Source of the DNA: Pelagimonas varians
GTDB lineage: Bacteria; Pseudomonadota; Alphaproteobacteria; Rhodobacterales; Rhodobacteraceae
Length of the DNA: 64,000 nucleotides
Assembly (NCBI RefSeq): GCF_003208435.1
Contig: NZ_QKMF01000009.1
Location: 62,001 to 126,000, forward strand
Direction: 5' to 3'
The notes under the pieces were generated by a model, which did not search any database, was not told the origin of the DNA, and saw only the letters and a list, made by a program, of their open reading frames with translations. Positions 1-64,000 of the stretch are shown piece after piece. The translations under genes were made by a program, and so were the position numbers. Position 1 is the stretch's first letter. Every line of letters starts with the position of its first letter.

Positions 1-2
1 TC

Positions 3-797
3 ATGACAGCAGTTGAGCTTGCCACAGACAACGGCCAGATGGTTTCCGAAAACCTGACAGGTAGCCCTTTGGCCTTGCGCGGTGTGACGGTTTCCTATGG
101 CAGTGAACCTGTGGTGTTTTCGGTCGACATGACGATCGAAGCTGGAACGATGACCGCCATCATCGGGCCAAATGGGGCTGGCAAGTCCACTTTGCTCAAG
201 GCCGCTTTGGGTATTATCAAACCTCTTGCGGGCCGTGTGACCACTTGGGGCGGCTCACTCGACAGCCAACGTGCACGCATTGCCTATGTTCCGCAGCGGG
301 CCAGCATAGATTGGGATTTCCCGACGCAGGTGCGCGATGTGGTAATGATGGGCCTGTTCCGTGAATTGGGCCTGTTGCGCCGTGTTCGTGCCAAACATCA
401 TGCAAAGGTCATGGAATGCCTCACCCGCGTCGGCATGCAAGATTTCGCGGATCGCCAGATTGGTCAGCTGTCCGGTGGCCAACAGCAGCGTGTGTTCCTT
501 GCTCGCGCTTTGGCACAAGAGGCGGATCTATATTTGCTGGATGAACCTTTTGCAGGGGTCGATGCCGCAACCGAAGCCGCGATTATCACCGTTCTCAAGG
601 AATTGCGCAACGAGGGTAAAACCGTTGTGGCCGTGCATCACGATCTATCGACGGTTGAAGATTATTTTGACCGGGTGTTCCTGATCAACCGGCGCCGTAT
701 GGGCGAAGGCTCTGTCGAAGCGGCCTTTACCCAAGACGCCCTGCACGCCACCTATGGCGGCCGTTTGGGGGATGGGCTGATCGCCCGCGCGGGATAA
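3..797 (+). CDS. sitB: Manganese/iron ABC transporter ATP-binding protein (SitB/MntB/ZnuC family)
   Basis: Cytoplasmic ATPase that powers a metal-ion importer. The 264-residue protein has a Walker A motif GPNGAGKS near residues 55-62, a Q-loop (YVPQR) near 95, the ABC signature LSGGQQQR near 156, a Walker B motif ending [10 protein letters not shown] near 176, and the switch histidine in VAVHHD near 208. Two permeases of the metal (ABC-3) family follow directly, which fixes the role as divalent metal uptake rather than amino acid or sugar uptake. The start codon sits in ATGA at the window edge, so an upstream gene, probably the periplasmic metal-binding protein, may end there with a 4-base overlap. 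Whether the metal is Mn, Fe or Zn cannot be told from the ATPase; SitABCD-type operons in this group usually carry manganese. Confidence 0.9.
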   Translation: MTAVELATDNGQMVSENLTGSPLALRGVTVSYGSEPVVFSVDMTIEAGTMTAIIGPNGAGKSTLLKAALGIIKPLAGRVTTWGGSLDSQRARIAYVPQRASIDWDFPTQVRDVVMMGLFRELGLLRRVRAKHHAKVMECLTRVGMQDFADRQIGQLSGGQQQRVFLARALAQEADLYLLDEPFAGVDAATEAAIITVLKELRNEGKTVVAVHHDLSTVEDYFDRVFLINRRRMGEGSVEAAFTQDALHATYGGRLGDGLIARAG

Positions 798-802
798 TCC
801 CA

Positions 803-1999
803 ATGTTCGAAGCGCTAACTCTTCAGCTCGGTTACAACGCCGTATTGGTGACGCTTGGCAGTACCGCTTTGGGCGTGGCTGCTGGCGCGGTCGGGGCGTT
901 TTTGTACTTGCGCAAGCGGGCCTTGGTATCTGATGCCATCAGCCACGCAACCTTGCCCGGTTTGGCGTTGGCGTTTCTGGTTATGGTTGGTTTTGGCGGC
1001 GACGGGCGTTTTTTGCCCGGATTGATGCTCGGGTCGGCTTTGTCCGCATGGGCAGGCCTTTATGCCGTGAGCTGGATCACCCGCAAAACCCGTTTGCCCG
1101 AAGACGCCGCCATTGGCGCTGTTCTGTCGGTCTTTTTCGGCTTTGGCATTGTGCTACTTACAGTCATCCAAACCATGCAATCAGGCCGCCAAGCCGGCCT
1201 CGAAGGCTTCTTGCTCGGATCGACCGCAGGCATGCTGCGCAGCGACGCACTGGTGATCGCCGCGGGCGGGGCCATTGTACTGGGGGCAACGATCCTGCTG
1301 CGCCGCCCAATGCTGATGACCGCCTTCGACGAAGGCTATGCCCAAGTGCAGGGCCTGAACACGGCGCGCATAGATATGGCGTTGATGGTTCTGGTTCTGG
1401 CCGTCACGGTTGTGGGGCTAAAAATCGTCGGCTTGATTTTGATTGTCGCGATGCTGATCATCCCCGCTGTAGCCGCGCGGTTCTGGACGGAAAACGCCAG
1501 CCGCGTTGCACAATTGGCAGCCTTGTTTGGTGGAATGTCCGGTTATATCGGGGCTGCATTATCGGCCACTGCACCGGATCTGCCCACTGGTCCGATCATC
1601 GTTCTGGTCTCTTTTACGCTCTTTGCTTTGTCCTTGCTGCTGGCCCCGTCGCGCGGCGTCCTCGCCTCGGCCCTGCGTCATCGCCAATTGCAGCACGAGG
1701 TCCACCTGCGCCAAGGCCTGCTGGCCCTTGCCCATGGGCAACCTGTGTATGAAAGCCTGACCCAACGTATGCTGCGGTCACGCGGATTGATGCGCGCCGA
1801 CGGCGTCCCCACCGACAAAGGCCGCAACGCAGCAGCGCAGGCCTTGCTGGATGAAAACCGCTGGCAAGCGTTGCGCCGCATTGAAACGCTGTCCAGCCTT
1901 GCCGTTCGTGACGACGGGCTGACCCGGATTGGTGATGTTCTGACCCCCGATCAAGTCAAGTTGCTGGATGCACGCCTCAGCCCGCAAGGAGCTGCCTGA
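803..1999 (+). CDS. sitC: Manganese/iron ABC transporter permease with C-terminal winged-helix-like extension
   Basis: Inner-membrane channel subunit of the metal importer. About 285 residues of hydrophobic ABC-3 family sequence carry the family-type motif RALVSDAISHATLPG near residue 38 and the coupling-region-like stretch FDEGYAQVQGL near 175. Unlike SitD next door, the protein continues for about 110 polar residues (roughly 288-398) ending in a pattern (QRMLRSRGLMRADGVPT, then DGLTRIGDVLT) resembling the winged-helix extension found on some Mn/Fe permeases and related to DtxR-like regulators. It starts 5 bases after sitB and its stop overlaps the sitD start (TGATG). The function of the tail is inference. 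Confidence 0.9.
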   Translation: MFEALTLQLGYNAVLVTLGSTALGVAAGAVGAFLYLRKRALVSDAISHATLPGLALAFLVMVGFGGDGRFLPGLMLGSALSAWAGLYAVSWITRKTRLPEDAAIGAVLSVFFGFGIVLLTVIQTMQSGRQAGLEGFLLGSTAGMLRSDALVIAAGGAIVLGATILLRRPMLMTAFDEGYAQVQGLNTARIDMALMVLVLAVTVVGLKIVGLILIVAMLIIPAVAARFWTENASRVAQLAALFGGMSGYIGAALSATAPDLPTGPIIVLVSFTLFALSLLLAPSRGVLASALRHRQLQHEVHLRQGLLALAHGQPVYESLTQRMLRSRGLMRADGVPTDKGRNAAAQALLDENRWQALRRIETLSSLAVRDDGLTRIGDVLTPDQVKLLDARLSPQGAA

Positions 2000-2904
2000 T
2001 GGGTTATGAATTTGTCGCCCTGTCGCTGCCGCCAATCGTGATCGGCATGTTGGCCGCTATGGCCTGCGCCCTGCCCGGAAACTTTTTATTGCTGCGCCGC
2101 CAATCCTTGATTGGTGACGCGATTTCGCATGTCGTTCTGCCCGGCATTGTTGTAGCCTTTTTGATCACCGGCGTGATTTCCACCATCCCCATGATGTTCG
2201 GGGCCGCAGCCGCAGCCCTCGTGGCCGTTGTGTTGATCGAAGCCATTCGCCGCCTTGGAAAAGTCGAACCCGGTGCGGCGATGGGCGTGGTGTTTACCGC
2301 CATGTTTGCTGGCGGTGTGCTGCTATTGGAACAATCAGACACCTCAGGCGTTCACCTAGATGTGGAACACGCGCTTTATGGAAACCTCGAAAGCCTGATC
2401 TGGCTCGATGCGGTTGGCTGGTCCTCGCTGGCCGATCCTGCGGCCTTGTCTGGCCTACCACCCGAACTGCTGCGAATGGCCTTGGCGCTGCTTGTTGTTG
2501 CAGGTCTGACCTGGCTGTTTTGGCGTCCCTTGAAACTGTCCACCTTCGACGAAGGCTTTGCCCGTTCGGTAGGCCTGCCCACGGGCCTTATCGGTCTTGG
2601 AATCGTTGTTATGGCTGCTTTGGCCGCTGTCGCCGCCTTTGATGCTGTGGGGTCCATCATCGTGATCGCGATGTTCATCTGTCCACCTGCGGCAGCGCGT
2701 CTGATGACCAACCGTCTCGAATCACAAATAGGCTGGTCGATGGTCTTTGCCTGCCTGTCGGCGATCATCGGATATGTGCTGGCGGGTTATGGCCCCATGT
2801 GGATTGGTGCAGCGGCCTCTGTCTCGGCAGCGGGTATGATTGCCACAGTGTCCGGCTTAATCCTTGCAATCACAGCTCTTTTCGCGCCGCACCGCCGCGC
2901 ATAG
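1999..2904 (+). CDS. sitD: Manganese/iron ABC transporter permease
   Basis: Second channel subunit of the importer, 301 residues, with about eight predicted membrane segments and no soluble tail. It shares with SitC the motif SLIGDAISHVVLPGI near residue 35 and the FDEGFARSVGL coupling-type segment near 186. The start codon shares a base with the sitC stop, so the three genes form one translationally coupled operon. SitC and SitD probably form a heterodimer. I see no strong terminator before the next gene, which starts 47 bases on. Confidence 0.9.
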   Translation: MGYEFVALSLPPIVIGMLAAMACALPGNFLLLRRQSLIGDAISHVVLPGIVVAFLITGVISTIPMMFGAAAAALVAVVLIEAIRRLGKVEPGAAMGVVFTAMFAGGVLLLEQSDTSGVHLDVEHALYGNLESLIWLDAVGWSSLADPAALSGLPPELLRMALALLVVAGLTWLFWRPLKLSTFDEGFARSVGLPTGLIGLGIVVMAALAAVAAFDAVGSIIVIAMFICPPAAARLMTNRLESQIGWSMVFACLSAIIGYVLAGYGPMWIGAAASVSAAGMIATVSGLILAITALFAPHRRA

Positions 2905-2951
2905 ACTATCACAACCAGACTGACAACTTCGACTCCACAAAAGAACAAAAC

Positions 2952-5930
2952 ATGAATATACTTCATGTCATGTTTGCCGAGCTTTGCATAACCTCCAACT
3001 TCACCTTTCTCACCGGGGCTTCTCATCCTGAGGAGTATATGGATCGTGCCGCCCTCATCGGGCTAAGCGCCATTGCCATTGCGGATGTGAATTCCGTTGC
3101 TGGCATCGTACGGGCCCATACCAAAATGCGCGACATCGCGCGGCAAGTGGCCGAGCGCGCCCAGACCGAAACCCAAAATGGCCCCATCGGACCGCCCGCT
3201 CCGATACATCTGCCCAAACCCGCCTCAGCCCATATCAACAATGTCCCGCGCTTGATCCCCGCCGCCCGCCTGCAATTTACCGAAGGAATCGAGGCAACCG
3301 CCCTCGTCGCCAGCCGCGATGGCTGGGCCAAACTGTGCCGCCTGCTGTCAAAAGGGCGCCTACGGGCGGAAAAAGGCAACTGCACCCTATACTTGTCCGA
3401 CCTGCCAGCAGACATGACCGGCCTGCGCCTGATCCTGCATCCCCCTCCACACATACAACACCAGCCGCGCGGCGCGGATGACTGGTTGAACCACGCGCAG
3501 CAACTGACGCGCCGCCTCCCCCAAGGCACATATCTTGCGCTATCGCCCTGCTACGACGGCCAAGACCCATCGCGACTTGATACTCAAGCCAAGCTTGCCC
3601 AGGCCTTGAACATCCCAACCGTTGCCAGCGCCGCGCCGCGTATGCATCACGGGCGCCGCCGCCGTCTCGCCGATGTCCTGACCGCCATCCGCACCGGCAC
3701 CCGCGTTGAAAAGCTCGGGCGCGGCACCCTTGCCAATAGCGAACAGCGCCTGCGCTCCGAACTCGAAATGCGCCGCATCCTCGGCCCTCACGCGGATGCC
3801 GCCGCACGCGCTGCAACACTGGCCGAAGCCTGCCAATTCGATCTCGGCTCCCTGCGCTACGAATATCCATCCGAGGTCGCACAAAATGAAACCGCCCCGG
3901 AACGCCTGCGCCGCCTTGCCCTCAAAGGTCTACGCTGGCGTTATCCAGATGGTGCCACCGACAAAGTGCGGTCCATGCTGGAACATGAACTGACACTTAT
4001 CGGCAAACTCAAATACGAACCATACTTCTTAACTGTTCGCGACATCGTCACCTTTGCCCGATCCCGCAATATCTTGTGTCAGGGTCGCGGCTCTGCGGCC
4101 AATTCCGTGGTCTGCTTTTGCCTTGGCGTTACCTCTGTCAGCCCCGAAATCGGCACAATGGTGTTCGAACGGTTTGTCTCGGAAGCCCGCGACGAACCAC
4201 CGGATATTGACGTTGATTTTGAACATGAACGCCGCGAAGAGGTCATCCAGCACATCTATGAACGCTACGGTCGCCACCGTGCCGGCCTATGTGCTACCGT
4301 CATCCATTACCGCGGCAAACGCGCCATCCGCGAAGTCGGCACCGCCATGGGCCTTACCCAAGACACCATCGGCGCACTCAGCTCACAGCTCTGGGGGTTC
4401 TTCTCGGCCAAAGGGCTCGAGGAAAGCCGCATGCGTGAAATTGGCCTTGATCCAAACGATCGCCAGCTGCAACTGACCTTGGAACTGGTCACAGAAATCA
4501 TCGGGTTTCCGCGCCACTTGTCACAACATGTGGGCGGCTTTATCGTCACCGAAGGGCGGCTTGACGAACTGGTTCCGATTGAAAATGCCAGCATGGAGGA
4601 CCGCACGGTTATCTGCTGGGACAAAGATGACATCGACGCGCTTGGCATCCTCAAGGTCGATGTGCTGTCGCTCGGCATGTTAACGTGTATCCGCAAGGGC
4701 TTTGATCTGATCGCCCGCCACCACGGCCAAACACACACGCTGGCGACCCTGCCTCCAGAAGACCCACGCGTGTACGATATGCTCTGCAAGGCCGACAGCA
4801 TCGGCGTGTTTCAGGTCGAATCCCGTGCGCAGATGAATTTTCTGCCGCGGATGAAGCCGCGCAATTTTTACGATCTGGTTATCGAAGTCGCCATCATCCG
4901 CCCCGGCCCGATCCAAGGCGACATGGTCCACCCCTACATCCGCCGCCGCAATGGTGAAGAAGCCGTCAGCTTCCCTTCTGATGAACTTGGGGCTGTCTTG
5001 GGCAAAACCATGGGCGTGCCGCTGTTCCAAGAGCAAGCCATGCAAATTGCCATTATCGGCGCAGGTTTTACCCCGACCGAAGCCGACCGGCTCCGCCGCT
5101 CCCTCGCCACCTTCAAGAAACACGGCAACGTATCCGAGTTCCGCAACCTCTTTATGCGCGGCATGCGCAAGAACGGCTATGAAGACGATTTCGCGGCCCG
5201 CTGCTTTTCCCAAATCGAAGGTTTTGGATCGTACGGTTTTCCCGAAAGTCATGCCGCCAGCTTTGCCTTGCTGGTCTATGCCTCAGCTTGGATCAAACAC
5301 CACTACCCCGGCATCTTTGCTTGCGCGCTGCTAAATTCCCAGCCCATGGGGTTTTATGCCCCCGCGCAGATCGTCCGCGACGCCCGCGAACATCACGTCA
5401 GCGTGCGCCCAGTCTGCATCAACGCCAGTTTTTGGGACAATGTCATGGAACCCGACGACCAAGGGCGATTGACCCTGCGCCTTGGCTTTCGTCAGGTCAA
5501 AGGCCTGCGCGAAGAAGATGCAAGCTGGCTAACAGTGGCACGCGGCAACGGGTATCAATCCGTGCGGGATGTCTGGCGCAAGGCAGGGCTTGGCCCCGAT
5601 ATTCTGACGCGACTGGCCGAAGCCGATGCCTTTGCAACCACTGGTCTGACCAGACGCGAGGCACTTTGGGATACCAAGGCCTTAGCCAAAGGCCCCGAAC
5701 TGCCACTTTTTGCATTGGATATGGACGGTGAGGCCATCCATGAACCTACTACGCAACTGCCAAGGATGCGCCCCGGAGAAGAGGTTGTTGAAGATTACGT
5801 CTCCACACGCCTATCCCTGCGCGGCCATCCATTGGGCTTGCTGCGGCACTTTTTAACGCCATCGCCTGCGGCGGGCAGGTTAGGGGCCAGCCCCTCTGCG
5901 GGAAACCCGCATTCACCCCGGGATATTTAA
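2952..5930 (+). CDS. dnaE2: Error-prone DNA polymerase DnaE2 (ImuC), C-terminally truncated
   Basis: C-family polymerase used for translesion synthesis and damage-induced mutagenesis. The 992-residue product starts with the PHP domain (SNFTFLTGASHPEEY near residue 14) and contains the palm with catalytic aspartates in PDIDVDFE near residue 417. It ends abruptly after a segment that aligns with the LSLRGHPLGLLR region of DnaE2; the last 20 or so residues are encoded by a GC-rich intergenic repeat. The usual last ~100 residues, an OB-fold region, are missing, and family members are normally about 1,050-1,150 residues. The start is chosen at the ATG 47 bases after sitD; an ATG at 2970 is also possible. 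No imuA or imuB partner precedes it and no LexA box (GAAC-N7-GTTC) is seen. It may be a degraded gene or a protein with its polymerase core intact. Confidence 0.85.
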   Translation: MNILHVMFAELCITSNFTFLTGASHPEEYMDRAALIGLSAIAIADVNSVAGIVRAHTKMRDIARQVAERAQTETQNGPIGPPAPIHLPKPASAHINNVPRLIPAARLQFTEGIEATALVASRDGWAKLCRLLSKGRLRAEKGNCTLYLSDLPADMTGLRLILHPPPHIQHQPRGADDWLNHAQQLTRRLPQGTYLALSPCYDGQDPSRLDTQAKLAQALNIPTVASAAPRMHHGRRRRLADVLTAIRTGTRVEKLGRGTLANSEQRLRSELEMRRILGPHADAAARAATLAEACQFDLGSLRYEYPSEVAQNETAPERLRRLALKGLRWRYPDGATDKVRSMLEHELTLIGKLKYEPYFLTVRDIVTFARSRNILCQGRGSAANSVVCFCLGVTSVSPEIGTMVFERFVSEARDEPPDIDVDFEHERREEVIQHIYERYGRHRAGLCATVIHYRGKRAIREVGTAMGLTQDTIGALSSQLWGFFSAKGLEESRMREIGLDPNDRQLQLTLELVTEIIGFPRHLSQHVGGFIVTEGRLDELVPIENASMEDRTVICWDKDDIDALGILKVDVLSLGMLTCIRKGFDLIARHHGQTHTLATLPPEDPRVYDMLCKADSIGVFQVESRAQMNFLPRMKPRNFYDLVIEVAIIRPGPIQGDMVHPYIRRRNGEEAVSFPSDELGAVLGKTMGVPLFQEQAMQIAIIGAGFTPTEADRLRRSLATFKKHGNVSEFRNLFMRGMRKNGYEDDFAARCFSQIEGFGSYGFPESHAASFALLVYASAWIKHHYPGIFACALLNSQPMGFYAPAQIVRDAREHHVSVRPVCINASFWDNVMEPDDQGRLTLRLGFRQVKGLREEDASWLTVARGNGYQSVRDVWRKAGLGPDILTRLAEADAFATTGLTRREALWDTKALAKGPELPLFALDMDGEAIHEPTTQLPRMRPGEEVVEDYVSTRLSLRGHPLGLLRHFLTPSPAAGRLGASPSAGNPHSPRDI

Positions 5931-5942
5931 GGACAGAAGAAG
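5864..5942 (+). repeat. Dispersed palindromic intergenic repeat, copy 1
   Basis: This stretch has two small hairpins (AGGGGC/GCCCCT at 5882-5895 and TGCGGG/CCCGCA at 5897-5911) followed by the core CACCCCGGGATATTT and GGACAGAAGAA. The core recurs inverted at 5958-5990 and again at 17681-17710. The dnaE2 stop codon at 5928-5930 lies inside the core, so the polymerase frame reads into the repeat. Confidence 0.75.
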
Positions 5943-5957
5943 TCAAAATGCCTCAAT

Positions 5958-5990
5958 CTTCTTCTGTCTCTAAATATCCCCGCCGGAGGC
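5958..5990 (-). repeat. Dispersed palindromic intergenic repeat, copy 2 (inverted)
   Basis: Read on the minus strand this is GCCTCCGGCGGGGATATTT followed by AGAGACAGAAGAAG, the same element as copy 1. The two copies face each other with a 15-base loop (5943-5957), giving a 23-base arm with two mismatches at 5920-5942 and 5958-5980. It sits between the convergent dnaE2 and aminotransferase genes. Confidence 0.7.
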
Positions 5991-6054
5991 TTCTAGCCTC
6001 ACAAGACAAAGCAACATCTACCTCAAAGCACGCCGCACAAAAAGCGCACCAACG

Positions 6055-6080
6055 TAAAACCCCCGCCTTTAGAGCGGGGA
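6055..6080 (-). terminator. Intrinsic terminator of the aminotransferase operon
   Basis: On the minus strand the hairpin CCCCGC-TCTAAAG-GCGGGG (6061-6079) is followed by GTTTTAC. It lies about 45 bases past the stop of the minus-strand aminotransferase gene. Confidence 0.7.
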
Positions 6081-6125
6081 TTGACTTATCCAGGCGGGCC
6101 CACCCACATTTCCTAGTAGTAGTTC

Positions 6126-7310
6126 CTACATGCCGACTTTGATGATCGCATCGGCCAAGATCGGCACCGTCTGCTTGTTCAAACCCGCAATATTCAGCCG
6201 GGAATCGCCAACCATGTAAATCCCATGCTCGTCGCGCAGTTTTTGAACCAGCTCACCCGACGCGCCCAGTCGCGAGAACATACCGCGATGTTGGGCGATA
6301 AACCCAAATCTGTCCGACCCTGACGCACGCTGCAATTCAGACGCCAGCAGTTCGCGCAGCCCCAGCATAGAATTGCGGACTTCTTCAAGCTCTGCAGCCC
6401 AATCAGCCCTCAGTGCTGGATCAGTCAAGACCATGGTCACAACACGCGCCCCATGATCGGGCGGGAAAGAATAATTCTGGCGGTTCAAAAACGCCAAAGT
6501 GCCTTGGTTCAACGATGTCTTCGAGGGGTCCGCAGATACGGCCATCAACAGGCCAGTCCGCTCACGGTACACACCGAAGTTTTTGGAACAGCTTGCCGCG
6601 ATAAGGCATTCGGGAACAGATGACGCGACCAAACGCACAGCCGCAGCGTCTTGCTCTAATCCATCGCCAAAGCCCTGATAGGCGATATCGATCATTGGAA
6701 CCGCGCCGGTTTTGTTCAACAGGTCCACGACCGCTTGCCATTGGACAAGGTTCAGGTTCGCACCAGTCGGGTTGTGGCAGCAGCCGTGCAGCAAGACAAG
6801 ATCACCCGGACCAGCTTTGCCCAGATCCTCCATCATCGCATCAAAATTCACGCCGCGGGTTTCACCATCGAAATAGCGATAGCTCACCACTTCGATGCCC
6901 AGATAGTTCAGGATCGAAACATGGTTTGGCCAAGTTGGATCAGACACAAACACCCGGACATCAGGATTTGCCAATCGTGCCATTTCAAAGGCCTGACGCA
7001 CCGCGCCGGTGCCACCGGGTGTCGCAACCGCAGCCACATTACCGCGTGCAACGGCATCCGAAAGCACCAGATTGATCATAGCATCTGCAAACGCAGGATC
7101 ACCGGCAAGGCCGGTATAAGCTTTGGTATCTTGCTCTTCCCAAAGCTTCTTTTCTGCCGCTTTTACAGCGCGCATGATCGGTGTTTTGCCGGTGGCATCT
7201 TTGTAAACGCCGACGCCAAGATCAATTTTATCTTCGCGCGGGTCTTCGCGGTACAGCTGCATCAACTGCAAAATTTTATCTGCAGGTTGTTCTTTGAGAG
7301 TCTCGAACAT
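6126..7310 (-). CDS. tyrB: Aspartate/aromatic amino acid aminotransferase (class I, PLP)
   Basis: Cytoplasmic PLP enzyme that moves amino groups between aspartate or aromatic amino acids and 2-oxoglutarate. The 394-residue protein has the AspC/TyrB subgroup layout: N-terminal IDLGVGVYKD near residue 30, HNPTGANL near 174, and the PLP lysine in SCSKNFGVYRERTG near residue 240. The start is the ATG at 7308-7310, whose A is the last base of the sseA stop (TGATG), so translation is coupled to sseA. Pairing with a mercaptopyruvate sulfurtransferase fits a cysteine route: transamination of cysteine to 3-mercaptopyruvate, then sulfur transfer. Whether the main substrate is aspartate or an aromatic amino acid cannot be decided from sequence. 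Confidence 0.9.
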   Translation of the reverse strand: MFETLKEQPADKILQLMQLYREDPREDKIDLGVGVYKDATGKTPIMRAVKAAEKKLWEEQDTKAYTGLAGDPAFADAMINLVLSDAVARGNVAAVATPGGTGAVRQAFEMARLANPDVRVFVSDPTWPNHVSILNYLGIEVVSYRYFDGETRGVNFDAMMEDLGKAGPGDLVLLHGCCHNPTGANLNLVQWQAVVDLLNKTGAVPMIDIAYQGFGDGLEQDAAAVRLVASSVPECLIAASCSKNFGVYRERTGLLMAVSADPSKTSLNQGTLAFLNRQNYSFPPDHGARVVTMVLTDPALRADWAAELEEVRNSMLGLRELLASELQRASGSDRFGFIAQHRGMFSRLGASGELVQKLRDEHGIYMVGDSRLNIAGLNKQTVPILADAIIKVGM

Positions 7311-8167
7311 CAGTCTTCTCCGGTGGCGACGGGAAGTGTGGGGAACTGCCCCCACTCGCTCCACGACCCGTCATAAAGGGAATGGTCGCGCTTGCCGATC
7401 ACCTCAAGCGCCAAGTTCAGGATCGATGCTGTAACGCCCGATCCACAAGAAGTGATGGCTGGCATACCAAGATCAACGCCCGCAGCCTCGAAGGCTGCCT
7501 TCAAACCAGCCGGATCTTTCATCGTGCCGTCGCCATTTTGCAAAAAGGCATAGTGCACGTTTTTGGCACCCGGTATGTGGCCTGCTCGCATACCTTCGCG
7601 CGGCTCGGGCTCTTCGCCCCGGAACCGGCCCGGTGCGCGGGCGTCGATGATTTCATGGTCGCGCAGTTTTGAAGCCGACGACACTTGCGTGACATCCCGC
7701 ACCAAATGGGCCTGACGGCGCACGGTCATGTGACGGTCGCGAATCACCGGCGGAAGATCTTCGATCTCGCGGCCTTCGGCTTGCCACTTCGGCAATCCGC
7801 CATCCAACACAGCAATATTGTCCTGCCCCATCAAGCGGAAAAGCCACCACACGCGGGCTGCGGAGAACACGCCCGCACCATCATAAACAACAACTTGATG
7901 GCCGTCTCCCACACCCATGGCCCGCAAACGCGACATGAATTTTTCGATTGGCGGCACCATATGCGGCAGCGTCGATCGTTGGTCAGAGACGTCATCAATG
8001 TCAAAGAAGCGCGCGCCCGGAATATGACCGGCTTCATATTCGGCTTTGGCATCGCGGCCCATGGCCGGCAAGTACCAACTTGCATCCAAGATGCGCAAAT
8101 CTGGATCTTTGATATGCTTGGCCAACCAGTCGGTTGAGACCAGCGTTTTGGGATCGTCGTAAGACAT
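7310..8167 (-). CDS. sseA: 3-mercaptopyruvate sulfurtransferase
   Basis: Two-domain rhodanese-family enzyme that moves sulfur from 3-mercaptopyruvate to cyanide or thiols. The N-terminal inactive rhodanese domain spans about residues 8-130 (LRILDASW, AGHIPGARFFD) and the catalytic domain about 160-280 (HEIIDARAPGRF, AGHIPGAKNVHY). The active-site loop CGSGVTA near residue 234 is the mercaptopyruvate-type loop rather than the CRKGVT loop of thiosulfate sulfurtransferases. Length 285 residues is typical. First gene of a two-gene unit with the aminotransferase. Confidence 0.93.
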   Translation of the reverse strand: MSYDDPKTLVSTDWLAKHIKDPDLRILDASWYLPAMGRDAKAEYEAGHIPGARFFDIDDVSDQRSTLPHMVPPIEKFMSRLRAMGVGDGHQVVVYDGAGVFSAARVWWLFRLMGQDNIAVLDGGLPKWQAEGREIEDLPPVIRDRHMTVRRQAHLVRDVTQVSSASKLRDHEIIDARAPGRFRGEEPEPREGMRAGHIPGAKNVHYAFLQNGDGTMKDPAGLKAAFEAAGVDLGMPAITSCGSGVTASILNLALEVIGKRDHSLYDGSWSEWGQFPTLPVATGED

Positions 8168-8208
8168 GGCATACCCCCGGATAATTGGATCAATCCGTCA
8201 ATAGGCCC

Positions 8209-8249
8209 GAGGGGCTGTGCATGCAAGCAGGACTAACCGCACAGCCCTC
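8209..8249. terminator. Long hairpin after the minus-strand 96-residue gene
   Basis: GAGGGGCTGTGC at 8209-8220 pairs with GCACAGCCCTC at 8239-8249 (11 pairs, one bulge), with an 18-base loop. It lies 10 bases past the stop of the minus-strand gene. There is no clear T-tract, so terminator is the likely but unproven role. Confidence 0.45.
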
Positions 8250-8259
8250 AAAATAGCGT

Positions 8260-8550
8260 TTAGCCGGCCATTTTGTTGCGGATGACCCCGACAATCGCCA
8301 AAATCGCCCCGCCGCCAACACCGCCGCCCAGAACCTGGCCAACAATCGAACCGATATCAAGCGAGCCAACCGCGCCCGCAGCACCGGCCATATCGCCCGC
8401 GCCAAGCGTCGACAAAATCGTACTTCCCAAGCCGCCACCGACAATGCCCGCCAGCGTGTTGATGAGCATCCCTTGATTCAAGTTTTTGAGCAAGCCGCCA
8501 GCCGCATTGCCGCCAATTGCGCCTGAAATCAGACCAATAATCATTTCCAT
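8260..8550 (-). CDS. Glycine-rich hydrophobic small membrane protein, unknown function
   Basis: 96 residues, almost entirely Gly, Ala, Ile, Leu and Val, with repeated small-residue patterns (SGAIGGNAAGG, GGGLGST, GGGVGGGAIL) and a short basic end (RNKMAG). Two to three membrane-spanning or membrane-associated helices are likely. The start at 8550 is chosen because GGAGGG lies 8 bases upstream on the minus strand; a longer frame to 8601 has no better site. I do not recognise a characterised family. It resembles small glycine-zipper envelope proteins in composition only. Confidence 0.7.
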   Translation of the reverse strand: MEMIIGLISGAIGGNAAGGLLKNLNQGMLINTLAGIVGGGLGSTILSTLGAGDMAGAAGAVGSLDIGSIVGQVLGGGVGGGAILAIVGVIRNKMAG

Positions 8551-8650
8551 TTGTGTTCCCTCCACACATCCCCGACTTTTCAGGGTTACAGTGCTGACCA
8601 TAGGGAAAAGGCGGCTTCGGGATCACGGGAACAAGCCCCGTTCGTTCCCC

Positions 8651-9124
8651 TTAACTTTGCTTTAGCAGTCGCGCCTTTTGGCGGCCCCAATCACGCTTGG
8701 CATCAGTTTCACGTTTGTCGTGATTCTTCTTACCTTTGGCGATGCCGATTTTGATCTTAACTTTGCCGGTATGATTGAAATACATCACCAACGGAACAAG
8801 CGTCATGCCCTTGCGCTGGGTTTCATTCCACAGCCGCGACAGTTCTTTGCGCGATACCAACAGCTTGCGTCGTTTGCGTTCTTCGTGGCTGAACATGGCA
8901 CGTGTGTAGGGGGCAATGTAAGAGTTCACGAGCCACAACTCGCCGTCCTCTACGGCCGCATAGCTTTCGGCAATATTTGCGCTGTTTTCGCGCAGGGACT
9001 TCACCTCTGACCCGGCCAGAATGATTCCGCACTCGATGTCATCAGCGATAGCATAGTCATAGCGCGCACGCCGGTTTTCGGCGATCACTTTATAATTCGG
9101 GTCTGATACGGGTTTCTTAGCCAT
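8651..9124 (-). CDS. smpB: SsrA-binding protein SmpB
   Basis: Binds tmRNA and delivers it to stalled ribosomes for trans-translation. The 157 residues include the N-terminal NRRARYDY, the RNA-binding barrel [15 protein letters not shown] near residue 35, and the basic tail [17 protein letters not shown], which folds in the ribosomal A site. Start ATG at 9122-9124. Length and motifs are standard for the family. The neighbouring genes give no further hint, and no tmRNA gene is seen in the window. Confidence 0.96.
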
Positions 9125-9313
9125 ACTGGGTAGATAGTGGTTGCAGATGACGGTGTACAGGGGTGAGCGACGAAGACGCGGTCGGTTATCAGCGCTGCAA
9201 CCCGTCAGCTCGTCAAGTAGGGCTTTTTCCTAGTCTGCAGACGCCTTGCGACACAAACAACGTCCAGCCCCCGATCACGACAAGACTCAAGCTGTTGCCT
9301 TCCTTGAGCCAAT

Positions 9314-9496
9314 TCATTTTTTCAACTTGTCGCGTGCTGCCTTCTCTTCCTTGGTCAATGTCTGCCCCCACACGCCCTTAGACAGGCCCAACTCAGGCTT
9401 TTGCGGCTTGGTTTTGCCTTTGGTAACGGTGCCACCTTTGTTCAGGAATTCTTGGATCAGGGCATCATCAGTGGTGTCCTTGGGAACATGTTTCAC
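9314..9496 (-). CDS. Small basic hypothetical protein (GTG start)
   Basis: 60 residues, very charged and lysine-rich, ending in KEEKAARDKLKK; no membrane segment or cysteine. The start is GTG at 9494-9496, supported by GGAGAG five to six bases upstream on the minus strand. The codon pattern and Shine-Dalgarno site argue that it is real. No function can be assigned. The 190 bases between it and smpB hold nothing I recognise. Confidence 0.6.
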   Translation of the reverse strand: MKHVPKDTTDDALIQEFLNKGGTVTKGKTKPQKPELGLSKGVWGQTLTKEEKAARDKLKK

Positions 9497-9648
9497 GGCA
9501 TCTCTCCAATTGAAGCGTTGTTCTAAGGCTAACCCGCTGGCATCGGTTTGGCGACAGCTATTAGGTGCGACATAGCCAGATCACAGAAGTATCAAAACTG
9601 GCGATGCACGAAAAAGGAGCCCCGAACCCCGGAGCCCCTTAACTGGGT

Positions 9649-9666
9649 GGGGGCGGGAACGCCCCC
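9649..9666. terminator. GC-rich hairpin between two minus-strand genes
   Basis: GGGGGCG-GGAA-CGCCCCC is a perfect 7-pair stem with a tetraloop, 46 bases past the stop of the minus-strand gene at 9713. A run TTTTTC follows about 35 bases further on in the minus direction. Probable terminator for that gene. Confidence 0.5.
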
Positions 9667-9712
9667 CTTAATGGCCCGCGTTAGCATGCGCGAGACGGCT
9701 CTCACTTTTGGT

Positions 9713-10177
9713 TCAGTGGCGACCAGACACACGAAAACCGTGATTCCTCAAACAGCGCAATCCGTAACCTTTCCGCTTTTCACCATGCTGACGGTAGCGG
9801 GTCTTACATGCGGAAGGCAGGCGGTTAAAGCTGCGGTAACTTTGCTTAAGGCAGTGTCGATTTGCGACGCGTCGGGTGTGGTCTCTGCCGCCCACCTTGC
9901 GGATGCAGCGACGTGGGATCGGGGCCTTTTTGGCACCATGACCACCATGGCGGCCATATTTACCATGCCCACCGCCGCCGCCATGCCGCTCGACTTTCTT
10001 TTTGTTACCGCCATAGTGCTGATTGTTGACCAACTCATGCAGCAGGTAGATTGTCCCTGCTCCGATCACAAACTTTTTAAAGGCGTCGTCATTATTACGG
10101 GCCTGTGCGGGGGCCGCGGCAATTGCGGCAATCAGGGCGGCGACGGTGATAACACCGGTTATGAACTTGGCAGACAT
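9713..10177 (-). CDS. Secreted basic His/Gly-rich protein with four cysteines, unknown function
   Basis: 154 residues. Residues 1-26 form a Sec signal peptide ending APAQA. A short hydrophobic helix (FVIGAGTIYLLHEL) follows near residue 36, then a Gly/His tract (HGGGGGHGKYGRHGGHG) near 66-82, then a strongly basic domain with four cysteines spaced over about 45 residues (RRCIR, RHCLK, SACKTRY, LRCLRNHGF). The start at 10177 is set by GAGGAG seven bases upstream; a longer frame to 10468 crosses the divergent promoter region. The histidine tract could bind metal and the cysteines could form two disulfides in the periplasm, but this is inference. I do not recognise a named family. Confidence 0.7.
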   Translation of the reverse strand: MSAKFITGVITVAALIAAIAAAPAQARNNDDAFKKFVIGAGTIYLLHELVNNQHYGGNKKKVERHGGGGGHGKYGRHGGHGAKKAPIPRRCIRKVGGRDHTRRVANRHCLKQSYRSFNRLPSACKTRYRQHGEKRKGYGLRCLRNHGFRVSGRH

Positions 10178-10357
10178 CGTGTTCTCCTCTCGGGTATCTT
10201 TGTTTTTGCGCTGCGATCCAGCGCCGATGAAACAAACCTGCCCGAGCCCACCAAAATCGGGCAATAACAGCGCCCGGTTATCGAATGTCCATCCGAAAAA
10301 AGCCCTAGATGATTGCATGTTATTGAATTTCACCGCCCCTCGGCGCAGTCTGAAGGC

Positions 10358-10642
10358 ATGAGACATTTCATAATCCCCCTGCTCTTCGCGCTCGCCCTGC
10401 CAACCGGGGCGCTGGCTGATTGCTTTGTTGAATACAAAGCCAAAAAGGACAATCCGCTGCGCTTGCACTACGGAATCCTGTCAATTTCAGGATCTTGCCC
10501 AAGCGCCAGCTCTGCTGCACGATCCGCAAGCGGCCGCGTCGCCTCTGGCGGCTGGACCTTGCTGAATGTTGTCGGCCTATCTGAAACCACCCCCTCGGGT
10601 GCTAAGAAAGCGAATGCTGGTGCTTACTACCTCCGTTACTGA
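10358..10642 (+). CDS. Small secreted protein, unknown function
   Basis: 94 residues with a clear N-terminal signal peptide (FIIPLLFALALPTGALA) predicted to be cut before DCFVEYKAKK. The mature ~75-residue part has two cysteines (in DCFVEY and SGSCPS), so a single disulfide is possible. The start at 10358 is taken because the signal peptide begins there. It is divergent from the His/Gly-rich protein gene across a 180-base gap that should hold both promoters. Its 3' end overlaps the next gene by 29 bases. Confidence 0.65.
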   Translation: MRHFIIPLLFALALPTGALADCFVEYKAKKDNPLRLHYGILSISGSCPSASSAARSASGRVASGGWTLLNVVGLSETTPSGAKKANAGAYYLRY

Positions 10643-11318
10643 CAGCCTGCGCGCGGGCAACCGAATCGTCACCATTGGAATTTGTGTGATTGTCGCAATC
10701 CTCGTTCTGGCGGGCGTAATGCTTTTGCTGACCCTGCCGGACGCCAATGCATTCAACACCCGCGTCGAAAAGATTTTTATCGAGAACGACAACCTGACGG
10801 CTCAGCCAGTGGTTCAGCTGCTCGAAATTCTTGCGCAATCCGGCACTGCCTTCGGGGACACTTTGACCAGTTACCGAATGGTGATCTTTGTTCTGCTGAT
10901 TTTTGCAGCGGCCATGTTGATCGCCGCGATGGTGTTCTTGGTTATGCTGGTCACGTTGAACCGCCGCATGGCAACGATCGAAAGATCCGGAATCGAAGTC
11001 AGCTCATTGGTATTGTCGCGCACAGAAAACAAAGTCTACCTGAACACCATGGGATTTAAGTTGACCGATGCCATGATGGAAACCATGGCCGTCTTGGCCG
11101 AAGCGCGCATGGATGACGACATCATGACGGGTGCCCAGATTGAAGCCGTGATTTCCGGCCGCAGCGAAGTTGATTGCGAAGAGGCCGCCGGTGCAACACG
11201 TATAAAACGCCTGCGCGACGGGCTAGGCAACCAACTGGTGTCTGAACTGCTGGTCAAAAACATTGCGCGGCGCGGCTATGTTCTGTCGATCGACAAAAGT
11301 GTGATCGAGGTCAGCTAA
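10614..11318 (+). CDS. Two-helix membrane protein with C-terminal winged-helix-like domain
   Basis: 234 residues from the ATG at 10614; an ATG at 10566 in the same frame is possible but overlaps the upstream gene more. Two hydrophobic helices lie near residues 17-41 and 87-113, enclosing a ~45-residue loop, which puts both ends in the cytoplasm. The C-terminal ~70 residues (ATRIKRLRDGLGNQLVSELLVKN, then RRGYVLSID) resemble the recognition helix and wing of OmpR-type winged-helix domains. The family assignment is inferred from pattern; no experimental homologue comes to mind. A membrane-bound DNA-binding sensor is one reading. Confidence 0.65.
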   Translation: MLVLTTSVTDSLRAGNRIVTIGICVIVAILVLAGVMLLLTLPDANAFNTRVEKIFIENDNLTAQPVVQLLEILAQSGTAFGDTLTSYRMVIFVLLIFAAAMLIAAMVFLVMLVTLNRRMATIERSGIEVSSLVLSRTENKVYLNTMGFKLTDAMMETMAVLAEARMDDDIMTGAQIEAVISGRSEVDCEEAAGATRIKRLRDGLGNQLVSELLVKNIARRGYVLSIDKSVIEVS

Positions 11319-11372
11319 CAGGCAGGACATGGCTTGATTTCGCGCAGGTTCGCGCCCCCGCGGCGAATCCCC

Positions 11373-11401
11373 TTGCCACATTGACTGTTCTCCCCTATAT
11401 C
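11373..11401 (+). promoter_or_regulatory. Sigma-70-type promoter for the rimP operon
   Basis: TTGCCA at 11373-11378 and TATATC at 11396-11401 are separated by exactly 17 bases. Transcription would begin near 11408, about 50 bases before the leader terminator. Confidence 0.6.
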
Positions 11402-11407
11402 CCCCTC

Positions 11408-11478
11408 AACAGCGGCGTGCTGGGGTCCAAACCCAGCGCCCACCGAAATTTCGGAACGGGCCGCTGGCCCGTTTTTTT
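11408..11478 (+). ncRNA. Structured leader RNA upstream of rimP-nusA-infB
   Basis: About 71 bases between the proposed start site and a terminator. It folds into three consecutive stems: GGCGTGCTGGG with CCCAGCGCC, the palindrome CCGAAATTTCGG at 11443-11454, and the terminator stem. No open frame of note is present. It could be an attenuator for the operon or a stand-alone small RNA. Enterobacteria have a tRNA gene and a described rimP leader at the equivalent place; the relation here is only positional. Confidence 0.45.
11456..11478 (+). terminator. Intrinsic terminator in the rimP leader
   Basis: ACGGGCC-GCT-GGCCCGT followed by a run of seven T (11472-11478). It lies 55 bases before the rimP start and after the only promoter seen, so it must be read through, or controlled, for operon expression. 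Confidence 0.8.
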
Positions 11479-11532
11479 GTGTCCGCAGGCAACGCAGCCT
11501 GCAAAATCGAAATGCCCGAAAGGCAAGCTAAC

Positions 11533-12114
11533 ATGAGTGACTTGATCGCCAAATCCGCCATGGATCGGCGCCTGGCTGAAATCATCACCCCCGTTATCGA
11601 AGATATGGGGTTGGAGCTGGTGCGTATTCGTCTAATGGGCGGAAACACCAAAACCCTACAGATTATGGCCGAACGCCCTGAGGGCGGAATCGAAGTGGAC
11701 GAATGCGCCCAACTCTCGATTGCGGTCAGCGCTATCCTTGATGTCGAAGATCCGGTGTCCGAGACTTACACCCTCGAAGTGTCCAGCCCCGGTGTTGACC
11801 GTCCTTTGACCCGCCTCAAGGACTTTGCCAACTACGAAGGCTACGAAGCCAAATTAGAAACGGCTGATTTGATCGACGGGCGCAAACGCTTTCGCGGAAT
11901 CGTTGCCGGCGTCGAAGGTCAGGACGTCTTGGTCAATCTCGATCAGGACGGCGAAACAATTACGGTTGGTCTGAACTATGACTGGCTGGTCGAAGCCAAG
12001 CTGGTCATGACGGACGAGTTGGTCAAAGAAATGCTACGCGCCCGCAAAGACCAAGCCGTAGACGAAACCAAGTTTGACGAGATCGAGGCCGAAGACGGCC
12101 CGCAGGAGGAGTAA
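11533..12114 (+). CDS. rimP: Ribosome maturation factor RimP
   Basis: Assists late assembly of the 30S subunit. 193 residues with the typical N-terminal domain ([18 protein letters not shown] near residue 17) and [16 protein letters not shown] near 85, then an SH3-like C-terminal domain and an acidic tail. The start at 11533 is chosen because the family begins just before this point; an upstream in-frame extension would reach into the leader terminator. First gene of rimP-nusA-ylxR-infB; nusA starts 5 bases after the stop. Confidence 0.94.
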
Positions 12115-12119
12115 GAGCG

Positions 12120-13733
12120 ATGGCAATCACATCTGCCAACCAGCTGGAACTACTGCAGACCGCCGAAGCGGTTGCGCGCGAAAAGATGATCGACCCCGGT
12201 CTGGTTATCGAAGCGATGGAAGAATCGCTCGCTCGGGCGGCAAAGTCGCGTTACGGCGCAGAAATGGACATTCGCGTGTCTATCGACCGCAAGAACGGTA
12301 AAGCCACCTTTACCCGTGTCCGTACCGTGGTCGCGGAAGAAGATCTGGAAAACTACCAGTCTGAATTCACCGTTGAGCAAGCCAAACAATACATGGCTGA
12401 ACCAACAATCGGCGACACCTATGTCGAAGAAGTGCCCCCAGTGGAACTTGGCCGTATCGCGGCGCAATCGGCAAAGCAGGTTATCTTGCAAAAGGTGCGT
12501 GAAGCCGAACGTGATCGTCAGTTCGAAGAATTCCAGGATCGCAACGGCACCATTATCAATGGCTCTGTCAAACGCGAAGAATATGGCAACGTCATCGTTG
12601 ATGTTGGTCGCGGCGAAGGCATGTTGCGCCGCAACGAAAAAATCGGCCGCGAAAGCTATCGCCCCGGTGATCGTATCCGCTGCTTCATCAAGGACGTTCG
12701 CCGCGAGACCCGTGGCCCGCAGATCTTCCTGAGCCGCACAGCGCCTGAATTCATGGCCGAGTTGTTCAAAATGGAAGTGCCAGAAATCTATGATGGCATT
12801 ATCGAAATCAAAGCTGTAGCCCGTGACCCCGGTTCGCGTGCAAAGATCGCTGTGATCTCTCATGATGGCGGCATTGATCCTGTCGGGGCCTGCGTTGGTA
12901 TGCGCGGCAGCCGTGTGCAGGCTGTTGTGAACGAACTGCAAGGCGAAAAAATCGACATCATTCCATGGAATGAAGATGTTCCGACCTTCCTTGTGAACGC
13001 GCTGCAGCCCGCAGAAGTCACCAAAGTGGTTCTGGATGAAGAAGCCGAGCGTATCGAAGTCGTGGTTCCGGATGAACAGCTGTCGCTGGCCATCGGCCGC
13101 CGTGGACAAAACGTGCGTCTGGCCTCTCAGCTGACGGGTCTTGATATCGACATCATGACCGAAGAAGAAGAATCCAAGCGCCGTCAGGCAGAATTCGAAA
13201 CACGCACCAAGCTGTTCATCGAAACGCTGGATGTCGACGAATTCTTTGCTCAATTGCTGGTTTCCGAAGGCTTCACCAATCTCGAAGAAGTTGCCTACGT
13301 TGAAAAAGACGAACTGCTGGTGATTGACGGTGTTGACGACGACACCGCAAACGAGCTGCAGACCCGTGCACGTGAGTTCTTGGAAGCACAAGCAAAGAAA
13401 GCCCTGGAGCGGGCACAAGAATTGGGCGTTCAGGACAACCTGATCGGTTTCGAAGGTCTAACGCCACAAATGGTCGAAGCTTTGGCTGAAGATGGTGTTT
13501 TGTCTCTCGAAGATTTCGCCACTTGTGCGGATTGGGAACTGGCCGGTGGCTGGACAACCGAAGATGGCAAGCGCGTCAAAGACGACGGTCTGCTTGAGAA
13601 ATTTGATCTAAGCTTGGAAGACGCACAGACTATGGTCATGACCGCGCGCGTTCTGCTGGGTTGGGTTGACCCAACCGAGCTGGAACCCGACGCCGACGGT
13701 GACGAAGGCGAATTTGAAAGCGAAGAGGACTAA
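12120..13733 (+). CDS. nusA: Transcription termination/antitermination factor NusA
   Basis: RNA polymerase-bound elongation factor. 537 residues: an N-terminal polymerase-binding domain (1-125), an S1 domain (around 135-200, [12 protein letters not shown]), two KH domains ([17 protein letters not shown] near 255 and [13 protein letters not shown] near 322), and two acidic C-terminal repeat regions ending in an acidic tail. Such AR-type C-terminal repeats are usual in proteobacteria. AGGAGG lies 8-10 bases before the ATG. Cotranscribed with rimP and infB. Confidence 0.97.
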
Positions 13734-13738
13734 ACCAG

Positions 13739-14389
13739 ATGTCCCGAGGTGGCCAAAAGAAGCTCCGTGAAGACGGGCCGGAACGCAAATGCATCGCCAC
13801 AGGCGAGGCAGAGCCGAAAACCGGCCTCATTCGCTTTGTTTTGGGGCCAGATGGACGAATCGTTCCCGATCTTGCTGGAAAACTGCCCGGTCGGGGCGTA
13901 TATGTAAGTTCTGACCGCACCGCATTGGATAAGGCTGTTGCAAAGGGCCTGTTCCAACGGGCAATGAAACAGCCTGTAACCCTCCCTGAGGGTCTGGTGG
14001 AATTGCTTGAACAAATGCTCGCGCGGCGTGTTGTTGACTTGATCAGCATGGCGCGCAAGTCAGGCGATGCGACTTCGGGCTATGAAAAAGTCAAGGATTG
14101 GCTGAGCAAAGAAGAAGCCAGCGTCCTGATTCAAGCGACTGATGGGTCGGAACGTGGAAAGACCAAACTCAGCACGCCTTATGGGGGCACCTATATCGGG
14201 TGGCTCACGGCAGACGAGTTAGGAATGGCATTTGGGCGTCATACTGTGATTCATGCTGCGCTAGGCACTGGTGGTCTGGCCCCGCGTGTTGTAGAGGAAG
14301 CCCAAAGATTGAAGGGTATGCGTGTTGTGACGTCCAAAACTGGGACGAAAAGCACGGATCGCGGCGGCAGCGGCCGCCGGAAAGGATAA
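13739..14389 (+). CDS. ylxR: YlxR (RnpM)/DUF448 RNA-binding protein with L7Ae-like C-terminal half
   Basis: 216 residues. The N-terminal ~90 residues are a YlxR domain ([32 protein letters not shown]). The second half ([21 protein letters not shown] near residue 98) is the L7Ae-like part found fused to YlxR in alphaproteobacteria. In Firmicutes the YlxR protein binds RNase P; the role here is not established. It starts 5 bases after nusA and ends 8 bases before infB, so it is part of the operon. The basic, Gly/Arg-rich tail fits nucleic-acid binding. Confidence 0.9.
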
Positions 14390-14397
14390 GAAACTTC

Positions 14398-16887
14398 ATG
14401 AGCGATAACGACGGTAAAAAGACATTGGGTTTGCGTGGTGGGGCCCGTTCGGGCAACGTGAAGCAGAGCTTCAGCCACGGGCGCACCAAGAACGTCGTGG
14501 TGGAAACCAAGCGCAAGCGCGTTGTGGTCCCCAAGCCGGGTGCTGCTGGCGGCAGAGGCCCTGGCGTAGGTCCCGGTAGCGCAGGCGGCAAACGCCCTGC
14601 GGGCATCACTGATGCCGAAATGGAACGTCGTCTCAAGGCGTTGCATGCTGCTAAGGCACGCGAAGCTGAAGAGACAGCGGCGCGCGCGGCAGAAGAAAAA
14701 GCACGCGAAGAAGAGCGTAATCGCAAGCGCGCTGAAAACGAAGCGAAGGCCAAAGAAGCGGCCATCGCCGAAGAGCGCGCGCGGCAAAAAGCCGACGACG
14801 AAAAGCGTAAAGTTGAGGAAGCCGCAGCAGCCGCCAAACGTGCAGCTGCTCCTGCTGCTCCGACGCCAGCGCGTGGCGGTGACGATGCGCCGAATCGCAA
14901 CGTCAACAAGCCGAAAGAAGCGACTCCGCGCCGTGACGATCGTGGCAACGATCGCAACGCACGCAACACACGTGGCCGCGACGACAACCGTCGCTCGGGC
15001 AAATTGACGCTGAATCAGGCTCTTGGGGGTGGTGGCAACCGTCACAAATCCATGGCTGCGATGAAACGTAAGCAAGAGCGTGCGCGTCAAAAAGCCATGG
15101 GCGGCCAGCAGGCGCGTGAAAAGGTTGTGCGTGACGTTCAGCTGCCAGAGGCAATTACGGTCGCCGAACTGGCGAACCGGATGACCGAAAAAGTCGGTGA
15201 CGTGATCAAAGCACTGATGGCCAATGATATTATGGTCACTCAGAACCAATCAATTGACGCAGACACTGCGGAATTGATCATCGAAGAATTTGGTCACAAA
15301 ATCACACGTGTTTCCGATGCTGACGTTGAAGACGTGATCCAGCAAGTGACAGACGATGCCGCGGACCTGAAGTCTCGTCCGCCGGTCATCACCATCATGG
15401 GCCACGTTGACCACGGTAAAACCTCGCTTTTGGACGCGATTCGCGACGCAAAGGTGACAGCAGGCGAAGCCGGCGGGATCACCCAGCACATTGGTGCGTA
15501 TCAGGTGACCACTGACAACGGCAGCGTTCTCAGCTTCCTCGACACCCCCGGCCACGCGGCCTTTACTTCGATGCGCTCTCGCGGTGCTCAGGTAACGGAT
15601 ATCGTGGTTCTGGTTGTTGCGGCGGACGACGCTGTGATGCCTCAGACTGTTGAAGCGATCAATCACGCCAAAGCAGCGAACGTACCGATGATCGTGGCGA
15701 TCAACAAAATCGACCGCCCGGCCGCCAACCCTACCAAAGTGCGCACAGACTTGTTGCAGCATGAAGTTGTGGTGGAACAAATGTCTGGTGACGTTCAGGA
15801 CGTAGAAGTCTCGGCCATTACCGGCCAAGGCCTTGATCAACTTCTTGAAGCCATCGCGCTTCAGGCGGAGATCTTGGAGCTTAAGGCCAACCCTGATCGC
15901 AACGCCGAAGGCGCGGTGATCGAGGCGAAGCTGGATGTTGGCCGCGGCCCTGTTGCCACGGTTCTGGTTCAGAACGGTACGCTGAAACTGGGTGACATCT
16001 TTGTTGTCGGTGAGCAGTACGGTAAGGTCCGTGCGCTGATCAACGATAAAGGCGAGCGCATCAAAGAAGCCGGTCCTTCGGTTCCTTGTGAAGTTCTTGG
16101 CCTTAACGGCACTCCAGAAGCAGGCGACGTGTTGAACGTTGTTGAAACTGACGCACAAGCCCGTGAAATCGCGGAATACCGTGCAAACCTTGCCAAGGAA
16201 AAGCGCGCCGCAGCTGGTGCCGCAACCACCTTGGAGCAGCTGATGCAAAAGGCCAAAGAAGACGAGGATGTTTCCGAACTTCCCGTTTTGGTCAAAGCAG
16301 ACGTTCAAGGGTCGTCCGAAGCCATCGTTCAGGCGCTGGAAAAAGTCGGCAACGGCGAAGTACGGGTGCGCGTTTTGCATGCCGGCGTTGGTGCGATCAC
16401 CGAATCCGATGTCAGCCTTGCTGAAGCATCGGGTTGCCCGGTCATCGGCTTTAACGTTCGTGCAAACGCATCGGCCCGTAACTCGGCCAACCAAAAAGGT
16501 GTCGAAGTGCGCTACTATAGCGTTATCTACGACCTTGTGGACGACATCAAAGCGGCAGCCTCTGGCCTACTTTCGAATGAAATCCGCGAGAACTTTATCG
16601 GCTACGCGACCATCAAGGATGTGTTCAAAGTAACCGGTGTTGGCAAAGTTGCAGGCTGTCTGGTGACCGAAGGGGTTGCACGCCGCAGCGCCGGAGTTCG
16701 CCTGTTGCGCGACAACGTGGTTATCCACGAAGGTACGCTTAAGACTCTCAAGCGCTTCAAGGATGAAGTGTCCGAGGTTCAGTCTGGTCAAGAGTGCGGT
16801 ATGGCATTCGAGAACTATGACGATATCCGTGCCAACGACGTGATCGAAATCTTCGAACGCGAAGAGATCACACGTACACTGGACTAA
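14398..16887 (+). CDS. infB: Translation initiation factor IF-2
   Basis: GTPase that brings initiator tRNA to the 30S subunit. 829 residues: a long charged, low-complexity N-terminal region (about 1-240, many KAREAEE-type repeats), an IF2-N module ([17 protein letters not shown] near 253), the G domain with G1 GHVDHGKT near 335, G3 DTPGHAAF near 383, G4 NKID near 437 and a SAITGQGL G5 loop, then domains II-IV. The frame is open upstream to 14200, but the ATG at 14398 with AAGGA upstream gives the family N-terminus ([13 protein letters not shown]). Last gene of the operon, followed by a strong terminator. Confidence 0.97.
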
Positions 16888-16906
16888 TCACATCTACATC
16901 GACTAG

Positions 16907-16938
16907 AAAAAGCCCCCCGAGCAGTCGGGGGGCTTTTT
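16907..16938. terminator. Bidirectional intrinsic terminator after infB
   Basis: AGCCCCCCGA-GCAG-TCGGGGGGCT with A-runs on the left and T-runs on the right. It serves infB on the plus strand and the 47-residue gene on the minus strand. Confidence 0.9.
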
Positions 16939-16942
16939 GCAT

Positions 16943-17086
16943 TCAGGCGGCAAACTTGATCGATTTGACAGGGTTTCCAGAGTAAATTCTGTTTCCAACC
17001 CGGACGCAAATACGGCCATCAGGCAGTGTTTTTTCGAAATGCCCCTGTACCGAAACGCAACTTCCAAGGGTGATCGTTCTCAGCAT
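16943..17086 (-). CDS. 47-residue small protein, unknown function
   Basis: A short frame of 47 codons on the minus strand starting MLRTITLGSCVSVQG and ending PVKSIKFAA. GGGGAG lies about six bases upstream of the ATG at 17084-17086, an AT-rich promoter-like stretch (17110-17150) precedes it, and the bidirectional terminator follows just after its stop. It has two cysteines and alternating hydrophobic residues (GRICVRVGNRIYSGNP) suggesting a small beta structure. The signals around it, rather than similarity I can name, are the reason for calling it real. Confidence 0.6.
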   Translation of the reverse strand: MLRTITLGSCVSVQGHFEKTLPDGRICVRVGNRIYSGNPVKSIKFAA

Positions 17087-17228
17087 CGCAATTCTCCCCA
17101 AATACTGTGTTGGAAAAAACTATTTAAGATTAGTTAACAATATGTGGACAAACCGAGCGGTGCTTGGATTGGTGGCGCAACCCTCTTGGAAAAGAGGGAA
17201 ACAGATACGAGTCTGTTTGGCGGCGATC

Positions 17229-17627
17229 TTACAACCAATCACGCAGAATAGGGATCAATGGAATATCTGCAGGCGGCATAGGATAATCACGCAACTCGGA
17301 GGCACGAACCCACTTGAGCGTTTGCCCTTCCCGCGCTTGAGGAATGCCGTCCCATTTTCGACATGCAAAGAGAGGCATCAACAGGTGGAAATCTTCGTAG
17401 CTGTGCGAAGCAAACGTCAAGGGTGCCAAGCAACTTGACCAGGTATCAATGCCAAGCTCTTCTTGAAGTTCACGGATCAAAGCCATTTCCGGTGTTTCAC
17501 CCTGCTCCACTTTGCCGCCTGGAAACTCCCACAGTCCCGCCATTGATTTGCCTTCGGGACGCTCTGCCAAAAGAATGCGACCATCACGATCAATAAGAGC
17601 AACAGCGGAAACGAGGAGGGTTTTCAT
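17229..17627 (-). CDS. mutT: Nudix hydrolase, 8-oxo-dGTP diphosphatase (MutT)
   Basis: Removes oxidised dGTP from the nucleotide pool. The 132-residue protein holds a complete Nudix box from GGKVEQGE to RELQEELGI (residues 38-60), preceded by AERPEGKSMAGLWEFP, the usual MutT lead-in. The last ~50 residues carry the LKWVRASELRDYPMPPADI end typical of MutT. It lies downstream of argJ on the minus strand, a common order in alphaproteobacteria; a dispersed repeat separates the two. Small hairpins at 17184-17222 lie past its stop. Confidence 0.92.
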   Translation of the reverse strand: MKTLLVSAVALIDRDGRILLAERPEGKSMAGLWEFPGGKVEQGETPEMALIRELQEELGIDTWSSCLAPLTFASHSYEDFHLLMPLFACRKWDGIPQAREGQTLKWVRASELRDYPMPPADIPLIPILRDWL

Positions 17628-17660
17628 TTTATGAGCCTGTGTTTGGATTGGGTCAGAGGC

Positions 17661-17710
17661 TGAGGGGCAGGCCCCTCAGACACCCCGGGATATTTTGGAC
17701 AGAAGAAACA
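17661..17710 (+). repeat. Dispersed palindromic intergenic repeat, copy 3
   Basis: The hairpin TGAGGGGC-AG-GCCCCTCA (17661-17678) is followed by CACCCCGGGATATTT and GGACAGAAGAA (17681-17708). This is the same core as the copies at 5864-5990. Here it separates argJ from mutT. Confidence 0.75.
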
Positions 17711-17715
17711 CGGGG

Positions 17716-18936
17716 TCAGGATCGGTAGTCCGCGTTGATTGCGATGTATTGGTGGGTCAAATCGCAAGTCCACACAGTCGCCGAACCTTGCCCAAGACCG
17801 ATATCCACACGAATGTCTATCTCTGGCTTTTTCATCAAAGCTGCGCCAGAATCTTCGGTGTAGCTGTCTGCAACCCAACCGTTTTCAGCAACCAACACGT
17901 CGCCAAACCGGATAGAAAGCAAATCGCGATCCGCTGCTGCGCCTGATTTGCCAATCGCCATAACGACCCGACCCCAGTTCGGATCCTCGCCGGCGATCGC
18001 GGTTTTCACCAAAGGAGAGTTGGCAATCGCCATGGCGTGTGTCCGTGCATCAGCGTCGGAAGCGGCACCGGAAACGTGAACGGCAACGAACTTGGTAGCA
18101 CCTTCGCCATCACGCACAACCTGATGCGCCAAATCAAGAAAGACGCCATGCAGGGCTTCGGCGAACGCTGCATTACCCGTGACATCGACACCCGACGCGC
18201 CAGTGGCAGCCATGAGCAGCGTGTCTGAGGTCGAAGTATCGCTGTCGACCGTGATGCAGTTGAAGGTCGTGTTGTTCGCGGTACTTACCAATGCCTGGAG
18301 GTCCGCTTGTGCGATCTTGGCATCTGTAAAAACATATACCAGCATCGTCGCCATATCCGGCGCGATCATGCCTGATCCTTTGGCAAATCCTGCAATCCGG
18401 ACGGATTGATCCCCTATGACAACCTCTGCGCAGGACCCTTTTGCAAAGGTATCCGTGGTCATGATCGCTTGCGCCGCCATTTCCATACCGGTCTCGTCCA
18501 AAGCCTGCACCAAATCGCCAACTTTCGAGATAATGCGATCATGCGGCAAACGCTCTCCGATCACGCCGGTGGAAGAGGTGAATACACGAGTTTCTGGCAA
18601 ACCAGTTGCCGCAGCCACAGCGGCGCAAATCGCAGATACGGAGCCATCTCCGGCTTTGCCCGTGAAGGCATTGGAGTTTCCGGAGTTCACAATGATCGCT
18701 GCGCCTTCGTCGCTGGGCAAACTAATTTTTGCCTGACAATCCAGAACATTAGATGAGCGAGTGAGTGAACGGGTAAAAACCCCAGCCACCACCGACCCCG
18801 GATCAAGCTTCGCCAACATAACATCAGTTCGACCTTGATATTTCACCCCGGCAGCAACTGCTGCAAAGCTTGCGCCTTTGATTTCGGGCAGATCAGGAAA
18901 GCTTGGAGGGGCCAGTGGCGATTGGGGCAACGGCAT
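17716..18936 (-). CDS. argJ: Bifunctional glutamate N-acetyltransferase/ornithine acetyltransferase ArgJ
   Basis: Arginine pathway enzyme that recycles acetyl groups from N-acetylornithine to glutamate, and may also make N-acetylglutamate from acetyl-CoA. The 406-residue precursor cuts itself before the threonine in the motif GMIAPDMATMLVYVFTD (near residue 190), which supplies the nucleophile; the upstream oxyanion-hole motif FTSSTGVIGERLP near 117 is present. Length and motifs are standard. Its ATG directly follows the TAA of the isomerase gene, so the two are cotranscribed. Confidence 0.95.
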   Translation of the reverse strand: MPLPQSPLAPPSFPDLPEIKGASFAAVAAGVKYQGRTDVMLAKLDPGSVVAGVFTRSLTRSSNVLDCQAKISLPSDEGAAIIVNSGNSNAFTGKAGDGSVSAICAAVAAATGLPETRVFTSSTGVIGERLPHDRIISKVGDLVQALDETGMEMAAQAIMTTDTFAKGSCAEVVIGDQSVRIAGFAKGSGMIAPDMATMLVYVFTDAKIAQADLQALVSTANNTTFNCITVDSDTSTSDTLLMAATGASGVDVTGNAAFAEALHGVFLDLAHQVVRDGEGATKFVAVHVSGAASDADARTHAMAIANSPLVKTAIAGEDPNWGRVVMAIGKSGAAADRDLLSIRFGDVLVAENGWVADSYTEDSGAALMKKPEIDIRVDIGLGQGSATVWTCDLTHQYIAINADYRS

Positions 18937-19785
18937 TTAGTCCTCCAACATGTCAAGTTTGGACAAGATCGAGGTGTCGACGTCGGCAGGTTTCGTCCGG
19001 GTCACATCTGCGGTGCCGACCATTTCTTCGATCTGTTTGGTCACAACAGTCTGGCGCACCTGCGTTTCAATCGCTTCGCGCACTGTCTCAAGCGCCGGGG
19101 CTTCTTGGATACGGGTCTCGTTCAACTTGATGACATGCCATCCGAACTGGGTTTTGACCGGCCCTGCAATTCCGCCGGCTTCAAGTGTGTCAACCGCATC
19201 CTGGAAGGGAGCAACCATCATACCTTTGGAAAACCAACCAAGCGAGCCGCCATTCGGGCCAGAGGGGCCTGTGGATTTGGTCTGGGCCAGTTCGGCAAAA
19301 TCAACACCTGTGCTCAGCTCGCCAACAATCGCCTGCGCTTCTTCTTCGGTTTCGACCAGAATATGGGAGGCATTGAATTCCAACCCCGCCTCGCCTTGCA
19401 TGTATTCGGCTTTGTAGGCCGCTTGAACGGCGTCCTCTGTCACCGCTTGGTCCGCCATGGCCGCCAAAGCAACCGACGCCATCTGTGTGCGGCGCTCGTT
19501 TTCCAAAGCGAGCCGCACACGTGCAGTTTCATTGGCCAGATCACCCTTGGCCAGAACCTCTTGTTGAACCAGTTGATCCAAAATGCCGTCCCACAACACA
19601 TCATCGGGCAATTGTTGATACTGATCGGGCAGCAGCGCACGTACCATCAACATATGTCCCAATGTGATATCTGTGCCATTTACAGACGCCATGACACTGT
19701 CAACCGTCAGTTCTTCTGATTGTGCTGGCAGGGCAAATGTGATCGCAAGCGCCGCTGCACCCAAAAATCCAAGAGTTTTCGACAT
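18937..19785 (-). CDS. Periplasmic peptidyl-prolyl isomerase, PpiC/parvulin type
   Basis: 282 residues. A signal peptide (1-22, ending LPAQS) targets it to the periplasm. An N-terminal SurA-like helical region is followed by one parvulin domain at about 135-235 (ASHILVETEEEAQAI, GGSLGWFSKGMMVAPFQDA, VKTQFGWHVIKL), with the usual catalytic-fold landmarks. It likely helps outer-membrane or secreted proteins fold. It is divergent from secA across a 173-base gap and is the first gene of isomerase-argJ. Confidence 0.9.
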   Translation of the reverse strand: MSKTLGFLGAAALAITFALPAQSEELTVDSVMASVNGTDITLGHMLMVRALLPDQYQQLPDDVLWDGILDQLVQQEVLAKGDLANETARVRLALENERRTQMASVALAAMADQAVTEDAVQAAYKAEYMQGEAGLEFNASHILVETEEEAQAIVGELSTGVDFAELAQTKSTGPSGPNGGSLGWFSKGMMVAPFQDAVDTLEAGGIAGPVKTQFGWHVIKLNETRIQEAPALETVREAIETQVRQTVVTKQIEEMVGTADVTRTKPADVDTSILSKLDMLED

Positions 19786-19958
19786 CGTTTTTGTCCTTCA
19801 AGACTGGCCGCGGCTGTCGCGGCGTTGACACTGCATTGCCCGCCCCTTACATGCCATTAGGGCTTTGTTTAGGCCGGTCGTTTCCACCGTAATATGGGCT
19901 GTACGCGCGCCGGGCAAGCAGATGCCGACAGTCGTTAGATGAAACAGGTAGATCAGGC

Positions 19959-22670
19959 ATGTTTGGAAAAATCGCGCGGAAGGTCTTCGGTACTCCGAAT
20001 GACCGTAAGATCAAGGCCACCCGACCGCTGGTGCAGCAGATCAACGCGCTGGAGGCCGAGTTTGAAAAACTGGGTGATGCCGGCCTGATCGAAAAGACAG
20101 AAGAATTCAGGAAACGTGTCGCCGATGGCGAATCGTTGGATTCTCTTTTACCCGAAGCCTTTGCCAACTGCCGCGAGGCCGCCAAGCGCGCCTTGGGACT
20201 GCGTGCTTTTGATGTGCAGCTGATGGGCGGGATCTTCCTGCATCAAGGCAATATCTCGGAAATGAAAACCGGTGAGGGCAAGACCCTCATGGCCACCTTT
20301 GCCGCCTATTTGAACGCTTTGACCGGGCGCGGCGTGCATGTTGTGACGGTAAACGACTATCTGGCCCGCCGTGATGCGGATTGGATGAGCAAAGTTTACG
20401 GTGCCTTAGGGCTGACCACTGGCGTTGTCTATCCACGTCAGGAAGATGGCGAGAAGAAAGAGGCCTACGCCTCAGACATCACCTATGCCACCAACAATGA
20501 GCTGGGGTTTGACTATCTGCGCGACAATATGAAATCTGAACTCGATCAGATTTATCAGCGCGACCACTATTTCGCTATCGTTGACGAAGTCGATTCAATC
20601 CTTGTTGACGAAGCGCGGACACCGCTGATTATTTCCGGCCCTGCCGAAGATCGATCAGAAATGTATGTCCAGATCGACAAGTTGATCCCGGATCTGGACC
20701 CTGACCACTATACCGTCGATGAAAAGACCCGAAACGTGACCTTCACGGATGAAGGCAACGAATTTCTGGAACAGCATCTTCAGGCCCGCGGCATTTTGCC
20801 CGAAGGTCAATCGCTTTATGATCCGGAATCGACGACGATTGTTCATCACGTGAATCAAGGCCTGCGCGCTCATGTGCTATTCACAAAGGACAAAGACTAC
20901 ATTGTCCGTGACCGCGAAGTTGTCCTGATCGACGAATTCACCGGTCGCATGATGGCCGGCCGCCGCTTGTCCGAGGGCTTGCATCAAGCGATCGAAGCCA
21001 AAGAAAACTGTGACATTCAGGCCGAGAACGTCACGCTGGCATCGGTAACCTTTCAAAACTACTTCCGCCTGTATGACAAGCTGGGCGGTATGACAGGTAC
21101 GGCTGCAACGGAAGCCGAAGAATTCGCTGAAATCTATGGCCTCGGTGTTGTCGAAGTGCCAACCAACCGCCCAATCGCCCGTGTCGATGAAGACGACAAA
21201 GTCTACCGCACCGCGCGCGAGAAGTTTGAAGCCATCGTGGAAGAGGTCAAAATCGCCCATGAGAAGGGCCAGCCGGTTCTTGTCGGCACGACCTCAATCG
21301 AGAAGTCGGAAATGCTGAGCAATTTGCTCAAAGACGCCGGTTTGCCGCACAATGTCTTGAACGCGCGCCAGCACGAACAAGAAGCCCAGATTGTTGCCGA
21401 TGCAGGCAAGCGCGGAGCGGTGACCATCGCGACCAACATGGCTGGCCGCGGCACGGACATCAAATTGGGCGGGAACGTTGACTTTACCGTCATGGAAGCA
21501 ATCGCGGCTGACCCCGAAGGTGACCCCGAAGCTATCCGTACACGAATTGAAGAAGAGCACAAAACCGACGAAGCGGCCGTCAAAGAGGCCGGTGGCCTTT
21601 ATGTCTTGGCGACAGAACGTCACGAAAGCCGCCGCATCGACAACCAGTTGCGCGGCCGCTCGGGCCGTCAGGGTGACCCGGGCCGGTCTTCTTTCTTCTT
21701 GAGCCTAGAAGATGACCTAATGCGCATCTTTGGTTCTGAACGCTTGGAAAAAGTGCTGTCGACTCTGGGCATGAAAGAAGGCGAAGCAATTGTTCACCCG
21801 TGGGTAAACAAATCGCTGGAGCGCGCTCAGGCCAAGGTCGAAGGTCGCAATTTTGACATCCGCAAGCAGCTGTTGAAATTCGACGATGTGATGAACGATC
21901 AGCGTAAAGTGATCTTTTCCCAGCGCCGCGAGATCATGGAAGCCGAGGATCTTTCGGAAATCGTGCAAGATATGCGCACCGATGTGATCGACGAACTGGT
22001 CGATATTTATGCACCTGCAAAGTCATATGCCGAACAGTGGGACATGCCGGGGCTATATGCCGCGAGTATTGAAAAACTGGGTGTTGATCTGCCGATTATT
22101 GCATGGGCCGACGAAGACGGCGTGGATCAAACTGTGATCCGCGAACGTTTGGAAGAAGCAACCGACAAGGCAATGGCCGAAAAAGCCGAGGCCTTTGGCC
22201 CGACAATCATGCGCCAGATTGAAAAGCAGTTCTTGCTGAATACCATCGACGGCAAATGGCGTGAGCATCTCCTGACTCTTGAGCACTTGCGGTCAGTTGT
22301 TGGGTTCCGTGGCTATGCCCAGCGTGACCCGCTGAACGAATACAAGACCGAAGCCTTTCAATTGTTTGAAAATCTTCTTGATGGTTTGCGCGAAACTGTG
22401 ACGACTCAGCTGTCTCAAGTGCGCCCGATGAACGAAGAAGAGCGCGCCGCAATGATTGCCCAGGAAGAACAGCGGCAAAAAATGGCGCAGATGATGCAAC
22501 AACAGTTGGCCCAGCAATCGGCAACACCTGACGCCACTTCCGCTGAACGCGTCCCATTGATTGCAGGTTTTGACGAAACCGATCCGGCAACGTGGGGCAA
22601 TCCCGGCCGGAATGATGCATGCCCCTGCGGCTCTGGTGACAAATTCAAACACTGCCACGGGAAAATTTAG
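19959..22670 (+). CDS. secA: Preprotein translocase ATPase SecA
   Basis: Motor that pushes preproteins through SecYEG. 903 residues with Walker [10 protein letters not shown] near 102, the DEAD-type [15 protein letters not shown] near 208, the second nucleotide fold ([10 protein letters not shown] near 443; [15 protein letters not shown] near 491; [13 protein letters not shown] near 563), and the C-terminal zinc-binding tail [13 protein letters not shown] near 886. Complete and standard. Its divergent neighbour is a periplasmic folding factor, which fits the secretion theme. Confidence 0.98.
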
Positions 22671-22960
22671 ACTTGCGCAGCTCTGAGCGACCAGTGCGGG
22701 CATTTGCTGATGCTTATAGGCAACAGCAAATGCCCGCACGCGCGGCTCCTTGAATGTAACGGTGCCGCATAGACAAGCCACCCGGCTGGCGAAAACAACC
22801 AATGGTTTCGCTGCCAGACTGCAGCATTTTCCTTGATGCATCAAAGGACACAATCGACAGATTGTTGCCGATAAATGCCCCAATGACTCCGCCGCGGTGC
22901 CCCAGACCTGCCACGTTTCCCTGCCAAATTCCCCTTGATCTTAACAGACGGGAGGCCAAC
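22671..22960. other. Intergenic gap with a perfect 16-base inverted repeat
   Basis: The gap after secA contains the arm GTGCGGGCATTTGCTG at 22694-22709 and its exact complement at 22724-22739 around a 14-base loop. The stem lies 24 bases past the secA stop and lacks a T-tract. The remaining ~220 bases should hold the promoter of the next gene; no gene is seen. Confidence 0.6.
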
Positions 22961-23932
22961 ATGGCGCGTCTCAAAAGCTACCTATTGGCCGGTACGACCT
23001 TGGTTTGCGCCTTGGGAATCGGCTATGTAATGCAGTTTGGCTTTGGTCTTCCAGGCCAGTCCAACACTGCACAGTCAACGGTTTTGGAAGTTTCGGATAT
23101 CACCGATGTTTCCTCTACAGCGGTGCTTCCCATGCCGCCGTCTGATTTGCAATTCGACCTGAACATGCCCAGCCCCAAAGTTATATTGGCTGCAGCCGAC
23201 AGCGGCCTTGCCGTAACCGATCTTCCTCAGGACAATGCTGAAAACGGATTTGACTGCCAGATATCCATGCAGGCGACGCCGGCCGCGGGGGCGATGGTCA
23301 ATCTCGCTTTGACATCGGCATGCAACGCAAGTGAACGGGTGACCATACATCATCAGGGTATGCTCTTCACCGAAGTTATGCAGCCTGACGGGACATTAAA
23401 ACTAAGCGTGCCTGCCCTAGATGAAAACGCAGTGTTCATGGCATCCTTTGCCAATGGAGACGGAGCTATGGCGGTTACCACGGTCACATCCCTGCCCTTC
23501 TATGATCGTGTCGTTCTGCAATGGAAAGGCAACGCGGGGCTTCAATTGCACGCTTTGGAATTTGACGCCGCGTACTTTGCCGAAGGTCATGTCTGGGCCG
23601 CAGCAGGTGGAGACTTGGCAGCCGCAGCGAACGGCGAGGGTGGATTTTTAGTGCGGTTGGGACAAACGGATGCACCGGACGCCCTACTTGCTGAAGTTTA
23701 CTCCTTTCCGCGCGGAACTGCGAAACGAGCAGGGGAAATTACGCTATCGGTTGAGGCCGAAGTGACGACTCTGAATTGCGCGACCCAAGTTGAAGCGCAA
23801 ACTTTTGAACTGACCGGCGAATTCGGGTTGCGCGTTCGCGACATGTCGTTGGAAATTCCGACCTGTGACAGCACGGGTGACTTTCTTGTGTTGAATAATC
23901 TGGTGCAAAACCTGACAATCGCTGCAAGGTAA
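22961..23932 (+). CDS. Conserved envelope protein of unknown function
   Basis: 323 residues with an N-terminal hydrophobic helix (about 7-27) that could be an uncleaved anchor or a signal peptide, followed by a soluble domain outside the cytoplasm. The soluble part is rich in beta-type alternation and carries four cysteines in two widely spaced pairs (FDCQISM, SACNASE, LNCATQ, PTCDSTG). The start is set by GGGAGG about five bases before the ATG; the frame is open further upstream without a site. The next gene begins 34 bases on and is also an envelope protein, so the two probably form an operon. I do not recognise a characterised family. Confidence 0.75.
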   Translation: MARLKSYLLAGTTLVCALGIGYVMQFGFGLPGQSNTAQSTVLEVSDITDVSSTAVLPMPPSDLQFDLNMPSPKVILAAADSGLAVTDLPQDNAENGFDCQISMQATPAAGAMVNLALTSACNASERVTIHHQGMLFTEVMQPDGTLKLSVPALDENAVFMASFANGDGAMAVTTVTSLPFYDRVVLQWKGNAGLQLHALEFDAAYFAEGHVWAAAGGDLAAAANGEGGFLVRLGQTDAPDALLAEVYSFPRGTAKRAGEITLSVEAEVTTLNCATQVEAQTFELTGEFGLRVRDMSLEIPTCDSTGDFLVLNNLVQNLTIAAR

Positions 23933-23966
23933 TTCGCAGCGTAGCTGGACCGGGTCAGGACAAGAC

Positions 23967-25526
23967 ATGCACATTTGGCGTGCGGCGTCGATCGCCGCAC
24001 TTTTCTTATTCGGCTTTGTGGCCTCGGCCATTGCACAAGACATAACCTTGCGGTCTCGGGATGGCTCAATAGAACTCACAGGGACGCTGCTCGGGTTTGA
24101 TGGCGAGTTCTATCGGATAGGGACCAAGTTTGGCGACCTGACCATGGACAGCTCTGGAGTTCTTTGTGAGGGCCCTAGCTGCCCGTCATTGACCGACTAT
24201 GTCGCTGAACTCTCAATATCGGGGTCGGCGACAATTGGATCGGTTCTGATGCCGGCCCTGTTGGAATCTTTTGCCCTGCGCAATGGCCTTAGCACCACTC
24301 GAAACGTCGTGGACGACACCCATTTCACCTATGTCCTCAAGGATCTACGCAGCGCAAAGGTCGTTGGTAGATTCCTATTCCGCGTTACCAACACCGACGA
24401 AGGCTTTGCCGATCTTCTTGCGGATGAAACAGATATTGTGATGGCGCTACGCGAAATCCGTCCTGCCGAAGTGGCACTTGCCCGCGAAGCGGGTTTGGGC
24501 AAACTGGACGAACAAAATCGTGCCCGTGTTCTGGCCTTGGACGCTTTGGTTCCCATCGTTGCCGCCAACAACCCCGTTGACTCAATCTCTTTGGCAGACT
24601 TGGCGCGGGTGTTGTCCGGTAGGCTAACCAACTGGCGTGAATTGGGCGGACCGGATGCACCGGTCACAGTGCACTTGCGCGGGGCAAGTTCTGGCTTGGC
24701 GCAAGGGTTGGAAGATCGGGTGCTGAGACCAGCAAGAACAAAACTGCGCGTCGATTCCATCCGTCATGCAACCAACAGTGCTCTGGCTGTCGCCGTGTCG
24801 CGCGATCCGTTTGGCCTTGGGGTTGCCAGCTTTTCGGAGATAGGAAACGCGAAGCCCTTGGTTCTAGATGGCGTTTGCGGCTTCGAGGTGCGGGCCGCTC
24901 GCCGGTCCATCAAAACAGAGGACTACCCGCTTACAGCTCCAATGTTTTTATATTTGCCTGCACGCCGATTGCCTGCCTTGGCGCGTGAATTTTTATCCTT
25001 CACCCGCACCCCGCCTGCCCAGATCGTAATTCGCCGAGCGGGATTTGTAGACCAAGCACCAGAAGAAGTTCCCTTGGACCTACAGGGGAACCGCTTTGCC
25101 AATGCGATTTCTGTCACGACGGATTTAGACTCACTCGACGAATTGAAGCGTATGACAGAAACCCTGTCTCAAATGCGCCGCCTGACCACTTCCTTTCGGT
25201 TCGAGACGGGCTCGACCGGATTAGATGCACAGTCGCGTTCAAATGTGCAGCAGTTGGCCCGCTCACTCGAAGGGGGCATCTACGACGGACGCAAGCTCGT
25301 CTTTGTCGGGTTTTCAGATGGGGTTGGGCCGGCCAATGGAAATCTCCAGATTGCCAAAAAACGGGCCGACGCGGTTCGCCGCGCTGTTGAACAGGCCGCG
25401 GAAACAGCTGATCTAAACCGGATAGAAATCACCACCGATGCCTTTGGAGAAGCGATGCCCATGGCCTGTGATGACACTTCGTGGGGGCGACAAGTGAACA
25501 GACGGGTTGAGGTTTGGCTGCGTTAA
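23967..25526 (+). CDS. Periplasmic PstS-like binding domain fused to an OmpA-type peptidoglycan-binding domain
   Basis: 519 residues. Signal peptide at 1-23 (ending ASAIA). Residues about 25-75 form an extra N-terminal segment with a Cys pair (VLCEGPSCPS). Residues about 80-350 resemble PstS-type phosphate-binding proteins (SGSATIGSVLMPALLESFA; then GRLTNWRELGG, which matches the TNW signature; then the RGASSG loop). Residues about 400-519 are an OmpA C-terminal domain (FRFETGSTGLDAQSRSN, VFVGFSDGVGPANGNLQIAKKRA, GRQVNRRVEVWL). The fusion would hold an anion sensor or buffer against the cell wall. No Pst transporter genes are nearby, so transport is not implied. Confidence 0.85.
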   Translation: MHIWRAASIAALFLFGFVASAIAQDITLRSRDGSIELTGTLLGFDGEFYRIGTKFGDLTMDSSGVLCEGPSCPSLTDYVAELSISGSATIGSVLMPALLESFALRNGLSTTRNVVDDTHFTYVLKDLRSAKVVGRFLFRVTNTDEGFADLLADETDIVMALREIRPAEVALAREAGLGKLDEQNRARVLALDALVPIVAANNPVDSISLADLARVLSGRLTNWRELGGPDAPVTVHLRGASSGLAQGLEDRVLRPARTKLRVDSIRHATNSALAVAVSRDPFGLGVASFSEIGNAKPLVLDGVCGFEVRAARRSIKTEDYPLTAPMFLYLPARRLPALAREFLSFTRTPPAQIVIRRAGFVDQAPEEVPLDLQGNRFANAISVTTDLDSLDELKRMTETLSQMRRLTTSFRFETGSTGLDAQSRSNVQQLARSLEGGIYDGRKLVFVGFSDGVGPANGNLQIAKKRADAVRRAVEQAAETADLNRIEITTDAFGEAMPMACDDTSWGRQVNRRVEVWLR

Positions 25527-25554
25527 AGGCTTGGCCAACAGAACAAAGGTCCCG

Positions 25555-26319
25555 TTAAAGCAAACCTTCAGCCTTAAAGCTTAGTTCCTGTGACATTCCG
25601 ATAATTAGATGGTCGTGCAGTGTGATACCCATTGTGTCCGCCGCCAGTTGAATTTGCTGTGTCATATCGATGTCTGCGTCGCTTGGCGTAGGATCACCGG
25701 ACGGATGATTGTGAACAAGGATCATTGCCGTGGCGTTTAATTCAAGCGCGCGTTTGACCACCTCGCGGGGGTAGACCGGCACATGGTCAACGGTCCCTTT
25801 GGCCTGTGCTTCGTCCGCAATCAAAACGTTCTTTCGATCCAGATAGAGCACCCGAAACTGCTCGATTTCGCCATGGGCCATCGCTGTTTGGCAATAGTCC
25901 AGCAGGGCGTCCCAACTGCTCACAACATGTTTCTTGAGGACTTTGGCCTGAGCCAATCGATGCGCAGCCGCTTCCACAATCTTTAACTCTGTAACCACAG
26001 CCTCACCGACACCGGAAATGTTCCGCAATCGCGCGGCGGGCGCTGACATCACCCGATTAAAGTCACCGAATTCTTCCAGTAGGTGGCGGGCAAGCGGTTT
26101 CACGTCACGGCGCGGTATCGCACGAAACAGCACCAGTTCCAGAAGCTCGTAATCCGGCAACGCCGCCGCACCGCCAACCATGAATCGCTCTCGCAGTCGT
26201 GCCCGATGGTCCTTGATGTAGGATGGCAGGGCCTTGGCTTTGGTCGAAACCTGGCCAACTGCTTCGTCCAAATCGAACAATGCAGCTTGAGAATCGGAAA
26301 AATGTGGGCCTCTGGTCAT
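25555..26319 (-). CDS. radC: RadC family JAMM-motif protein
   Basis: 254 residues from the ATG at 26319; an in-frame ATG at 26391 would add 24 residues but lies against the T-tract of the dnaJ terminator, so the shorter form is preferred with moderate certainty. A UPF0758-type N-terminal helix-hairpin-helix region (LRNISGVGEAVVTEL) precedes the C-terminal metalloprotease-like domain with the full JAMM signature HNHPSGDPTPSDADID. Ligands H, H and D are all present. RadC proteins were once linked to DNA repair, but their role is not settled. Downstream of dnaK-dnaJ in the same direction. Confidence 0.85.
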   Translation of the reverse strand: MTRGPHFSDSQAALFDLDEAVGQVSTKAKALPSYIKDHRARLRERFMVGGAAALPDYELLELVLFRAIPRRDVKPLARHLLEEFGDFNRVMSAPAARLRNISGVGEAVVTELKIVEAAAHRLAQAKVLKKHVVSSWDALLDYCQTAMAHGEIEQFRVLYLDRKNVLIADEAQAKGTVDHVPVYPREVVKRALELNATAMILVHNHPSGDPTPSDADIDMTQQIQLAADTMGITLHDHLIIGMSQELSFKAEGLL

Positions 26320-26392
26320 GCTGATACGTTGCGCGCACTTGGTAAATGAGCCGTTAACATAGCCAAAATGTTTAACTGTCTTCGCAGCCATT

Positions 26393-26422
26393 TACAAAAA
26401 CGGCACCCAGTGGGTGCCGTTC
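26393..26422 (-). terminator. Intrinsic terminator of dnaK-dnaJ
   Basis: On the minus strand the stem AACGGCACCC-ACT-GGGTGCCGTT (26399-26421) is followed by TTTGT. It lies 38 bases past the dnaJ stop. Confidence 0.85.
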
Positions 26423-26458
26423 TCTTGTACAAATTTGAGGTGTTGGTTCAGCAGGCAA

Positions 26459-27613
26459 TCAACCCTTCATCGAGTCCCAGAAGTTTTTGACCGACGAAAA
26501 GAAGCTTGAGGATTCAGGGTTATTGTCTTCGCTCAGGCCTTCAAACTCCTTGAGCAATTCCTTTTGCCTTGATGACAAGTTTACCGGTGTTTCGACAGCC
26601 AGTTCAATAAACATGTCTCCGACACCGCCACCACGCAAAGCTGGCATTCCTTTGCCGCGTAGACGCATTTGACGGCCAGACTGGCTGCCAGACGGGATTT
26701 TCACACGGCTTCGGCCGCCATCGATGGTCGGAACTTCAATATCGCCGCCCAAAGCCGCCGATGTCATCGAAACCGGAACACGGCAATGCAACTCAGTGCC
26801 TTCACGCTCAAAGATTTTGTGCGCATTCACCTCGATGAAGATATACAAGTCGCCCGGAGGACCACCGCGCATGCCTGCTTCGCCTTCGCCTGCAAGGCGA
26901 ATACGGGTGCCAGTTTCGACCCCGGCAGGAATATTAACTGACAAAGAGCGCTCTTTTTGAACGCGGCCATTGCCTGCGCATGATTTGCATGGGTTTTTGA
27001 TGATCTGACCAAGGCCAGAACAGGTCGGGCAGGCCCGTTCAACGGTGAAGAACCCCTGTGTCGCACGCACCTTGCCCATGCCAGAGCAGGTCGGGCACGT
27101 CGTTGGTTCTGCACCACCTTCAGCCCCGGACCCGTGACATTCATCACACTGGATCGAAGTTGGCACATTGATCGTTTTCTGCAAACCGGCAAAGGCTTCT
27201 TCAAGGGTCAAGCGCAGGTTGTAGCGTAGATCCGATCCGCGCGACGCACGGGGACGTCCGCCGCCGCCACGCTGTCCGCCCATGAAATCGCCGAACAAAT
27301 CGTCAAACACATCCGAAAATGCGCTGCCGAAATCGCCTTGTCCGCCACCACCAAAGCCACCGGGGCGGCCTCCGCCACCCATGCCGCCTTCAAAGGCTGC
27401 ATGGCCATAACGGTCGTAGGCCGCTTTTTTCTCGGGATCTTTGAGGACTTCATAGGCCTCATTGATCTCTTTGAACTGTGCCTCTGCATTCGGATTGTCC
27501 GAATTGCGGTCTGGATGCAGTTCCTTAGCCTTGGTACGATAGGCTTTCTTTAGCTCGTCCGCAGATGCCCCTTTAGAGGCCCCTAGCAGGTCGTAATAAT
27601 CACTTTTGGACAT
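26459..27613 (-). CDS. dnaJ: Chaperone DnaJ
   Basis: Hsp40 co-chaperone that delivers substrates to DnaK and stimulates its ATPase. 384 residues: J domain with HPD near residue 33, a Gly/Phe-rich linker (75-130), four CXXCXGXG zinc repeats ([32 protein letters not shown]) at about 145-210, and C-terminal substrate-binding barrels. A GGAGG site precedes the ATG. It follows dnaK after 91 bases containing a terminator-like stem. Confidence 0.97.
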
Positions 27614-27637
27614 CCAAGTCCTCCTTTCCAGGAAAGG

Positions 27638-27685
27638 AAAAAGGGCCAGCCCAGTCCCACAGAGTGTAACCGGACCGGCCCCCGA
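27638..27685 (-). terminator. Attenuator-like stem between dnaK and dnaJ
   Basis: On the minus strand GGGCCGGTCC pairs imperfectly with GGACTGGGCTGGCCC and is followed by TTTTTCC. It could reduce read-through into dnaJ or mark a processing site. Confidence 0.5.
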
Positions 27686-27704
27686 TCAGTGTTCCAAACC
27701 GGTA

Positions 27705-29630
27705 TTAACCGCGTTTTTCATCACCTAGATCTTCGAAGTCAGCATCGACGATATCATCGTCGGCACCAGCCGGGCCACCTGCATCAGCAGCAGCGGGCTC
27801 TTCGCCAGCTTCTTCTGCCGAGGCTTTATAGATGGCTTCACCCAGACGCATCGCGACTTCGGTGACGTTCTGAATGCCGCCCTTCAGTTTGTCCGCGCTG
27901 ATATCGTCTTTCTCAAGGTCATCCTTAAGGGCGGCGATGGCCAGTTCAATCGCTTCGACGGTCGACGGGTCAACCTTGTCGCCATGCTCTTCGACTGACT
28001 TCTCAGTGGAATGCACAAGGCTTTCGGCTTGGTTGCGCGCTTCGACCAGCTCTTTGCGCTCTTTGTCGGCCTCGGCGTTGTCTTCAGCCTCTTGCACCAT
28101 CTTTTCGATGTCGATGTCGGACAGACCGCCAGATGCCTGGATCGTGATCTGCTGCTCTTTGCCGGTTGCCTTGTCTTTGGCCCCTACGGACACGATGCCG
28201 TTGGCGTCGATGTCAAAAGTCACTTCGATCTGCGGCATTCCGCGCGGCGAGGGCGGGATATCTTCGAGGTTGAACTGACCGAGCATCTTGTTGTCTGCCG
28301 CCATCTCGCGCTCACCCTGGAAGACCCGGATGGTCACAGCCGACTGGTTGTCTTCGGCGGTCGAGAAGACCTGAGACTTTTTCGTCGGGATGGTGGTGTT
28401 GCGGTCGATCAGACGGGTGAAAACACCGCCCAAAGTTTCGATACCGAGCGACAAAGGTGTAACGTCCAACAAAACCACGTCTTTGACGTCGCCCTGAAGA
28501 ACACCGGCTTGAATGGCCGCGCCCATCGCAACAACTTCGTCAGGGTTCACACCCTTGTGTGGCTCCTTGCCAAAGAATTTGGTCACTTCTTCGAAGACTT
28601 TTGGCATACGGGTCTGACCGCCAACCAAAACAACTTCGTCGATGTCAGCTGTGGTCAGGCCAGCGTCTTTCAACGCAGCTTGGCAAGGCTTGATCGATGC
28701 TTTGACCAGATCACCAACAAGGCTTTCCAATTTGGCACGGGTCAGCTTCATCACAAGGTGAAGAGGTGCGCCAGTGTTTGGGTCCATGGTGATGAACGGC
28801 TGGTTGATTTCGGTCTGAGTGGCCGAAGACAGTTCGATTTTGGCTTTTTCAGCGGCTTCTTTCAAACGCTGCAGGGCCATCTTGTCTTTGGTCAGATCAG
28901 CGCCGTGATCCTTTTTGAACTGCGTCGCAAGGTAGTTCACGATGCGCATGTCAAAGTCTTCACCGCCAAGGAACGTGTCGCCATTGGTTGATTTAACTTC
29001 GAATAGACCATCGTCGATTTCGAGGATGGTTACATCGAATGTACCACCACCAAGGTCATAGACCGCGATGGTTTTGCTTTCTTTTTTGTCCAGACCGTAG
29101 GCCAAAGCAGCCGCTGTCGGTTCGTTGATGATCCGCAGCACTTCGAGACCAGCAATTTTGCCGGCATCTTTGGTGGCCTGACGCTGGGCGTCGTTAAAGT
29201 ACGCAGGAACGGTGATAACCGCCTGTGTCACTTCTTCGCCAAGATAGCTCTCGGCGGTTTCTTTCATCTTGCCGAGGATGAAGGCAGAGATTTGCGAAGG
29301 CGAATATTTCTCGCCGCGGGCCTCAACCCATGCATCGCCATTGCCGCCATCAACGATGGAGAATGGAACGATGTCTTTATCTTTGGTCACTTCAGCATCG
29401 GTGACGCGGCGGCCAATCAGGCGCTTGACTGCGAACACGGTTGCTTCCGGGTTGGTGACAGCCTGACGTTTGGCGGGCTGGCCAACGAGGCGTTCGTCAT
29501 CCGTGAAGGCGACGATTGACGGAGTGGTACGTGCGCCTTCTGCGTTTTCAATGACGCGGGCGGCAGAGCCATCCATAATGGCAACACAGGAGTTTGTGGT
29601 GCCGAGGTCGATACCAATAACTTTGGCCAT
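27705..29630 (-). CDS. dnaK: Chaperone DnaK (Hsp70)
   Basis: ATP-driven chaperone. 641 residues with the nucleotide-binding domain opening [11 protein letters not shown], the [20 protein letters not shown] segment near 145, the linker [12 protein letters not shown] near 388, the substrate-binding domain, and a C-terminal lid ending in an acidic [10 protein letters not shown]-type tail. Full length. The likely RpoH promoter at 29743-29771 and the dnaJ gene downstream make this the classic heat-shock unit; grpE is not in the window. Confidence 0.98.
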
Positions 29631-29742
29631 GTTTCGATCCCTTTCTTAACAGGCGATATCACGAGGCGTGGACCCTAAGCGGCATCCGGAGCCCCGTATG
29701 ACAGGAACGCCGGTCCGGCCGGATCCGGCGCGTTCGATGGGT

Positions 29743-29771
29743 ATATAAGGAGCCGCATTTGTCCCTGCAAG
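29743..29771 (-). promoter_or_regulatory. RpoH (heat-shock sigma) type promoter for dnaK
   Basis: On the minus strand CTTG (29768-29771), 18 bases, then CTTATAT (29743-29749) fits the alphaproteobacterial heat-shock consensus CTTG-N17/18-CYTATNT. It lies about 113 bases before the dnaK ATG. Confidence 0.65.
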
Positions 29772-29836
29772 CACTCGCATGGCAGCAAATGCGCAGAATT
29801 GCTTGGCGAACGTTAGGAAACGCGAAAGAAAGGGGC

Positions 29837-30466
29837 ATGGAAAGCTTAAATACCCCCTCATTTCGCCAAAAAGGTTTTGTCATCTATCCCGGACTGCTGG
29901 ATCGGACGGCGCAAGAATCGCTGGTTGTCGCACTGCGCGAGGTTTTGAAGGTCGCGCCTTTGGTGCAGCCAGTGACCGCAAGCGGCAAGCCGATGTCGGT
30001 TCGGATGAGCGCCGCAGGGGACTATGGCTGGATCAGTGACCGGCGCGGCTATCGCTACGAAAAACAACACCCCAACGGGGCGAACTGGCCCGACATTCCA
30101 CCGGCTGTTCTGGAAATATGGCACGGGTTTGGCGGTATGCCGAATTCCGAAAAACGTGACCCCGAGTGCTGTTTGATCAACTGGTATGGTGCAGACGCGC
30201 GGATGGGGATGCATCAAGACCGCGACGAAACAAACTTCGACTATCCCGTTGTATCGATCAGCCTCGGGGACGAAGCTTTGTTTCGAATGGGGAATGTCGA
30301 ACGCGGCGGTAAAACAGAATCACTTTGGTTAAAATCAGGCGATGTGGTTGTAATGGGCGGCGCGGCAAGGCTGGCCTATCACGGCGTCGACCGCCTGCGT
30401 TTCAGGTCGTCCACTTTGCTGCCGCAAGGCGGACGCATCAATTTAACGCTGCGTATGGTCACCTAG
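29837..30466 (+). CDS. alkB: Alpha-ketoglutarate-dependent alkylated-DNA dioxygenase AlkB
   Basis: Oxidative demethylase that reverses 1-methyladenine and 3-methylcytosine damage. 209 residues with the iron ligands HQD near residue 125 and the later histidine in AYHGVDR, plus the 2-oxoglutarate-binding arginines in RINLTLR near 203. The NWYGADARMGMHQD context is the AlkB type. The start at 29837 follows AAAGGGG; the frame is open upstream into the dnaK promoter. Transcribed divergently from dnaK. It ends only 3 bases before the stop of the convergent SH3 gene. Confidence 0.93.
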   Translation: MESLNTPSFRQKGFVIYPGLLDRTAQESLVVALREVLKVAPLVQPVTASGKPMSVRMSAAGDYGWISDRRGYRYEKQHPNGANWPDIPPAVLEIWHGFGGMPNSEKRDPECCLINWYGADARMGMHQDRDETNFDYPVVSISLGDEALFRMGNVERGGKTESLWLKSGDVVVMGGAARLAYHGVDRLRFRSSTLLPQGGRINLTLRMVT

Positions 30467-30469
30467 CGC

Positions 30470-31084
30470 CTAGGGATCGGGGGACACCATCCGGCAACAG
30501 CCGTGATACACCTGCTGCTGCTCACCAGTGACAAACACCAATGCTTCGATGCCGGTGAAGGTCTCGACCATTGTGCTCCAACACTGCGCCTTTTGCAGGG
30601 ATGCTGATACATGGAGTTTTCCATCACTCGCCATAAACACATTGGTTGTGGTGTTTTCAGCTGCCGACATCATTGGCCCACTTGGTAGATGGCGCGATTC
30701 CCCGTTATATCCAAACCGGTACAAAACCCCGTCTTTGGCCGAATAGCCAACAGACCAAGGGGCTTCGCTGCCCGAGCATTGGAGTTCCGGCCACTCCGGA
30801 AACGTGGCCCCCGGAATAGCCTGAAGGTAGCGGGCAAAGACCCAGCCCATACCCGCCTCACCGGCACTGACCTGTGCCCAGCGGCCCGATGGGTCCAGTG
30901 CTTCGACTTGTACAAAGGATGCATTGTGCTCCAACGCCCCGATCACGGTGCCTTTGGTCGACGGGGTCGTTCGAATATTCAGACTATCGTCCGCAGCAAC
31001 ATCAACAACGTCGTAAAGCGCGGGGAAAGTCCCGGCAAACGCTGGGCCCGAAACACACAGGAGAAATGCGATTAATCTGATCAT
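30470..31084 (-). CDS. Secreted bacterial SH3-domain protein, copy 2
   Basis: 204 residues from the ATG at 31084, chosen over 31093 because AAGGA is 8 bases upstream. Signal peptide 1-17 (ending GPAFA), then a bacterial SH3 domain at about 20-88 (LYDVVDVAADDSLNIRTTPS, GRWAQVSAGEAGMGWVFARYL), then a C-terminal domain with cysteines (QLQCSGSEAPWSV type context; a CC pair near the end, HGCCRM). It closely parallels the next gene upstream, so the pair is a tandem duplication. Likely periplasmic; function unknown. Confidence 0.8.
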   Translation of the reverse strand: MIRLIAFLLCVSGPAFAGTFPALYDVVDVAADDSLNIRTTPSTKGTVIGALEHNASFVQVEALDPSGRWAQVSAGEAGMGWVFARYLQAIPGATFPEWPELQCSGSEAPWSVGYSAKDGVLYRFGYNGESRHLPSGPMMSAAENTTTNVFMASDGKLHVSASLQKAQCWSTMVETFTGIEALVFVTGEQQQVYHGCCRMVSPDP

Positions 31085-31096
31085 GGTGGGCATCCT

Positions 31097-31696
31097 TTAT
31101 TCGACCTGAACTGAACAGCACCCGGACAGAACCTCGTTCAGGTACCCGCCGATCACAATTGTTCCGTCCAACCCGAACAGATTGTCGGACATCCCGTCAG
31201 AGCAGATTTCCTGCCCGACCACCAAAGTGATGTTTTCGCCCTGCCCTGTGCCCAGCATCGCAAAGGGTTCAGGCCGTGCTGATGCGGTCTGCCAGTTCCC
31301 GACGGTAAATGCACGGTCAGAGCCTTCCGGGGTCGACAAAATCGCGGCACCGCTTTGGGTAACATTCAAGGACCAAAAGGGCTCGGTGCCAAAGCAGCGC
31401 AGACGCGGCGCATCCGGCATTGCGCTTTCCGGAAGCGGATGGAGATATGCCATGGAGGCCCAGCCAGAACCCTCGTCGACATTGACGCGGCCCCAATCCC
31501 CCTCGATCTCAACCACTTCGACGCTTTGGGCATCATGGGCGAGCGTTCCTATAATATTGGCGCCGGCCATCGGCCGCGTTCTGACATTCAACACATCGTC
31601 CGACGCGACACCAGCCACATCATACAGGGCAGGCAATTCTTCGGCGGCCACGAAACTGGCGGTGAGCAAAAACAAAGCAAAGGCGCGGATCAACAT
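31097..31696 (-). CDS. Secreted bacterial SH3-domain protein, copy 1
   Basis: 199 residues: signal peptide 1-18, SH3 domain at about 21-88 (LYDVAGVASDDVLNVRTRPM, DWGRVNVDEGSGWASMAYL), then a COG3650-like domain starting RCFGTEPFWSLNV and ending with a CC pair (LSGCCSVQ). Domain order and motifs match the downstream gene residue for residue in many places, though the two have diverged strongly outside the SH3 region. First gene of the pair. Cell-wall or membrane-stress roles are possible but not shown by the sequence. Confidence 0.8.
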   Translation of the reverse strand: MLIRAFALFLLTASFVAAEELPALYDVAGVASDDVLNVRTRPMAGANIIGTLAHDAQSVEVVEIEGDWGRVNVDEGSGWASMAYLHPLPESAMPDAPRLRCFGTEPFWSLNVTQSGAAILSTPEGSDRAFTVGNWQTASARPEPFAMLGTGQGENITLVVGQEICSDGMSDNLFGLDGTIVIGGYLNEVLSGCCSVQVE

Positions 31697-31776
31697 GAGA
31701 TTCTCCTTGAACGTATTCCAAGAACAATAGCCAGCCCCGCCCGTATCCCAAAGTCAGGAATCCCGTTAGTTGCAGA

Positions 31777-32607
31777 TTAACGGCGTGCCCCCCACGATGC
31801 AGATGCGTGTTTTCGTGTATAAAATTCGCCCATCAAGCCGATCATGATAAAAACAATCGAGAAATACAGCGCGTACTCCCAGCTAGAATTTCGCGGATTG
31901 TAATCCAAAAACGCAAATCCGCGCGATTGGTCGATACAGTGAAACAGCGGGTTCCAATCGAACATCTTCAACATGAACGGCGGCAGGGTGTTGGCCACAA
32001 ACATCTTGCCTGACGCAATCATATTGGCCCGCTGATAGACGGTCGAGATAATCCCCACCGGTGTTGGAAACCACGGCTTTGCGGCCAAAATTACCATGCC
32101 AATCGCCGCTCCGGAAAACCAGGCCAGCAAAACCATACCCATGCAGCCAACCGGATCATAAATCTCCATCAAGACGCCGGGTGCAAAGGCCACATCATAG
32201 ACAAACAAAACCGCAGCCAGCGACATAAGCTGAATATAGAGCGTGCTCACCATCGCCGCCGCAATCGCGATCGCCGTGTTCATCGGCGCATGTTGCATCA
32301 TCGGGCTGGCCGGCCCTTCGGAAGACGACACAGCGCCCAATGTCTTGGAATGGGTCATATACAAAAAGATTCCGGTCATGATGTAGATCATGAAATCACC
32401 GCGGAGCGCCGTCCCCCGAAGTCCCAAAATCTGGAACATGACGTAAAATGCCATCACAAAAACAATAGTTTGCAACATATTCATCAAGATCGCAATCATG
32501 GCGTTCCCATGCGATTTTCGCACTGACCGGACCGAATTATGGTAGATCAGCTCGGCTATATAAATTGCCGATCCAAAGCGAGATCGGGGGGCGGAAATCT
32601 GAAACAT
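31777..32607 (-). CDS. ABC-2 type polysaccharide export permease (KpsM-like)
   Basis: 276 residues with six predicted membrane helices in the pattern of KpsM/RfbA-type permeases; the motif DWNPLFHCIDQSRGFAF near residue 220 is the characteristic NPL(F/V)H...E/QxxR region before the last helix. It would export a finished glycan chain to the periplasm with an ATPase partner. No KpsT-type ATPase adjoins it, so the partner must be elsewhere. It is divergent from cysQ and faces the glycan gene cluster. Alternative: a lipid or drug exporter, which the motif makes less likely. Confidence 0.8.
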   Translation of the reverse strand: MFQISAPRSRFGSAIYIAELIYHNSVRSVRKSHGNAMIAILMNMLQTIVFVMAFYVMFQILGLRGTALRGDFMIYIMTGIFLYMTHSKTLGAVSSSEGPASPMMQHAPMNTAIAIAAAMVSTLYIQLMSLAAVLFVYDVAFAPGVLMEIYDPVGCMGMVLLAWFSGAAIGMVILAAKPWFPTPVGIISTVYQRANMIASGKMFVANTLPPFMLKMFDWNPLFHCIDQSRGFAFLDYNPRNSSWEYALYFSIVFIMIGLMGEFYTRKHASASWGARR

Positions 32608-32734
32608 AGGGACGCTGCTCCGATACGCGGCCTGAAATTTACGGCATTCTTGCCGTTTTTGTTATTTGCCATCATAAGGCGCAAAGACTTTCAAATCAAT
32701 GAAACCGCGCTGGCCCGCGCGGAGGAGTATTTTT

Positions 32735-33532
32735 ATGGACTATTCAGAGCTCACAACAGTGATCCGCAAGCTAGCACTCGAAGCCGGCGACAAGATCATG
32801 GAAATTTACAACGCGGACGATTTTGATGTGAAGGTGAAGTCCGATGACAGCCCGGTGACCGAAGCGGATGAAGCCGCTGACGCCCTTATCTCAGCCGGTC
32901 TGCGGGCCGCATTTCCAGACGTAGCGCTGGTGACTGAAGAGCAGTCGGATAGCCACGGTATCGACGCAAAAACCTTTTTAATTGTTGACCCGCTGGACGG
33001 CACCAAAGAATTCATCAAACGCCGCGGTGATTTCACTGTAAACATCGCTTTGGTTGAAGATGGCACTCCAACACGCGGCGTCGTCTATGCCCCCGCCAAA
33101 AACCGGATGTTCTTTACCCTAGCCGACGGTTCGACCGTCGAAGAATTGGGCCCGTTTGACAAAAACACCGTTGGCGAAACCAAACCGCTTAGCGTGAGCA
33201 CACCGGACAACGCGGCTTTGATGCTGGTTGCGTCCAAATCGCACCGCGATCAGGCAACCGAAGACTATATTGCCAAATACGCCACCAAGGATTCCAAAAG
33301 CGCCGGCTCGTCTCTCAAGTTTTGCTTGGTTGCCACAGGCGAAGCGGATTTGTACCCCCGCGTTGGCCGCACCATGGAGTGGGACACAGCAGCAGGTCAG
33401 GCCGTGTTGCATGGCGCTGGTGGCAAAGTTGTTCGCTATGACGATCATTCGCCGCTGGTCTATGGCAAAGCCGATTTCGCCAACCCGTTTTTCATCGCCT
33501 ATGCACCGGGTGTTGATCTGAAAGAAGCCTGA
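32735..33532 (+). CDS. cysQ: 3'(2'),5'-bisphosphate nucleotidase CysQ
   Basis: Hydrolyses PAP (3'-phosphoadenosine 5'-phosphate) to AMP and phosphate, removing the inhibitory product of PAPS-using sulfotransferases. 265 residues of the inositol monophosphatase fold with metal-binding motifs DSPVTEADEAAD near residue 35, EE near 70, DPLDGTKEF near 88 and MEWDTAAGQAVL near 208. The start at 32735 has GGAGGA about eight bases upstream. Three bases separate it from the glycosyltransferase gene. Its place at the head of a cluster with sulfotransferases supports a role in glycan sulfation as well as sulfur assimilation. Confidence 0.93.
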   Translation: MDYSELTTVIRKLALEAGDKIMEIYNADDFDVKVKSDDSPVTEADEAADALISAGLRAAFPDVALVTEEQSDSHGIDAKTFLIVDPLDGTKEFIKRRGDFTVNIALVEDGTPTRGVVYAPAKNRMFFTLADGSTVEELGPFDKNTVGETKPLSVSTPDNAALMLVASKSHRDQATEDYIAKYATKDSKSAGSSLKFCLVATGEADLYPRVGRTMEWDTAAGQAVLHGAGGKVVRYDDHSPLVYGKADFANPFFIAYAPGVDLKEA

Positions 33533-33535
33533 TCT

Positions 33536-34768
33536 ATGGCCCAGCCGGTTAGCATTGTCGTTGTCAGCCGGGGTCGCCCGATGGCACTGGCGCAGTGTTT
33601 AACCGGTTTGGGGCAACTTGATTACCCATGCTTTGAAATAATCGTAGTGGCCTGTCCTGACGGGCAGGCCATCGTGCGCGCACACCCCAACGTGGACCAA
33701 ATCAAATTGGTGCCGTTTGACGAACCAAATATCTCTGTCGCGCGCAACTTGGGTGTCGCTCAGGCGGCAGGTGATATCGTTGCCTTCATTGATGACGATG
33801 CGGTGCCAGAACCGCTTTGGCTCCAGCATTTAACCGGCCCATTTGATCAAAGTGCGATTGCGGCGGCAGGTGGTTATGTCATCGGTAGAAACGGCATTTC
33901 GTTTCAATGGACTGCCCGCGAGGTTTACCCAAACGGTGCATCTGAGCCACTTGAGTTACCGATATCCGATGCCCCCGCTGTGTTGCCGCCCGCGCCAGGA
34001 AGAGCCATCAAGACTGAAGGCACCAACATGGCTTTTCGACGCGATATTCTTTGCCAAATTGGTGGCTTCGATCCGGGGTTTCATTTCTACTTAGATGAAA
34101 CCGACTTGAACATGCGTCTGGGCCGGTCCGGATACCAAACAGCTATTGTTCCTCTCGCACAGGTCCACCACGGTTTTGCAGAAAGCGATCGCCGCGAAGC
34201 GTCGCGTGTTCCAAAAGATTTGACCCAGATAGGGGCCTCACAGCGTTTGTTTTTGCGCAAACACTGCCCCGCGCAAGATCAAGACCAGGCTTGGACAAAG
34301 TTTTGCGAAGATCAAAGACTGCGCCTGTTCCGCTTCGCCAAACAGCGAAAACTCGGGGCCGCGCGCATTTCCGAACTATTGCGGGGGCTTCAAGATGGCG
34401 GCAAAGAAGGACTATGCCGTGATATTGGTGACTTGCCGCCGATTCCGCACAGCGACGCCGGATTTTGCCCCTACCCAGGACGCCCGAAAGCCCCTCGCAA
34501 GGTCTTATCCGGGCGGTTTTGGCAAGCCCGCCGCCTTCGGCGCGAAGCCACCGAATTGGCGCGTACAGGTGCCATTGTTAGCATGTTTATTTTCAGCCCG
34601 ACATTGCGCTACCACAAAGTCACGTTCACGCATGCCGGTGTTTGGGAACAAACAGGCGGGCGGTTCGGGCGCAGCGATCGAACCCAAAGCCTTTGGCGAT
34701 ACAGGAAATTTTCGGAACGTGTTCGTGAGGAAACAGCAAGGACATCCTTGGTTCGCGGCACCCAATAG
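33536..34768 (+). CDS. Glycosyltransferase family 2 protein
   Basis: Cytoplasmic, GT-A fold, 410 residues. The N-terminal catalytic region has VSIVVVSRGRP at the start, the NISVARNLGVAQAAGDIVAF segment near 64, the nucleotide-sugar/metal motif IDDDAVPEP near 84, and ETDLNMRLGRSGY near 190. The C-terminal third is basic, has no match I recognise, and may bind the acceptor or a partner. Donor and acceptor sugars cannot be told. Cotranscribed with cysQ; the 144 bases after it probably carry a promoter for galU. Confidence 0.85.
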   Translation: MAQPVSIVVVSRGRPMALAQCLTGLGQLDYPCFEIIVVACPDGQAIVRAHPNVDQIKLVPFDEPNISVARNLGVAQAAGDIVAFIDDDAVPEPLWLQHLTGPFDQSAIAAAGGYVIGRNGISFQWTAREVYPNGASEPLELPISDAPAVLPPAPGRAIKTEGTNMAFRRDILCQIGGFDPGFHFYLDETDLNMRLGRSGYQTAIVPLAQVHHGFAESDRREASRVPKDLTQIGASQRLFLRKHCPAQDQDQAWTKFCEDQRLRLFRFAKQRKLGAARISELLRGLQDGGKEGLCRDIGDLPPIPHSDAGFCPYPGRPKAPRKVLSGRFWQARRLRREATELARTGAIVSMFIFSPTLRYHKVTFTHAGVWEQTGGRFGRSDRTQSLWRYRKFSERVREETARTSLVRGTQ

Positions 34769-34912
34769 TCGAATGTGCTTATTAAGAAGCATTCCTACAA
34801 CGAAATTGAAACAATCTTAAGGTAAGCAATCGCACACATCACAATGTGGTGGCCCCTATTAGCCATCAGTGCAATAACCTGACCCAAAGAATTTAGTAGT
34901 AGGAGTAGACCG

Positions 34913-35806
34913 ATGCCTAAAAAGGTCACGAAGGCAATTTTTCCCGTCGCAGGCATGGGAACACGCTTTTTGCCCGCAACCAAGTCGGTTCCCAAAGAAA
35001 TTATGACTTTGGTGGATCGTCCGCTTGTTCAATACGCGATTGACGAAGCGCGCGCAGCCGGGATCAAAGAGTTTATCTTTGTGACGTCCCGCGGCAAGGG
35101 GGCACTTGAAGACTATTTTGACCACGCCCCTCAGCTCGAACAGGAGCTGCGCAAAAAAGGCAAAGACGAACTGTTGGCCACTTTGAAATCCACAAATATG
35201 GATTCAGGGGATATTGCGTACATCCGCCAGCACCGCGCCCTTGGTCTGGGTCATGCTGTTTGGTGCGCACGCCGCTTGATTCACAACGAACCTTTTGCCG
35301 TGATCCTGCCGGACGATGTTATCGCAGCAGAAAAGCCGTGCCTGCAACAGATGGTCGAAGCTTACGAAGAAACCGGTGGCAATATGGTTGCTGCCATGGA
35401 AGTGCCTGATGAACAGACTTCCAGCTACGGCATGCTCGATATTGCCGAAGACATGGGAAGCAAGGTCAAGATCAAGGGCATGGTCGAAAAACCGCCTGCC
35501 GGTCAATCGCCTTCCAACCTCGCTGTTATTGGCCGCTACATCCTGTCAGCCAATGTGTTTGGCCATCTGAACCGGATCAAGTCCGGCGCTGGCGGTGAAA
35601 TTCAACTAACCGACGCGATTGCGCGTGAGATTTCCGACGGCGAAGGTGTTTATGGTTACCGGTTCCGCGGACAACGTTTTGACTGCGGATCCAAGAGCGG
35701 CTTCTTGCAGGCGACCGTGGCCTTTGGCCTGTCGCGACCGGATCTTCGCGACGACTTGGAGGGGTATTTGACCCAACTCATGGCGTCTCGTAAAGCGGCG
35801 GAATAA
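34913..35806 (+). CDS. galU: UTP-glucose-1-phosphate uridylyltransferase
   Basis: Makes UDP-glucose from UTP and glucose-1-phosphate for surface glycans. 297 residues with the nucleotide-binding N-terminus VAGMGTRFLPATKSVPKE, the LGLGHAVWCARRLI segment near 105, and VEKPPAGQSPSNLAVIGRY near 193. TAGGAG lies 8 bases before the ATG. galE starts 4 bases downstream, so UDP-glucose and UDP-galactose supply are coupled. Confidence 0.96.
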   Translation: MPKKVTKAIFPVAGMGTRFLPATKSVPKEIMTLVDRPLVQYAIDEARAAGIKEFIFVTSRGKGALEDYFDHAPQLEQELRKKGKDELLATLKSTNMDSGDIAYIRQHRALGLGHAVWCARRLIHNEPFAVILPDDVIAAEKPCLQQMVEAYEETGGNMVAAMEVPDEQTSSYGMLDIAEDMGSKVKIKGMVEKPPAGQSPSNLAVIGRYILSANVFGHLNRIKSGAGGEIQLTDAIAREISDGEGVYGYRFRGQRFDCGSKSGFLQATVAFGLSRPDLRDDLEGYLTQLMASRKAAE

Positions 35807-35810
35807 CTGC

Positions 35811-36794
35811 ATGCCTCATGTATTGGTAACCGGCGGCGCTGGCTATATTGGTAGCCACGCTTGTAAAGCTCTAAAAGCGGCGGGTTATACGCCCGTCACT
35901 TTGGACAACCTGTGCACTGGCTGGAAAGACGCGGTCAAATTCGGGCCGTTTGAACAAGGTGATTTGACAGATCGTGCCCGTCTGGATGCGGTTTTCGCCA
36001 AGTGGCAACCGGTGGCCGTCATGCATTTCGCGGCGCTTAGTCAAGTTGGCGAAGCGATGGCGAAACCCGGCATGTATTGGCGCAACAATGTCGAAGGCTC
36101 ACTAACCTTGATCGAAGCGGCTGTTGCCGCGGGCTGCCTGAACTTTGTTTTTTCATCGACCTGTGCCACTTATGGTGAACATGACAACGTCGTTTTGGAC
36201 GAAAACACCCCTCAAGAGCCGTTGAACGCCTATGGCGCGTCAAAACGTGCTGTCGAGAATATTTTGCGTGATTTTGAAGCGGCCTATGGGTTGCGTCATG
36301 TGATTTTTCGCTACTTTAACGTCGCGGGTGCAGACCCTGACGGCGAAGTCGGGGAACACCACCGCCCTGAAACGCATCTCATTCCCGTTATGCTTGAAGC
36401 GATTGACGGCACAAGGCCAGCTTTAACCATTCACGGCACCGATTATGATACCCCTGATGGCACCTGCATTCGAGACTACGTTCATGTTTGCGATCTGGTG
36501 GATGCGCATGTCTTGGGATTGAAGTGGTTGCACGATGACAAGGGGAGCCATGTCTTCAACTTGGGCACAGGCAGCGGCTTTTCGGTCCGCGAAGTCATTG
36601 ACTCCGCAGGCTCCGTTACCAACCTCGAGGTGCCCTGCTCTGAAGGACCACGCCGTGCCGGCGACGCAACCAAGCTGGTTTCCGGCTCTACCCGCGCGGG
36701 CGAAGAACTGGGTTGGCAACCTCACAGATCCACCATGCCGCAGATGATTGCTGACGCATGGCGTTGGCATCGAAATGGTCATTACGACGGGTAA
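35811..36794 (+). CDS. galE: UDP-glucose 4-epimerase
   Basis: Interconverts UDP-glucose and UDP-galactose. 327 residues; the Rossmann motif VTGGAGYIGSHAC is at residue 5, the catalytic serine/threonine is in FSSTCATYG near 120, the YxxxK pair is in YGASK near 144, and the substrate loop RYFNVAGADPDGEVGE is near 165. The stop overlaps the next gene's proposed start by about 20 bases. Typical length. Confidence 0.96.
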   Translation: MPHVLVTGGAGYIGSHACKALKAAGYTPVTLDNLCTGWKDAVKFGPFEQGDLTDRARLDAVFAKWQPVAVMHFAALSQVGEAMAKPGMYWRNNVEGSLTLIEAAVAAGCLNFVFSSTCATYGEHDNVVLDENTPQEPLNAYGASKRAVENILRDFEAAYGLRHVIFRYFNVAGADPDGEVGEHHRPETHLIPVMLEAIDGTRPALTIHGTDYDTPDGTCIRDYVHVCDLVDAHVLGLKWLHDDKGSHVFNLGTGSGFSVREVIDSAGSVTNLEVPCSEGPRRAGDATKLVSGSTRAGEELGWQPHRSTMPQMIADAWRWHRNGHYDG

Positions 36795-37959
36795 CCCTCC
36801 AGCGCGGCTTCTGGATCTAACCAGATTGATTAGCCGCGCGGGGCACCCCATGACCGGGGTGGATCGCGTTGAGTTCGCTTATCTGGAACATTTGCTTGAG
36901 CACCCTTCGCTTTGGGGCTTGGTCCGCACCTCCATCGGGTATGTCCTTCTGGATCATGCAGGATGCAGAACAGTTCACACACGCCTGCAAGACAATCTCT
37001 GGGGGCCCACTGATCGATTGGCACGGCTTCAAAGAGGTCGGCATCCGATTCGACTACGTGCAGAAGCTGACCTGCGCAGGATTTGCCGCGCCCGCTGTTT
37101 GCCAATCCGACTGTCTTCTATGTTGCGACGGCACCTGCCCATGGGCGTACACTATATAAACACCGGCCATTCGAACCTGACAAATCGGGTCCTCTCTGCG
37201 CTCACCCTTTGCAAGGCCCATGTCGCGGTCTTTGTTCACGATACAATTCCACTGGATTTCCCTCAATATCAGAGGCCTGAAACATTTGCCTCGTTTCGCT
37301 TGTTCCTTGACCGCGTTGTGGCGCGTGCCGATGTGATCTTGTGCAATTCGCATCAAACGCTTGCGGATATGAAAAGACATGCCAAAACGGATTTGCCGCC
37401 AAGCGCAGTTGCCCATTTGGGCGTGAATTTACCGACGCTTGGGGTTGCACCTGACGGCCCTTGGACACCGCCATATTTCGTCACTTTGGGGACAATCGAA
37501 CCGCGCAAAAACCACGCTCTCCTGTTGGATATTTGGGGCAAAATTCCTGACGCTCACTTGTTGATTTGTGGTCATCGCGGCTGGGAAAACCACGCCGTTT
37601 TTGAACGGCTCGATGCAGCGCCTTCGCGGGTTCATGAGCTCAGCGAGCTGCCAGACGATCAGCTTTTTGCCCTGATCAAAGGTGCGGCAGGGCTGCTGTT
37701 TCCCAGTTTTGCCGAAGGGTACGGGTTGCCACCGCTTGAAGCCGCCGCATTGGGGGTTCCGGTCTTGTGTAATGATCTGCCCATTTACCGTGAAGTCCTT
37801 GGCGATATTCCCGTTTACGCAGACGCTCGGGACCGCTATCTTTGGGAAACAACGATAAAACAGATGGCACAAGCGCATCAAACAGGCACAGGCAATACTC
37901 TGGACTACACTGCTCCCACATGGGACGACCATTTCAAGATTGTTTTAACTTTGATTTGA
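36775..37959 (+). CDS. Glycosyltransferase family 1/4 protein (GT-B fold)
   Basis: 394 residues. The C-terminal half has GT4 hallmarks: VTLGTIEPRKNHALLLDIW near 240 and the nucleotide-sugar segment PSFAEGYGLPPLEAAALGVPVLCND near 313, whose E-x7-E pair contacts the donor. The N-terminal half starts with RLLDLTRLISRAGHPMTGVDRVEF, a beginning common in polysaccharide GT4 enzymes. The ATG at 36775 overlaps galE by 20 bases; a TTG nine codons earlier is less likely. Donor is unknown, possibly UDP-glucose or UDP-galactose given its neighbours. Confidence 0.85.
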   Translation: MVITTGNPPARLLDLTRLISRAGHPMTGVDRVEFAYLEHLLEHPSLWGLVRTSIGYVLLDHAGCRTVHTRLQDNLWGPTDRLARLQRGRHPIRLRAEADLRRICRARCLPIRLSSMLRRHLPMGVHYINTGHSNLTNRVLSALTLCKAHVAVFVHDTIPLDFPQYQRPETFASFRLFLDRVVARADVILCNSHQTLADMKRHAKTDLPPSAVAHLGVNLPTLGVAPDGPWTPPYFVTLGTIEPRKNHALLLDIWGKIPDAHLLICGHRGWENHAVFERLDAAPSRVHELSELPDDQLFALIKGAAGLLFPSFAEGYGLPPLEAAALGVPVLCNDLPIYREVLGDIPVYADARDRYLWETTIKQMAQAHQTGTGNTLDYTAPTWDDHFKIVLTLI

Positions 37960-38012
37960 TAGCTACCACGGTAGAAAAAGGTCGGGTAACCGGCTTGTAA
38001 AAGGGCACATAA

Positions 38013-39023
38013 TTGGGCGCATGGCAGTCATATCAGCTTCGGGTTCAACGGAAACGCTGGCGTATTCGTGCATTCCGAAAGCGGCGGGATTTGCGCCCTG
38101 TCGCGGACAGAACAGCCGACATCAAACCGTCAGATATTTTGTTGTTTTCGACCCAGCGCAACGAAGGTGTCCGCCTGCCGTGGTTCTTGAAACATTACCG
38201 CGATATGGGCGTGAACCATTTCTTTTTTGTCGATAACGACAGCACAGATGGATCCCTGAATTACCTTGCCAAACAACCTGATGTATCCGTTTGGGCGACG
38301 CAATCCAGCTACAAAAGATCACGCTTCGGGGTTGATTGGCTCAATTGGTTGGCAATGAAATACGCCCATGATCACTGGGCGTTGACCGTCGATCCGGACG
38401 AGCTGTTCTTGTACCCGTTTTGTGACACACGGCCTCTACGTGCATTGACCGATTGGCTGGATGCCTCTTCGATAAAAAGCTTTAGCGCGATGTTGTTGGA
38501 TATGTATCCTAAGGGGCGGATCGACGCCCAGACTTACAGTCCGGGACAAAATCCACTCGAAATTGCATCTTGGTTCGATTCCGGAAATTACACCGTTCAG
38601 AAGAATAAAACCTACGGAAACCTCTGGATTCAAGGCGGACCGCGTGCGCGCGTGTTCTTTAAAGATGAACCAAAGTTAGCCCCCGCTTTGAACAAAATTC
38701 CGCTGGTCAAATGGAACAGGCAATATGCCTATGTCAGCTCCACCCACAATTTGCTGCCGCGTGGCCTCAACCAAGTTTACGATGAGTGGGGCGGTGAAAA
38801 GGCCAGTGGTATCTTGCTTCACACCAAATTCCTCAACACCTTTACGGACAAGGCCGCAGAGGAACTGGAGCGCAACCAACACTATGGGGCCAGCCGCGAA
38901 TACGTCGCCTATGCCGAAGGGGTCAAAGACAACCCGGAACTCTGGTGCAAGTGGTCGGAAAAATACATTAACTGGCGCCAGCTTGAGATTTTGGGTCTGA
39001 TGTCTAAGGGGAACTGGGCATGA
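38013..39023 (+). CDS. Glycosyltransferase family 2 (DUF4/Glyco_tranf_2_4-like), TTG start
   Basis: 336 residues. The catalytic region has LLFSTQRNEGVRLPWFLKHY near 43, the FFVDNDSTDGS donor motif near 70, and DPDELFLYP near 126 as the likely metal-binding DxD-type site. The rest is a family-specific C-terminal half. No in-frame ATG precedes the conserved region; the only fitting start is TTG at 38013 with an AAAGGG stretch upstream. Its stop overlaps the next start (ATGA). The sugar used is unknown. Confidence 0.82.
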   Translation: MGAWQSYQLRVQRKRWRIRAFRKRRDLRPVADRTADIKPSDILLFSTQRNEGVRLPWFLKHYRDMGVNHFFFVDNDSTDGSLNYLAKQPDVSVWATQSSYKRSRFGVDWLNWLAMKYAHDHWALTVDPDELFLYPFCDTRPLRALTDWLDASSIKSFSAMLLDMYPKGRIDAQTYSPGQNPLEIASWFDSGNYTVQKNKTYGNLWIQGGPRARVFFKDEPKLAPALNKIPLVKWNRQYAYVSSTHNLLPRGLNQVYDEWGGEKASGILLHTKFLNTFTDKAAEELERNQHYGASREYVAYAEGVKDNPELWCKWSEKYINWRQLEILGLMSKGNWA

Positions 39024-40720
39024 GTGTCGGGATTGTCATGCTGGTGCATACCGCATTGGACCGCGCCGAAGACGTTGCACGGCATTGGTCACGCGGCGGA
39101 TGTCCTGTTGTAATCCATGTCGACAAGGTTGTGCCTCGTAAGACCTATGATGCGTTTGTCGCGCGCCTGACCGACACACCCAACGTGATGTTTTCCAAGC
39201 GCCATCGCTGTGAATGGGGGACATGGGGTTTGGTCGCCGCCAGTCAGGATGCCTCGGAATTGCTGCTTCGCAATTTTGATCAGGTGCGGCATGTTTATCT
39301 ATCTTCCGGATCATGCTTACCGCTACGTCCTGTCGAAGAATTGGTAGACTACCTCAACCAACGACCTCGCACAGATTTCATCGAAAGCGCGACCACCGCT
39401 GACGTCCCTTGGACGGTCGGCGGGCTCGATCAAGAGCGCTTTACTATGCATTTCCCGTTCAGCTGGCGAAATCAGCGCTATCTATTTGATAGGTTGGTAG
39501 AATTGCAACGTGCCATAGGTTTCAAACGCCGCATGCCGCGCGGTTTGGTTCCCCATATGGGCAGCCAATGGTGGTGCCTTACACGCCAAACCTTGAGCGC
39601 GATATTGCAAGATCCGGAACGCGATCGCTATGACCGCTACTTTGAAAACGTCTGGATTCCGGACGAAAGCTATTTTCAGACCTTGGCACGTAAATACTCC
39701 ACAAATATTGAAAGCCGGTCTTTGACCCTTTCCAAGTTCGATTTCCAAGGCAAACCGCATATTTTCTATGACGACCATCTGCAACTGCTGCGCCGGTCAG
39801 ATTGTTTTGTGGCGCGCAAAATTTGGCCTCACGCCGAACGATTGTATGGTGCGTTTTTGACGGATGCGAACGGTGCAATGTCACACCAGGAGCCAAATCC
39901 GGGTAAAATTGATCGTATTTTTGCCAAGGCTGTTGATCGCCGGACACGCGGACGATCCGGTTTATATATGCAAAGTCGATACCCGAATGCCGGGTGGGAA
40001 AATGGCGTAACTGCCGGCCAGTATTCGGTCTTCCAAGGGTTTTCCGATCTCTTTCAAGATTTCGAAGGCTGGCTTGGCCGTGCGACAGGTGCACAAGTCC
40101 ATGGTCATCTGTTCGCCCCTGATCGGGCCGAGTTTTCGGGCGGCCAATCCATTCTAAACGGTGCCCTTTCCGACAATGCCAAGCTGCGGGATTCAAACCC
40201 AAAAGGATTTTTGACGAACCTGCTATGGAATACCCGCGGCGAACGTCAGTGCTTTCAATACGGTCCGCATGACACTCCCAAGATCAATTGGCATATGGCC
40301 GTTGATCCCAACGCTCAAATTAGCGTGATCTCAGGTGCTTGGGCGGTTCCCTTGTTCAAATCCAACGCCAATTTCGCCGAAATTCGCACCCAAGCGGCTC
40401 GGCTGCAAAAAATCGAAAGCAAGATATTGGATGTGCTACGCGCCCCTGATGTCAAAGCCCGAGTGCGCATTTGGTCCATGGCCGACTTTATCGAAGCCCC
40501 CATGGAACCGCTGCAAGTCATTATCGACGAAATTGGTCAAAAAGGCCTAAGGCGGCTGGCCGAAGCCCCCCGCCTCGAAGATCTAGCCGGCTTTGGACAG
40601 TTTCTGCAAAACCTGAAAAATCAAGGCATGCACCCCTATCTGATGGGCGACTTCCCTGTTGACCCTGCACCGCGTAATCTGCCCGACAGCCACCGTAAAC
40701 CGTATCTCATCAAAAAATAG
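39020..40720 (+). CDS. Core-2/I-branching-type glycosyltransferase (GT14 family) with long C-terminal domain
   Basis: 566 residues. About 1-260 resemble GT14 branching beta-1,6-N-acetylglucosaminyltransferases: VGIVMLVHTALDRAEDVARH at the start, VYLSSGSCLPLRPVEEL near 94, MGSQWWCLTRQTL near 178 and the acidic WIPDESYFQTL near 210. The last ~290 residues form a domain that I connect only to roseobacter proteins of this type (FAPDRAEFSGGQSI, NTRGERQCFQYGPHD). Translationally coupled to the glycosyltransferase before it, and followed 9 bases later by a sulfotransferase. A second GT14-like gene lies at 57623. Confidence 0.82.
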   Translation: MSVGIVMLVHTALDRAEDVARHWSRGGCPVVIHVDKVVPRKTYDAFVARLTDTPNVMFSKRHRCEWGTWGLVAASQDASELLLRNFDQVRHVYLSSGSCLPLRPVEELVDYLNQRPRTDFIESATTADVPWTVGGLDQERFTMHFPFSWRNQRYLFDRLVELQRAIGFKRRMPRGLVPHMGSQWWCLTRQTLSAILQDPERDRYDRYFENVWIPDESYFQTLARKYSTNIESRSLTLSKFDFQGKPHIFYDDHLQLLRRSDCFVARKIWPHAERLYGAFLTDANGAMSHQEPNPGKIDRIFAKAVDRRTRGRSGLYMQSRYPNAGWENGVTAGQYSVFQGFSDLFQDFEGWLGRATGAQVHGHLFAPDRAEFSGGQSILNGALSDNAKLRDSNPKGFLTNLLWNTRGERQCFQYGPHDTPKINWHMAVDPNAQISVISGAWAVPLFKSNANFAEIRTQAARLQKIESKILDVLRAPDVKARVRIWSMADFIEAPMEPLQVIIDEIGQKGLRRLAEAPRLEDLAGFGQFLQNLKNQGMHPYLMGDFPVDPAPRNLPDSHRKPYLIKK

Positions 40721-40729
40721 GTCCAATGA

Positions 40730-42160
40730 ATGTCTGACCGTTTCGACTGTTTTGTCGTATTTGCAGAAATGCGCACCGGGTCCAATTTCCTTGAGGCCAA
40801 TCTGAACGCATTTGATGGCATCACCTGCCACGGCGAAGCGTTTAATCCGCACTTCATCGGCTATCCAAATTCCGAAGATATTCTGGGCATCACCCAGCAA
40901 GAACGCGATGCCGATCCGATGCGTTTGCTTGGACAAATCCGCAAAACAACACCCGGTGGGATTGGCGGTTTTCGCTATTTCCACGACCATGACCCGCGCC
41001 TTTTGGACGACTTGCTGCAAGATCCAAAGATTGGTAAAATCGTTCTGACCCGCAACCCTGTTGACAGTTACGTCAGCTGGAAGATTGCTCAGGCAACAGG
41101 CCAGTGGAAACTGACCAATGTAAAACGGCGCAAAGATGGGCAGGCGCAATTCGATGCGGCTGAGTTCGAACAACATTTGGCGGATCTGCAAGCCTTCCAA
41201 ATCCAGATATTGAACACCTTACAACGCAGTGCGCAGACCGCATTTTATGTCTCCTATGAAGACTTGCAAGACGTCGATATTATGAACGGATTGGCGCGGT
41301 GGCTTGGCGGTTCTGGGCAACTATCCAGCCTAAACACCGCTTTGAAACGCCAAAATCCCCAACCCATCGCTGAAAAAGTTGCGAATTTCGGAGAGATGGA
41401 ACACGCTTTGGCGCGGCTCGATGGGTTTAACCTAACCCGCACCCCAAATTTTGAGCCCCGTCGCGGGCCTGTTGTTCCGTCCTATGTTGCGGCCGCCAAA
41501 ACGCCACTGCTGTATATGCCAATCCGCTCCGGTCCTGAAACCGCCGTACATCAATGGCTCTGTGCCCTGGATGACGTGTCAGGCGAAGCCCTTGAACAAG
41601 ACTTCAAACAAAACACCTTACGTACTTGGAAGCGGCAAAGACCCGGCCATCGCAGTTTTACTGTCATTCGCCATCCGCTTGCCCGCGCGCACGAAGCCTT
41701 TTGCTCCAAAATCCTAAGCACCAAAAAAGGTAGCTTCGCTGGCATCCGAAAAACCCTGCGCCGCGCCCACAACCTTCCCATTCCCGAGGGCGAACCCAAT
41801 GACGACTATTCCGTAGAATCCCACCGAGAGGCGTTTACGACCTATCTGTCATGGGTCAAAGCCAACTTGGCCGGGCAAACTGCGGTTCGCGTTGATGGCC
41901 ACTGGGCGACTCAGGCGCAATGTATCCAAGGCATGTCAGAGTTCACGTTGCCGGATATGATTGTCCGAGAAGATGAAATGGCTCTCTATTTGCCCGCACT
42001 TGCTATGCAAGTTGGTCATCCATCACCGCCAGAACCGGTTGCCGTGCCGACCACCGCCCCTTTTTCATTGGCTCAAATATACGACGACAGAATCGAAGCA
42101 TTGGCGCGGGAAGCTTATTTGCGAGATTACACTATGTTCGGGTTTGATAGCTGGGCGTAA
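40730..42160 (+). CDS. Two-domain sulfotransferase (Stf0-like domain plus second sulfotransferase-like domain)
   Basis: 476 residues. Domain 1 (about 1-250) has a PAPS 5'-phosphosulfate loop in FAEMRTGSNFLEANL near residue 10 and a 3'-phosphate region VLTRNPVDSYVSWKIAQ near 105, as in Stf0 sulfotransferases. Domain 2 (about 262-476) repeats the layout in weaker form: LLYMPIRSGPETAVHQWL near 265, then FTVIRHPLARAHEAFCSKIL near 307, and an ending YTMFGFDSW that matches the DFALFKYDF end of the sulfotransferase at 59343. The first loop of domain 2 lacks the usual lysine/serine pattern, so it may be inactive or only bind substrate. Ending the cysQ-led cluster, it likely sulfates the glycan. Confidence 0.8.
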   Translation: MSDRFDCFVVFAEMRTGSNFLEANLNAFDGITCHGEAFNPHFIGYPNSEDILGITQQERDADPMRLLGQIRKTTPGGIGGFRYFHDHDPRLLDDLLQDPKIGKIVLTRNPVDSYVSWKIAQATGQWKLTNVKRRKDGQAQFDAAEFEQHLADLQAFQIQILNTLQRSAQTAFYVSYEDLQDVDIMNGLARWLGGSGQLSSLNTALKRQNPQPIAEKVANFGEMEHALARLDGFNLTRTPNFEPRRGPVVPSYVAAAKTPLLYMPIRSGPETAVHQWLCALDDVSGEALEQDFKQNTLRTWKRQRPGHRSFTVIRHPLARAHEAFCSKILSTKKGSFAGIRKTLRRAHNLPIPEGEPNDDYSVESHREAFTTYLSWVKANLAGQTAVRVDGHWATQAQCIQGMSEFTLPDMIVREDEMALYLPALAMQVGHPSPPEPVAVPTTAPFSLAQIYDDRIEALAREAYLRDYTMFGFDSWA

Positions 42161-42249
42161 ACGCCCATTCATCGAACAGAGACATAACCACCGGCAAAGA
42201 TTAGATCGCCCCCGGGGCACCTGTTGACCTTGTGGATCAAGCGGTTGGG

Positions 42250-42714
42250 CTAAGCCGCCTGAACCGATTCCTGTTCTGTCAGGATCGTATAAAGCGTTGC
42301 GGCGTCACGGTTGGCCCGCAATTTGGCGCACAGGCTGGCCTCTCGTAAGTTGCGCGAGACCAATGCCAGCGCTTTGAGATGTTCCACGCCCGCTTCTTCC
42401 GGAGCGAACAGTGCAAACACCAGATCGACCGGCTGACGGTCGACGGAATCAAAATCAACCGGCTTTTCCAATGCAAGAAAAGCGCCCACAACCGATTTCA
42501 GACCTCGGATACGTGCGTGCGGCAAGGCAACGCCATGCCCCACGCCAGTTGGTCCAAGCGTTTCACGCTCCATCAAGGCTTCGACGATCTCTTGCGACGG
42601 CAGATCGTAGGCAGACTCAGCCAGATCGGCCACGTCATGCATCAACCGTTTCTTGCTTGAAGCCGCCGTAACAAGTTTCACGGCTTCAGGCTTTAGGAGA
42701 TCAGCGAATTTCAT
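42250..42714 (-). CDS. ptsN: Nitrogen-regulatory PTS enzyme IIA (PtsN)
   Basis: Regulatory phosphoprotein of the nitrogen PTS. 154 residues with the phospho-accepting histidine in GVGHGVALPHARI near residue 66, and typical VFALFAPEEAGVEHLKALALVSRNL near 98. It is a regulator, not a sugar transporter; no EIIB/EIIC genes adjoin it. Follows hpf by 40 bases in the same direction, a conserved pair in proteobacteria. Confidence 0.95.
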   Translation of the reverse strand: MKFADLLKPEAVKLVTAASSKKRLMHDVADLAESAYDLPSQEIVEALMERETLGPTGVGHGVALPHARIRGLKSVVGAFLALEKPVDFDSVDRQPVDLVFALFAPEEAGVEHLKALALVSRNLREASLCAKLRANRDAATLYTILTEQESVQAA

Positions 42715-42754
42715 AGTCTACCTGTATCAAAAGCGCTCTGCTCAGGCGGTTATC

Positions 42755-43318
42755 TTACGGATCGATCCATCCGATATTACCGTCTTCACGTCGATAAACG
42801 ACGTTCACGCCATCCTTCTTTTCATTGCGGAACACAAGAACCGGCGCTCCAGCCAGCTCCATTTGCATCACAGCTTCCCCCACAGTCAGAGATGGAATCT
42901 TTGTCTCCATCTCAGCCACGATAATCGGCTGCAACGTTTCCGGTTCGGCGTCCCCCGAATCCAGATCACTGGCGAGGATATACGAGGAAGCCCCGGAAAG
43001 TTCAACGGGCACCGCACGGTCACGGTGATGATCTTTCAACCGACGCTTGTATCGACGCAGCTGTTTGTCCAGTTTTTCCGCACAAGCATCAAAAGCGCCG
43101 TAAATTTCAGTCGCGTGCGCTTTGGCTGCTGCCGTCAGGCCCGTTGATAGATGAACAGTGGTTTCGCAAACAAATTCATGCGCGCTTTTGGAGAATACAA
43201 CATTGGCGTCTGTGGGCCTTTGCGAATACTTCTGCAGAGCGGCCCCAAGCTCGTCCTTCACATGGGTTTGCAGTGCGTCACCAATGTCGATGTGCATTCC
43301 CGTGATCTGATAGCGCAT
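42755..43318 (-). CDS. hpf: Ribosome hibernation-promoting factor, long form
   Basis: Inactivates and dimerises ribosomes in stationary phase. 187 residues: N-terminal S30AE domain (MHIDIGDALQTHVKDEL near 8; CAEKLDKQLRRYKRRLKDHH near 83) and the long-form C-terminal dimerisation domain from about 130 (PSLTVGEAVMQMELAG, NVVYRREDGNIGWIDP). A single long form replaces the separate short HPF and RMF of enterobacteria. Downstream of the lptB gene after a 251-base gap. Confidence 0.95.
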   Translation of the reverse strand: MRYQITGMHIDIGDALQTHVKDELGAALQKYSQRPTDANVVFSKSAHEFVCETTVHLSTGLTAAAKAHATEIYGAFDACAEKLDKQLRRYKRRLKDHHRDRAVPVELSGASSYILASDLDSGDAEPETLQPIIVAEMETKIPSLTVGEAVMQMELAGAPVLVFRNEKKDGVNVVYRREDGNIGWIDP

Positions 43319-43569
43319 AATACATCCTTTTTGTTTTTGACAATCAATACCATACCTCGGGCCAAGGCCCGTGGTGCAGCAGACTGCAGTTTAGGAAAGG
43401 CACTTTGTTGCGGCTTGTCAGAACACGGCCCCGCAAGCGGGGAAGGTTCGAACAAAAGTGCAGCAATCCAAAATGCCATGTCTCATTTGACGGCGGAATT
43501 GAGGGGGAAGTCAATCGAAACCAGAAAATAAAATGACTGATCTCCTAAGAAATCGGTCCTCGGTTTCAA
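43319..43569. other. Gap between lptB and hpf
   Basis: 251 bases with a CCCCGC-AA-GCGGGG stem at 43429-43442 that could end lptB transcription. The remainder probably holds the hpf promoter. In many proteobacteria rpoN sits exactly here; no rpoN fragment is visible in any frame. Confidence 0.6.
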
Positions 43570-44328
43570 TCAACCAATGCGAAAGTTATCGCCCAAATAG
43601 ACGCGACGTACATTTTCATTGCGCACCACTTCTTCGGGTGTGCCGGACATCAAAACTTGGCCGTCATGCAAGATGTAAGCGCGATCTACGATCTCAAGAG
43701 TTTCGCGGACGTTGTGGTCTGTGATCAGCACGCCAAGCCCGCGGGTTTTCAAATCCGCAACCAAATGACGGATGTCTCCGACACTGATCGGATCAACCCC
43801 GGCAAAGGGTTCATCGAGCAATAGATACTTCGGATCGGCCGCCAGACAACGGGCAATTTCCACCCGCCGTCGCTCCCCACCAGACAAAGCAAGCGCGGGC
43901 GCACGGCGCAAATGCTCGATTGAAAATTCGCCAAGCAGTTCTTCCAACCGCTCGCGGCGGCGATGCCGGTCCTTTTCAGCGATGTCCAAGACAGCGCCGA
44001 TATTGTCTTCGACCGAAAGCCCCCGAAAAATAGACATTTCCTGCGGCAAATATCCGATCCCAAGGCGGGCACGGCGATACATCGGCAAATAGGTTGCATC
44101 ATGACCGTCGATCATCACCTGACCGCCCTCAGGATTGACCAATCCGGCAATCGCATAAAACGATGTTGTCTTACCTGACCCGTTCGGCCCCAACAGAGCA
44201 ACTGCTTCGCCGCGATTCAAACGCAACGAAACATCGCGGATCACAACGCGTTTGGCATAGCTTTTGCGCAAATGCTCAATGACAAGCCCGGCTTGACCAT
44301 CTGTCACTGTTAGCTTTGCCCCTGACAT
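43570..44328 (-). CDS. lptB: LPS export ABC transporter ATP-binding protein LptB
   Basis: ATPase of the LptBFG complex that extracts LPS from the inner membrane. 252 residues with Walker [12 protein letters not shown] near 45, signature [13 protein letters not shown] near 145, Walker [12 protein letters not shown] near 170, and the family-typical [20 protein letters not shown] near 89. Its ATG overlaps the lptA stop. LptF and LptG are not in the window. Confidence 0.96.
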
Positions 44329-44813
44329 TACTGGCTATCTTCTTGGTTCAAAACAGTCCGGACCCGCCCGGTCATCTGTGCCGTACCTGTCTCGAGGTTG
44401 ACTGTCATTTTTTCTGACGTCAGCGCACTGGCCCCTTGGGTTAGCAGCACGTTTCCTGTCATGACAATAACGCCAGTGTCCAAAGTGTAATCGGCGCGCT
44501 GTGCTTCTGCAGCTTCATCGCCGCTGACCATTGTCACGCCGCCGGTCGCCTCCATGCGCTGAATTTTCTGCGCGGTCTCAGAATAGACCACCAAAACCCG
44601 CGGCGCAGCCAAACGCATTTCACCCTGCGCAACCAGCACGTCGCCAGTGTAAAGGGCGGTTCCGTCTTTTTGATTTACGGATAAGGCATCGGCTGTCACC
44701 TCAACCGGAGCAGTGGTGTCCTGGTTTCCACCAAAAGACACCTGAGCCCCCTGTGCAAGAGCCGAGAATGGCAAGGTCAAAAGGACAAAGGCATAGGCAA
44801 TCAGTCGTGGCAT
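44328..44813 (-). CDS. lptA: LPS transport periplasmic protein LptA (OstA-like)
   Basis: Forms the periplasmic bridge that carries LPS to the outer membrane. 161 residues with a signal peptide (1-20, ending ALAQG context) and a single OstA-type beta-jellyroll domain ([34 protein letters not shown]). The end overlaps the lptB start and it lies 9 bases from lptC, so lptC-lptA-lptB is one unit. Confidence 0.92.
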
Positions 44814-44822
44814 GCGAAGAAC

Positions 44823-45428
44823 TCACTTATTTTGCGGCAGATATACCATTTTTACGCCGCCAGTGAACAGCATTTGCACATCGTCCCCCTCATCTATGGC
44901 TTTGATCTGCATTTTTGAAGCCTCAAGCGTACCGAGAGGTCCCTCCCCCTTCACCGGTGCCAAGCTTTCGACATCAATGTATTCGATACTTGAGACCATG
45001 CTTTGAGTGGTCACTACATATCCGGTTGAACTGGTAATGACGACACCACCCCGAAAATTGATTCTCTGTTCATCTTCACGCATTGTCGCCGCAGCCGAAT
45101 GCAAAAAGAGCTCTGACCCGTCTTTCATCTGTATACGGGCGTCCAGCTCTTCGGCCTCTATAATACCCTCAAAGCCGGGGCGTGCGGACTGGGCCGTGAT
45201 CGTCACGAGATCGCCCCGCGCCGTGCTTCCCGCATAATGGGGCGAGCTGACCATTTCTGTCGCGGCATCACCAGCGCGCTGCAAAGCACTCGCGAACGGA
45301 ACTTTGCTGACCGGATCATTGCTGCGCGACAAAAGGAAGATCGTGGACAACAACCCCAAAGCCAACAAAGGCAACAGGATTTTGAGCCAGGCAACAACAT
45401 GCGAATAGAGTCCCTGAGCGCGCGCCAT
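44823..45428 (-). CDS. lptC: LPS export protein LptC
   Basis: Single-pass inner-membrane protein that passes LPS from LptB2FG to LptA. 201 residues with one membrane helix at about 12-32 (WLKILLPLLALGLLSTIFLL) and a periplasmic jellyroll (LDARIQMKDGSELFLHSAAA, FRGGVVITSSTGYVV). Sequence conservation in this family is low; the call rests on topology and place before lptA. Confidence 0.9.
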   Translation of the reverse strand: MARAQGLYSHVVAWLKILLPLLALGLLSTIFLLSRSNDPVSKVPFASALQRAGDAATEMVSSPHYAGSTARGDLVTITAQSARPGFEGIIEAEELDARIQMKDGSELFLHSAAATMREDEQRINFRGGVVITSSTGYVVTTQSMVSSIEYIDVESLAPVKGEGPLGTLEASKMQIKAIDEGDDVQMLFTGGVKMVYLPQNK

Positions 45429-45462
45429 CTAAAGGTAACGCCTGTTCTCGGTTCGGGTTGGG

Positions 45463-46077
45463 TTATGCATGCGCAAAAATATCCGTTTCGGGCCAGCCCT
45501 CTAAATCCAGCAAGGCCCGCGTGGGCAGAAAATCAAAGCACGCTTGCGCAATCTCACGGCGCCCCTCACGCTCTAGCCGGGCATTCAAAACCTTGCGCAG
45601 TTTGTGCAGGTACAAGACATCCGAAGCCGCATAGTCGATTTGCGCTTGGGTCAGGATCGCTGCGCCCCAATCGCTAGACTGTTGTTGTTTCGAGATGTCC
45701 ACACCGATCAGCTCATGCGTCAGGTTCTTCAACCCGTGCCTGTCTGTATATGTACGAACCATGCGGCTGGCAATTTTGGTGCAATACACTGGGGCAGCCA
45801 ACCCGCCAAAGGCATTATACATGGCGGCAATGTCAAAGCGGCCATAGTGAAACAGCTTGAGAATATCAGGATCAACCAAAATTTTCACGAGATTTGGTGC
45901 GGCCGTTTGGCCCTTGGAGATTTGGACCAGATGTGCGTCGCCATCTCCCGCAGAAAGCTGAACAACACAGAGCCGATCCCGATGTGGGTTCAGGCCCATC
46001 GTTTCGCAATCAATTGCCACAGCAGGGCCCAATTCCAAATTGTCAGGCAAATCACCTTGATGCAGATAATTGGTCAA
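45463..46077 (-). CDS. rnd: Ribonuclease D-type 3'-5' exonuclease, TTG start
   Basis: DEDD exoribonuclease that trims structured RNA ends. 204 residues, essentially only the catalytic domain: DCETMGLNPHRDRLCVVQL near residue 24 gives the first two acidic ligands, LKLFHYGRFDIAAM near 74 the third, and DYAASDVLYLHKLR near 147 the fourth with its Y. It lacks the HRDC domains of the ~370-residue E. coli enzyme, as many alphaproteobacterial versions do. The start is TTG at 46075-46077 with AAGGGG about seven bases upstream. It lies before lptC in the same direction. Confidence 0.9.
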   Translation of the reverse strand: MTNYLHQGDLPDNLELGPAVAIDCETMGLNPHRDRLCVVQLSAGDGDAHLVQISKGQTAAPNLVKILVDPDILKLFHYGRFDIAAMYNAFGGLAAPVYCTKIASRMVRTYTDRHGLKNLTHELIGVDISKQQQSSDWGAAILTQAQIDYAASDVLYLHKLRKVLNARLEREGRREIAQACFDFLPTRALLDLEGWPETDIFAHA

Positions 46078-47032
46078 AACTGGCCCCTTCCCAGTGGCTA
46101 CAACCTAGGTTGGACATACCCACCACGGCCAAGGCTTTCAACTCTGGCAATCTGGGCCGCTGCGCCACATTTCGCCGACTCGCTTTCCAAATTCGACCAG
46201 ATTCGGGCAAAAATGAACTCAAATGCGGCACAAATAGACCCATGGAAGGACGGGTTCTTCACGGTTTTTCGAAAATTGTAACAATCCGTGAGGCTCTATA
46301 GTCACCTCCTGATTGTCAAACTAACGTCCAGCTTTTTCGACCAAGGCACACCGCTCTATAGGTATATTTGCGAAACACATTTGTCCAAATATGCCTCATT
46401 AAGACTCTACTAACCTTTCAGTGGCCGACTATTGTTTCCGATACGCCCATCAAATTGGAAAACTCCGCCTCAATTCCGCCTGCTTTGAAGATGGGCGAAA
46501 CGAAAAATTTCCCCGTTGTTCACGTAAGGTAAACAATAACGGCCTATTCGAGGGATTATTGTTTCCCAGATATTTCGACTGGTTTTGGCTACCGCCTTAG
46601 ACAGAGTGACGCCAATTAGCGTCAAAATTTCAACTACGGGGAAAAATATTCAAACCGGCTCAATCTTGCCGATATATGAAATACAGATCCGCCAACCCCT
46701 TAATGACGCAGCGTATTTCAACCAAGACGTGCAGCGCGATCCTTGTATTGACGCCGACAGACCCCATTGTCATAACAAAGAAGTCGAGCGGATGTGTCCA
46801 ACTAGCGTCACATTCGCATTCACCGGCACTTGGGGGTTAGTGCTTTTACACGGGAGAGAATGGGTCGTCTGCTAGCACACTTGCTGCGCCTAATTAGATA
46901 AAACTTGAGGCGATTTCGCTGAAATCTTTCAATGTCCCAGTTGCTTGGGGCAGCCGATACGTTTGTCGAAAATCTGGCCAGTTTTGCTGCCTTCCTATCA
47001 TCTTTCGTCACGAGTGACTTTAGGAGGTCAAC
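46078..47032. other. 955-base non-coding region with repeated motifs
   Basis: No convincing gene is seen. It holds an AAACAATAA/TTATTGTTT inverted repeat (46531-46539 and 46556-46564), an extra TATTGTTTCC at 46430-46439, GCTCTATAG twice exactly 60 bases apart (46293 and 46353), an ATATTTG/CAAATAT pair near 46365-46390, and GACGC-CAATTA-GCGTC near 46609. It is more AT-rich than its surroundings. It probably carries the rnd promoter and a long control region for the sugar transferase. Confidence 0.6.
46430..46567. promoter_or_regulatory. Candidate operator: three copies of TATTGTTTCC-like motif
   Basis: TATTGTTTCC occurs at 46430-46439 and 46557-46566, and its near-complement GGTAAACAATA at 46528-46538. 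The last two form a palindrome with a 16-base spacer. The regulator is unknown. The downstream gene is the ExoY-type sugar transferase 466 bases away. Confidence 0.4.
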
Positions 47033-47722
47033 TTGACACTGCATATTCGCCAGCCGCTGCCAACGGTGAAAATTGATGCCCTGATCGACGAAGCTTTGTT
47101 CGCAAAGTCGACTGCCGCAACTTATCGCAATACGTTCAAGCGTATTATGGATGTTGCGCTGGTTTTGATTGGTGCCGTACCAGCTCTCACCATTACTTTG
47201 GTCTTTGCCATGCTAGTGGCGCTGGATGGAAAGTCACCCTTTTACATGCAAAAACGTATTGGTCGGAATGGCCGGGTGTTTCGGATGTGGAAACTGCGCA
47301 GCATGGTCTTAAACGCAGACAAAGCGCTAGCCGATCATCTTGAAACTGATCCCGCAGCACGGGTTGAATGGGACCGCTTTCAAAAGCTGTCTCACGACCC
47401 TCGCATCACCAAGATCGGCCGTTTGATCCGCAAGACCTCGATTGATGAGCTGCCGCAACTGTGGAATGTTCTTCGCGGTGATATGTCATTGGTTGGCCCG
47501 CGCCCAATGATGCCCTGCCAACAAGGGATCTACCCTGGCACCGCTTACTATGCCTTACGCCCCGGCATCACCGGGCTCTGGCAAACATCAGTTCGCAACG
47601 AATCCAGCTTTTCCGAGCGCGCAGGTTTTGACACTGCCTATCTTCGTAAGCTGTCCTTTACGACTGATGTAAAGACCATCTTGCGGACCTTTAAGGTCGT
47701 GTTACGCGGCACAGGCAGTTAA
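47033..47722 (+). CDS. Undecaprenyl-phosphate sugar phosphotransferase (ExoY/WbaP-type), TTG start
   Basis: Membrane enzyme that starts polysaccharide synthesis by moving a sugar-1-phosphate to undecaprenyl phosphate. 229 residues with one membrane helix at about 40-63, the [18 protein letters not shown] segment near 80, and the catalytic/C-terminal motifs [24 protein letters not shown] near 140-163. This is the short ExoY form, without an N-terminal multi-helix part. The start is TTG at 47033-47035, supported by a perfect AGGAGG six bases upstream. Monocistronic, ended by the terminator at 47753. Confidence 0.9.
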
Positions 47723-47752
47723 ACTACGCAACAGCAATGCTGGCAGCATTTG

Positions 47753-47778
47753 GCCCCGCTTTTGGCGGGGCTTTTCTT
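47753..47778 (+). terminator. Intrinsic terminator after the sugar transferase
   Basis: GCCCCGC-TTTTG-GCGGGGC followed by TTTTCTTTG, 31 bases past the stop codon. Confidence 0.88.
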
Positions 47779-47838
47779 TGGTCTTGCCCCGGATGGCCAC
47801 GCTCTCCATCTTGGCGGCTTCTCCAAAAAGGGCATCTT

Positions 47839-48237
47839 ATGCAACCCAGAGTTCAATTTCTTGATCATCTTGTTTTGACGGTCGCCGATATAGAGGCCAC
47901 CTGCCAGTTCTACCAAAACGCACTGGGAATGGTGCCGACGCAATTCACCCCCGCAGATGGATCAACCCGCTGGGCATTGTGTTTTGGCGCGCAAAAGATC
48001 AACTTGCATCCGGCTGGAAAGGAATATGCCCCCAAGGCAAACCGCCCGACACCGGGCAGCGCGGACTTATGTTTTCTATCCGAACAGACAATGACCGACT
48101 GGCAGGATCATTTCGCAGCCCAAGGCATCGCAATAGAAGAAGGCCCCGTGCAACGAACCGGTGCAACAGGGCCTATCTTGTCTCTCTACATTCGTGATCC
48201 GGATAAAAACCTGATCGAAATCTCAAACCAGATCTAG
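47839..48237 (+). CDS. VOC (glyoxalase/bleomycin-resistance fold) family protein
   Basis: 132 residues of one vicinal-oxygen-chelate unit pair: QFLDHLVLTVADIEATCQFY at the start, GAQKINLHPAG near 53 and LSLYIRDPDKNLIEISN at the end. Probable metal ligands are the histidine of LDHLV, the histidine of NLHP and the glutamate of LIEIS. The start is set where the family begins; the frame is open into the preceding terminator. Substrate unknown. Its stop overlaps the convergent FMN reductase stop. Confidence 0.85.
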   Translation: MQPRVQFLDHLVLTVADIEATCQFYQNALGMVPTQFTPADGSTRWALCFGAQKINLHPAGKEYAPKANRPTPGSADLCFLSEQTMTDWQDHFAAQGIAIEEGPVQRTGATGPILSLYIRDPDKNLIEISNQI

Positions 48238-48788
48238 GCTGACTTAAGTCGTTCGGCTTCGGCCCGCAATTTCACCATCAAACTGTCGAGACTTTCGGCT
48301 GTTCGTTCGTTGGTAAGCGCGCCTTGTTCGTCAAACTGGGAAAAAGACTGCGCCAACGCCACGTCAGGCCCCAGCACAAAACGGGGTTGAAACGGTTGCA
48401 GCGCTTCTCGGAGCGTGCTTTGCGCCCGCTCGCCACCGGTACGGCCAGCTGCGGCGGACATCACCGCTACGGGTTTGCCAGCCCAAGGGTTTCCGTCAAC
48501 GCGGCTGACCCAATCGAGGGCGTTCTTGAGCACGCCAGACAGGGCTTTGTTGTATTCCGGCGTCACAACGATCACAGCATCAGCGGCTTGTATCTGATCG
48601 GCAAGTAATTGCACTTCTTCGGGAATGCCTTGTTCGGCCTCAAGGTCACCATCATATAAGGGCAGCCGAAGGTTACCTACAATGAACTGCGCCGGATCAA
48701 AACGTGCAGCCGCTTGGTTCATAAGTTTGGTGTTGGTCGATGCACTACGCAGTGCGCCGCTTAGGCCAACTAGGGTGAGGTTTGACAT
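48234..48788 (-). CDS. NADPH-dependent FMN reductase (flavodoxin-like fold)
   Basis: 184 residues. The FMN phosphate-binding loop is in GLSGALRSASTNTKL near residue 8, and the VVTPEYNKALSGVLKNALDWVSR motif near 76 marks the NADPH-dependent FMN reductase/chromate reductase family. A GGAGAC site lies 6-8 bases before the ATG at 48788. Probable cytosolic quinone or flavin reductase. Converges with the VOC gene, sharing a CTAG at the two stops. Confidence 0.9.
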   Translation of the reverse strand: MSNLTLVGLSGALRSASTNTKLMNQAAARFDPAQFIVGNLRLPLYDGDLEAEQGIPEEVQLLADQIQAADAVIVVTPEYNKALSGVLKNALDWVSRVDGNPWAGKPVAVMSAAAGRTGGERAQSTLREALQPFQPRFVLGPDVALAQSFSQFDEQGALTNERTAESLDSLMVKLRAEAERLKSA

Positions 48789-48827
48789 GCTCTGTCTCCG
48801 TTCTTCTGTTGGCATTGATCTAGGCAC

Positions 48828-48858
48828 AAAAAAACGCCGCGTCTATTCGCGGCGTTTT
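48828..48858 (-). terminator. Intrinsic terminator after the OmpA lipoprotein gene
   Basis: On the minus strand AAAACGCCGCG-AATAGA-CGCGGCGTTTT is followed by more T residues. It lies about 45 bases past the stop at 48902 and just before the start of the FMN reductase gene. Confidence 0.9.
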
Positions 48859-48901
48859 CATAGGTAACGTGCATATACGCACGAAGGTGCGAATTATCGC
48901 A

Positions 48902-49588
48902 TCAAGAGTTCGGAAGGATCACGATCTCAACACGGCGATTCTGCGCTTTGCCTTCAGGTGTCAGGTTCGACGCGATCGGCTGGTCTTCACCTGCACCAAT
49001 CGCCTGCAGGCGGCTTGTGGGTACGCCCGAGGAGCTGAGCACATTCAGAACAGACTGCGCACGGCGCTGAGACAAGTTCAGGTTATACCCGGCATCGCCA
49101 TCGCTATCGGTGTGTCCGATAACTTGTGCGGTGGTGTCAGGATAAGCCAATAGGCTTTGGGCCACATTGCGCAGATCACCTACCAGACCGGGGCGCAATT
49201 CGGCGCTATCGGTCGCAAACAAAATGTCTTGCGGCATCGTCACAATCAGGCGGTCGCCCGTATTTCGGATACCAACGTCGTTGCCCAGCTGCTGGCGCAA
49301 TTCAGCTTCTTGCTTGTCCAGCTGGTTGCCGATCAAACCACCAGCGGCAGCGCCCGCCAAGGTACCCAGAACAATCGCTTTGTTGCGGTCTTTAACGCTG
49401 GAACCCTGACCGGCAAGTCCGCCAACCACTGCACCAAGACCGGCCCCTACCAGCGCACCGGTTTTAGTTTGCCGATTGGGATCATTCTCATTGATCATAG
49501 GACCGGTCGTGCAGGCGCTTAGGCCCAAAGAAGCCACTGCGGCCAGGAAAATCGGGGAAGTTGCCCGGATCATAATATGCCTCATCAT
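48902..49588 (-). CDS. OmpA family lipoprotein with glycine-zipper
   Basis: 228 residues. A lipoprotein signal peptide ends in the lipobox LSAC at about residue 26. Then comes a glycine-zipper stretch (GALVGAGLGAVVGGLAG and GTLAGAAAGGLIG, about 44-87) that can insert in membranes, and a C-terminal OmpA domain at about 110-228 (QDILFATDSAELRPG, VIGHTDSDGDAGYNLNLSQRRAQ, NRRVEIVIL). It would anchor the outer membrane to peptidoglycan. The start at 49588 is supported by AGGGG upstream; an ATG one codon later is equally possible. Confidence 0.93.
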   Translation of the reverse strand: MMRHIMIRATSPIFLAAVASLGLSACTTGPMINENDPNRQTKTGALVGAGLGAVVGGLAGQGSSVKDRNKAIVLGTLAGAAAGGLIGNQLDKQEAELRQQLGNDVGIRNTGDRLIVTMPQDILFATDSAELRPGLVGDLRNVAQSLLAYPDTTAQVIGHTDSDGDAGYNLNLSQRRAQSVLNVLSSSGVPTSRLQAIGAGEDQPIASNLTPEGKAQNRRVEIVILPNS

Positions 49589-49696
49589 GTTATCGCCCCT
49601 TTGAATGGGGTCATTCGCTGCTGATATACAATAACATGGGTGTCTTGGGCAGGCCAGTCACGGGGAAATCGGCGATTTGCCGCCCAATTTTCCGGT

Positions 49697-50542
49697 TCAA
49701 GCTTCCACTCGCGCGGCTTCCCAAGCCAAAATAGCGCGTTTAACCGGTAGCCCCCAATGATACCCCCCCAAACCGCCTGATTTTCGCAAGGCCCGATGGC
49801 ACGGAATGAGATAGCTAATGGGGTTACGGCCGACTGCCGTTCCCACGGCACGGACAGCCTTGGGTTTGCCCACCACACCGGCCAGTTCCGAATAAGTCGT
49901 GACATGCCCGGATGGAATGCGCATCAACGCCTCCCAGACTTTGATCTGTAGCGGCGATCCGATCAGATACAGCGGGACTTCGCCTTCTTGCTGCACCCCG
50001 AAAGCCGTTAAAACCCATGGGCGCAAAAACATCGGGTCCTCAACATAATCTGCCTTTGGCCAGCGGGCGAATAAGTCTTCAAACGCCGCTTCGGTTCCGC
50101 TTTCAGAGGCAAAGGCGATCCCGCACAATCCTTTTTGCGTCCCCATCACCAAAGCCGGACCAAAGGGGCTTTCGAACCAGCCCCAATAGATTGTCAGCCC
50201 TGCGCCTCCCTTGGCGTAATCGCCCGGACTCATGGATTCCCAGCGCAAAAATAGATCATGCAAACGGCCACCGCCCGACAGCCCCGTGGCATGGGCTGTC
50301 TCCAAAGTCGTAAAACGCTCTGTCAAAAGTGCCTTTGCATGACCAAGTGTCAGGTATTGCTGATAGCGCTTTGGCGACACCCCAGCCCACCGCGAGAAGA
50401 CACGCTGAAAATGCGCTGGACTCATCCCCATAGCATTGGCCAATTGCTCCAAGGTCGCCTGCTCGCCCATACCATCAATCAATTCGATCGCACGGCGCAT
50501 GACGTGAAAATGGTACCCGTCTTCGCTCATATCATTGGGCAT
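49697..50542 (-). CDS. ada: Ada-like methylated-DNA-protein cysteine methyltransferase with AraC domain
   Basis: 281 residues. An AraC-type helix-turn-helix part at about 8-105 (TLEQLANAMGMSPAHFQRVFSRWAG) is joined to an O6-alkylguanine transferase domain with the acceptor cysteine in the motif NPISYLIPCHRALRKSGGLGGY near residue 250. The N-terminal zinc domain of E. coli Ada (about 90 residues), which takes methyl groups from phosphotriesters, is absent. The protein may thus repair O6-methylguanine and bind DNA without the classical switch. Confidence 0.9.
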   Translation of the reverse strand: MPNDMSEDGYHFHVMRRAIELIDGMGEQATLEQLANAMGMSPAHFQRVFSRWAGVSPKRYQQYLTLGHAKALLTERFTTLETAHATGLSGGGRLHDLFLRWESMSPGDYAKGGAGLTIYWGWFESPFGPALVMGTQKGLCGIAFASESGTEAAFEDLFARWPKADYVEDPMFLRPWVLTAFGVQQEGEVPLYLIGSPLQIKVWEALMRIPSGHVTTYSELAGVVGKPKAVRAVGTAVGRNPISYLIPCHRALRKSGGLGGYHWGLPVKRAILAWEAARVEA

Positions 50543-50616
50543 GCTGGCCTCCTTCTTAAAGTGGCTTTACCCTAACTTCGCTGGTGTGTTTCTGCGATCC
50601 GGAATATGCGAAATCG

Positions 50617-51093
50617 TCAAGCAAGCATACAGTTGGCGGGTTGCATCTGTATCGCGCGTTGTCTTTGCAGCAATTCTGCTTGATCTTGCGATAGATAACT
50701 GCGCGCCCCGCAAGTGTGAAAGACACCGCGCGGTGGGAATACACCCAAGTCCGTAATCCACCCAGGATCAGACGGAGGCTCCAACAAGCTTTCCGACCAA
50801 AGGCCATTGACCATCACCACCTGATGATACGCAAACAAGAGATGATGCATGGTGCAACTACGATCAAGAAGCTCTGGCCGATTTTGATCCGCAAGAAATT
50901 TCGCCGGAACAAGAACCTCGTCTTCTTCAAATAGCCTCTTCACATCCGCGCCGTGCACCAGCAGTCCGGAATCTGGCGATACCTCCACAAATCCCGCTGC
51001 CGCTGTGGGATCAAAGCCAACGCGCAGGCCCCAAGAGTTTCTTCTTGGATTGTAGACAAGTCCGGTTGGGGCGTAACCGATCAACTTCGGCAT
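50617..51093 (-). CDS. Degenerate or partial Hint-domain (Hedgehog/intein type) protein
   Basis: 158 residues. The middle (FVEVSPDSGLLVHGADVKRL, then DEVLVPAKFL, then HHLLFAYHQVVMVNGLWSES) matches the second half of Hint_2 domains common in Rhodobacteraceae. The first half, including the nucleophilic cysteine and the start of the fold, is absent, and the family SPQH-type motif reads SPDS here. So self-splicing activity is unlikely. The first ~35 residues are unrelated sequence. It may be a remnant of a longer gene or a re-purposed fragment. The RBS before the ATG at 51093 is weak. Confidence 0.55.
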   Translation of the reverse strand: MPKLIGYAPTGLVYNPRRNSWGLRVGFDPTAAAGFVEVSPDSGLLVHGADVKRLFEEDEVLVPAKFLADQNRPELLDRSCTMHHLLFAYHQVVMVNGLWSESLLEPPSDPGWITDLGVFPPRGVFHTCGARSYLSQDQAELLQRQRAIQMQPANCMLA

Positions 51094-51207
51094 AGTCGTC
51101 TTTCATTGAAGGTATCGATTCCTCGCATTAAACCGCTTTCGATCGGATTAACTCGGCAACTGTCCCCTGCCCTTGTTCCAGCGCTCAAAGGCGGGCATAC
51201 CGCACGC

Positions 51208-51852
51208 ATGGCAAAACAGATGAATTACCAAACCCTGCGTGAGGTTTTTACACGCTTTCAGGCCTCTGAACCGGAGCCCAAGGGCGAGTTGAACCATACC
51301 AATGCATATACATTGGTTGTGGCCGTGGCCCTGTCTGCCCAATCCACAGATATTGGCGTCAACAAAGCGACGGAAAAACTGTTTCAAGTTGCAGACACTC
51401 CGCAAAAAATGCTCGACCTTGGCGAAGAGGCTGTGATCGAGCACATCAAAACCATTGGGTTGTTTCGGCAAAAGGCCAAAAACGTTATCAAAACCGCCCG
51501 CATCTTAGTCGATGACTACGACGGCCAAGTGCCCAATTCGCGGGCCGCCCTCGAAAGTCTTCCGGGCGTGGGCCGGAAAACAGCCAATGTTGTTCTAAAC
51601 ATGTGGTGGGGCCATCCGGCGCAGGCTGTTGATACGCATATCTTGCGGGTCGGCAACCGGTCGGGCATTTGCCCCGGCAAAGATGTCGTCGCCGTTGAAC
51701 GTGCAATCGAAGACAACATCCCCGTCGATTTTCAAAATCACGCCCACCATTGGTTGATCCTGCACGGACGCTATATCTGCGTGGCGCGTAAACCCAAATG
51801 CAAGGCGTGTCACATAAACGACCTCTGCCAATTCGAGGAAAAGACCGAATGA
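51208..51852 (+). CDS. nth: Endonuclease III
   Basis: Base-excision DNA glycosylase/AP lyase for oxidised pyrimidines. 214 residues with helix-hairpin-helix LPGVGRKTANVVL near 113 containing the catalytic lysine, the catalytic aspartate in VDTHILRVGNR near 137, and the iron-sulfur ligands in the pattern CVARKPKCKACHINDLC near the end. The start at 51208 is the first ATG near the family start; an ATG 12 bases later is possible. Its stop overlaps the kinase start (ATGA). Confidence 0.95.
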   Translation: MAKQMNYQTLREVFTRFQASEPEPKGELNHTNAYTLVVAVALSAQSTDIGVNKATEKLFQVADTPQKMLDLGEEAVIEHIKTIGLFRQKAKNVIKTARILVDDYDGQVPNSRAALESLPGVGRKTANVVLNMWWGHPAQAVDTHILRVGNRSGICPGKDVVAVERAIEDNIPVDFQNHAHHWLILHGRYICVARKPKCKACHINDLCQFEEKTE

Positions 51853-52838
51853 AAAAGTACCAAGTAGTTGGCATCGGCAACGCCGTTGTTGATGTGTTGA
51901 CCCGCTCCGAGGATACATTCCTTGACCATATGGGCATCCAAAAAGGCATCATGCAGCTTGTCGAACGCGACCGCGCCGAAACTTTGTATGCCGCCATGTC
52001 CGACCGCGTCGAAGCCCCGGGCGGATCAGTTGCCAACACATTGGCTGGCATCGGGAATTTGGGCCTTCCCACCGCGTTTATCGGCCGCGTGCACGATGAC
52101 GCATTGGGGCATTTTTACGCTGACGCAATGGTCAAAGGTGGCACCGACTTTGTGAACGCCCCGAGCTCCGAAGGCGATTTGCCAACCTCACGGTCGATGA
52201 TCTTTGTTTCGCCAGATGGCGAGCGGTCCATGAACACTTATCTTGGCACATCGGCCGAGCTTGGCCCTGATGATGTGTCAGACGAGGTAACCCATCAGGC
52301 CGAAATCATCTTCCTTGAAGGGTATTTGTTCGACAAGGACAAAGGCAAAGACGCATTCTTGCGCGCCGCGCGCACCTGCCGCGCAGCTGGCGGCAAAGCT
52401 GGTATCGCCATTTCCGATCCTTTTTGCGTAGAACGCCACCGCGAAGATTTTCTGAAGCTTATTGCCAACGAGATGGATTTTGTCATCGGCAACGAAGAGG
52501 AAATCCGCTCGCTATACCAAGACGACAGCCTAGAGGCAGATCTGGCCCGCGTTGCTGCCGTCTGCCCATTGGTTGTCTGCACCCGCTCGGGCGACGGCGT
52601 GACAATCATACATGACGGTCAGCGGTTCGATGTGCCAGTGACCAAGGTCGTGCCAGTAGATGCGACCGGTGCGGGCGATCAATTCGCCGCGGGCTTCCTA
52701 TATGGCTTGGCGACCGGTGCAGATATGGACACTGCTGGCAAAATGGGCTGCGTTTGCGCCACCGAAGTGATTGGTCACATGGGGCCGCGCCCCGAAGCAA
52801 ACATGCAAGCACTGTTTCGTCAAAACGGCTTGCTGTAA
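51849..52838 (+). CDS. PfkB family carbohydrate/adenosine kinase
   Basis: 329 residues of the ribokinase fold: GIGNAVVDVLT at the start, the APGGSVANTLAGIGNLG glycine patch near 55, and the catalytic/anion-hole motif VDATGAGDQFAAGFLYG near 272. Proteins of this type next to nth in Rhodobacterales are usually annotated as adenosine kinase or sugar kinase; the sequence alone does not settle the substrate. Translationally coupled to nth and ended by a strong terminator. Confidence 0.88.
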   Translation: MKKYQVVGIGNAVVDVLTRSEDTFLDHMGIQKGIMQLVERDRAETLYAAMSDRVEAPGGSVANTLAGIGNLGLPTAFIGRVHDDALGHFYADAMVKGGTDFVNAPSSEGDLPTSRSMIFVSPDGERSMNTYLGTSAELGPDDVSDEVTHQAEIIFLEGYLFDKDKGKDAFLRAARTCRAAGGKAGIAISDPFCVERHREDFLKLIANEMDFVIGNEEEIRSLYQDDSLEADLARVAAVCPLVVCTRSGDGVTIIHDGQRFDVPVTKVVPVDATGAGDQFAAGFLYGLATGADMDTAGKMGCVCATEVIGHMGPRPEANMQALFRQNGLL

Positions 52839-52855
52839 GCGGTTCACGCTATAGG

Positions 52856-52893
52856 AAAAGGGCGGCACATCATTCTGATGGCCGCCCTTTTTT
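52856..52893. terminator. Terminator between the PfkB gene and polA
   Basis: AAAAGGGCGGC pairs with GCCGCCCTTTT across a 14-base loop, with six T residues on the plus side and a run of A that acts as a T-tract on the minus side. It serves both convergent genes. Confidence 0.85.
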
Positions 52894-52894
52894 G

Positions 52895-55693
52895 TTAGTG
52901 GGCTTCGGCCCAATTGGCCCCTTGGCCCGCATCGACGATCAAGGGCAAGTCCAGCTTAACAACCGGATCCGCAGCGCCTTGCATGATGCCTCGCGCCACG
53001 CCTATCAGCTCTTCCACGGCAGTTTCCTCAACTTCGAACAGCAATTCATCGTGAACCTGTAGCAGCATTTTGGCTGGTAGATTTTCGATGGCATCCGGCA
53101 TGCGAATCATCGCGCGGCGAATAATATCAGCGGCAGTGCCCTGAATCGGGGCGTTGATCGCAGCCCGTTTGGCAAAACCGGCGCGCGGCCCCTTTGCGGC
53201 GATTTCCGGCGTATGGATCACCCTGCCAAACAGGGTTTCAACACGCAGGTTTTCTTTGGCAAAGTTCACCGTCTCTTCCATGTAGGATTTAATACCGGGG
53301 AAGCGTTCGAAATAGCGATCGATAAAGCCCTGCGCCTCGGCCCGAGGGATGCGCAAATTGCGCGCCAAGCCAAATCCGGAAATGCCATAAATCACACCAA
53401 AGTTGATCGCCTTGGCCTGCCGCCTGATATCCGGTGTCATCTCGTCCAGCGGCACATTGAACATTTCGGACGCCGTCAACGCATGAATGTCGTGCCCCTG
53501 TTTAAACGCCTCTTTCAGCGCATCAATCCCCGCCATCTGCGCCAGTACGCGCAATTCGATCTGGCTATAGTCGAGCGACACCAGAACCTTGCCCTCTGGC
53601 GCGACAAAAGCCTCGCGGATGCGGCGGCCGTCTTCTGTCCTTACCGGAATGTTTTGCAAGTTCGGATCAGTCGAGGCCAATCGTCCGGTGTTCGCCCCAG
53701 CGATAGAATACGATGTATGAACACGGCCGGTTTCAGGATGAATATGGCCTTGCAAGGCATCGGTGTAGGTCGATTTCAATTTTTGCAGCTGGCGGTAATC
53801 CAGAACGCGCGCCGCAAAATCATGCTCTGTCGCCAGATCTTCAAGCACATCCGCCGGTGTCGACCACTGACCGGTTTTGGTTTTCTTGCCGCCCTCAAGC
53901 GCCATTTCTTCGAACAGAATAGCACCGACTTGTGCGGGCGATTGCACGTTAAACTCACGCCCTGCCAGCTCATACAACTCAGCCTCAAACCCCGCCATTT
54001 TCTGGGCAAATGCGTTCGACATGCGGCTGAGCACATCGCGGTCCACCTGAATGCCGTGCATCTCCATCTTAGCCAGTACCGGAACAAGCGGGCGTTCCAA
54101 TCCTTCATAGACCCGGGTCACTTTTGAGCGATGTAGAAGCGGTTTGAACAGCTGCCAAAGGCGCAGGGTAATATCGGCGTCCTCCGCTGCGTATTTCACC
54201 GCATCGCCAACCGGAACCTTGTCAAAGGTAATTGCGCTCTTGCCGCTCCCCAACAAGGATTTGATCGGAATCGGGGTGTGGTTCAAATACCGATCCGAAA
54301 GTGCGTCCATGCCGTGGTTGTGTAGGCCACCATGCAGCGCATAGCTGAGCAACATCGTGTCATCTATCGGTTTGATATCAATGCCATAGCGTTTAAACAC
54401 CTTGGCATCATATTTCATATTTTGCCCGATCTTGATCACACTCGGGTCTTCAAGCAGCGGTTTGATCGCATCCAATGCGGCTTGTAGCGGGATCTGCCCC
54501 TCGGCCAAATCTTCTGATCCAAATAGATCATCTGCTGCGGACGCCCGATGTGTCAGCGGTATGTAACAGGCCTCACCTGCCGTGACGCACAGCGAAATAC
54601 CCACCAAATCGCAAAGCATTTCATCAAGGCCGGTTGTTTCCGTATCCACTGCAATCCAACCGGTTTGTTGCGCCTTGGCAACCCAAACCGCCAGCGCATC
54701 CAAGTCGCTGACACATTCATATTTCTCGGGATCAATTGGAGCGTTTTCCGGCGCGGCTGCGGCCTCAGCCATAGGCGCATCCTCAATCACCGGCGCATCA
54801 GCCCCCAAAGAGGCGGCCATGCGTTTGGTCATTGTCCGGAATTCCATTTCCGCCAGAAAGCCCAAAAGTTTGTCAGCTTCCGGCTCCCGAACTTCCATCT
54901 CATCAATGGTGAAATCGAGCGCCATTTCACAATCAAGCTGTACCAATCGTTTCGACAATTCGATTTGCGCGCGATTGTCGATCAACGACTGTCGGCGCTT
55001 CGGCTGCTTGATCTCCTCGGACCGGTCCAGCAACTCTTCGAGAGAGCCATATTCGTTGATCAGCAAAGCCGCTGTTTTGATGCCGATACCGGGCGCGCCG
55101 GGAACGTTGTCCACACTATCACCCGCCAGCGCCTGCACATCGACAACCCGTTCTGGCGCAACACCAAATTTTTCATGCACACCGTCACGGTCGATGCGTT
55201 TGTTCTTCATCGGATCCAGCATTTCGACACCATCGCCAATCAACTGCATCAAATCCTTGTCCGACGACACAATCGTTACACGCCCACCGGCTTCGCGGCC
55301 CTGACAGGCCAGCGTCGCGATGATGTCGTCAGCTTCAAATCCCTCGACCTCATAACAGGCAATGTTAAAGGCCCGCGTTGCATCACGGGTCAACGGGAAC
55401 TGCGGGCGCAGATCTTCGGGGGCAGGAGGACGGTTGGCTTTGTATAAATCATACAGATCATTGCGGAAAGACTTTCCGGAATGGTCAAAAATGACGGCAA
55501 CATGGGTCGGAGCATCAGGGCCTGTCTGCCCCTCGCCGTAACGCTGCAACATGTTACAAAACCCTGCGACAGCGCCCACAGGCAACCCGTCAGATTTCCG
55601 CGTCAAAGGCGGCAACGCATGATAGGCCCGAAAAATAAAAGCCGATCCGTCGATCAGGTGCAGATGGCACCCCTTACCGAAATCACTCGCCAT
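52895..55693 (-). CDS. polA: DNA polymerase I
   Basis: Repair and Okazaki-fragment polymerase. 932 residues: 5'-3' exonuclease at 1-290 (LIDGSAFIFRAYHALPP start; YEVEGFEADDIIATLA near 112), 3'-5' exonuclease near 350-520 (IAVDTETTGLDEM, KIGQNMKYDAKVF, AAEDADITLRLW, all four acidic ligands present), and the A-family polymerase (LVSLDYSQIELRVLAQMAG, QAKAINFGVIYGISGFGLA O-helix region, LQVHDELLFEV). Start at 55693 has GGGGAG about seven bases upstream. Full length. Confidence 0.97.
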   Translation of the reverse strand: MASDFGKGCHLHLIDGSAFIFRAYHALPPLTRKSDGLPVGAVAGFCNMLQRYGEGQTGPDAPTHVAVIFDHSGKSFRNDLYDLYKANRPPAPEDLRPQFPLTRDATRAFNIACYEVEGFEADDIIATLACQGREAGGRVTIVSSDKDLMQLIGDGVEMLDPMKNKRIDRDGVHEKFGVAPERVVDVQALAGDSVDNVPGAPGIGIKTAALLINEYGSLEELLDRSEEIKQPKRRQSLIDNRAQIELSKRLVQLDCEMALDFTIDEMEVREPEADKLLGFLAEMEFRTMTKRMAASLGADAPVIEDAPMAEAAAAPENAPIDPEKYECVSDLDALAVWVAKAQQTGWIAVDTETTGLDEMLCDLVGISLCVTAGEACYIPLTHRASAADDLFGSEDLAEGQIPLQAALDAIKPLLEDPSVIKIGQNMKYDAKVFKRYGIDIKPIDDTMLLSYALHGGLHNHGMDALSDRYLNHTPIPIKSLLGSGKSAITFDKVPVGDAVKYAAEDADITLRLWQLFKPLLHRSKVTRVYEGLERPLVPVLAKMEMHGIQVDRDVLSRMSNAFAQKMAGFEAELYELAGREFNVQSPAQVGAILFEEMALEGGKKTKTGQWSTPADVLEDLATEHDFAARVLDYRQLQKLKSTYTDALQGHIHPETGRVHTSYSIAGANTGRLASTDPNLQNIPVRTEDGRRIREAFVAPEGKVLVSLDYSQIELRVLAQMAGIDALKEAFKQGHDIHALTASEMFNVPLDEMTPDIRRQAKAINFGVIYGISGFGLARNLRIPRAEAQGFIDRYFERFPGIKSYMEETVNFAKENLRVETLFGRVIHTPEIAAKGPRAGFAKRAAINAPIQGTAADIIRRAMIRMPDAIENLPAKMLLQVHDELLFEVEETAVEELIGVARGIMQGAADPVVKLDLPLIVDAGQGANWAEAH

Positions 55694-55800
55694 TCGTCCG
55701 CTCCCCATGATCTGCACCACATATTATTTCAGGTATGGTTTGCCATGCCGGATCGGTTTCTGCCAGCCGTCCTTTGCGCTTGACCATGCAATTCGGCCTC

Positions 55801-55852
55801 AAAAACGAAAACAACCCCGCGCTTTAGCGCAGGGCAAATTCATTTCGTTTTT
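55801..55852. terminator. Nested palindrome downstream of the zinc-finger gene
   Basis: Outer arms AAAAACGAAA/TTTCGTTTTT (55801-55810 and 55843-55852) surround CCC-GCGC-TTTA-GCGC-AGGG. In the minus direction the GC stem is followed by TTGTTTTCG, so it can end transcription of the 59-residue gene 13 bases upstream. The reach of the arms is unusual. Confidence 0.6.
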
Positions 55853-55864
55853 GGCTTAGTGTGC

Positions 55865-56044
55865 TTAGACTTTGTCTTCAAAATCTTTGTGCACAAATTT
55901 GCAGTCGCAATAAGGACATTCAACCCAGCCATGTTCGGCTGGCATTTGCAGCCATACGCGCGGATGCCCCAAAGCACCGCCGCCGCCGTCACAGGCAACG
56001 CGAAAGCTGTCCACAATCTTAGTCTCGGGCGCCTGAATGGTCAT
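55865..56044 (-). CDS. Zinc-finger domain protein (CHCC type), 59 residues
   Basis: A 59-codon gene starting [21 protein letters not shown]. The cysteine in VACDG, histidine in LGHPRV and the pair [12 protein letters not shown] give the four ligands of the CHCC zinc finger (PF10276) whose eukaryotic relative is the small NDUFS6 subunit of complex I. Such tiny proteins are widespread in alphaproteobacteria. It overlaps nothing and has a terminator-like palindrome behind it. Which process it serves is not known from this sequence. Confidence 0.85.
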
Positions 56045-56120
56045 GGCATTGGTTCCCTTTTCTCGAACACTGGCTTAACAGCCTTATGAGCCAAGCCAGC
56101 CGCAGGAGCAAGCACGCGCA

Positions 56121-57044
56121 ATGACACAGGACGCTATCCGCATCAGCAATCTGCAAAAGACCTATGAAGGCGGCAAACAAGCCCTCAAAGGGGTAGACCT
56201 GACCGTACCGGCAGGGTCGATCTTTGGCCTACTCGGGCCCAACGGCGCAGGGAAATCAACTTTGATCAATATTCTCGCCGGGTTGGTGCTAAAATCCGCT
56301 GGCGAGGTTGAGATTTGGGGCTGGCAACAAGACAAAAACCCACGCCAATCACGCGCAGCCATAGGCGTTATGCCGCAAGAGCTCAATCTTGATCCATTTT
56401 TCTCCCCCTTTGGCGCTCTCGAAGTTCAGGCGGGGCTGTACGGCGTTCCCAAAGACCAGCGCCGCAGCGAAGAAATCCTTGAAATGGTGGGCCTGACGGA
56501 CAAACGCGATGCATACGCGCGCACCCTGTCTGGCGGCATGCGCCGCCGTTTGTTGCTGGCCAAGGCCCTCGTACATCATCCGCAGATCTTGGTTCTGGAT
56601 GAGCCGACGGCTGGCGTTGACATCGAATTGCGGCAAATGCTGTGGCGGAATATCCGCAAATTGAACCAAGAACGCGGGATGACCATTATCCTGACCACGC
56701 ATTACCTCGAAGAAGCCGAGGAAATGTGCGACGAGATCGCGATTATCGATCAGGGTGCCATGGTAGCCCGCGACAGCACAGCCAATCTTTTGGGGCAGCT
56801 TGACGCGAAAACCATGTTGATTACGCCTGAGCATGTGCCGGAAACGCTGCCAGCAGGCCCGGGGCTGGCGGTGGAAACCCGCCGCGACGGCACGATCGCC
56901 GTCAACTACAACGCCAAGCAAACCCGCGCAGAGGATGTCCTAACAGCCGTTCACGCCGCCGGAATTCGAATCCGAGATGTGCGGACGGAACAAGCCGATC
57001 TGCAAGATGTCTTTTTATCTCTGACCCAAAGCCACTCAGGCTAA
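56121..57044 (+). CDS. ABC-2 type transporter ATP-binding protein (YadG-like)
   Basis: 307 residues with Walker A GLLGPNGAGKST near 41, signature TLSGGMRRRLLLAKAL near 141, Walker B ILVLDEPTAGVDIEL near 163, and switch histidine ILTTHYLEEAEEMCDE near 197. The last ~80 residues form the extra C-terminal domain of exporter ATPases of the YadG/NatA type. No membrane partner follows; the next gene runs the other way. The partner permease must be elsewhere, so the substrate is unknown. Confidence 0.88.
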   Translation: MTQDAIRISNLQKTYEGGKQALKGVDLTVPAGSIFGLLGPNGAGKSTLINILAGLVLKSAGEVEIWGWQQDKNPRQSRAAIGVMPQELNLDPFFSPFGALEVQAGLYGVPKDQRRSEEILEMVGLTDKRDAYARTLSGGMRRRLLLAKALVHHPQILVLDEPTAGVDIELRQMLWRNIRKLNQERGMTIILTTHYLEEAEEMCDEIAIIDQGAMVARDSTANLLGQLDAKTMLITPEHVPETLPAGPGLAVETRRDGTIAVNYNAKQTRAEDVLTAVHAAGIRIRDVRTEQADLQDVFLSLTQSHSG

Positions 57045-57113
57045 GCTCTCGGACCCAAAGCAAATCCGCGTGACAGCTGCAGGTCACGTCACCCCGCAGC
57101 GCGCGCCGCATTA

Positions 57114-57132
57114 AAAACCCGAAGTGGGTTTT
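57114..57132. terminator. Intrinsic terminator between the ABC ATPase and HIT genes
   Basis: AAAACCC-GAAGT-GGGTTTT, about 70 bases past the stop of the plus-strand ATPase and 54 bases past the stop of the minus-strand HIT gene. It can act in both directions. Confidence 0.7.
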
Positions 57133-57185
57133 GGTGTGGACAACAGCGCGGGCCATAGGCCCGCACCATTGAACAACCTAAAATC

Positions 57186-57554
57186 CTAGGCGCGTTCCAA
57201 CATCCGGCCCAAAGGGCGGCCCGCCAAGATATGCACATGCAGATGCGGCACCTCTTGCACCGCGTCGCGGCCAGCATTGGAAATCAGACGAAAACCGTCT
57301 TCCTCAACACCTTCCATCTTGCAGACCTCACCAACAGCGCGAACATAGTCCACGATCTCGGTGTCCGATGCTGTTTGCGCAAAATGGTCAAAACACACAT
57401 AGGCCCCTTTAGGAATCACCAAGACATGCTTCGGTGCTTGGGGGTACAGATCACGAAAGGCCAGAGAGTGCTCCGTTTCCAAAACCGTTGAGTTCGGAAT
57501 CTCGCCCCGTAAAATCTTCGCAAAAATATTCTGATCGTCGTAAGCATATGCCAT
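57186..57554 (-). CDS. HIT family purine nucleoside phosphoramidase (HinT-like)
   Basis: 122 residues of a single HIT domain with the triad motif HLHVHIL near residue 104 and an N-terminal FAKILRGEIPNSTVLETEHSLAF stretch. Such proteins hydrolyse adenosine phosphoramidates. Start ATG at 57552-57554. Short and complete. Confidence 0.93.
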   Translation of the reverse strand: MAYAYDDQNIFAKILRGEIPNSTVLETEHSLAFRDLYPQAPKHVLVIPKGAYVCFDHFAQTASDTEIVDYVRAVGEVCKMEGVEEDGFRLISNAGRDAVQEVPHLHVHILAGRPLGRMLERA

Positions 57555-57622
57555 GTTTCGGTACCCTTAGCGCGTTTGAAATCACTGTTTGCGCATTGGT
57601 ATCGCGCAAAACCGCCGCTGCC

Positions 57623-59200
57623 TCAATCCGCATATAGATGATCTAGATCGACAATCTCTTGGGCTACGTCCTGTGGTACTGACAAAAACGTAGCAACCGC
57701 CGCCGCGTTGACCTGCCTCGGATCGCTTTCGCGGATGCGCAAAAGGTTGTCAAAATTGGCATCTTTGATTTGATCGCTTTCATGCATCATATCATTGCGC
57801 ACAGTTGGCAAAAGACGCTGCAACGTCTCTGGTGGAGTACGTTCCCCTGCCAAACCAACCCGCATTGCGTGGCCGATCAAGTACTCATCGGAGAACAAGC
57901 AGTCGACTTCCAAAATTCGGGTTCGGGATCGATCGTTGGCAAAATCAGAAATCAAATCAAGATCTTCCGGATCCATGCAAACGATCAGTCGATCCGTCTC
58001 ATAATAGTCAAACAACATTCGCATCAAGGCACGACGATGTCGGTGCCGTTTGCCCATGGTCGATTGGATGCCGCCCAAATCTGGCAAAACACAGCTTTCT
58101 TCATTGAACAGGTAATCAATACACGGAATGTCAGTGCTCTGCCGGAAACGCTCTACCAATCGTTTCGCCACATGCCATTTCTTGCTGACCACTATCAGCA
58201 ACTCGCGCTCCCGGCCCAACGAGCTTTCTTTTTCCCAGAACCGAGACCCAAAGCGCCGTCCCATGCGACCCTTTTCCGTCAGGAATTTATGGAGTGACCG
58301 GCCTTCGTTCGAAATCTTGAACCGCTGCCCCTCAGAGGAATATAAAACCCCCAGCCGACGCCGCAACTCCATCGCTTCTGGGCTGATTTTTCGGGCAAAC
58401 AAAAAGTCTTGGCTCAGCAACAAGTCATAGTGATCGTTGTAAAAAACGATCGGCAACCCGTAGTCGCTGAACATCAAAAAGGTCAGCGTCCGGTTCTCAA
58501 TTTCCTGCTCGGGAACCAAATGCCGCACGAGCGTCTGAAAAAAGGTCTCGTCCGGAATCCACGTCGACCGGAAAAACTGCATCACGTCCTTGCGCCTTTT
58601 GGCAAAGTCCAAAATCCATTCAACAGTGCGGCGCCGCAGACACCACCACTGCGACCCGATCATAACCTCCAGATCTTGTGGAACTTTACGGGTCATACCT
58701 AAACTTTTTTGCACTTGGAACATTGCGTAGAACCGGCGTTTTTGCGTTCGCTCATTGAACCAATGGCGGTAAATCAACCGCTCTTCCTTCCAGCCCGTCT
58801 TTATCCAGTCGGATTGGAAATAGTCATAGCTTTCAATGTAGTCACAATCCCTACGGTCCAGAAACTCATGCGCGTATTCAGCTGACTTGATTGCCATGCA
58901 ATCGCCGGACAGCATGTAAAAATGCGTGGCGCGCGGGAATGCGTCCAAGGCGGATTGCACAGCCTGAATAGTCGCTTCGACCAGGCTCCATTCCCCCCAA
59001 CCACATTTTATGCGTTTGCGGGCAAATGTGACATTGGGATTGTTGGACAAGGCCGCTTTGATTTTCTTGAAATCATCGAGATCGGAACGGGCATCATAGT
59101 GGATCGACATGTAGTCGCCCACCGCCGTAAGGCTTTGCGCCTGCTTGATGATCGCGTCCGGGTCTTTATGACACAACAGGATGAAGGCGATTTTTGCCAT
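57623..59200 (-). CDS. GT14/Branch-type glycosyltransferase (DUF5928-like), second copy
   Basis: 525 residues. The N-terminal ~270 residues parallel the GT14 enzyme at 39020: IAFILLCHKDPDAIIKQAQ start, HFYMLSGDCMAIKSAEY near 93, MIGSQWWCLRRRTVEW near 182 and STWIPDETFFQTLV near 210. The C-terminal ~250 residues differ, opening RERELLIVVSKKWHVAKRL near 330 with a kinase-like or nucleotide-binding look (LLIVVSKK) that I cannot identify. Divergent from a sulfotransferase, with only 142 bases between the two starts. The acceptor is probably a surface glycan. Confidence 0.8.
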   Translation of the reverse strand: MAKIAFILLCHKDPDAIIKQAQSLTAVGDYMSIHYDARSDLDDFKKIKAALSNNPNVTFARKRIKCGWGEWSLVEATIQAVQSALDAFPRATHFYMLSGDCMAIKSAEYAHEFLDRRDCDYIESYDYFQSDWIKTGWKEERLIYRHWFNERTQKRRFYAMFQVQKSLGMTRKVPQDLEVMIGSQWWCLRRRTVEWILDFAKRRKDVMQFFRSTWIPDETFFQTLVRHLVPEQEIENRTLTFLMFSDYGLPIVFYNDHYDLLLSQDFLFARKISPEAMELRRRLGVLYSSEGQRFKISNEGRSLHKFLTEKGRMGRRFGSRFWEKESSLGRERELLIVVSKKWHVAKRLVERFRQSTDIPCIDYLFNEESCVLPDLGGIQSTMGKRHRHRRALMRMLFDYYETDRLIVCMDPEDLDLISDFANDRSRTRILEVDCLFSDEYLIGHAMRVGLAGERTPPETLQRLLPTVRNDMMHESDQIKDANFDNLLRIRESDPRQVNAAAVATFLSVPQDVAQEIVDLDHLYAD

Positions 59201-59342
59201 TTAGGAAACCATCTGCCCTATTTTTGCCTGATTGTTTATATTGATAGACATGAACAAGCGTTGAAGAAAGCCGCATATTTTGCTTTTTTGGGCGCAAATG
59301 GTGCCAAATACAACAGGGCGCAAAAAGCAGGAGGCGGCAGGC

Positions 59343-60161
59343 ATGGGTTTTCCTGGAACCTGGATGACCGAAAGTGAAAGCATGGTGTATCGGGTTGTGC
59401 CGAAATGCGCCTGCTCGACCATTGGTCAAATCATGTACTATTCTGATCATGGTGCGTTTTTTGACGGCGACATCCATGATGCCAGCCAAGGGCTGCACAA
59501 ATGGGCGCGCGAAGACAGCCAACCGGCGATCAAGGCAAACGTGAAAACGCACACCAGCTATGCCTTTACTTGTGTGCGCAATCCTTACACGCGTATCCTC
59601 TCCAGCTTCTTTGACAAGATTTGCGGAATTCAGCGCAACGGCCGCCGATATCGCGGCAACCTTGTCCCACTGTTGATCCAAAAATACGGGATCGAAGTGG
59701 GGGGAGACGATGGCAAGCAAGAGTTTGACCAGATCAAATCCTTTCGGCGCTTTTTGCTCTTCACCCGTGACACCATTCGTTGGCGGCGACCTATGGACCC
59801 AGACATCCACTGGTCGGCCATGTCTGGCCATGTCAGCACGTTCATTGTCAACGGCGGACGCTACAACAACATCTTTTGGACGGAAAAGTTCAACGAAGGC
59901 ATGCAAGGCGTTCTGGATTCGATCAACACACCGCATGACGTTGATTTGGCCAATATCCCGCGTTTCAATGAATCCGAAGGCCACGGACCAAAACGCGCGC
60001 ATCCGGTCGAAGACTATTTCGACGATCTATCGATGCATCTCATCAAGGAAATCTTCCATCGCGATTTTGCACTGTTCAAATATGATTTCGACAATCCGGG
60101 CAACAAAATGCCCATAGGCGAGATTGATCTGGACGAAGTGCATGCCAAATTGGGCGACTAG
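59343..60161 (+). CDS. Sulfotransferase family 2 protein
   Basis: 272 residues. The PAPS 5'-phosphosulfate loop is in YRVVPKCACSTIGQIM near residue 16 and the 3'-phosphate site in AFTCVRNPYTRILSSFFDKI near 77, the layout of Golgi-type carbohydrate sulfotransferases (HNK-1 class). Near the end HRDFALFKYDF matches the usual C-terminal signature. GGAGG lies 12-16 bases before the ATG at 59343, rather far; the frame is open upstream. Likely moves sulfate from PAPS to a glycan made by its divergent GT14 neighbour. Confidence 0.83.
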   Translation: MGFPGTWMTESESMVYRVVPKCACSTIGQIMYYSDHGAFFDGDIHDASQGLHKWAREDSQPAIKANVKTHTSYAFTCVRNPYTRILSSFFDKICGIQRNGRRYRGNLVPLLIQKYGIEVGGDDGKQEFDQIKSFRRFLLFTRDTIRWRRPMDPDIHWSAMSGHVSTFIVNGGRYNNIFWTEKFNEGMQGVLDSINTPHDVDLANIPRFNESEGHGPKRAHPVEDYFDDLSMHLIKEIFHRDFALFKYDFDNPGNKMPIGEIDLDEVHAKLGD

Positions 60162-60170
60162 ACTGGTGAC

Positions 60171-60194
60171 TGCGCCGCCATACAAAGCGGCGCA
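60171..60194. terminator. Terminator-like hairpin between convergent genes
   Basis: TGCGCCGC-CATACAAA-GCGGCGCA, a perfect 8-pair stem, lies between the sulfotransferase stop (60161) and the DUF1285 stop (60208). There is no clear T-tract. Confidence 0.55.
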
Positions 60195-60207
60195 AACGTA
60201 AATGCAC

Positions 60208-60801
60208 CTACAGACCTTCAAGCTCGGATGACGGAATAATCGGGAAGAACTGACCAGAAGACCAAAGCCCGAACCATCCGTCATGATGCGCGCCCAGATC
60301 AACCAACCTATAGAAACTCTTGCGGTCGATCAGCGCCTCCAGATTAGCGCGGATCAGCACATAGGGCGACGGCTCGCCGGTTTGCGCGTCGCGTTCAACA
60401 CGAATGGGGTGATCGGGGCCTGCCACCGCTTCGTCGCCGACATGGGTCTGAAACGTTAGAATCTGTGCCTTACCGTCGTCTTTCGCTTCGAAATCCACAG
60501 CAACAAACGGCGCGTCATCCACCGTGATTCCAACCTTTTCAACCGGCGTCACCAGAAAATAGCTGTCGCCATCCTTGCGCAGGATCGATGAAAAAAGTCG
60601 CACCAGCTCAAATCTGCCGATAGGCGTGCCCAAATAGAACCATGTGCCGTCCCGTGCGATCCGCATGTCTAAGTCACCGCAAAAGGGCGGATTCCACTTG
60701 TGAACAGGCGGTAGACCCCGCCCTTTTGTCGCTTTTATTGACGCCGCAATGCCATCTGCCGATGGGGTCACAACATTTTGTCCGCTCATATCTTTTGCCA
60801 T
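60208..60801 (-). CDS. DUF1285 family protein
   Basis: 197 residues from the ATG at 60801; ATGs at 60825 and 60789 are alternatives and none has a strong site. Motifs are those of DUF1285 proteins: PPFCGDLDMRIARDGTWFYL near 37, TPIGRFELVRLFSSILRKDG, and DRKSFYRLVDLG near 166. Cytosolic, no known function. Divergent from moxR over 57 bases. Confidence 0.85.
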   Translation of the reverse strand: MAKDMSGQNVVTPSADGIAASIKATKGRGLPPVHKWNPPFCGDLDMRIARDGTWFYLGTPIGRFELVRLFSSILRKDGDSYFLVTPVEKVGITVDDAPFVAVDFEAKDDGKAQILTFQTHVGDEAVAGPDHPIRVERDAQTGEPSPYVLIRANLEALIDRKSFYRLVDLGAHHDGWFGLWSSGQFFPIIPSSELEGL

Positions 60802-60858
60802 TTCCAACTCACACGATACATTCATATCTAATACGATTGATTGCAATGGAGAGTTCTT

Positions 60859-61866
60859 ATGGCGGATGCCGAAAATCTGGTGGCAGAAATAGAAGCCCTG
60901 GAGGAAAAATTGGCCGAGGCGAAGCGATCCATCAATGCCCGGTTCATCGGCCAACCCCGCGTCGTTGATCTGACCCTGTCGGCACTTCTTTGCGGGGGTC
61001 ATGGCCTCTTGATCGGTTTGCCCGGTCTGGGGAAAACCCGTTTGGTTGAAACCCTGAGCACTGTCATGGGGTTAAACGGCAACCGCGTGCAATTTACACC
61101 CGATCTGATGCCCGCAGACATTTTGGGGTCCGAGGTTTTGGAAACCGGCAATGACGGCAGCCGCGCCTTCAAATTCATCCCCGGGCCGATCTTTTGCCAG
61201 TTGATGATGGCCGACGAGATCAACCGTGCCAGTCCGCGCACGCAATCCGCGCTGCTGCAAGCCATGCAGGAAAAGCAGGTCACCGTCGCTGGTGAAACCC
61301 GCGTTTTAGATACCCCCTTCCATGTTTTGGCCACCCAAAACCCGATTGAGCAAGAAGGCACCTATCCATTGCCAGAAGCCCAGCTTGACCGCTTTTTGGT
61401 ACAGATCGACGTGAATTATCCAGACCGCGATACCGAACGCGACATCCTTTTGGCAACAACCGGCACCGAAGAAGACGAGGCACATCAGGTGTTCACTGCC
61501 GAAGAATTGATCGCAGCGCAGACCCTGTTGCGCCGCATGCCGGTGGGCGATGCCGTGGTAGAACTGATCCTTGATTTGGTTAGGGCCTTTCGCCCAGAAG
61601 ATCCCTCTGCGCCGGATCGCGTCCGCGAAGTGGTGGCATGGGGCCCCGGACCGCGCGCCGCGCAGGCGCTAATGTTGACCGTGCGCGCCCGTGCACTGTT
61701 GCAAGGGCGTCTGGCCCCATCACCTGAGGATGTTATCGACATGGCACGCCCTGTTTTGACTCACCGCATGGCGCTGTCCTTCTCGGCGCGCGCCCGCGGT
61801 GAAGACCTGAGTTCGCTCATTGACGAAGTCGCCGCTGGTGTCACCAAGGTTGAGGCCGCCGCGTGA
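60859..61866 (+). CDS. MoxR family AAA+ ATPase
   Basis: 335 residues. Walker A GLPGLGKT near residue 53, Walker B MMADEINR near 116, and LLQAMQEKQVTVAGE near 134 as the MoxR subfamily region. These ATPases act as chaperones for von Willebrand factor domain proteins and metal-containing enzymes. GGAGAG lies eight bases before the ATG; an ATG 18 bases earlier is less likely. Its stop overlaps the DUF58 start. Subfamily substrate not determined. Confidence 0.93.
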   Translation: MADAENLVAEIEALEEKLAEAKRSINARFIGQPRVVDLTLSALLCGGHGLLIGLPGLGKTRLVETLSTVMGLNGNRVQFTPDLMPADILGSEVLETGNDGSRAFKFIPGPIFCQLMMADEINRASPRTQSALLQAMQEKQVTVAGETRVLDTPFHVLATQNPIEQEGTYPLPEAQLDRFLVQIDVNYPDRDTERDILLATTGTEEDEAHQVFTAEELIAAQTLLRRMPVGDAVVELILDLVRAFRPEDPSAPDRVREVVAWGPGPRAAQALMLTVRARALLQGRLAPSPEDVIDMARPVLTHRMALSFSARARGEDLSSLIDEVAAGVTKVEAAA

Positions 61867-62756
61867 GCCAAAACATCGCCCAACAGTCCGGCTCCGGTCT
61901 AAGATCCCGTGCCCAAATGGAAGCCAGCCACTTTCCGGCGCTGCTGGCACGCGCCGAAACCTTGGCAGGTACGGTGCTTTTGGGGGAACACGGGCGCAGA
62001 CGCGCTGGGGCCGGGGATGATTTTTGGCAATACCGGCCTTTGCAGCCGGGCGACAACTACCGCCACATTGACTGGCGCAGATCAGCCAAGGGCGATGATC
62101 AATTTATCAGTGAACGCGAATGGCAGGTCGCCCAGAGTGTTCAGCTGTGGGTCGATCCCGGCGCATCCATGCGCTTTTCCTCCTCGCGGGATCTACCAAC
62201 CAAAGCCGACCGTGCCCGACTGATCGCTCTGGCAATTGCCGTTCTTCTTATTCGGGGCGGTGAACGTGTTGGCCTGACCGGCTGGGATCTGCCACCGCGC
62301 CGCGGCGAAGCCCAAATGCTTCGGCTGGCGGAAATGTTCGGCCGCGATGACGACTCTGACTATGCCGAACCCGAGGCACGCGGCATGCTGCCCCATGCAA
62401 AGGCGCTATTTGTTTCGGATTTTCTGTCCGATATTGCCCCGATCGAAGCCGCTTTGGCCAAGGCCGCTGACAGAAATGTACGCGGCACTTTGGTGCAGGT
62501 GCTTGATCCGGCAGAAGAAGCCTTTCCGTTTCAAGGGCGGACCATTTTCGAAAGCGTCGGGAAATCCGTGGCGTATGAAACGCTCAAAGCAGGCGATTTG
62601 CGGGATCGCTATTTGTCGCGTCTGGCAGAGCGCAAGGACCGCCTTGAAACCTTATGCCGGCAAACCGGCTGGCAGTTTTATTGCCATCACACAAACCAAA
62701 GTGCGCAATCCGCACTTCTTTGGCTTTATCGCGCATTGGATGGGGGCCACCCATGA
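61863..62756 (+). CDS. DUF58 domain protein (GTG start)
   Basis: 297 residues, with the DUF58 core DDFWQYRPLQPGDNYRHIDWRRSAKGDQ type near residue 55 and a von Willebrand-like fold afterwards. The start is GTG at 61863-61865 inside GTGA, a 4-base overlap with the moxR stop. DUF58 proteins nearly always accompany MoxR ATPases. It is followed by the BatA-like gene with the same coupling (ATGA). Confidence 0.92.
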   Translation: MSQNIAQQSGSGLRSRAQMEASHFPALLARAETLAGTVLLGEHGRRRAGAGDDFWQYRPLQPGDNYRHIDWRRSAKGDDQFISEREWQVAQSVQLWVDPGASMRFSSSRDLPTKADRARLIALAIAVLLIRGGERVGLTGWDLPPRRGEAQMLRLAEMFGRDDDSDYAEPEARGMLPHAKALFVSDFLSDIAPIEAALAKAADRNVRGTLVQVLDPAEEAFPFQGRTIFESVGKSVAYETLKAGDLRDRYLSRLAERKDRLETLCRQTGWQFYCHHTNQSAQSALLWLYRALDGGHP

Positions 62757-64000
62757 CCTTGTTTGGTGTACTTGGCATCACGACGCCTTGGCTGCTGCTC
62801 AGCCTGCTGGCACTACCGATCTTGTGGGTCATTTTGCGGGCTGTGCCGCCTGCCCCTGTGCGCCGAAAGTTCCCCGGTGTCGTTTTACTTTTGGGCCTGA
62901 AAGACGACGAACAGGTTACAGACCGCACGCCATGGTGGCTTTTGCTGCTGCGCATGCTGGCTGTTGCGGCGGTGATTTTCGGCCTGTCGGGGCCAATTTT
63001 GAACCCAGAACCAAAGACCGAAGCGGCAGGTGATGCACCACTGCTTGTAATCATGGACGCCAGCTGGGCATCGGCCACAGATTGGCGGGCGCGCATGGTC
63101 ACCTTGGACGGGCTTTTGACGCAGGCCGGACGCGAAGGTCGCACGGTCGCCTTGTTGCGCCTGACCAATCCTGAACCGGTACAATTCAATAGTGCCGACG
63201 TGCTGCGTAGCCGTCTGACCGGCGTGCAACCCGAACCTTGGCAACCCGGCAAGGCAGACATGCAGCGCGCTATGGCCGCCCTGCCTGAGGGAGAATTCGA
63301 CAGTTTCTGGATGTCTGACGGTTTGGCCCGCGATACCCGCGCCCCTTTGTTGCAAGTACTCGAATCCCGCGGAACGCTTAAGGTATTTGAAAACGCCCGC
63401 ACACTCTTTGCACTTGGCCCTGCGACCCTTGAGGATGGGCATTTGGCCATGACGTTGCACAGGTTGCGCGCCGGACCAGAGGCCACTGTCACTTTGGCTG
63501 GACATGGCAAAGACCCCGCAGGGAATCCCGCCTTGCTCTTTGAATCCGAGGTGACATTCGAAGATCAAGCGCTGATCGCAGAAACCAAACTGTCGCTGCC
63601 CGCCGAATTACGGGCCCGGATCAGCCGTTTTGAAATCCAAGGCACCCGCAGCGCCGGAGCCGTCACGCTTCCCGATGACAGCCTGCGCCGCCGCGAGATA
63701 GCACTGATTGCGGGCCGCGGAGGCAGCGAAGGGCTCCAGCTTCTCGACCCGCTGCATTATCTGAACAAGGCATTGGCCCCGACAACCGACATTCTGAACG
63801 GGTCGCTCGAAGATGTGCTGCCTGCCAATCCGGACGTGATCGTTCTGGCCGATGTTGCGACACTCAGTCCGAGCGAAGAGTTCGCTGTTCTTGAATGGCT
63901 TGCCCAAGGCGGCCTGCTGCTGCGTTTTGCCGGACCGCGCCTTGCTGCCAGCGACATCAGCCGCACCGACGAAGACCCCTTGATGCCGGTGCGGTTGCGC
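62753..64000 (+). CDS. BatA/DUF4159-type membrane protein, N-terminal part (truncated by window)
   Basis: The frame starts at the ATG in ATGA overlapping the DUF58 stop and is open to the last base, giving 416 residues. It opens with two membrane helices (about 11-30 and 61-80) bracketing a short arginine-rich loop (PVRRKFPGVVLLL), the usual BatA N-terminus, then a soluble region that begins like a degenerate von Willebrand A domain (APLLVIMDASWASATDW near 92). The family is normally about 900 residues, so half is missing here only because the window ends. Probably an envelope partner of the MoxR/DUF58 pair. Confidence 0.85.
   Translation, partial: MTLFGVLGITTPWLLLSLLALPILWVILRAVPPAPVRRKFPGVVLLLGLKDDEQVTDRTPWWLLLLRMLAVAAVIFGLSGPILNPEPKTEAAGDAPLLVIMDASWASATDWRARMVTLDGLLTQAGREGRTVALLRLTNPEPVQFNSADVLRSRLTGVQPEPWQPGKADMQRAMAALPEGEFDSFWMSDGLARDTRAPLLQVLESRGTLKVFENARTLFALGPATLEDGHLAMTLHRLRAGPEATVTLAGHGKDPAGNPALLFESEVTFEDQALIAETKLSLPAELRARISRFEIQGTRSAGAVTLPDDSLRRREIALIAGRGGSEGLQLLDPLHYLNKALAPTTDILNGSLEDVLPANPDVIVLADVATLSPSEEFAVLEWLAQGGLLLRFAGPRLAASDISRTDEDPLMPVRLR

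Follow-up and report, generated by a model that had tools for sequence, protein, structure and literature searches.

Which product is made by a locus that places a sulfotransferase beside glycosyltransferases and a polysaccharide export permease? The question is raised by nine genes at 31777-42160 of a 64,000-nucleotide stretch of Pelagimonas varians DNA (the window), which encode a KpsM-like permease, CysQ, GT2, GalU, GalE, GT4, Glyco_tranf_2_4, GT14-DUF5927 and a two-domain sulfotransferase. We conclude, with a probability of roughly 0.7, that the locus, a module common to most sampled members of the family, assembles, branches and sulfates a capsule of the Kps/Vex type. This reading draws on the genes present and their order, on their joint presence or absence across genomes, on motifs and predicted folds, and on the export- and Kdo-linker-type genes of the genome.

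Table 1. Genes of the candidate capsule module, with positions in the window.
Product	Position	Strand	Basis or remark
KpsM/VexB-like ABC-2 polysaccharide export permease, 276 aa	31777..32607	-	divergent from cysQ
CysQ, 3'(2'),5'-bisphosphate (PAP) nucleotidase	32735..33532 (ORF listed from 32699)	+	TIGR01331
GT2 glycosyltransferase, accessory, co-varies with GT4	33536..34768	+	Glyco_tranf_2_3, E 5e-15
GalU, UTP-glucose-1-phosphate uridylyltransferase	34913..35806	+	TIGR01099
GalE, UDP-glucose 4-epimerase	35811..36794	+	TIGR01179
GT4 glycosyltransferase, accessory	36775..37959, putative start (ORF listed from TTG 36748)	+	Glycos_transf_1, E 6.5e-15
Glyco_tranf_2_4 glycosyltransferase, constant module part	38013..39023	+	PF13704, E 7.1e-33
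GT14 (Core-2/I-branching type) fused to DUF5927	39020..40720	+	Branch, E 4e-18; DUF5927, E 6.1e-163
Two-domain sulfotransferase: N-terminal NodH/Stf0-like PAPS domain, C-terminal Sulfotransfer_2-like domain	40730..42160	+	profile, motifs, fold

The sequence together with Pfam and NCBIfam models confirmed the inventory and order of the nine genes given in the initial annotation of this DNA. CysQ (266.6 bits, cutoff 228.8), GalU (331.8 bits, cutoff 326.8) and GalE (408.1 bits, cutoff 262.3) each pass their NCBIfam models. Two glycosyltransferases had been called GT2-type; this holds for the one at 33536, whereas the second, at 38013, is Glyco_tranf_2_4 by Pfam. The KpsM-like label of the permease stands insofar as KpsM (E 4.2e-8) and VexB (E 4.7e-8) are its best NCBIfam models, yet at ~33 bits against cutoffs of ~300; no Pfam model matches it at E 0.01. 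Translation of cysQ probably starts at 32735 rather than 32699, because a ribosome-binding-like GGAGGAG (32721-32727) precedes ATG 32735, and the GT4 frame contains an in-frame ATG downstream of the listed TTG. Predicted promoters (10, mean 7.9 in shuffled sequence) and terminators (19, mean 15.7) are near the shuffled level. A recent horizontal island was considered and rejected: the GC content of the locus (0.51-0.56) matches its surroundings and its chromosomal position is constant.

Among 149 genomes of the same family (Rhodobacteraceae in the broad sense), the sulfotransferase is present in 122 and DUF5927 in 121. We fetched 115 loci, 96 of them contiguous from KpsM to the sulfotransferase, and all 96 keep one frame: a divergent KpsM followed by CysQ and, after a variable interior, Glyco_tranf_2_4, GT14 and the sulfotransferase in the same direction. 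Recurrence on this scale places the arrangement beyond chance, and the frame is also kept in 62/62 loci that span both ends, out of 80 named loci. Glyco_tranf_2_4 is found in every contiguous locus, galU in 92/96 and galE in 48/96, while GT2 and GT4 occur together in 58, are both missing in 36, and GT2 stands alone in 2.

Co-occurrence of GT14 and the sulfotransferase had been proposed as a check, and the outcome was positive: 120 of the 149 genomes have both and 26 neither, with 2 having the sulfotransferase only and 1 GT14 only. For the sulfotransferase and KpsM the corresponding numbers are 120 both, 23 neither, 2 sulfotransferase only and 4 KpsM only; in the 121 genomes that are at least 95% complete they become 101, 19, 0 and 1. 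The p-values for co-occurrence were computed without correction for relatedness. In a FastTree phylogeny with 92 rows, six rows are sulfotransferase-negative and require six changes; tree-based independent-pairs tests (5 and 6 pairs) had a median p of 0.0625, short of 0.05. Five of these rows lack KpsM, GT14 and the sulfotransferase jointly; the sixth (G057) lacks just the sulfotransferase, and sulfate is therefore no strict requirement. KpsM, GT14 and the sulfotransferase are nearly always gained or lost as one unit.

The sulfotransferase does have two domains, as initially described, the C-terminal one recognized by Pfam and the N-terminal one by profile and fold. Only the C-terminal domain exceeds a Pfam cutoff (Sulfotransfer_2, 26.3 versus 22), the N-terminal stretch scoring 18.1 against Sulfotransfer_3 (cutoff 27). 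By profile, the N-terminal domain matches PDB chain 9vki, annotated ‘LPS sulfotransferase NodH’ (E 6.7e-10), and its predicted fold matches Stf0 (1tex, Z 12.8), in a structure search whose matches lie mainly over residues 3-242 and barely cover the C-terminal domain. NodH and Stf0 have the same PAPS-binding motifs and fold as this domain, but their chains comprise ~240-264 residues, whereas the protein of this locus has a further sulfotransferase-like domain fused to it. Residues R15, G17, S18, N19, R108 and S116, which we take to be the PAPS site (5'-phosphosulfate loop and 3'-phosphate site), are 100% conserved in 115 sulfotransferase sequences. In the C-terminal domain of the same 115, H315, P316 and R319 reach 99-100% and R266 48%; as judged from these sequences its 5'-phosphosulfate loop is degenerate, and the domain more likely binds the acceptor or has lost catalysis. 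This lack of conservation in the second 5' loop led us to reject activity in both domains.

NodH- and Stf0-type enzymes act on oligosaccharides and trehalose. The kinship of the N-terminal domain with them would suit a sulfotransferase that acts on a small molecule, a lipid or a nodulation-factor-like oligosaccharide, with the neighbouring glycosyltransferases making an unsulfated polysaccharide. A plasmid search fits this as well: the 8 records returned, none spanning 80% of the query, hold rhizobial and other proteins of 23-29% identity, annotated just as sulfotransferase or not at all. We nevertheless regard such a role as very improbable, given the joint presence or absence of the sulfotransferase, GT14 and KpsM in nearly all genomes and a distance of at most 95 bp between the GT14 and sulfotransferase genes among the 60 loci listed.

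The predicted structure of the GT14 protein aligns with C2GnT-L (Z 20.1, rmsd 2.8, 244 aligned) and human XylT1 (Z 17.9); matches in this search cover mainly residues 1-395, DUF5927 being the residues after ~320. Residues D215 and E216 are invariant (100% in 110 sequences), and E216 is presumably the catalytic Glu, by family. Core 2 beta-1,6-GlcNAc transferase and xylosyltransferase 1 thus have the fold and the invariant DE pair in common with this GT14, but are 16-19% identical to it in the structural alignments, and the enzyme here carries the C-terminal DUF5927. Neither DUF5927 nor DUF5928 is mentioned in the openly licensed literature searched; if the capsule reading is right, DUF5927 would gain a context as part of a GT14 branching enzyme tied to sulfation.

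The initial annotation emphasized cysQ as the lead gene, a role that the family comparison does not uphold. CysQ matches at E 1e-40 or better, some of them only 36-50% identical, are retained in 23/27 sulfotransferase-negative genomes. In five (G051, G063, G067, G125 and G130) the permease, GT14 and sulfotransferase are all missing and cysQ and galU are kept at the same place, before ptsN-hpf-lptB; galU is also retained in several module-negative loci. Because cysQ remains where KpsM, GT14 and the sulfotransferase are missing, it is a conserved neighbour and not the mark of the module, and it was rejected as the defining gene. The metal-binding DPLDGT motif of CysQ (D97, P98, D100, G101 and T102, numbered from 32699) is 100% conserved in 94 sequences.

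A cysQ-led sulfation operon, in which cysQ is a dedicated member recruited against PAP inhibition, would be partly compatible with a capsule; it could explain why cysQ adjoins KpsM (gap <400 bp) in 96/96 contiguous loci. The CysH of this genome, moreover, has two cysteine pairs, presumably of APS-reductase type, so that sulfotransferases could be a main source of PAP. Synthesis of acyl carrier protein yields PAP too. The NCBIfam models that CysH passes name it phosphoadenylyl-sulfate reductase, however, and it falls below the cutoffs of the APS reductase model (188.7 versus 235.3) and the PAPS equivalog (159.9 versus 254.2). With cysQ holding its position in module-negative genomes, we consider such an operon improbable. 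A bifunctional (fused) ATP sulfurylase/APS kinase is encoded elsewhere in the source genome. Across the 149 genomes, 115 have both APS kinase and the sulfotransferase, 7 the sulfotransferase only, 20 APS kinase only and 7 neither, a weak association (p 0.004, uncorrected for relatedness).

The module is flanked by lptB, lptA, lptC and often kdsB (CMP-Kdo synthetase, recognized by eye from its translation in 64/115 loci). These neighbours, and the fact that the sole solved relative of the N-terminal sulfotransferase domain found by profile is annotated as acting on LPS, would fit a module that modifies lipopolysaccharide, its permease moving an O-antigen-like chain and its sulfotransferase sulfating LPS. 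The lpt/kdsB neighbourhood says little about function, because lptBAC and often kdsB, like cysQ and galU, remain once the module is lost; it does fit LPS too, and to that extent counts against a capsule. KdsB in those 64 loci, on the other hand, is among the points in favour of a capsule. Against LPS speak the permease, which is best matched by KpsM and VexB, and exporter genes elsewhere. All 122 sulfotransferase-positive genomes have a KpsT-like ATPase at E 1e-30 or better, as do 11/27 negative ones. The source genome has two KpsT matches. Away from the module, the gene for a 36-39%-identical KpsT type directly precedes that of a single conserved larger protein in 20/20 fetched loci of relatives; in the single such locus scanned (L240), KpsT is best matched by VexC (E 7.6e-31) and its partner belongs to the KpsE/BexC/CtrB family (E 2.4e-50). 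That family comprises the co-polymerases of capsule exporters. Capsule_synth (KpsC/KpsS-type) proteins in the genome further argue against LPS, a reading that we consider unlikely.

These export genes are scattered. Contig C25 of the same genome carries a full KpsM/E/T set, with a KpsM-like protein to which the module permease is 21% identical and a KpsE-family protein (E 2.9e-58, below the curated cutoff) adjoining an ABC ATPase. Contig C18 carries a cluster of KpsC-, KpsD- and KpsS-like genes. Two of its products, of 680 and 430 aa, pass the Pfam cutoff for Capsule_synth; the first is probably KpsC, by length and domain repeat, and the second matches the KpsS model (E 1.8e-66) below its cutoff. 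Scores against the KpsT, KpsE, KpsD and KpsS models are all below curated cutoffs, and we infer the pairing of any KpsT with the module KpsM. Unlike classical capsule clusters, the source genome has no single capsule locus that unites the module KpsM with the genes on C18 and C25. This scatter, the weak KpsM similarity and the weak tracking of the module by APS kinase count against a capsule.

For the capsule that we favour, the following route may be proposed. GalU and GalE would provide UDP-glucose and UDP-galactose, and the chain would be built and branched in the cytoplasm by Glyco_tranf_2_4 and GT14-DUF5927, with the extra GT2 and GT4 taking part in most loci. The sulfotransferase N-terminal domain would add sulfate from PAPS, supplied by the fused ATP sulfurylase/APS kinase, and the adjacent CysQ would clear PAP. 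KpsM would export the chain together with KpsT and KpsE (both encoded elsewhere), KpsC/KpsS providing its Kdo linker and a KpsD-like outer-membrane protein its exit. We infer the substrates, the identity of the sugars, sulfation itself and a capsule rather than LPS from sequence. The assembly, branching, sulfation and export first suggested for these genes are well supported in this sense, with the amendment that the exporter also needs KpsT/KpsE and KpsC/D/S-like genes sited elsewhere. In a relative, Salipiger mucosus, the exopolysaccharide is reported to contain galactose and 0.9% sulfate (PMC2953402), which would favour the capsule reading if this locus makes that polymer.

Rhodobacteraceae are abundant in the sea. 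A capsule of this kind, if real, would make the family a bacterial source of sulfated polysaccharide. Most members would have in common a sulfated capsule not found described, which phages and gene transfer agents might use as a receptor and which could be a factor in algal attachment. More doubtfully, we raise the possibility of one vertically kept sulfated capsule across most of the family, its core made by Glyco_tranf_2_4, GT14-DUF5927 and the two-domain sulfotransferase, enzymes otherwise undescribed, with GT14 starting or branching a sulfated side chain like the animal xylosyl- or core-2 transferases; the family would then be a large, unrecognized source of such bacterial polysaccharide. 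Genomes that naturally lack the whole module, or just the sulfotransferase, are at hand for comparison.

The initial annotation knew of no described pathway with this gene set. This variant was indeed not found in the openly licensed literature by title or abstract start, an absence that is no proof, but its kind is already known. In the same family, the Rhodobacter capsulatus capsule is a surface capsule that serves as the RcGTA receptor (rcc01081-rcc01086); its export genes are named there as wzc, wzb and wza, not KpsM/T/E, and the one ‘sulf’ of the main text belongs to kanamycin sulfate (PMC10218006). Vibrio sp. KMM 8419 is reported to have a sulfated capsular polysaccharide cluster with a sulfotransferase, and kpsM is mentioned once in the paper (PMC11641403). 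The sulfated capsular polysaccharide of Cobetia marina KMM 1449 is likewise reported to involve KpsE/T/M/D export, KpsS/C Kdo priming, glycosyltransferases, a sulfotransferase and, as here, PAPS genes including cysQ (PMC11766843). Cobetia is a gammaproteobacterium whose ~70 genes lie in a few regions and include rhamnose/mannose genes and cysDNC (PMC11766843), whereas the Rhodobacteraceae locus is compact, lacks an ATPase of its own, and combines GT14-DUF5927 with a two-domain sulfotransferase.

Across the window's family, the KpsM-like permease, the GT14 protein and the sulfotransferase co-occur closely. Among 149 family genomes, the window's own included, the sulfotransferase was found in 122 and DUF5927 in 121; of 289 genomes sampled from the class, 4 encode DUF5927, and these all belong to the window's family. 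The sulfotransferase and GT14 are both present in 120 of the 149 genomes, with 2 encoding the sulfotransferase only, 1 GT14 only and 26 neither. The corresponding counts for KpsM are 120, 2, 4 and 23, and 101, 0, 1 and 19 in the 121 genomes at least 95% complete. The initial annotation had suggested testing whether cysQ joins GT14 and the sulfotransferase in this pattern; CysQ is not so tied (119 both, 3 sulfotransferase only, 23 CysQ only, 4 neither), and APS kinase is only weakly tied to sulfotransferase presence (115, 7, 20, 7). Fisher values for these co-occurrences take no account of relatedness, and tree-based pair tests gave a median p of 0.0625, with too few pairs for significance. In a FastTree phylogeny of 92 loci, the six placeable rows lacking the sulfotransferase require six changes; the absences therefore look like independent events, with gain and loss formally indistinguishable.

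All nine genes named initially are present at the locus, with families assigned by Pfam and NCBIfam. Curated cutoffs are passed by CysQ, GalU and GalE, and the permease is the weakest assignment, matching the NCBIfam KpsM and VexB models at E ~4e-8, far under their cutoffs. One of the two glycosyltransferases described as GT2-type is indeed a GT2; the other is the Glyco_tranf_2_4 protein. The cysQ start is probably as listed in the table, because GGAGGAG lies upstream. The genome totals 4.93 Mb in 56 contigs.

Coordinates of the locus and associated features (window numbering unless a contig is named; G000 is the window's genome)
Feature	Position	Strand
Window	G000:C9:62001-126000	forward
Nine-gene locus	31777-42160	
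cysQ start (probable)	32735	plus
WbaP-like sugar phosphotransferase	47033-47722	
Second GT14 (Branch + DUF5928) and the sulfotransferase beside it (strand given for the GT14)	57623-60161	minus
Capsule-type stretch L157	G000:C25:22000-41000	
ATP sulfurylase/APS kinase ORF	L158:1417-3441 (G000:C5, near 252362-252817)	
Variant locus L279	G148:C3:670000-689500	

Gene order was compared in stretches flanking the sulfotransferase. These came from 115 of the other 121 genomes that match the locus sulfotransferase (hereafter positive genomes), six fragmentary or weak matches being omitted. The stretch from KpsM to the sulfotransferase is contiguous in 96 of the 115. In all 96, KpsM adjoins CysQ on the opposite strand with a gap of <400 bp, and the 3' end reads Glyco_tranf_2_4, GT14, sulfotransferase. 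The interior is more variable (GalU in 92, GT2 in 60, GT4 in 58, GalE in 48), and GT2 and GT4 are linked, with both present in 58, neither in 36 and GT2 alone in 2. The next recognised gene past the sulfotransferase is ptsN in 98/115 loci, as in the window, mostly followed in the relatives by hpf and then lptB/A/C. KdsB (CMP-Kdo synthetase, assigned by eye from translation) was detected in 64/115 loci, and gap analysis placed it after CysQ in 57; it was not found in the window.

A named genome collection yielded at least 574 confirmed sulfotransferase relatives, of which the best 80 were kept. Within these 80, 62 loci span KpsM to the sulfotransferase, all 62 in the same frame. Titles among the best 80 name Rhodobacteraceae, Paracoccaceae, Rhodobacterales or genera including Salipiger, Leisingera, Sulfitobacter, Roseovarius, Shimia and Thalassovita, with three exceptions: two MAGs labelled Alphaproteobacteria (L164) and Pseudomonadota (L214), and one titled Cytophagaceae (L172). 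The last, which by its title would belong to Bacteroidota, encodes a sulfotransferase with 75% identity, and the assembly is probably mislabelled or mis-binned.

We also inspected the surroundings of cysQ at 20 loci, taken from 18 of the 27 genomes lacking the sulfotransferase and from G074 and G148, which have weak or partial matches. Five genomes (G051, G063, G067, G125, G130) keep the order cysQ, galU, sometimes galE, ptsN, hpf, lptB, with no match to the permease, Glyco_tranf_2_4, GT14 or sulfotransferase in the fetched stretches. G094, G109 and G029 retain cysQ and galU without the module, and ptsN was not found in their fetched stretches; more distant negative genomes retain cysQ in differing surroundings. 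G057 retains KpsM through GT14, with no sulfotransferase ahead of ptsN. The variant locus of G148 retains KpsM, CysQ, GT2, GalU and GalE, has no Glyco_tranf_2_4 or GT14 match in the next ~9-10 kb, and matches the C-terminal part only of the sulfotransferase (query residues 192-475).

Structural matches of the GT14 model (mean pLDDT 72.4, poor at 236-319) include C2GnT-L (Z 20.1) as well as human xylosyltransferase 1 (Z 17.9), which by sequence is a weak match (E 0.006, best stretch 0.13). All 110 sequences compared carry the DE pair at 215-216. The second GT14 of the window, 35% identical to the first over the GT domain, divergently adjoins a single-domain Sulfotransfer_2 protein (E 9.1e-36), and the two are another branching-enzyme/sulfotransferase pair.

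The N-terminal domain of the locus sulfotransferase matches the solved "LPS sulfotransferase NodH" 9vki (E 6.7e-10). The best structural match of the model (mean pLDDT 84.7, pTM 0.53) is Stf0 (Z 12.8, rmsd 4.3, 200 aligned), on a par with heparan sulfate 3-O-sulfotransferases (Z ~12). All 115 sequences share R15, G17, S18, N19, R108 and S116; in the C-terminal domain, H315, P316 and R319 are retained and the 5' loop is not. A bifunctional ATP sulfurylase/APS kinase (1030 bits, cutoff 669) is predicted to supply PAPS. CysH has two cysteine pairs, as APS reductases do, but for this protein APS and PAPS reduction are not told apart by the curated models. At the N-terminus of the ATP sulfurylase/APS kinase ORF, residues 1-88 form an extension similar to a MarR family EPS-associated regulator (TIGR04176, E 4.7e-17, 61.9 bits, cutoff 88); an exopolysaccharide regulator may here be fused to the PAPS-synthesis enzyme. 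Open frames of ~690-720 aa occur at this match in some relatives, in which the extension may recur.

Further export genes lie elsewhere in the genome. Contig C18 carries two Capsule_synth (KpsC/KpsS-type) proteins together with a VexA/KpsD-like protein. Contig C25, judged by eye to be plasmid-like with replication- and ParA/ParB-like genes, carries a KpsM-KpsE-KpsT set with a sulfotransferase. Beside its own exporter, this C25 stretch encodes a sulfotransferase of the Sulfotransfer_3/Stf0 family and a 2013-aa ORF resembling a multi-domain glycosyltransferase, and it forms a second, perhaps mobile, capsule system. With the C25 KpsT as query, the window's genome gave two matches; one or more came from 122/122 positive genomes and also from 11/27 negative ones. 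For a second KpsT type, 36-39% identical to that of C25, the gene after KpsT encodes the same larger protein in 20/20 neighbourhoods fetched; in one stretch (L240), the larger protein 3' of KpsT belongs to the BexC/CtrB/KpsE family. We infer that this second-type KpsT-KpsE pair works with the locus KpsM. The WbaP-like undecaprenyl-phosphate sugar phosphotransferase, 5 kb downstream of the locus, scores 251 bits against TIGR03022, under the cutoff of 403; a few relatives have similar matches at the distal end of their loci (L035, L040, L041).

In the open literature searched, DUF5927 is named nowhere, and no title or abstract opening describes the locus. The Rhodobacter capsulatus capsule genes described for RcGTA are a different gene set (PMC10218006). 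Within the same family, Salipiger mucosus secretes a sulfate-bearing polysaccharide made up of glucose, mannose, galactose and fucose (PMC2953402), and the sulfotransferase occurs in other Salipiger species (L170, L173, L175, L178 and L180, among the best 80 of at least 574 relatives). A sulfated capsule with Kps export, cysQ and sulfotransferases is described for Cobetia marina (PMC11766843). Because sulfated Kps capsules are already known and the literature searched holds no description of this locus, it is the variant found here that, judged from its genes, appears to be new.
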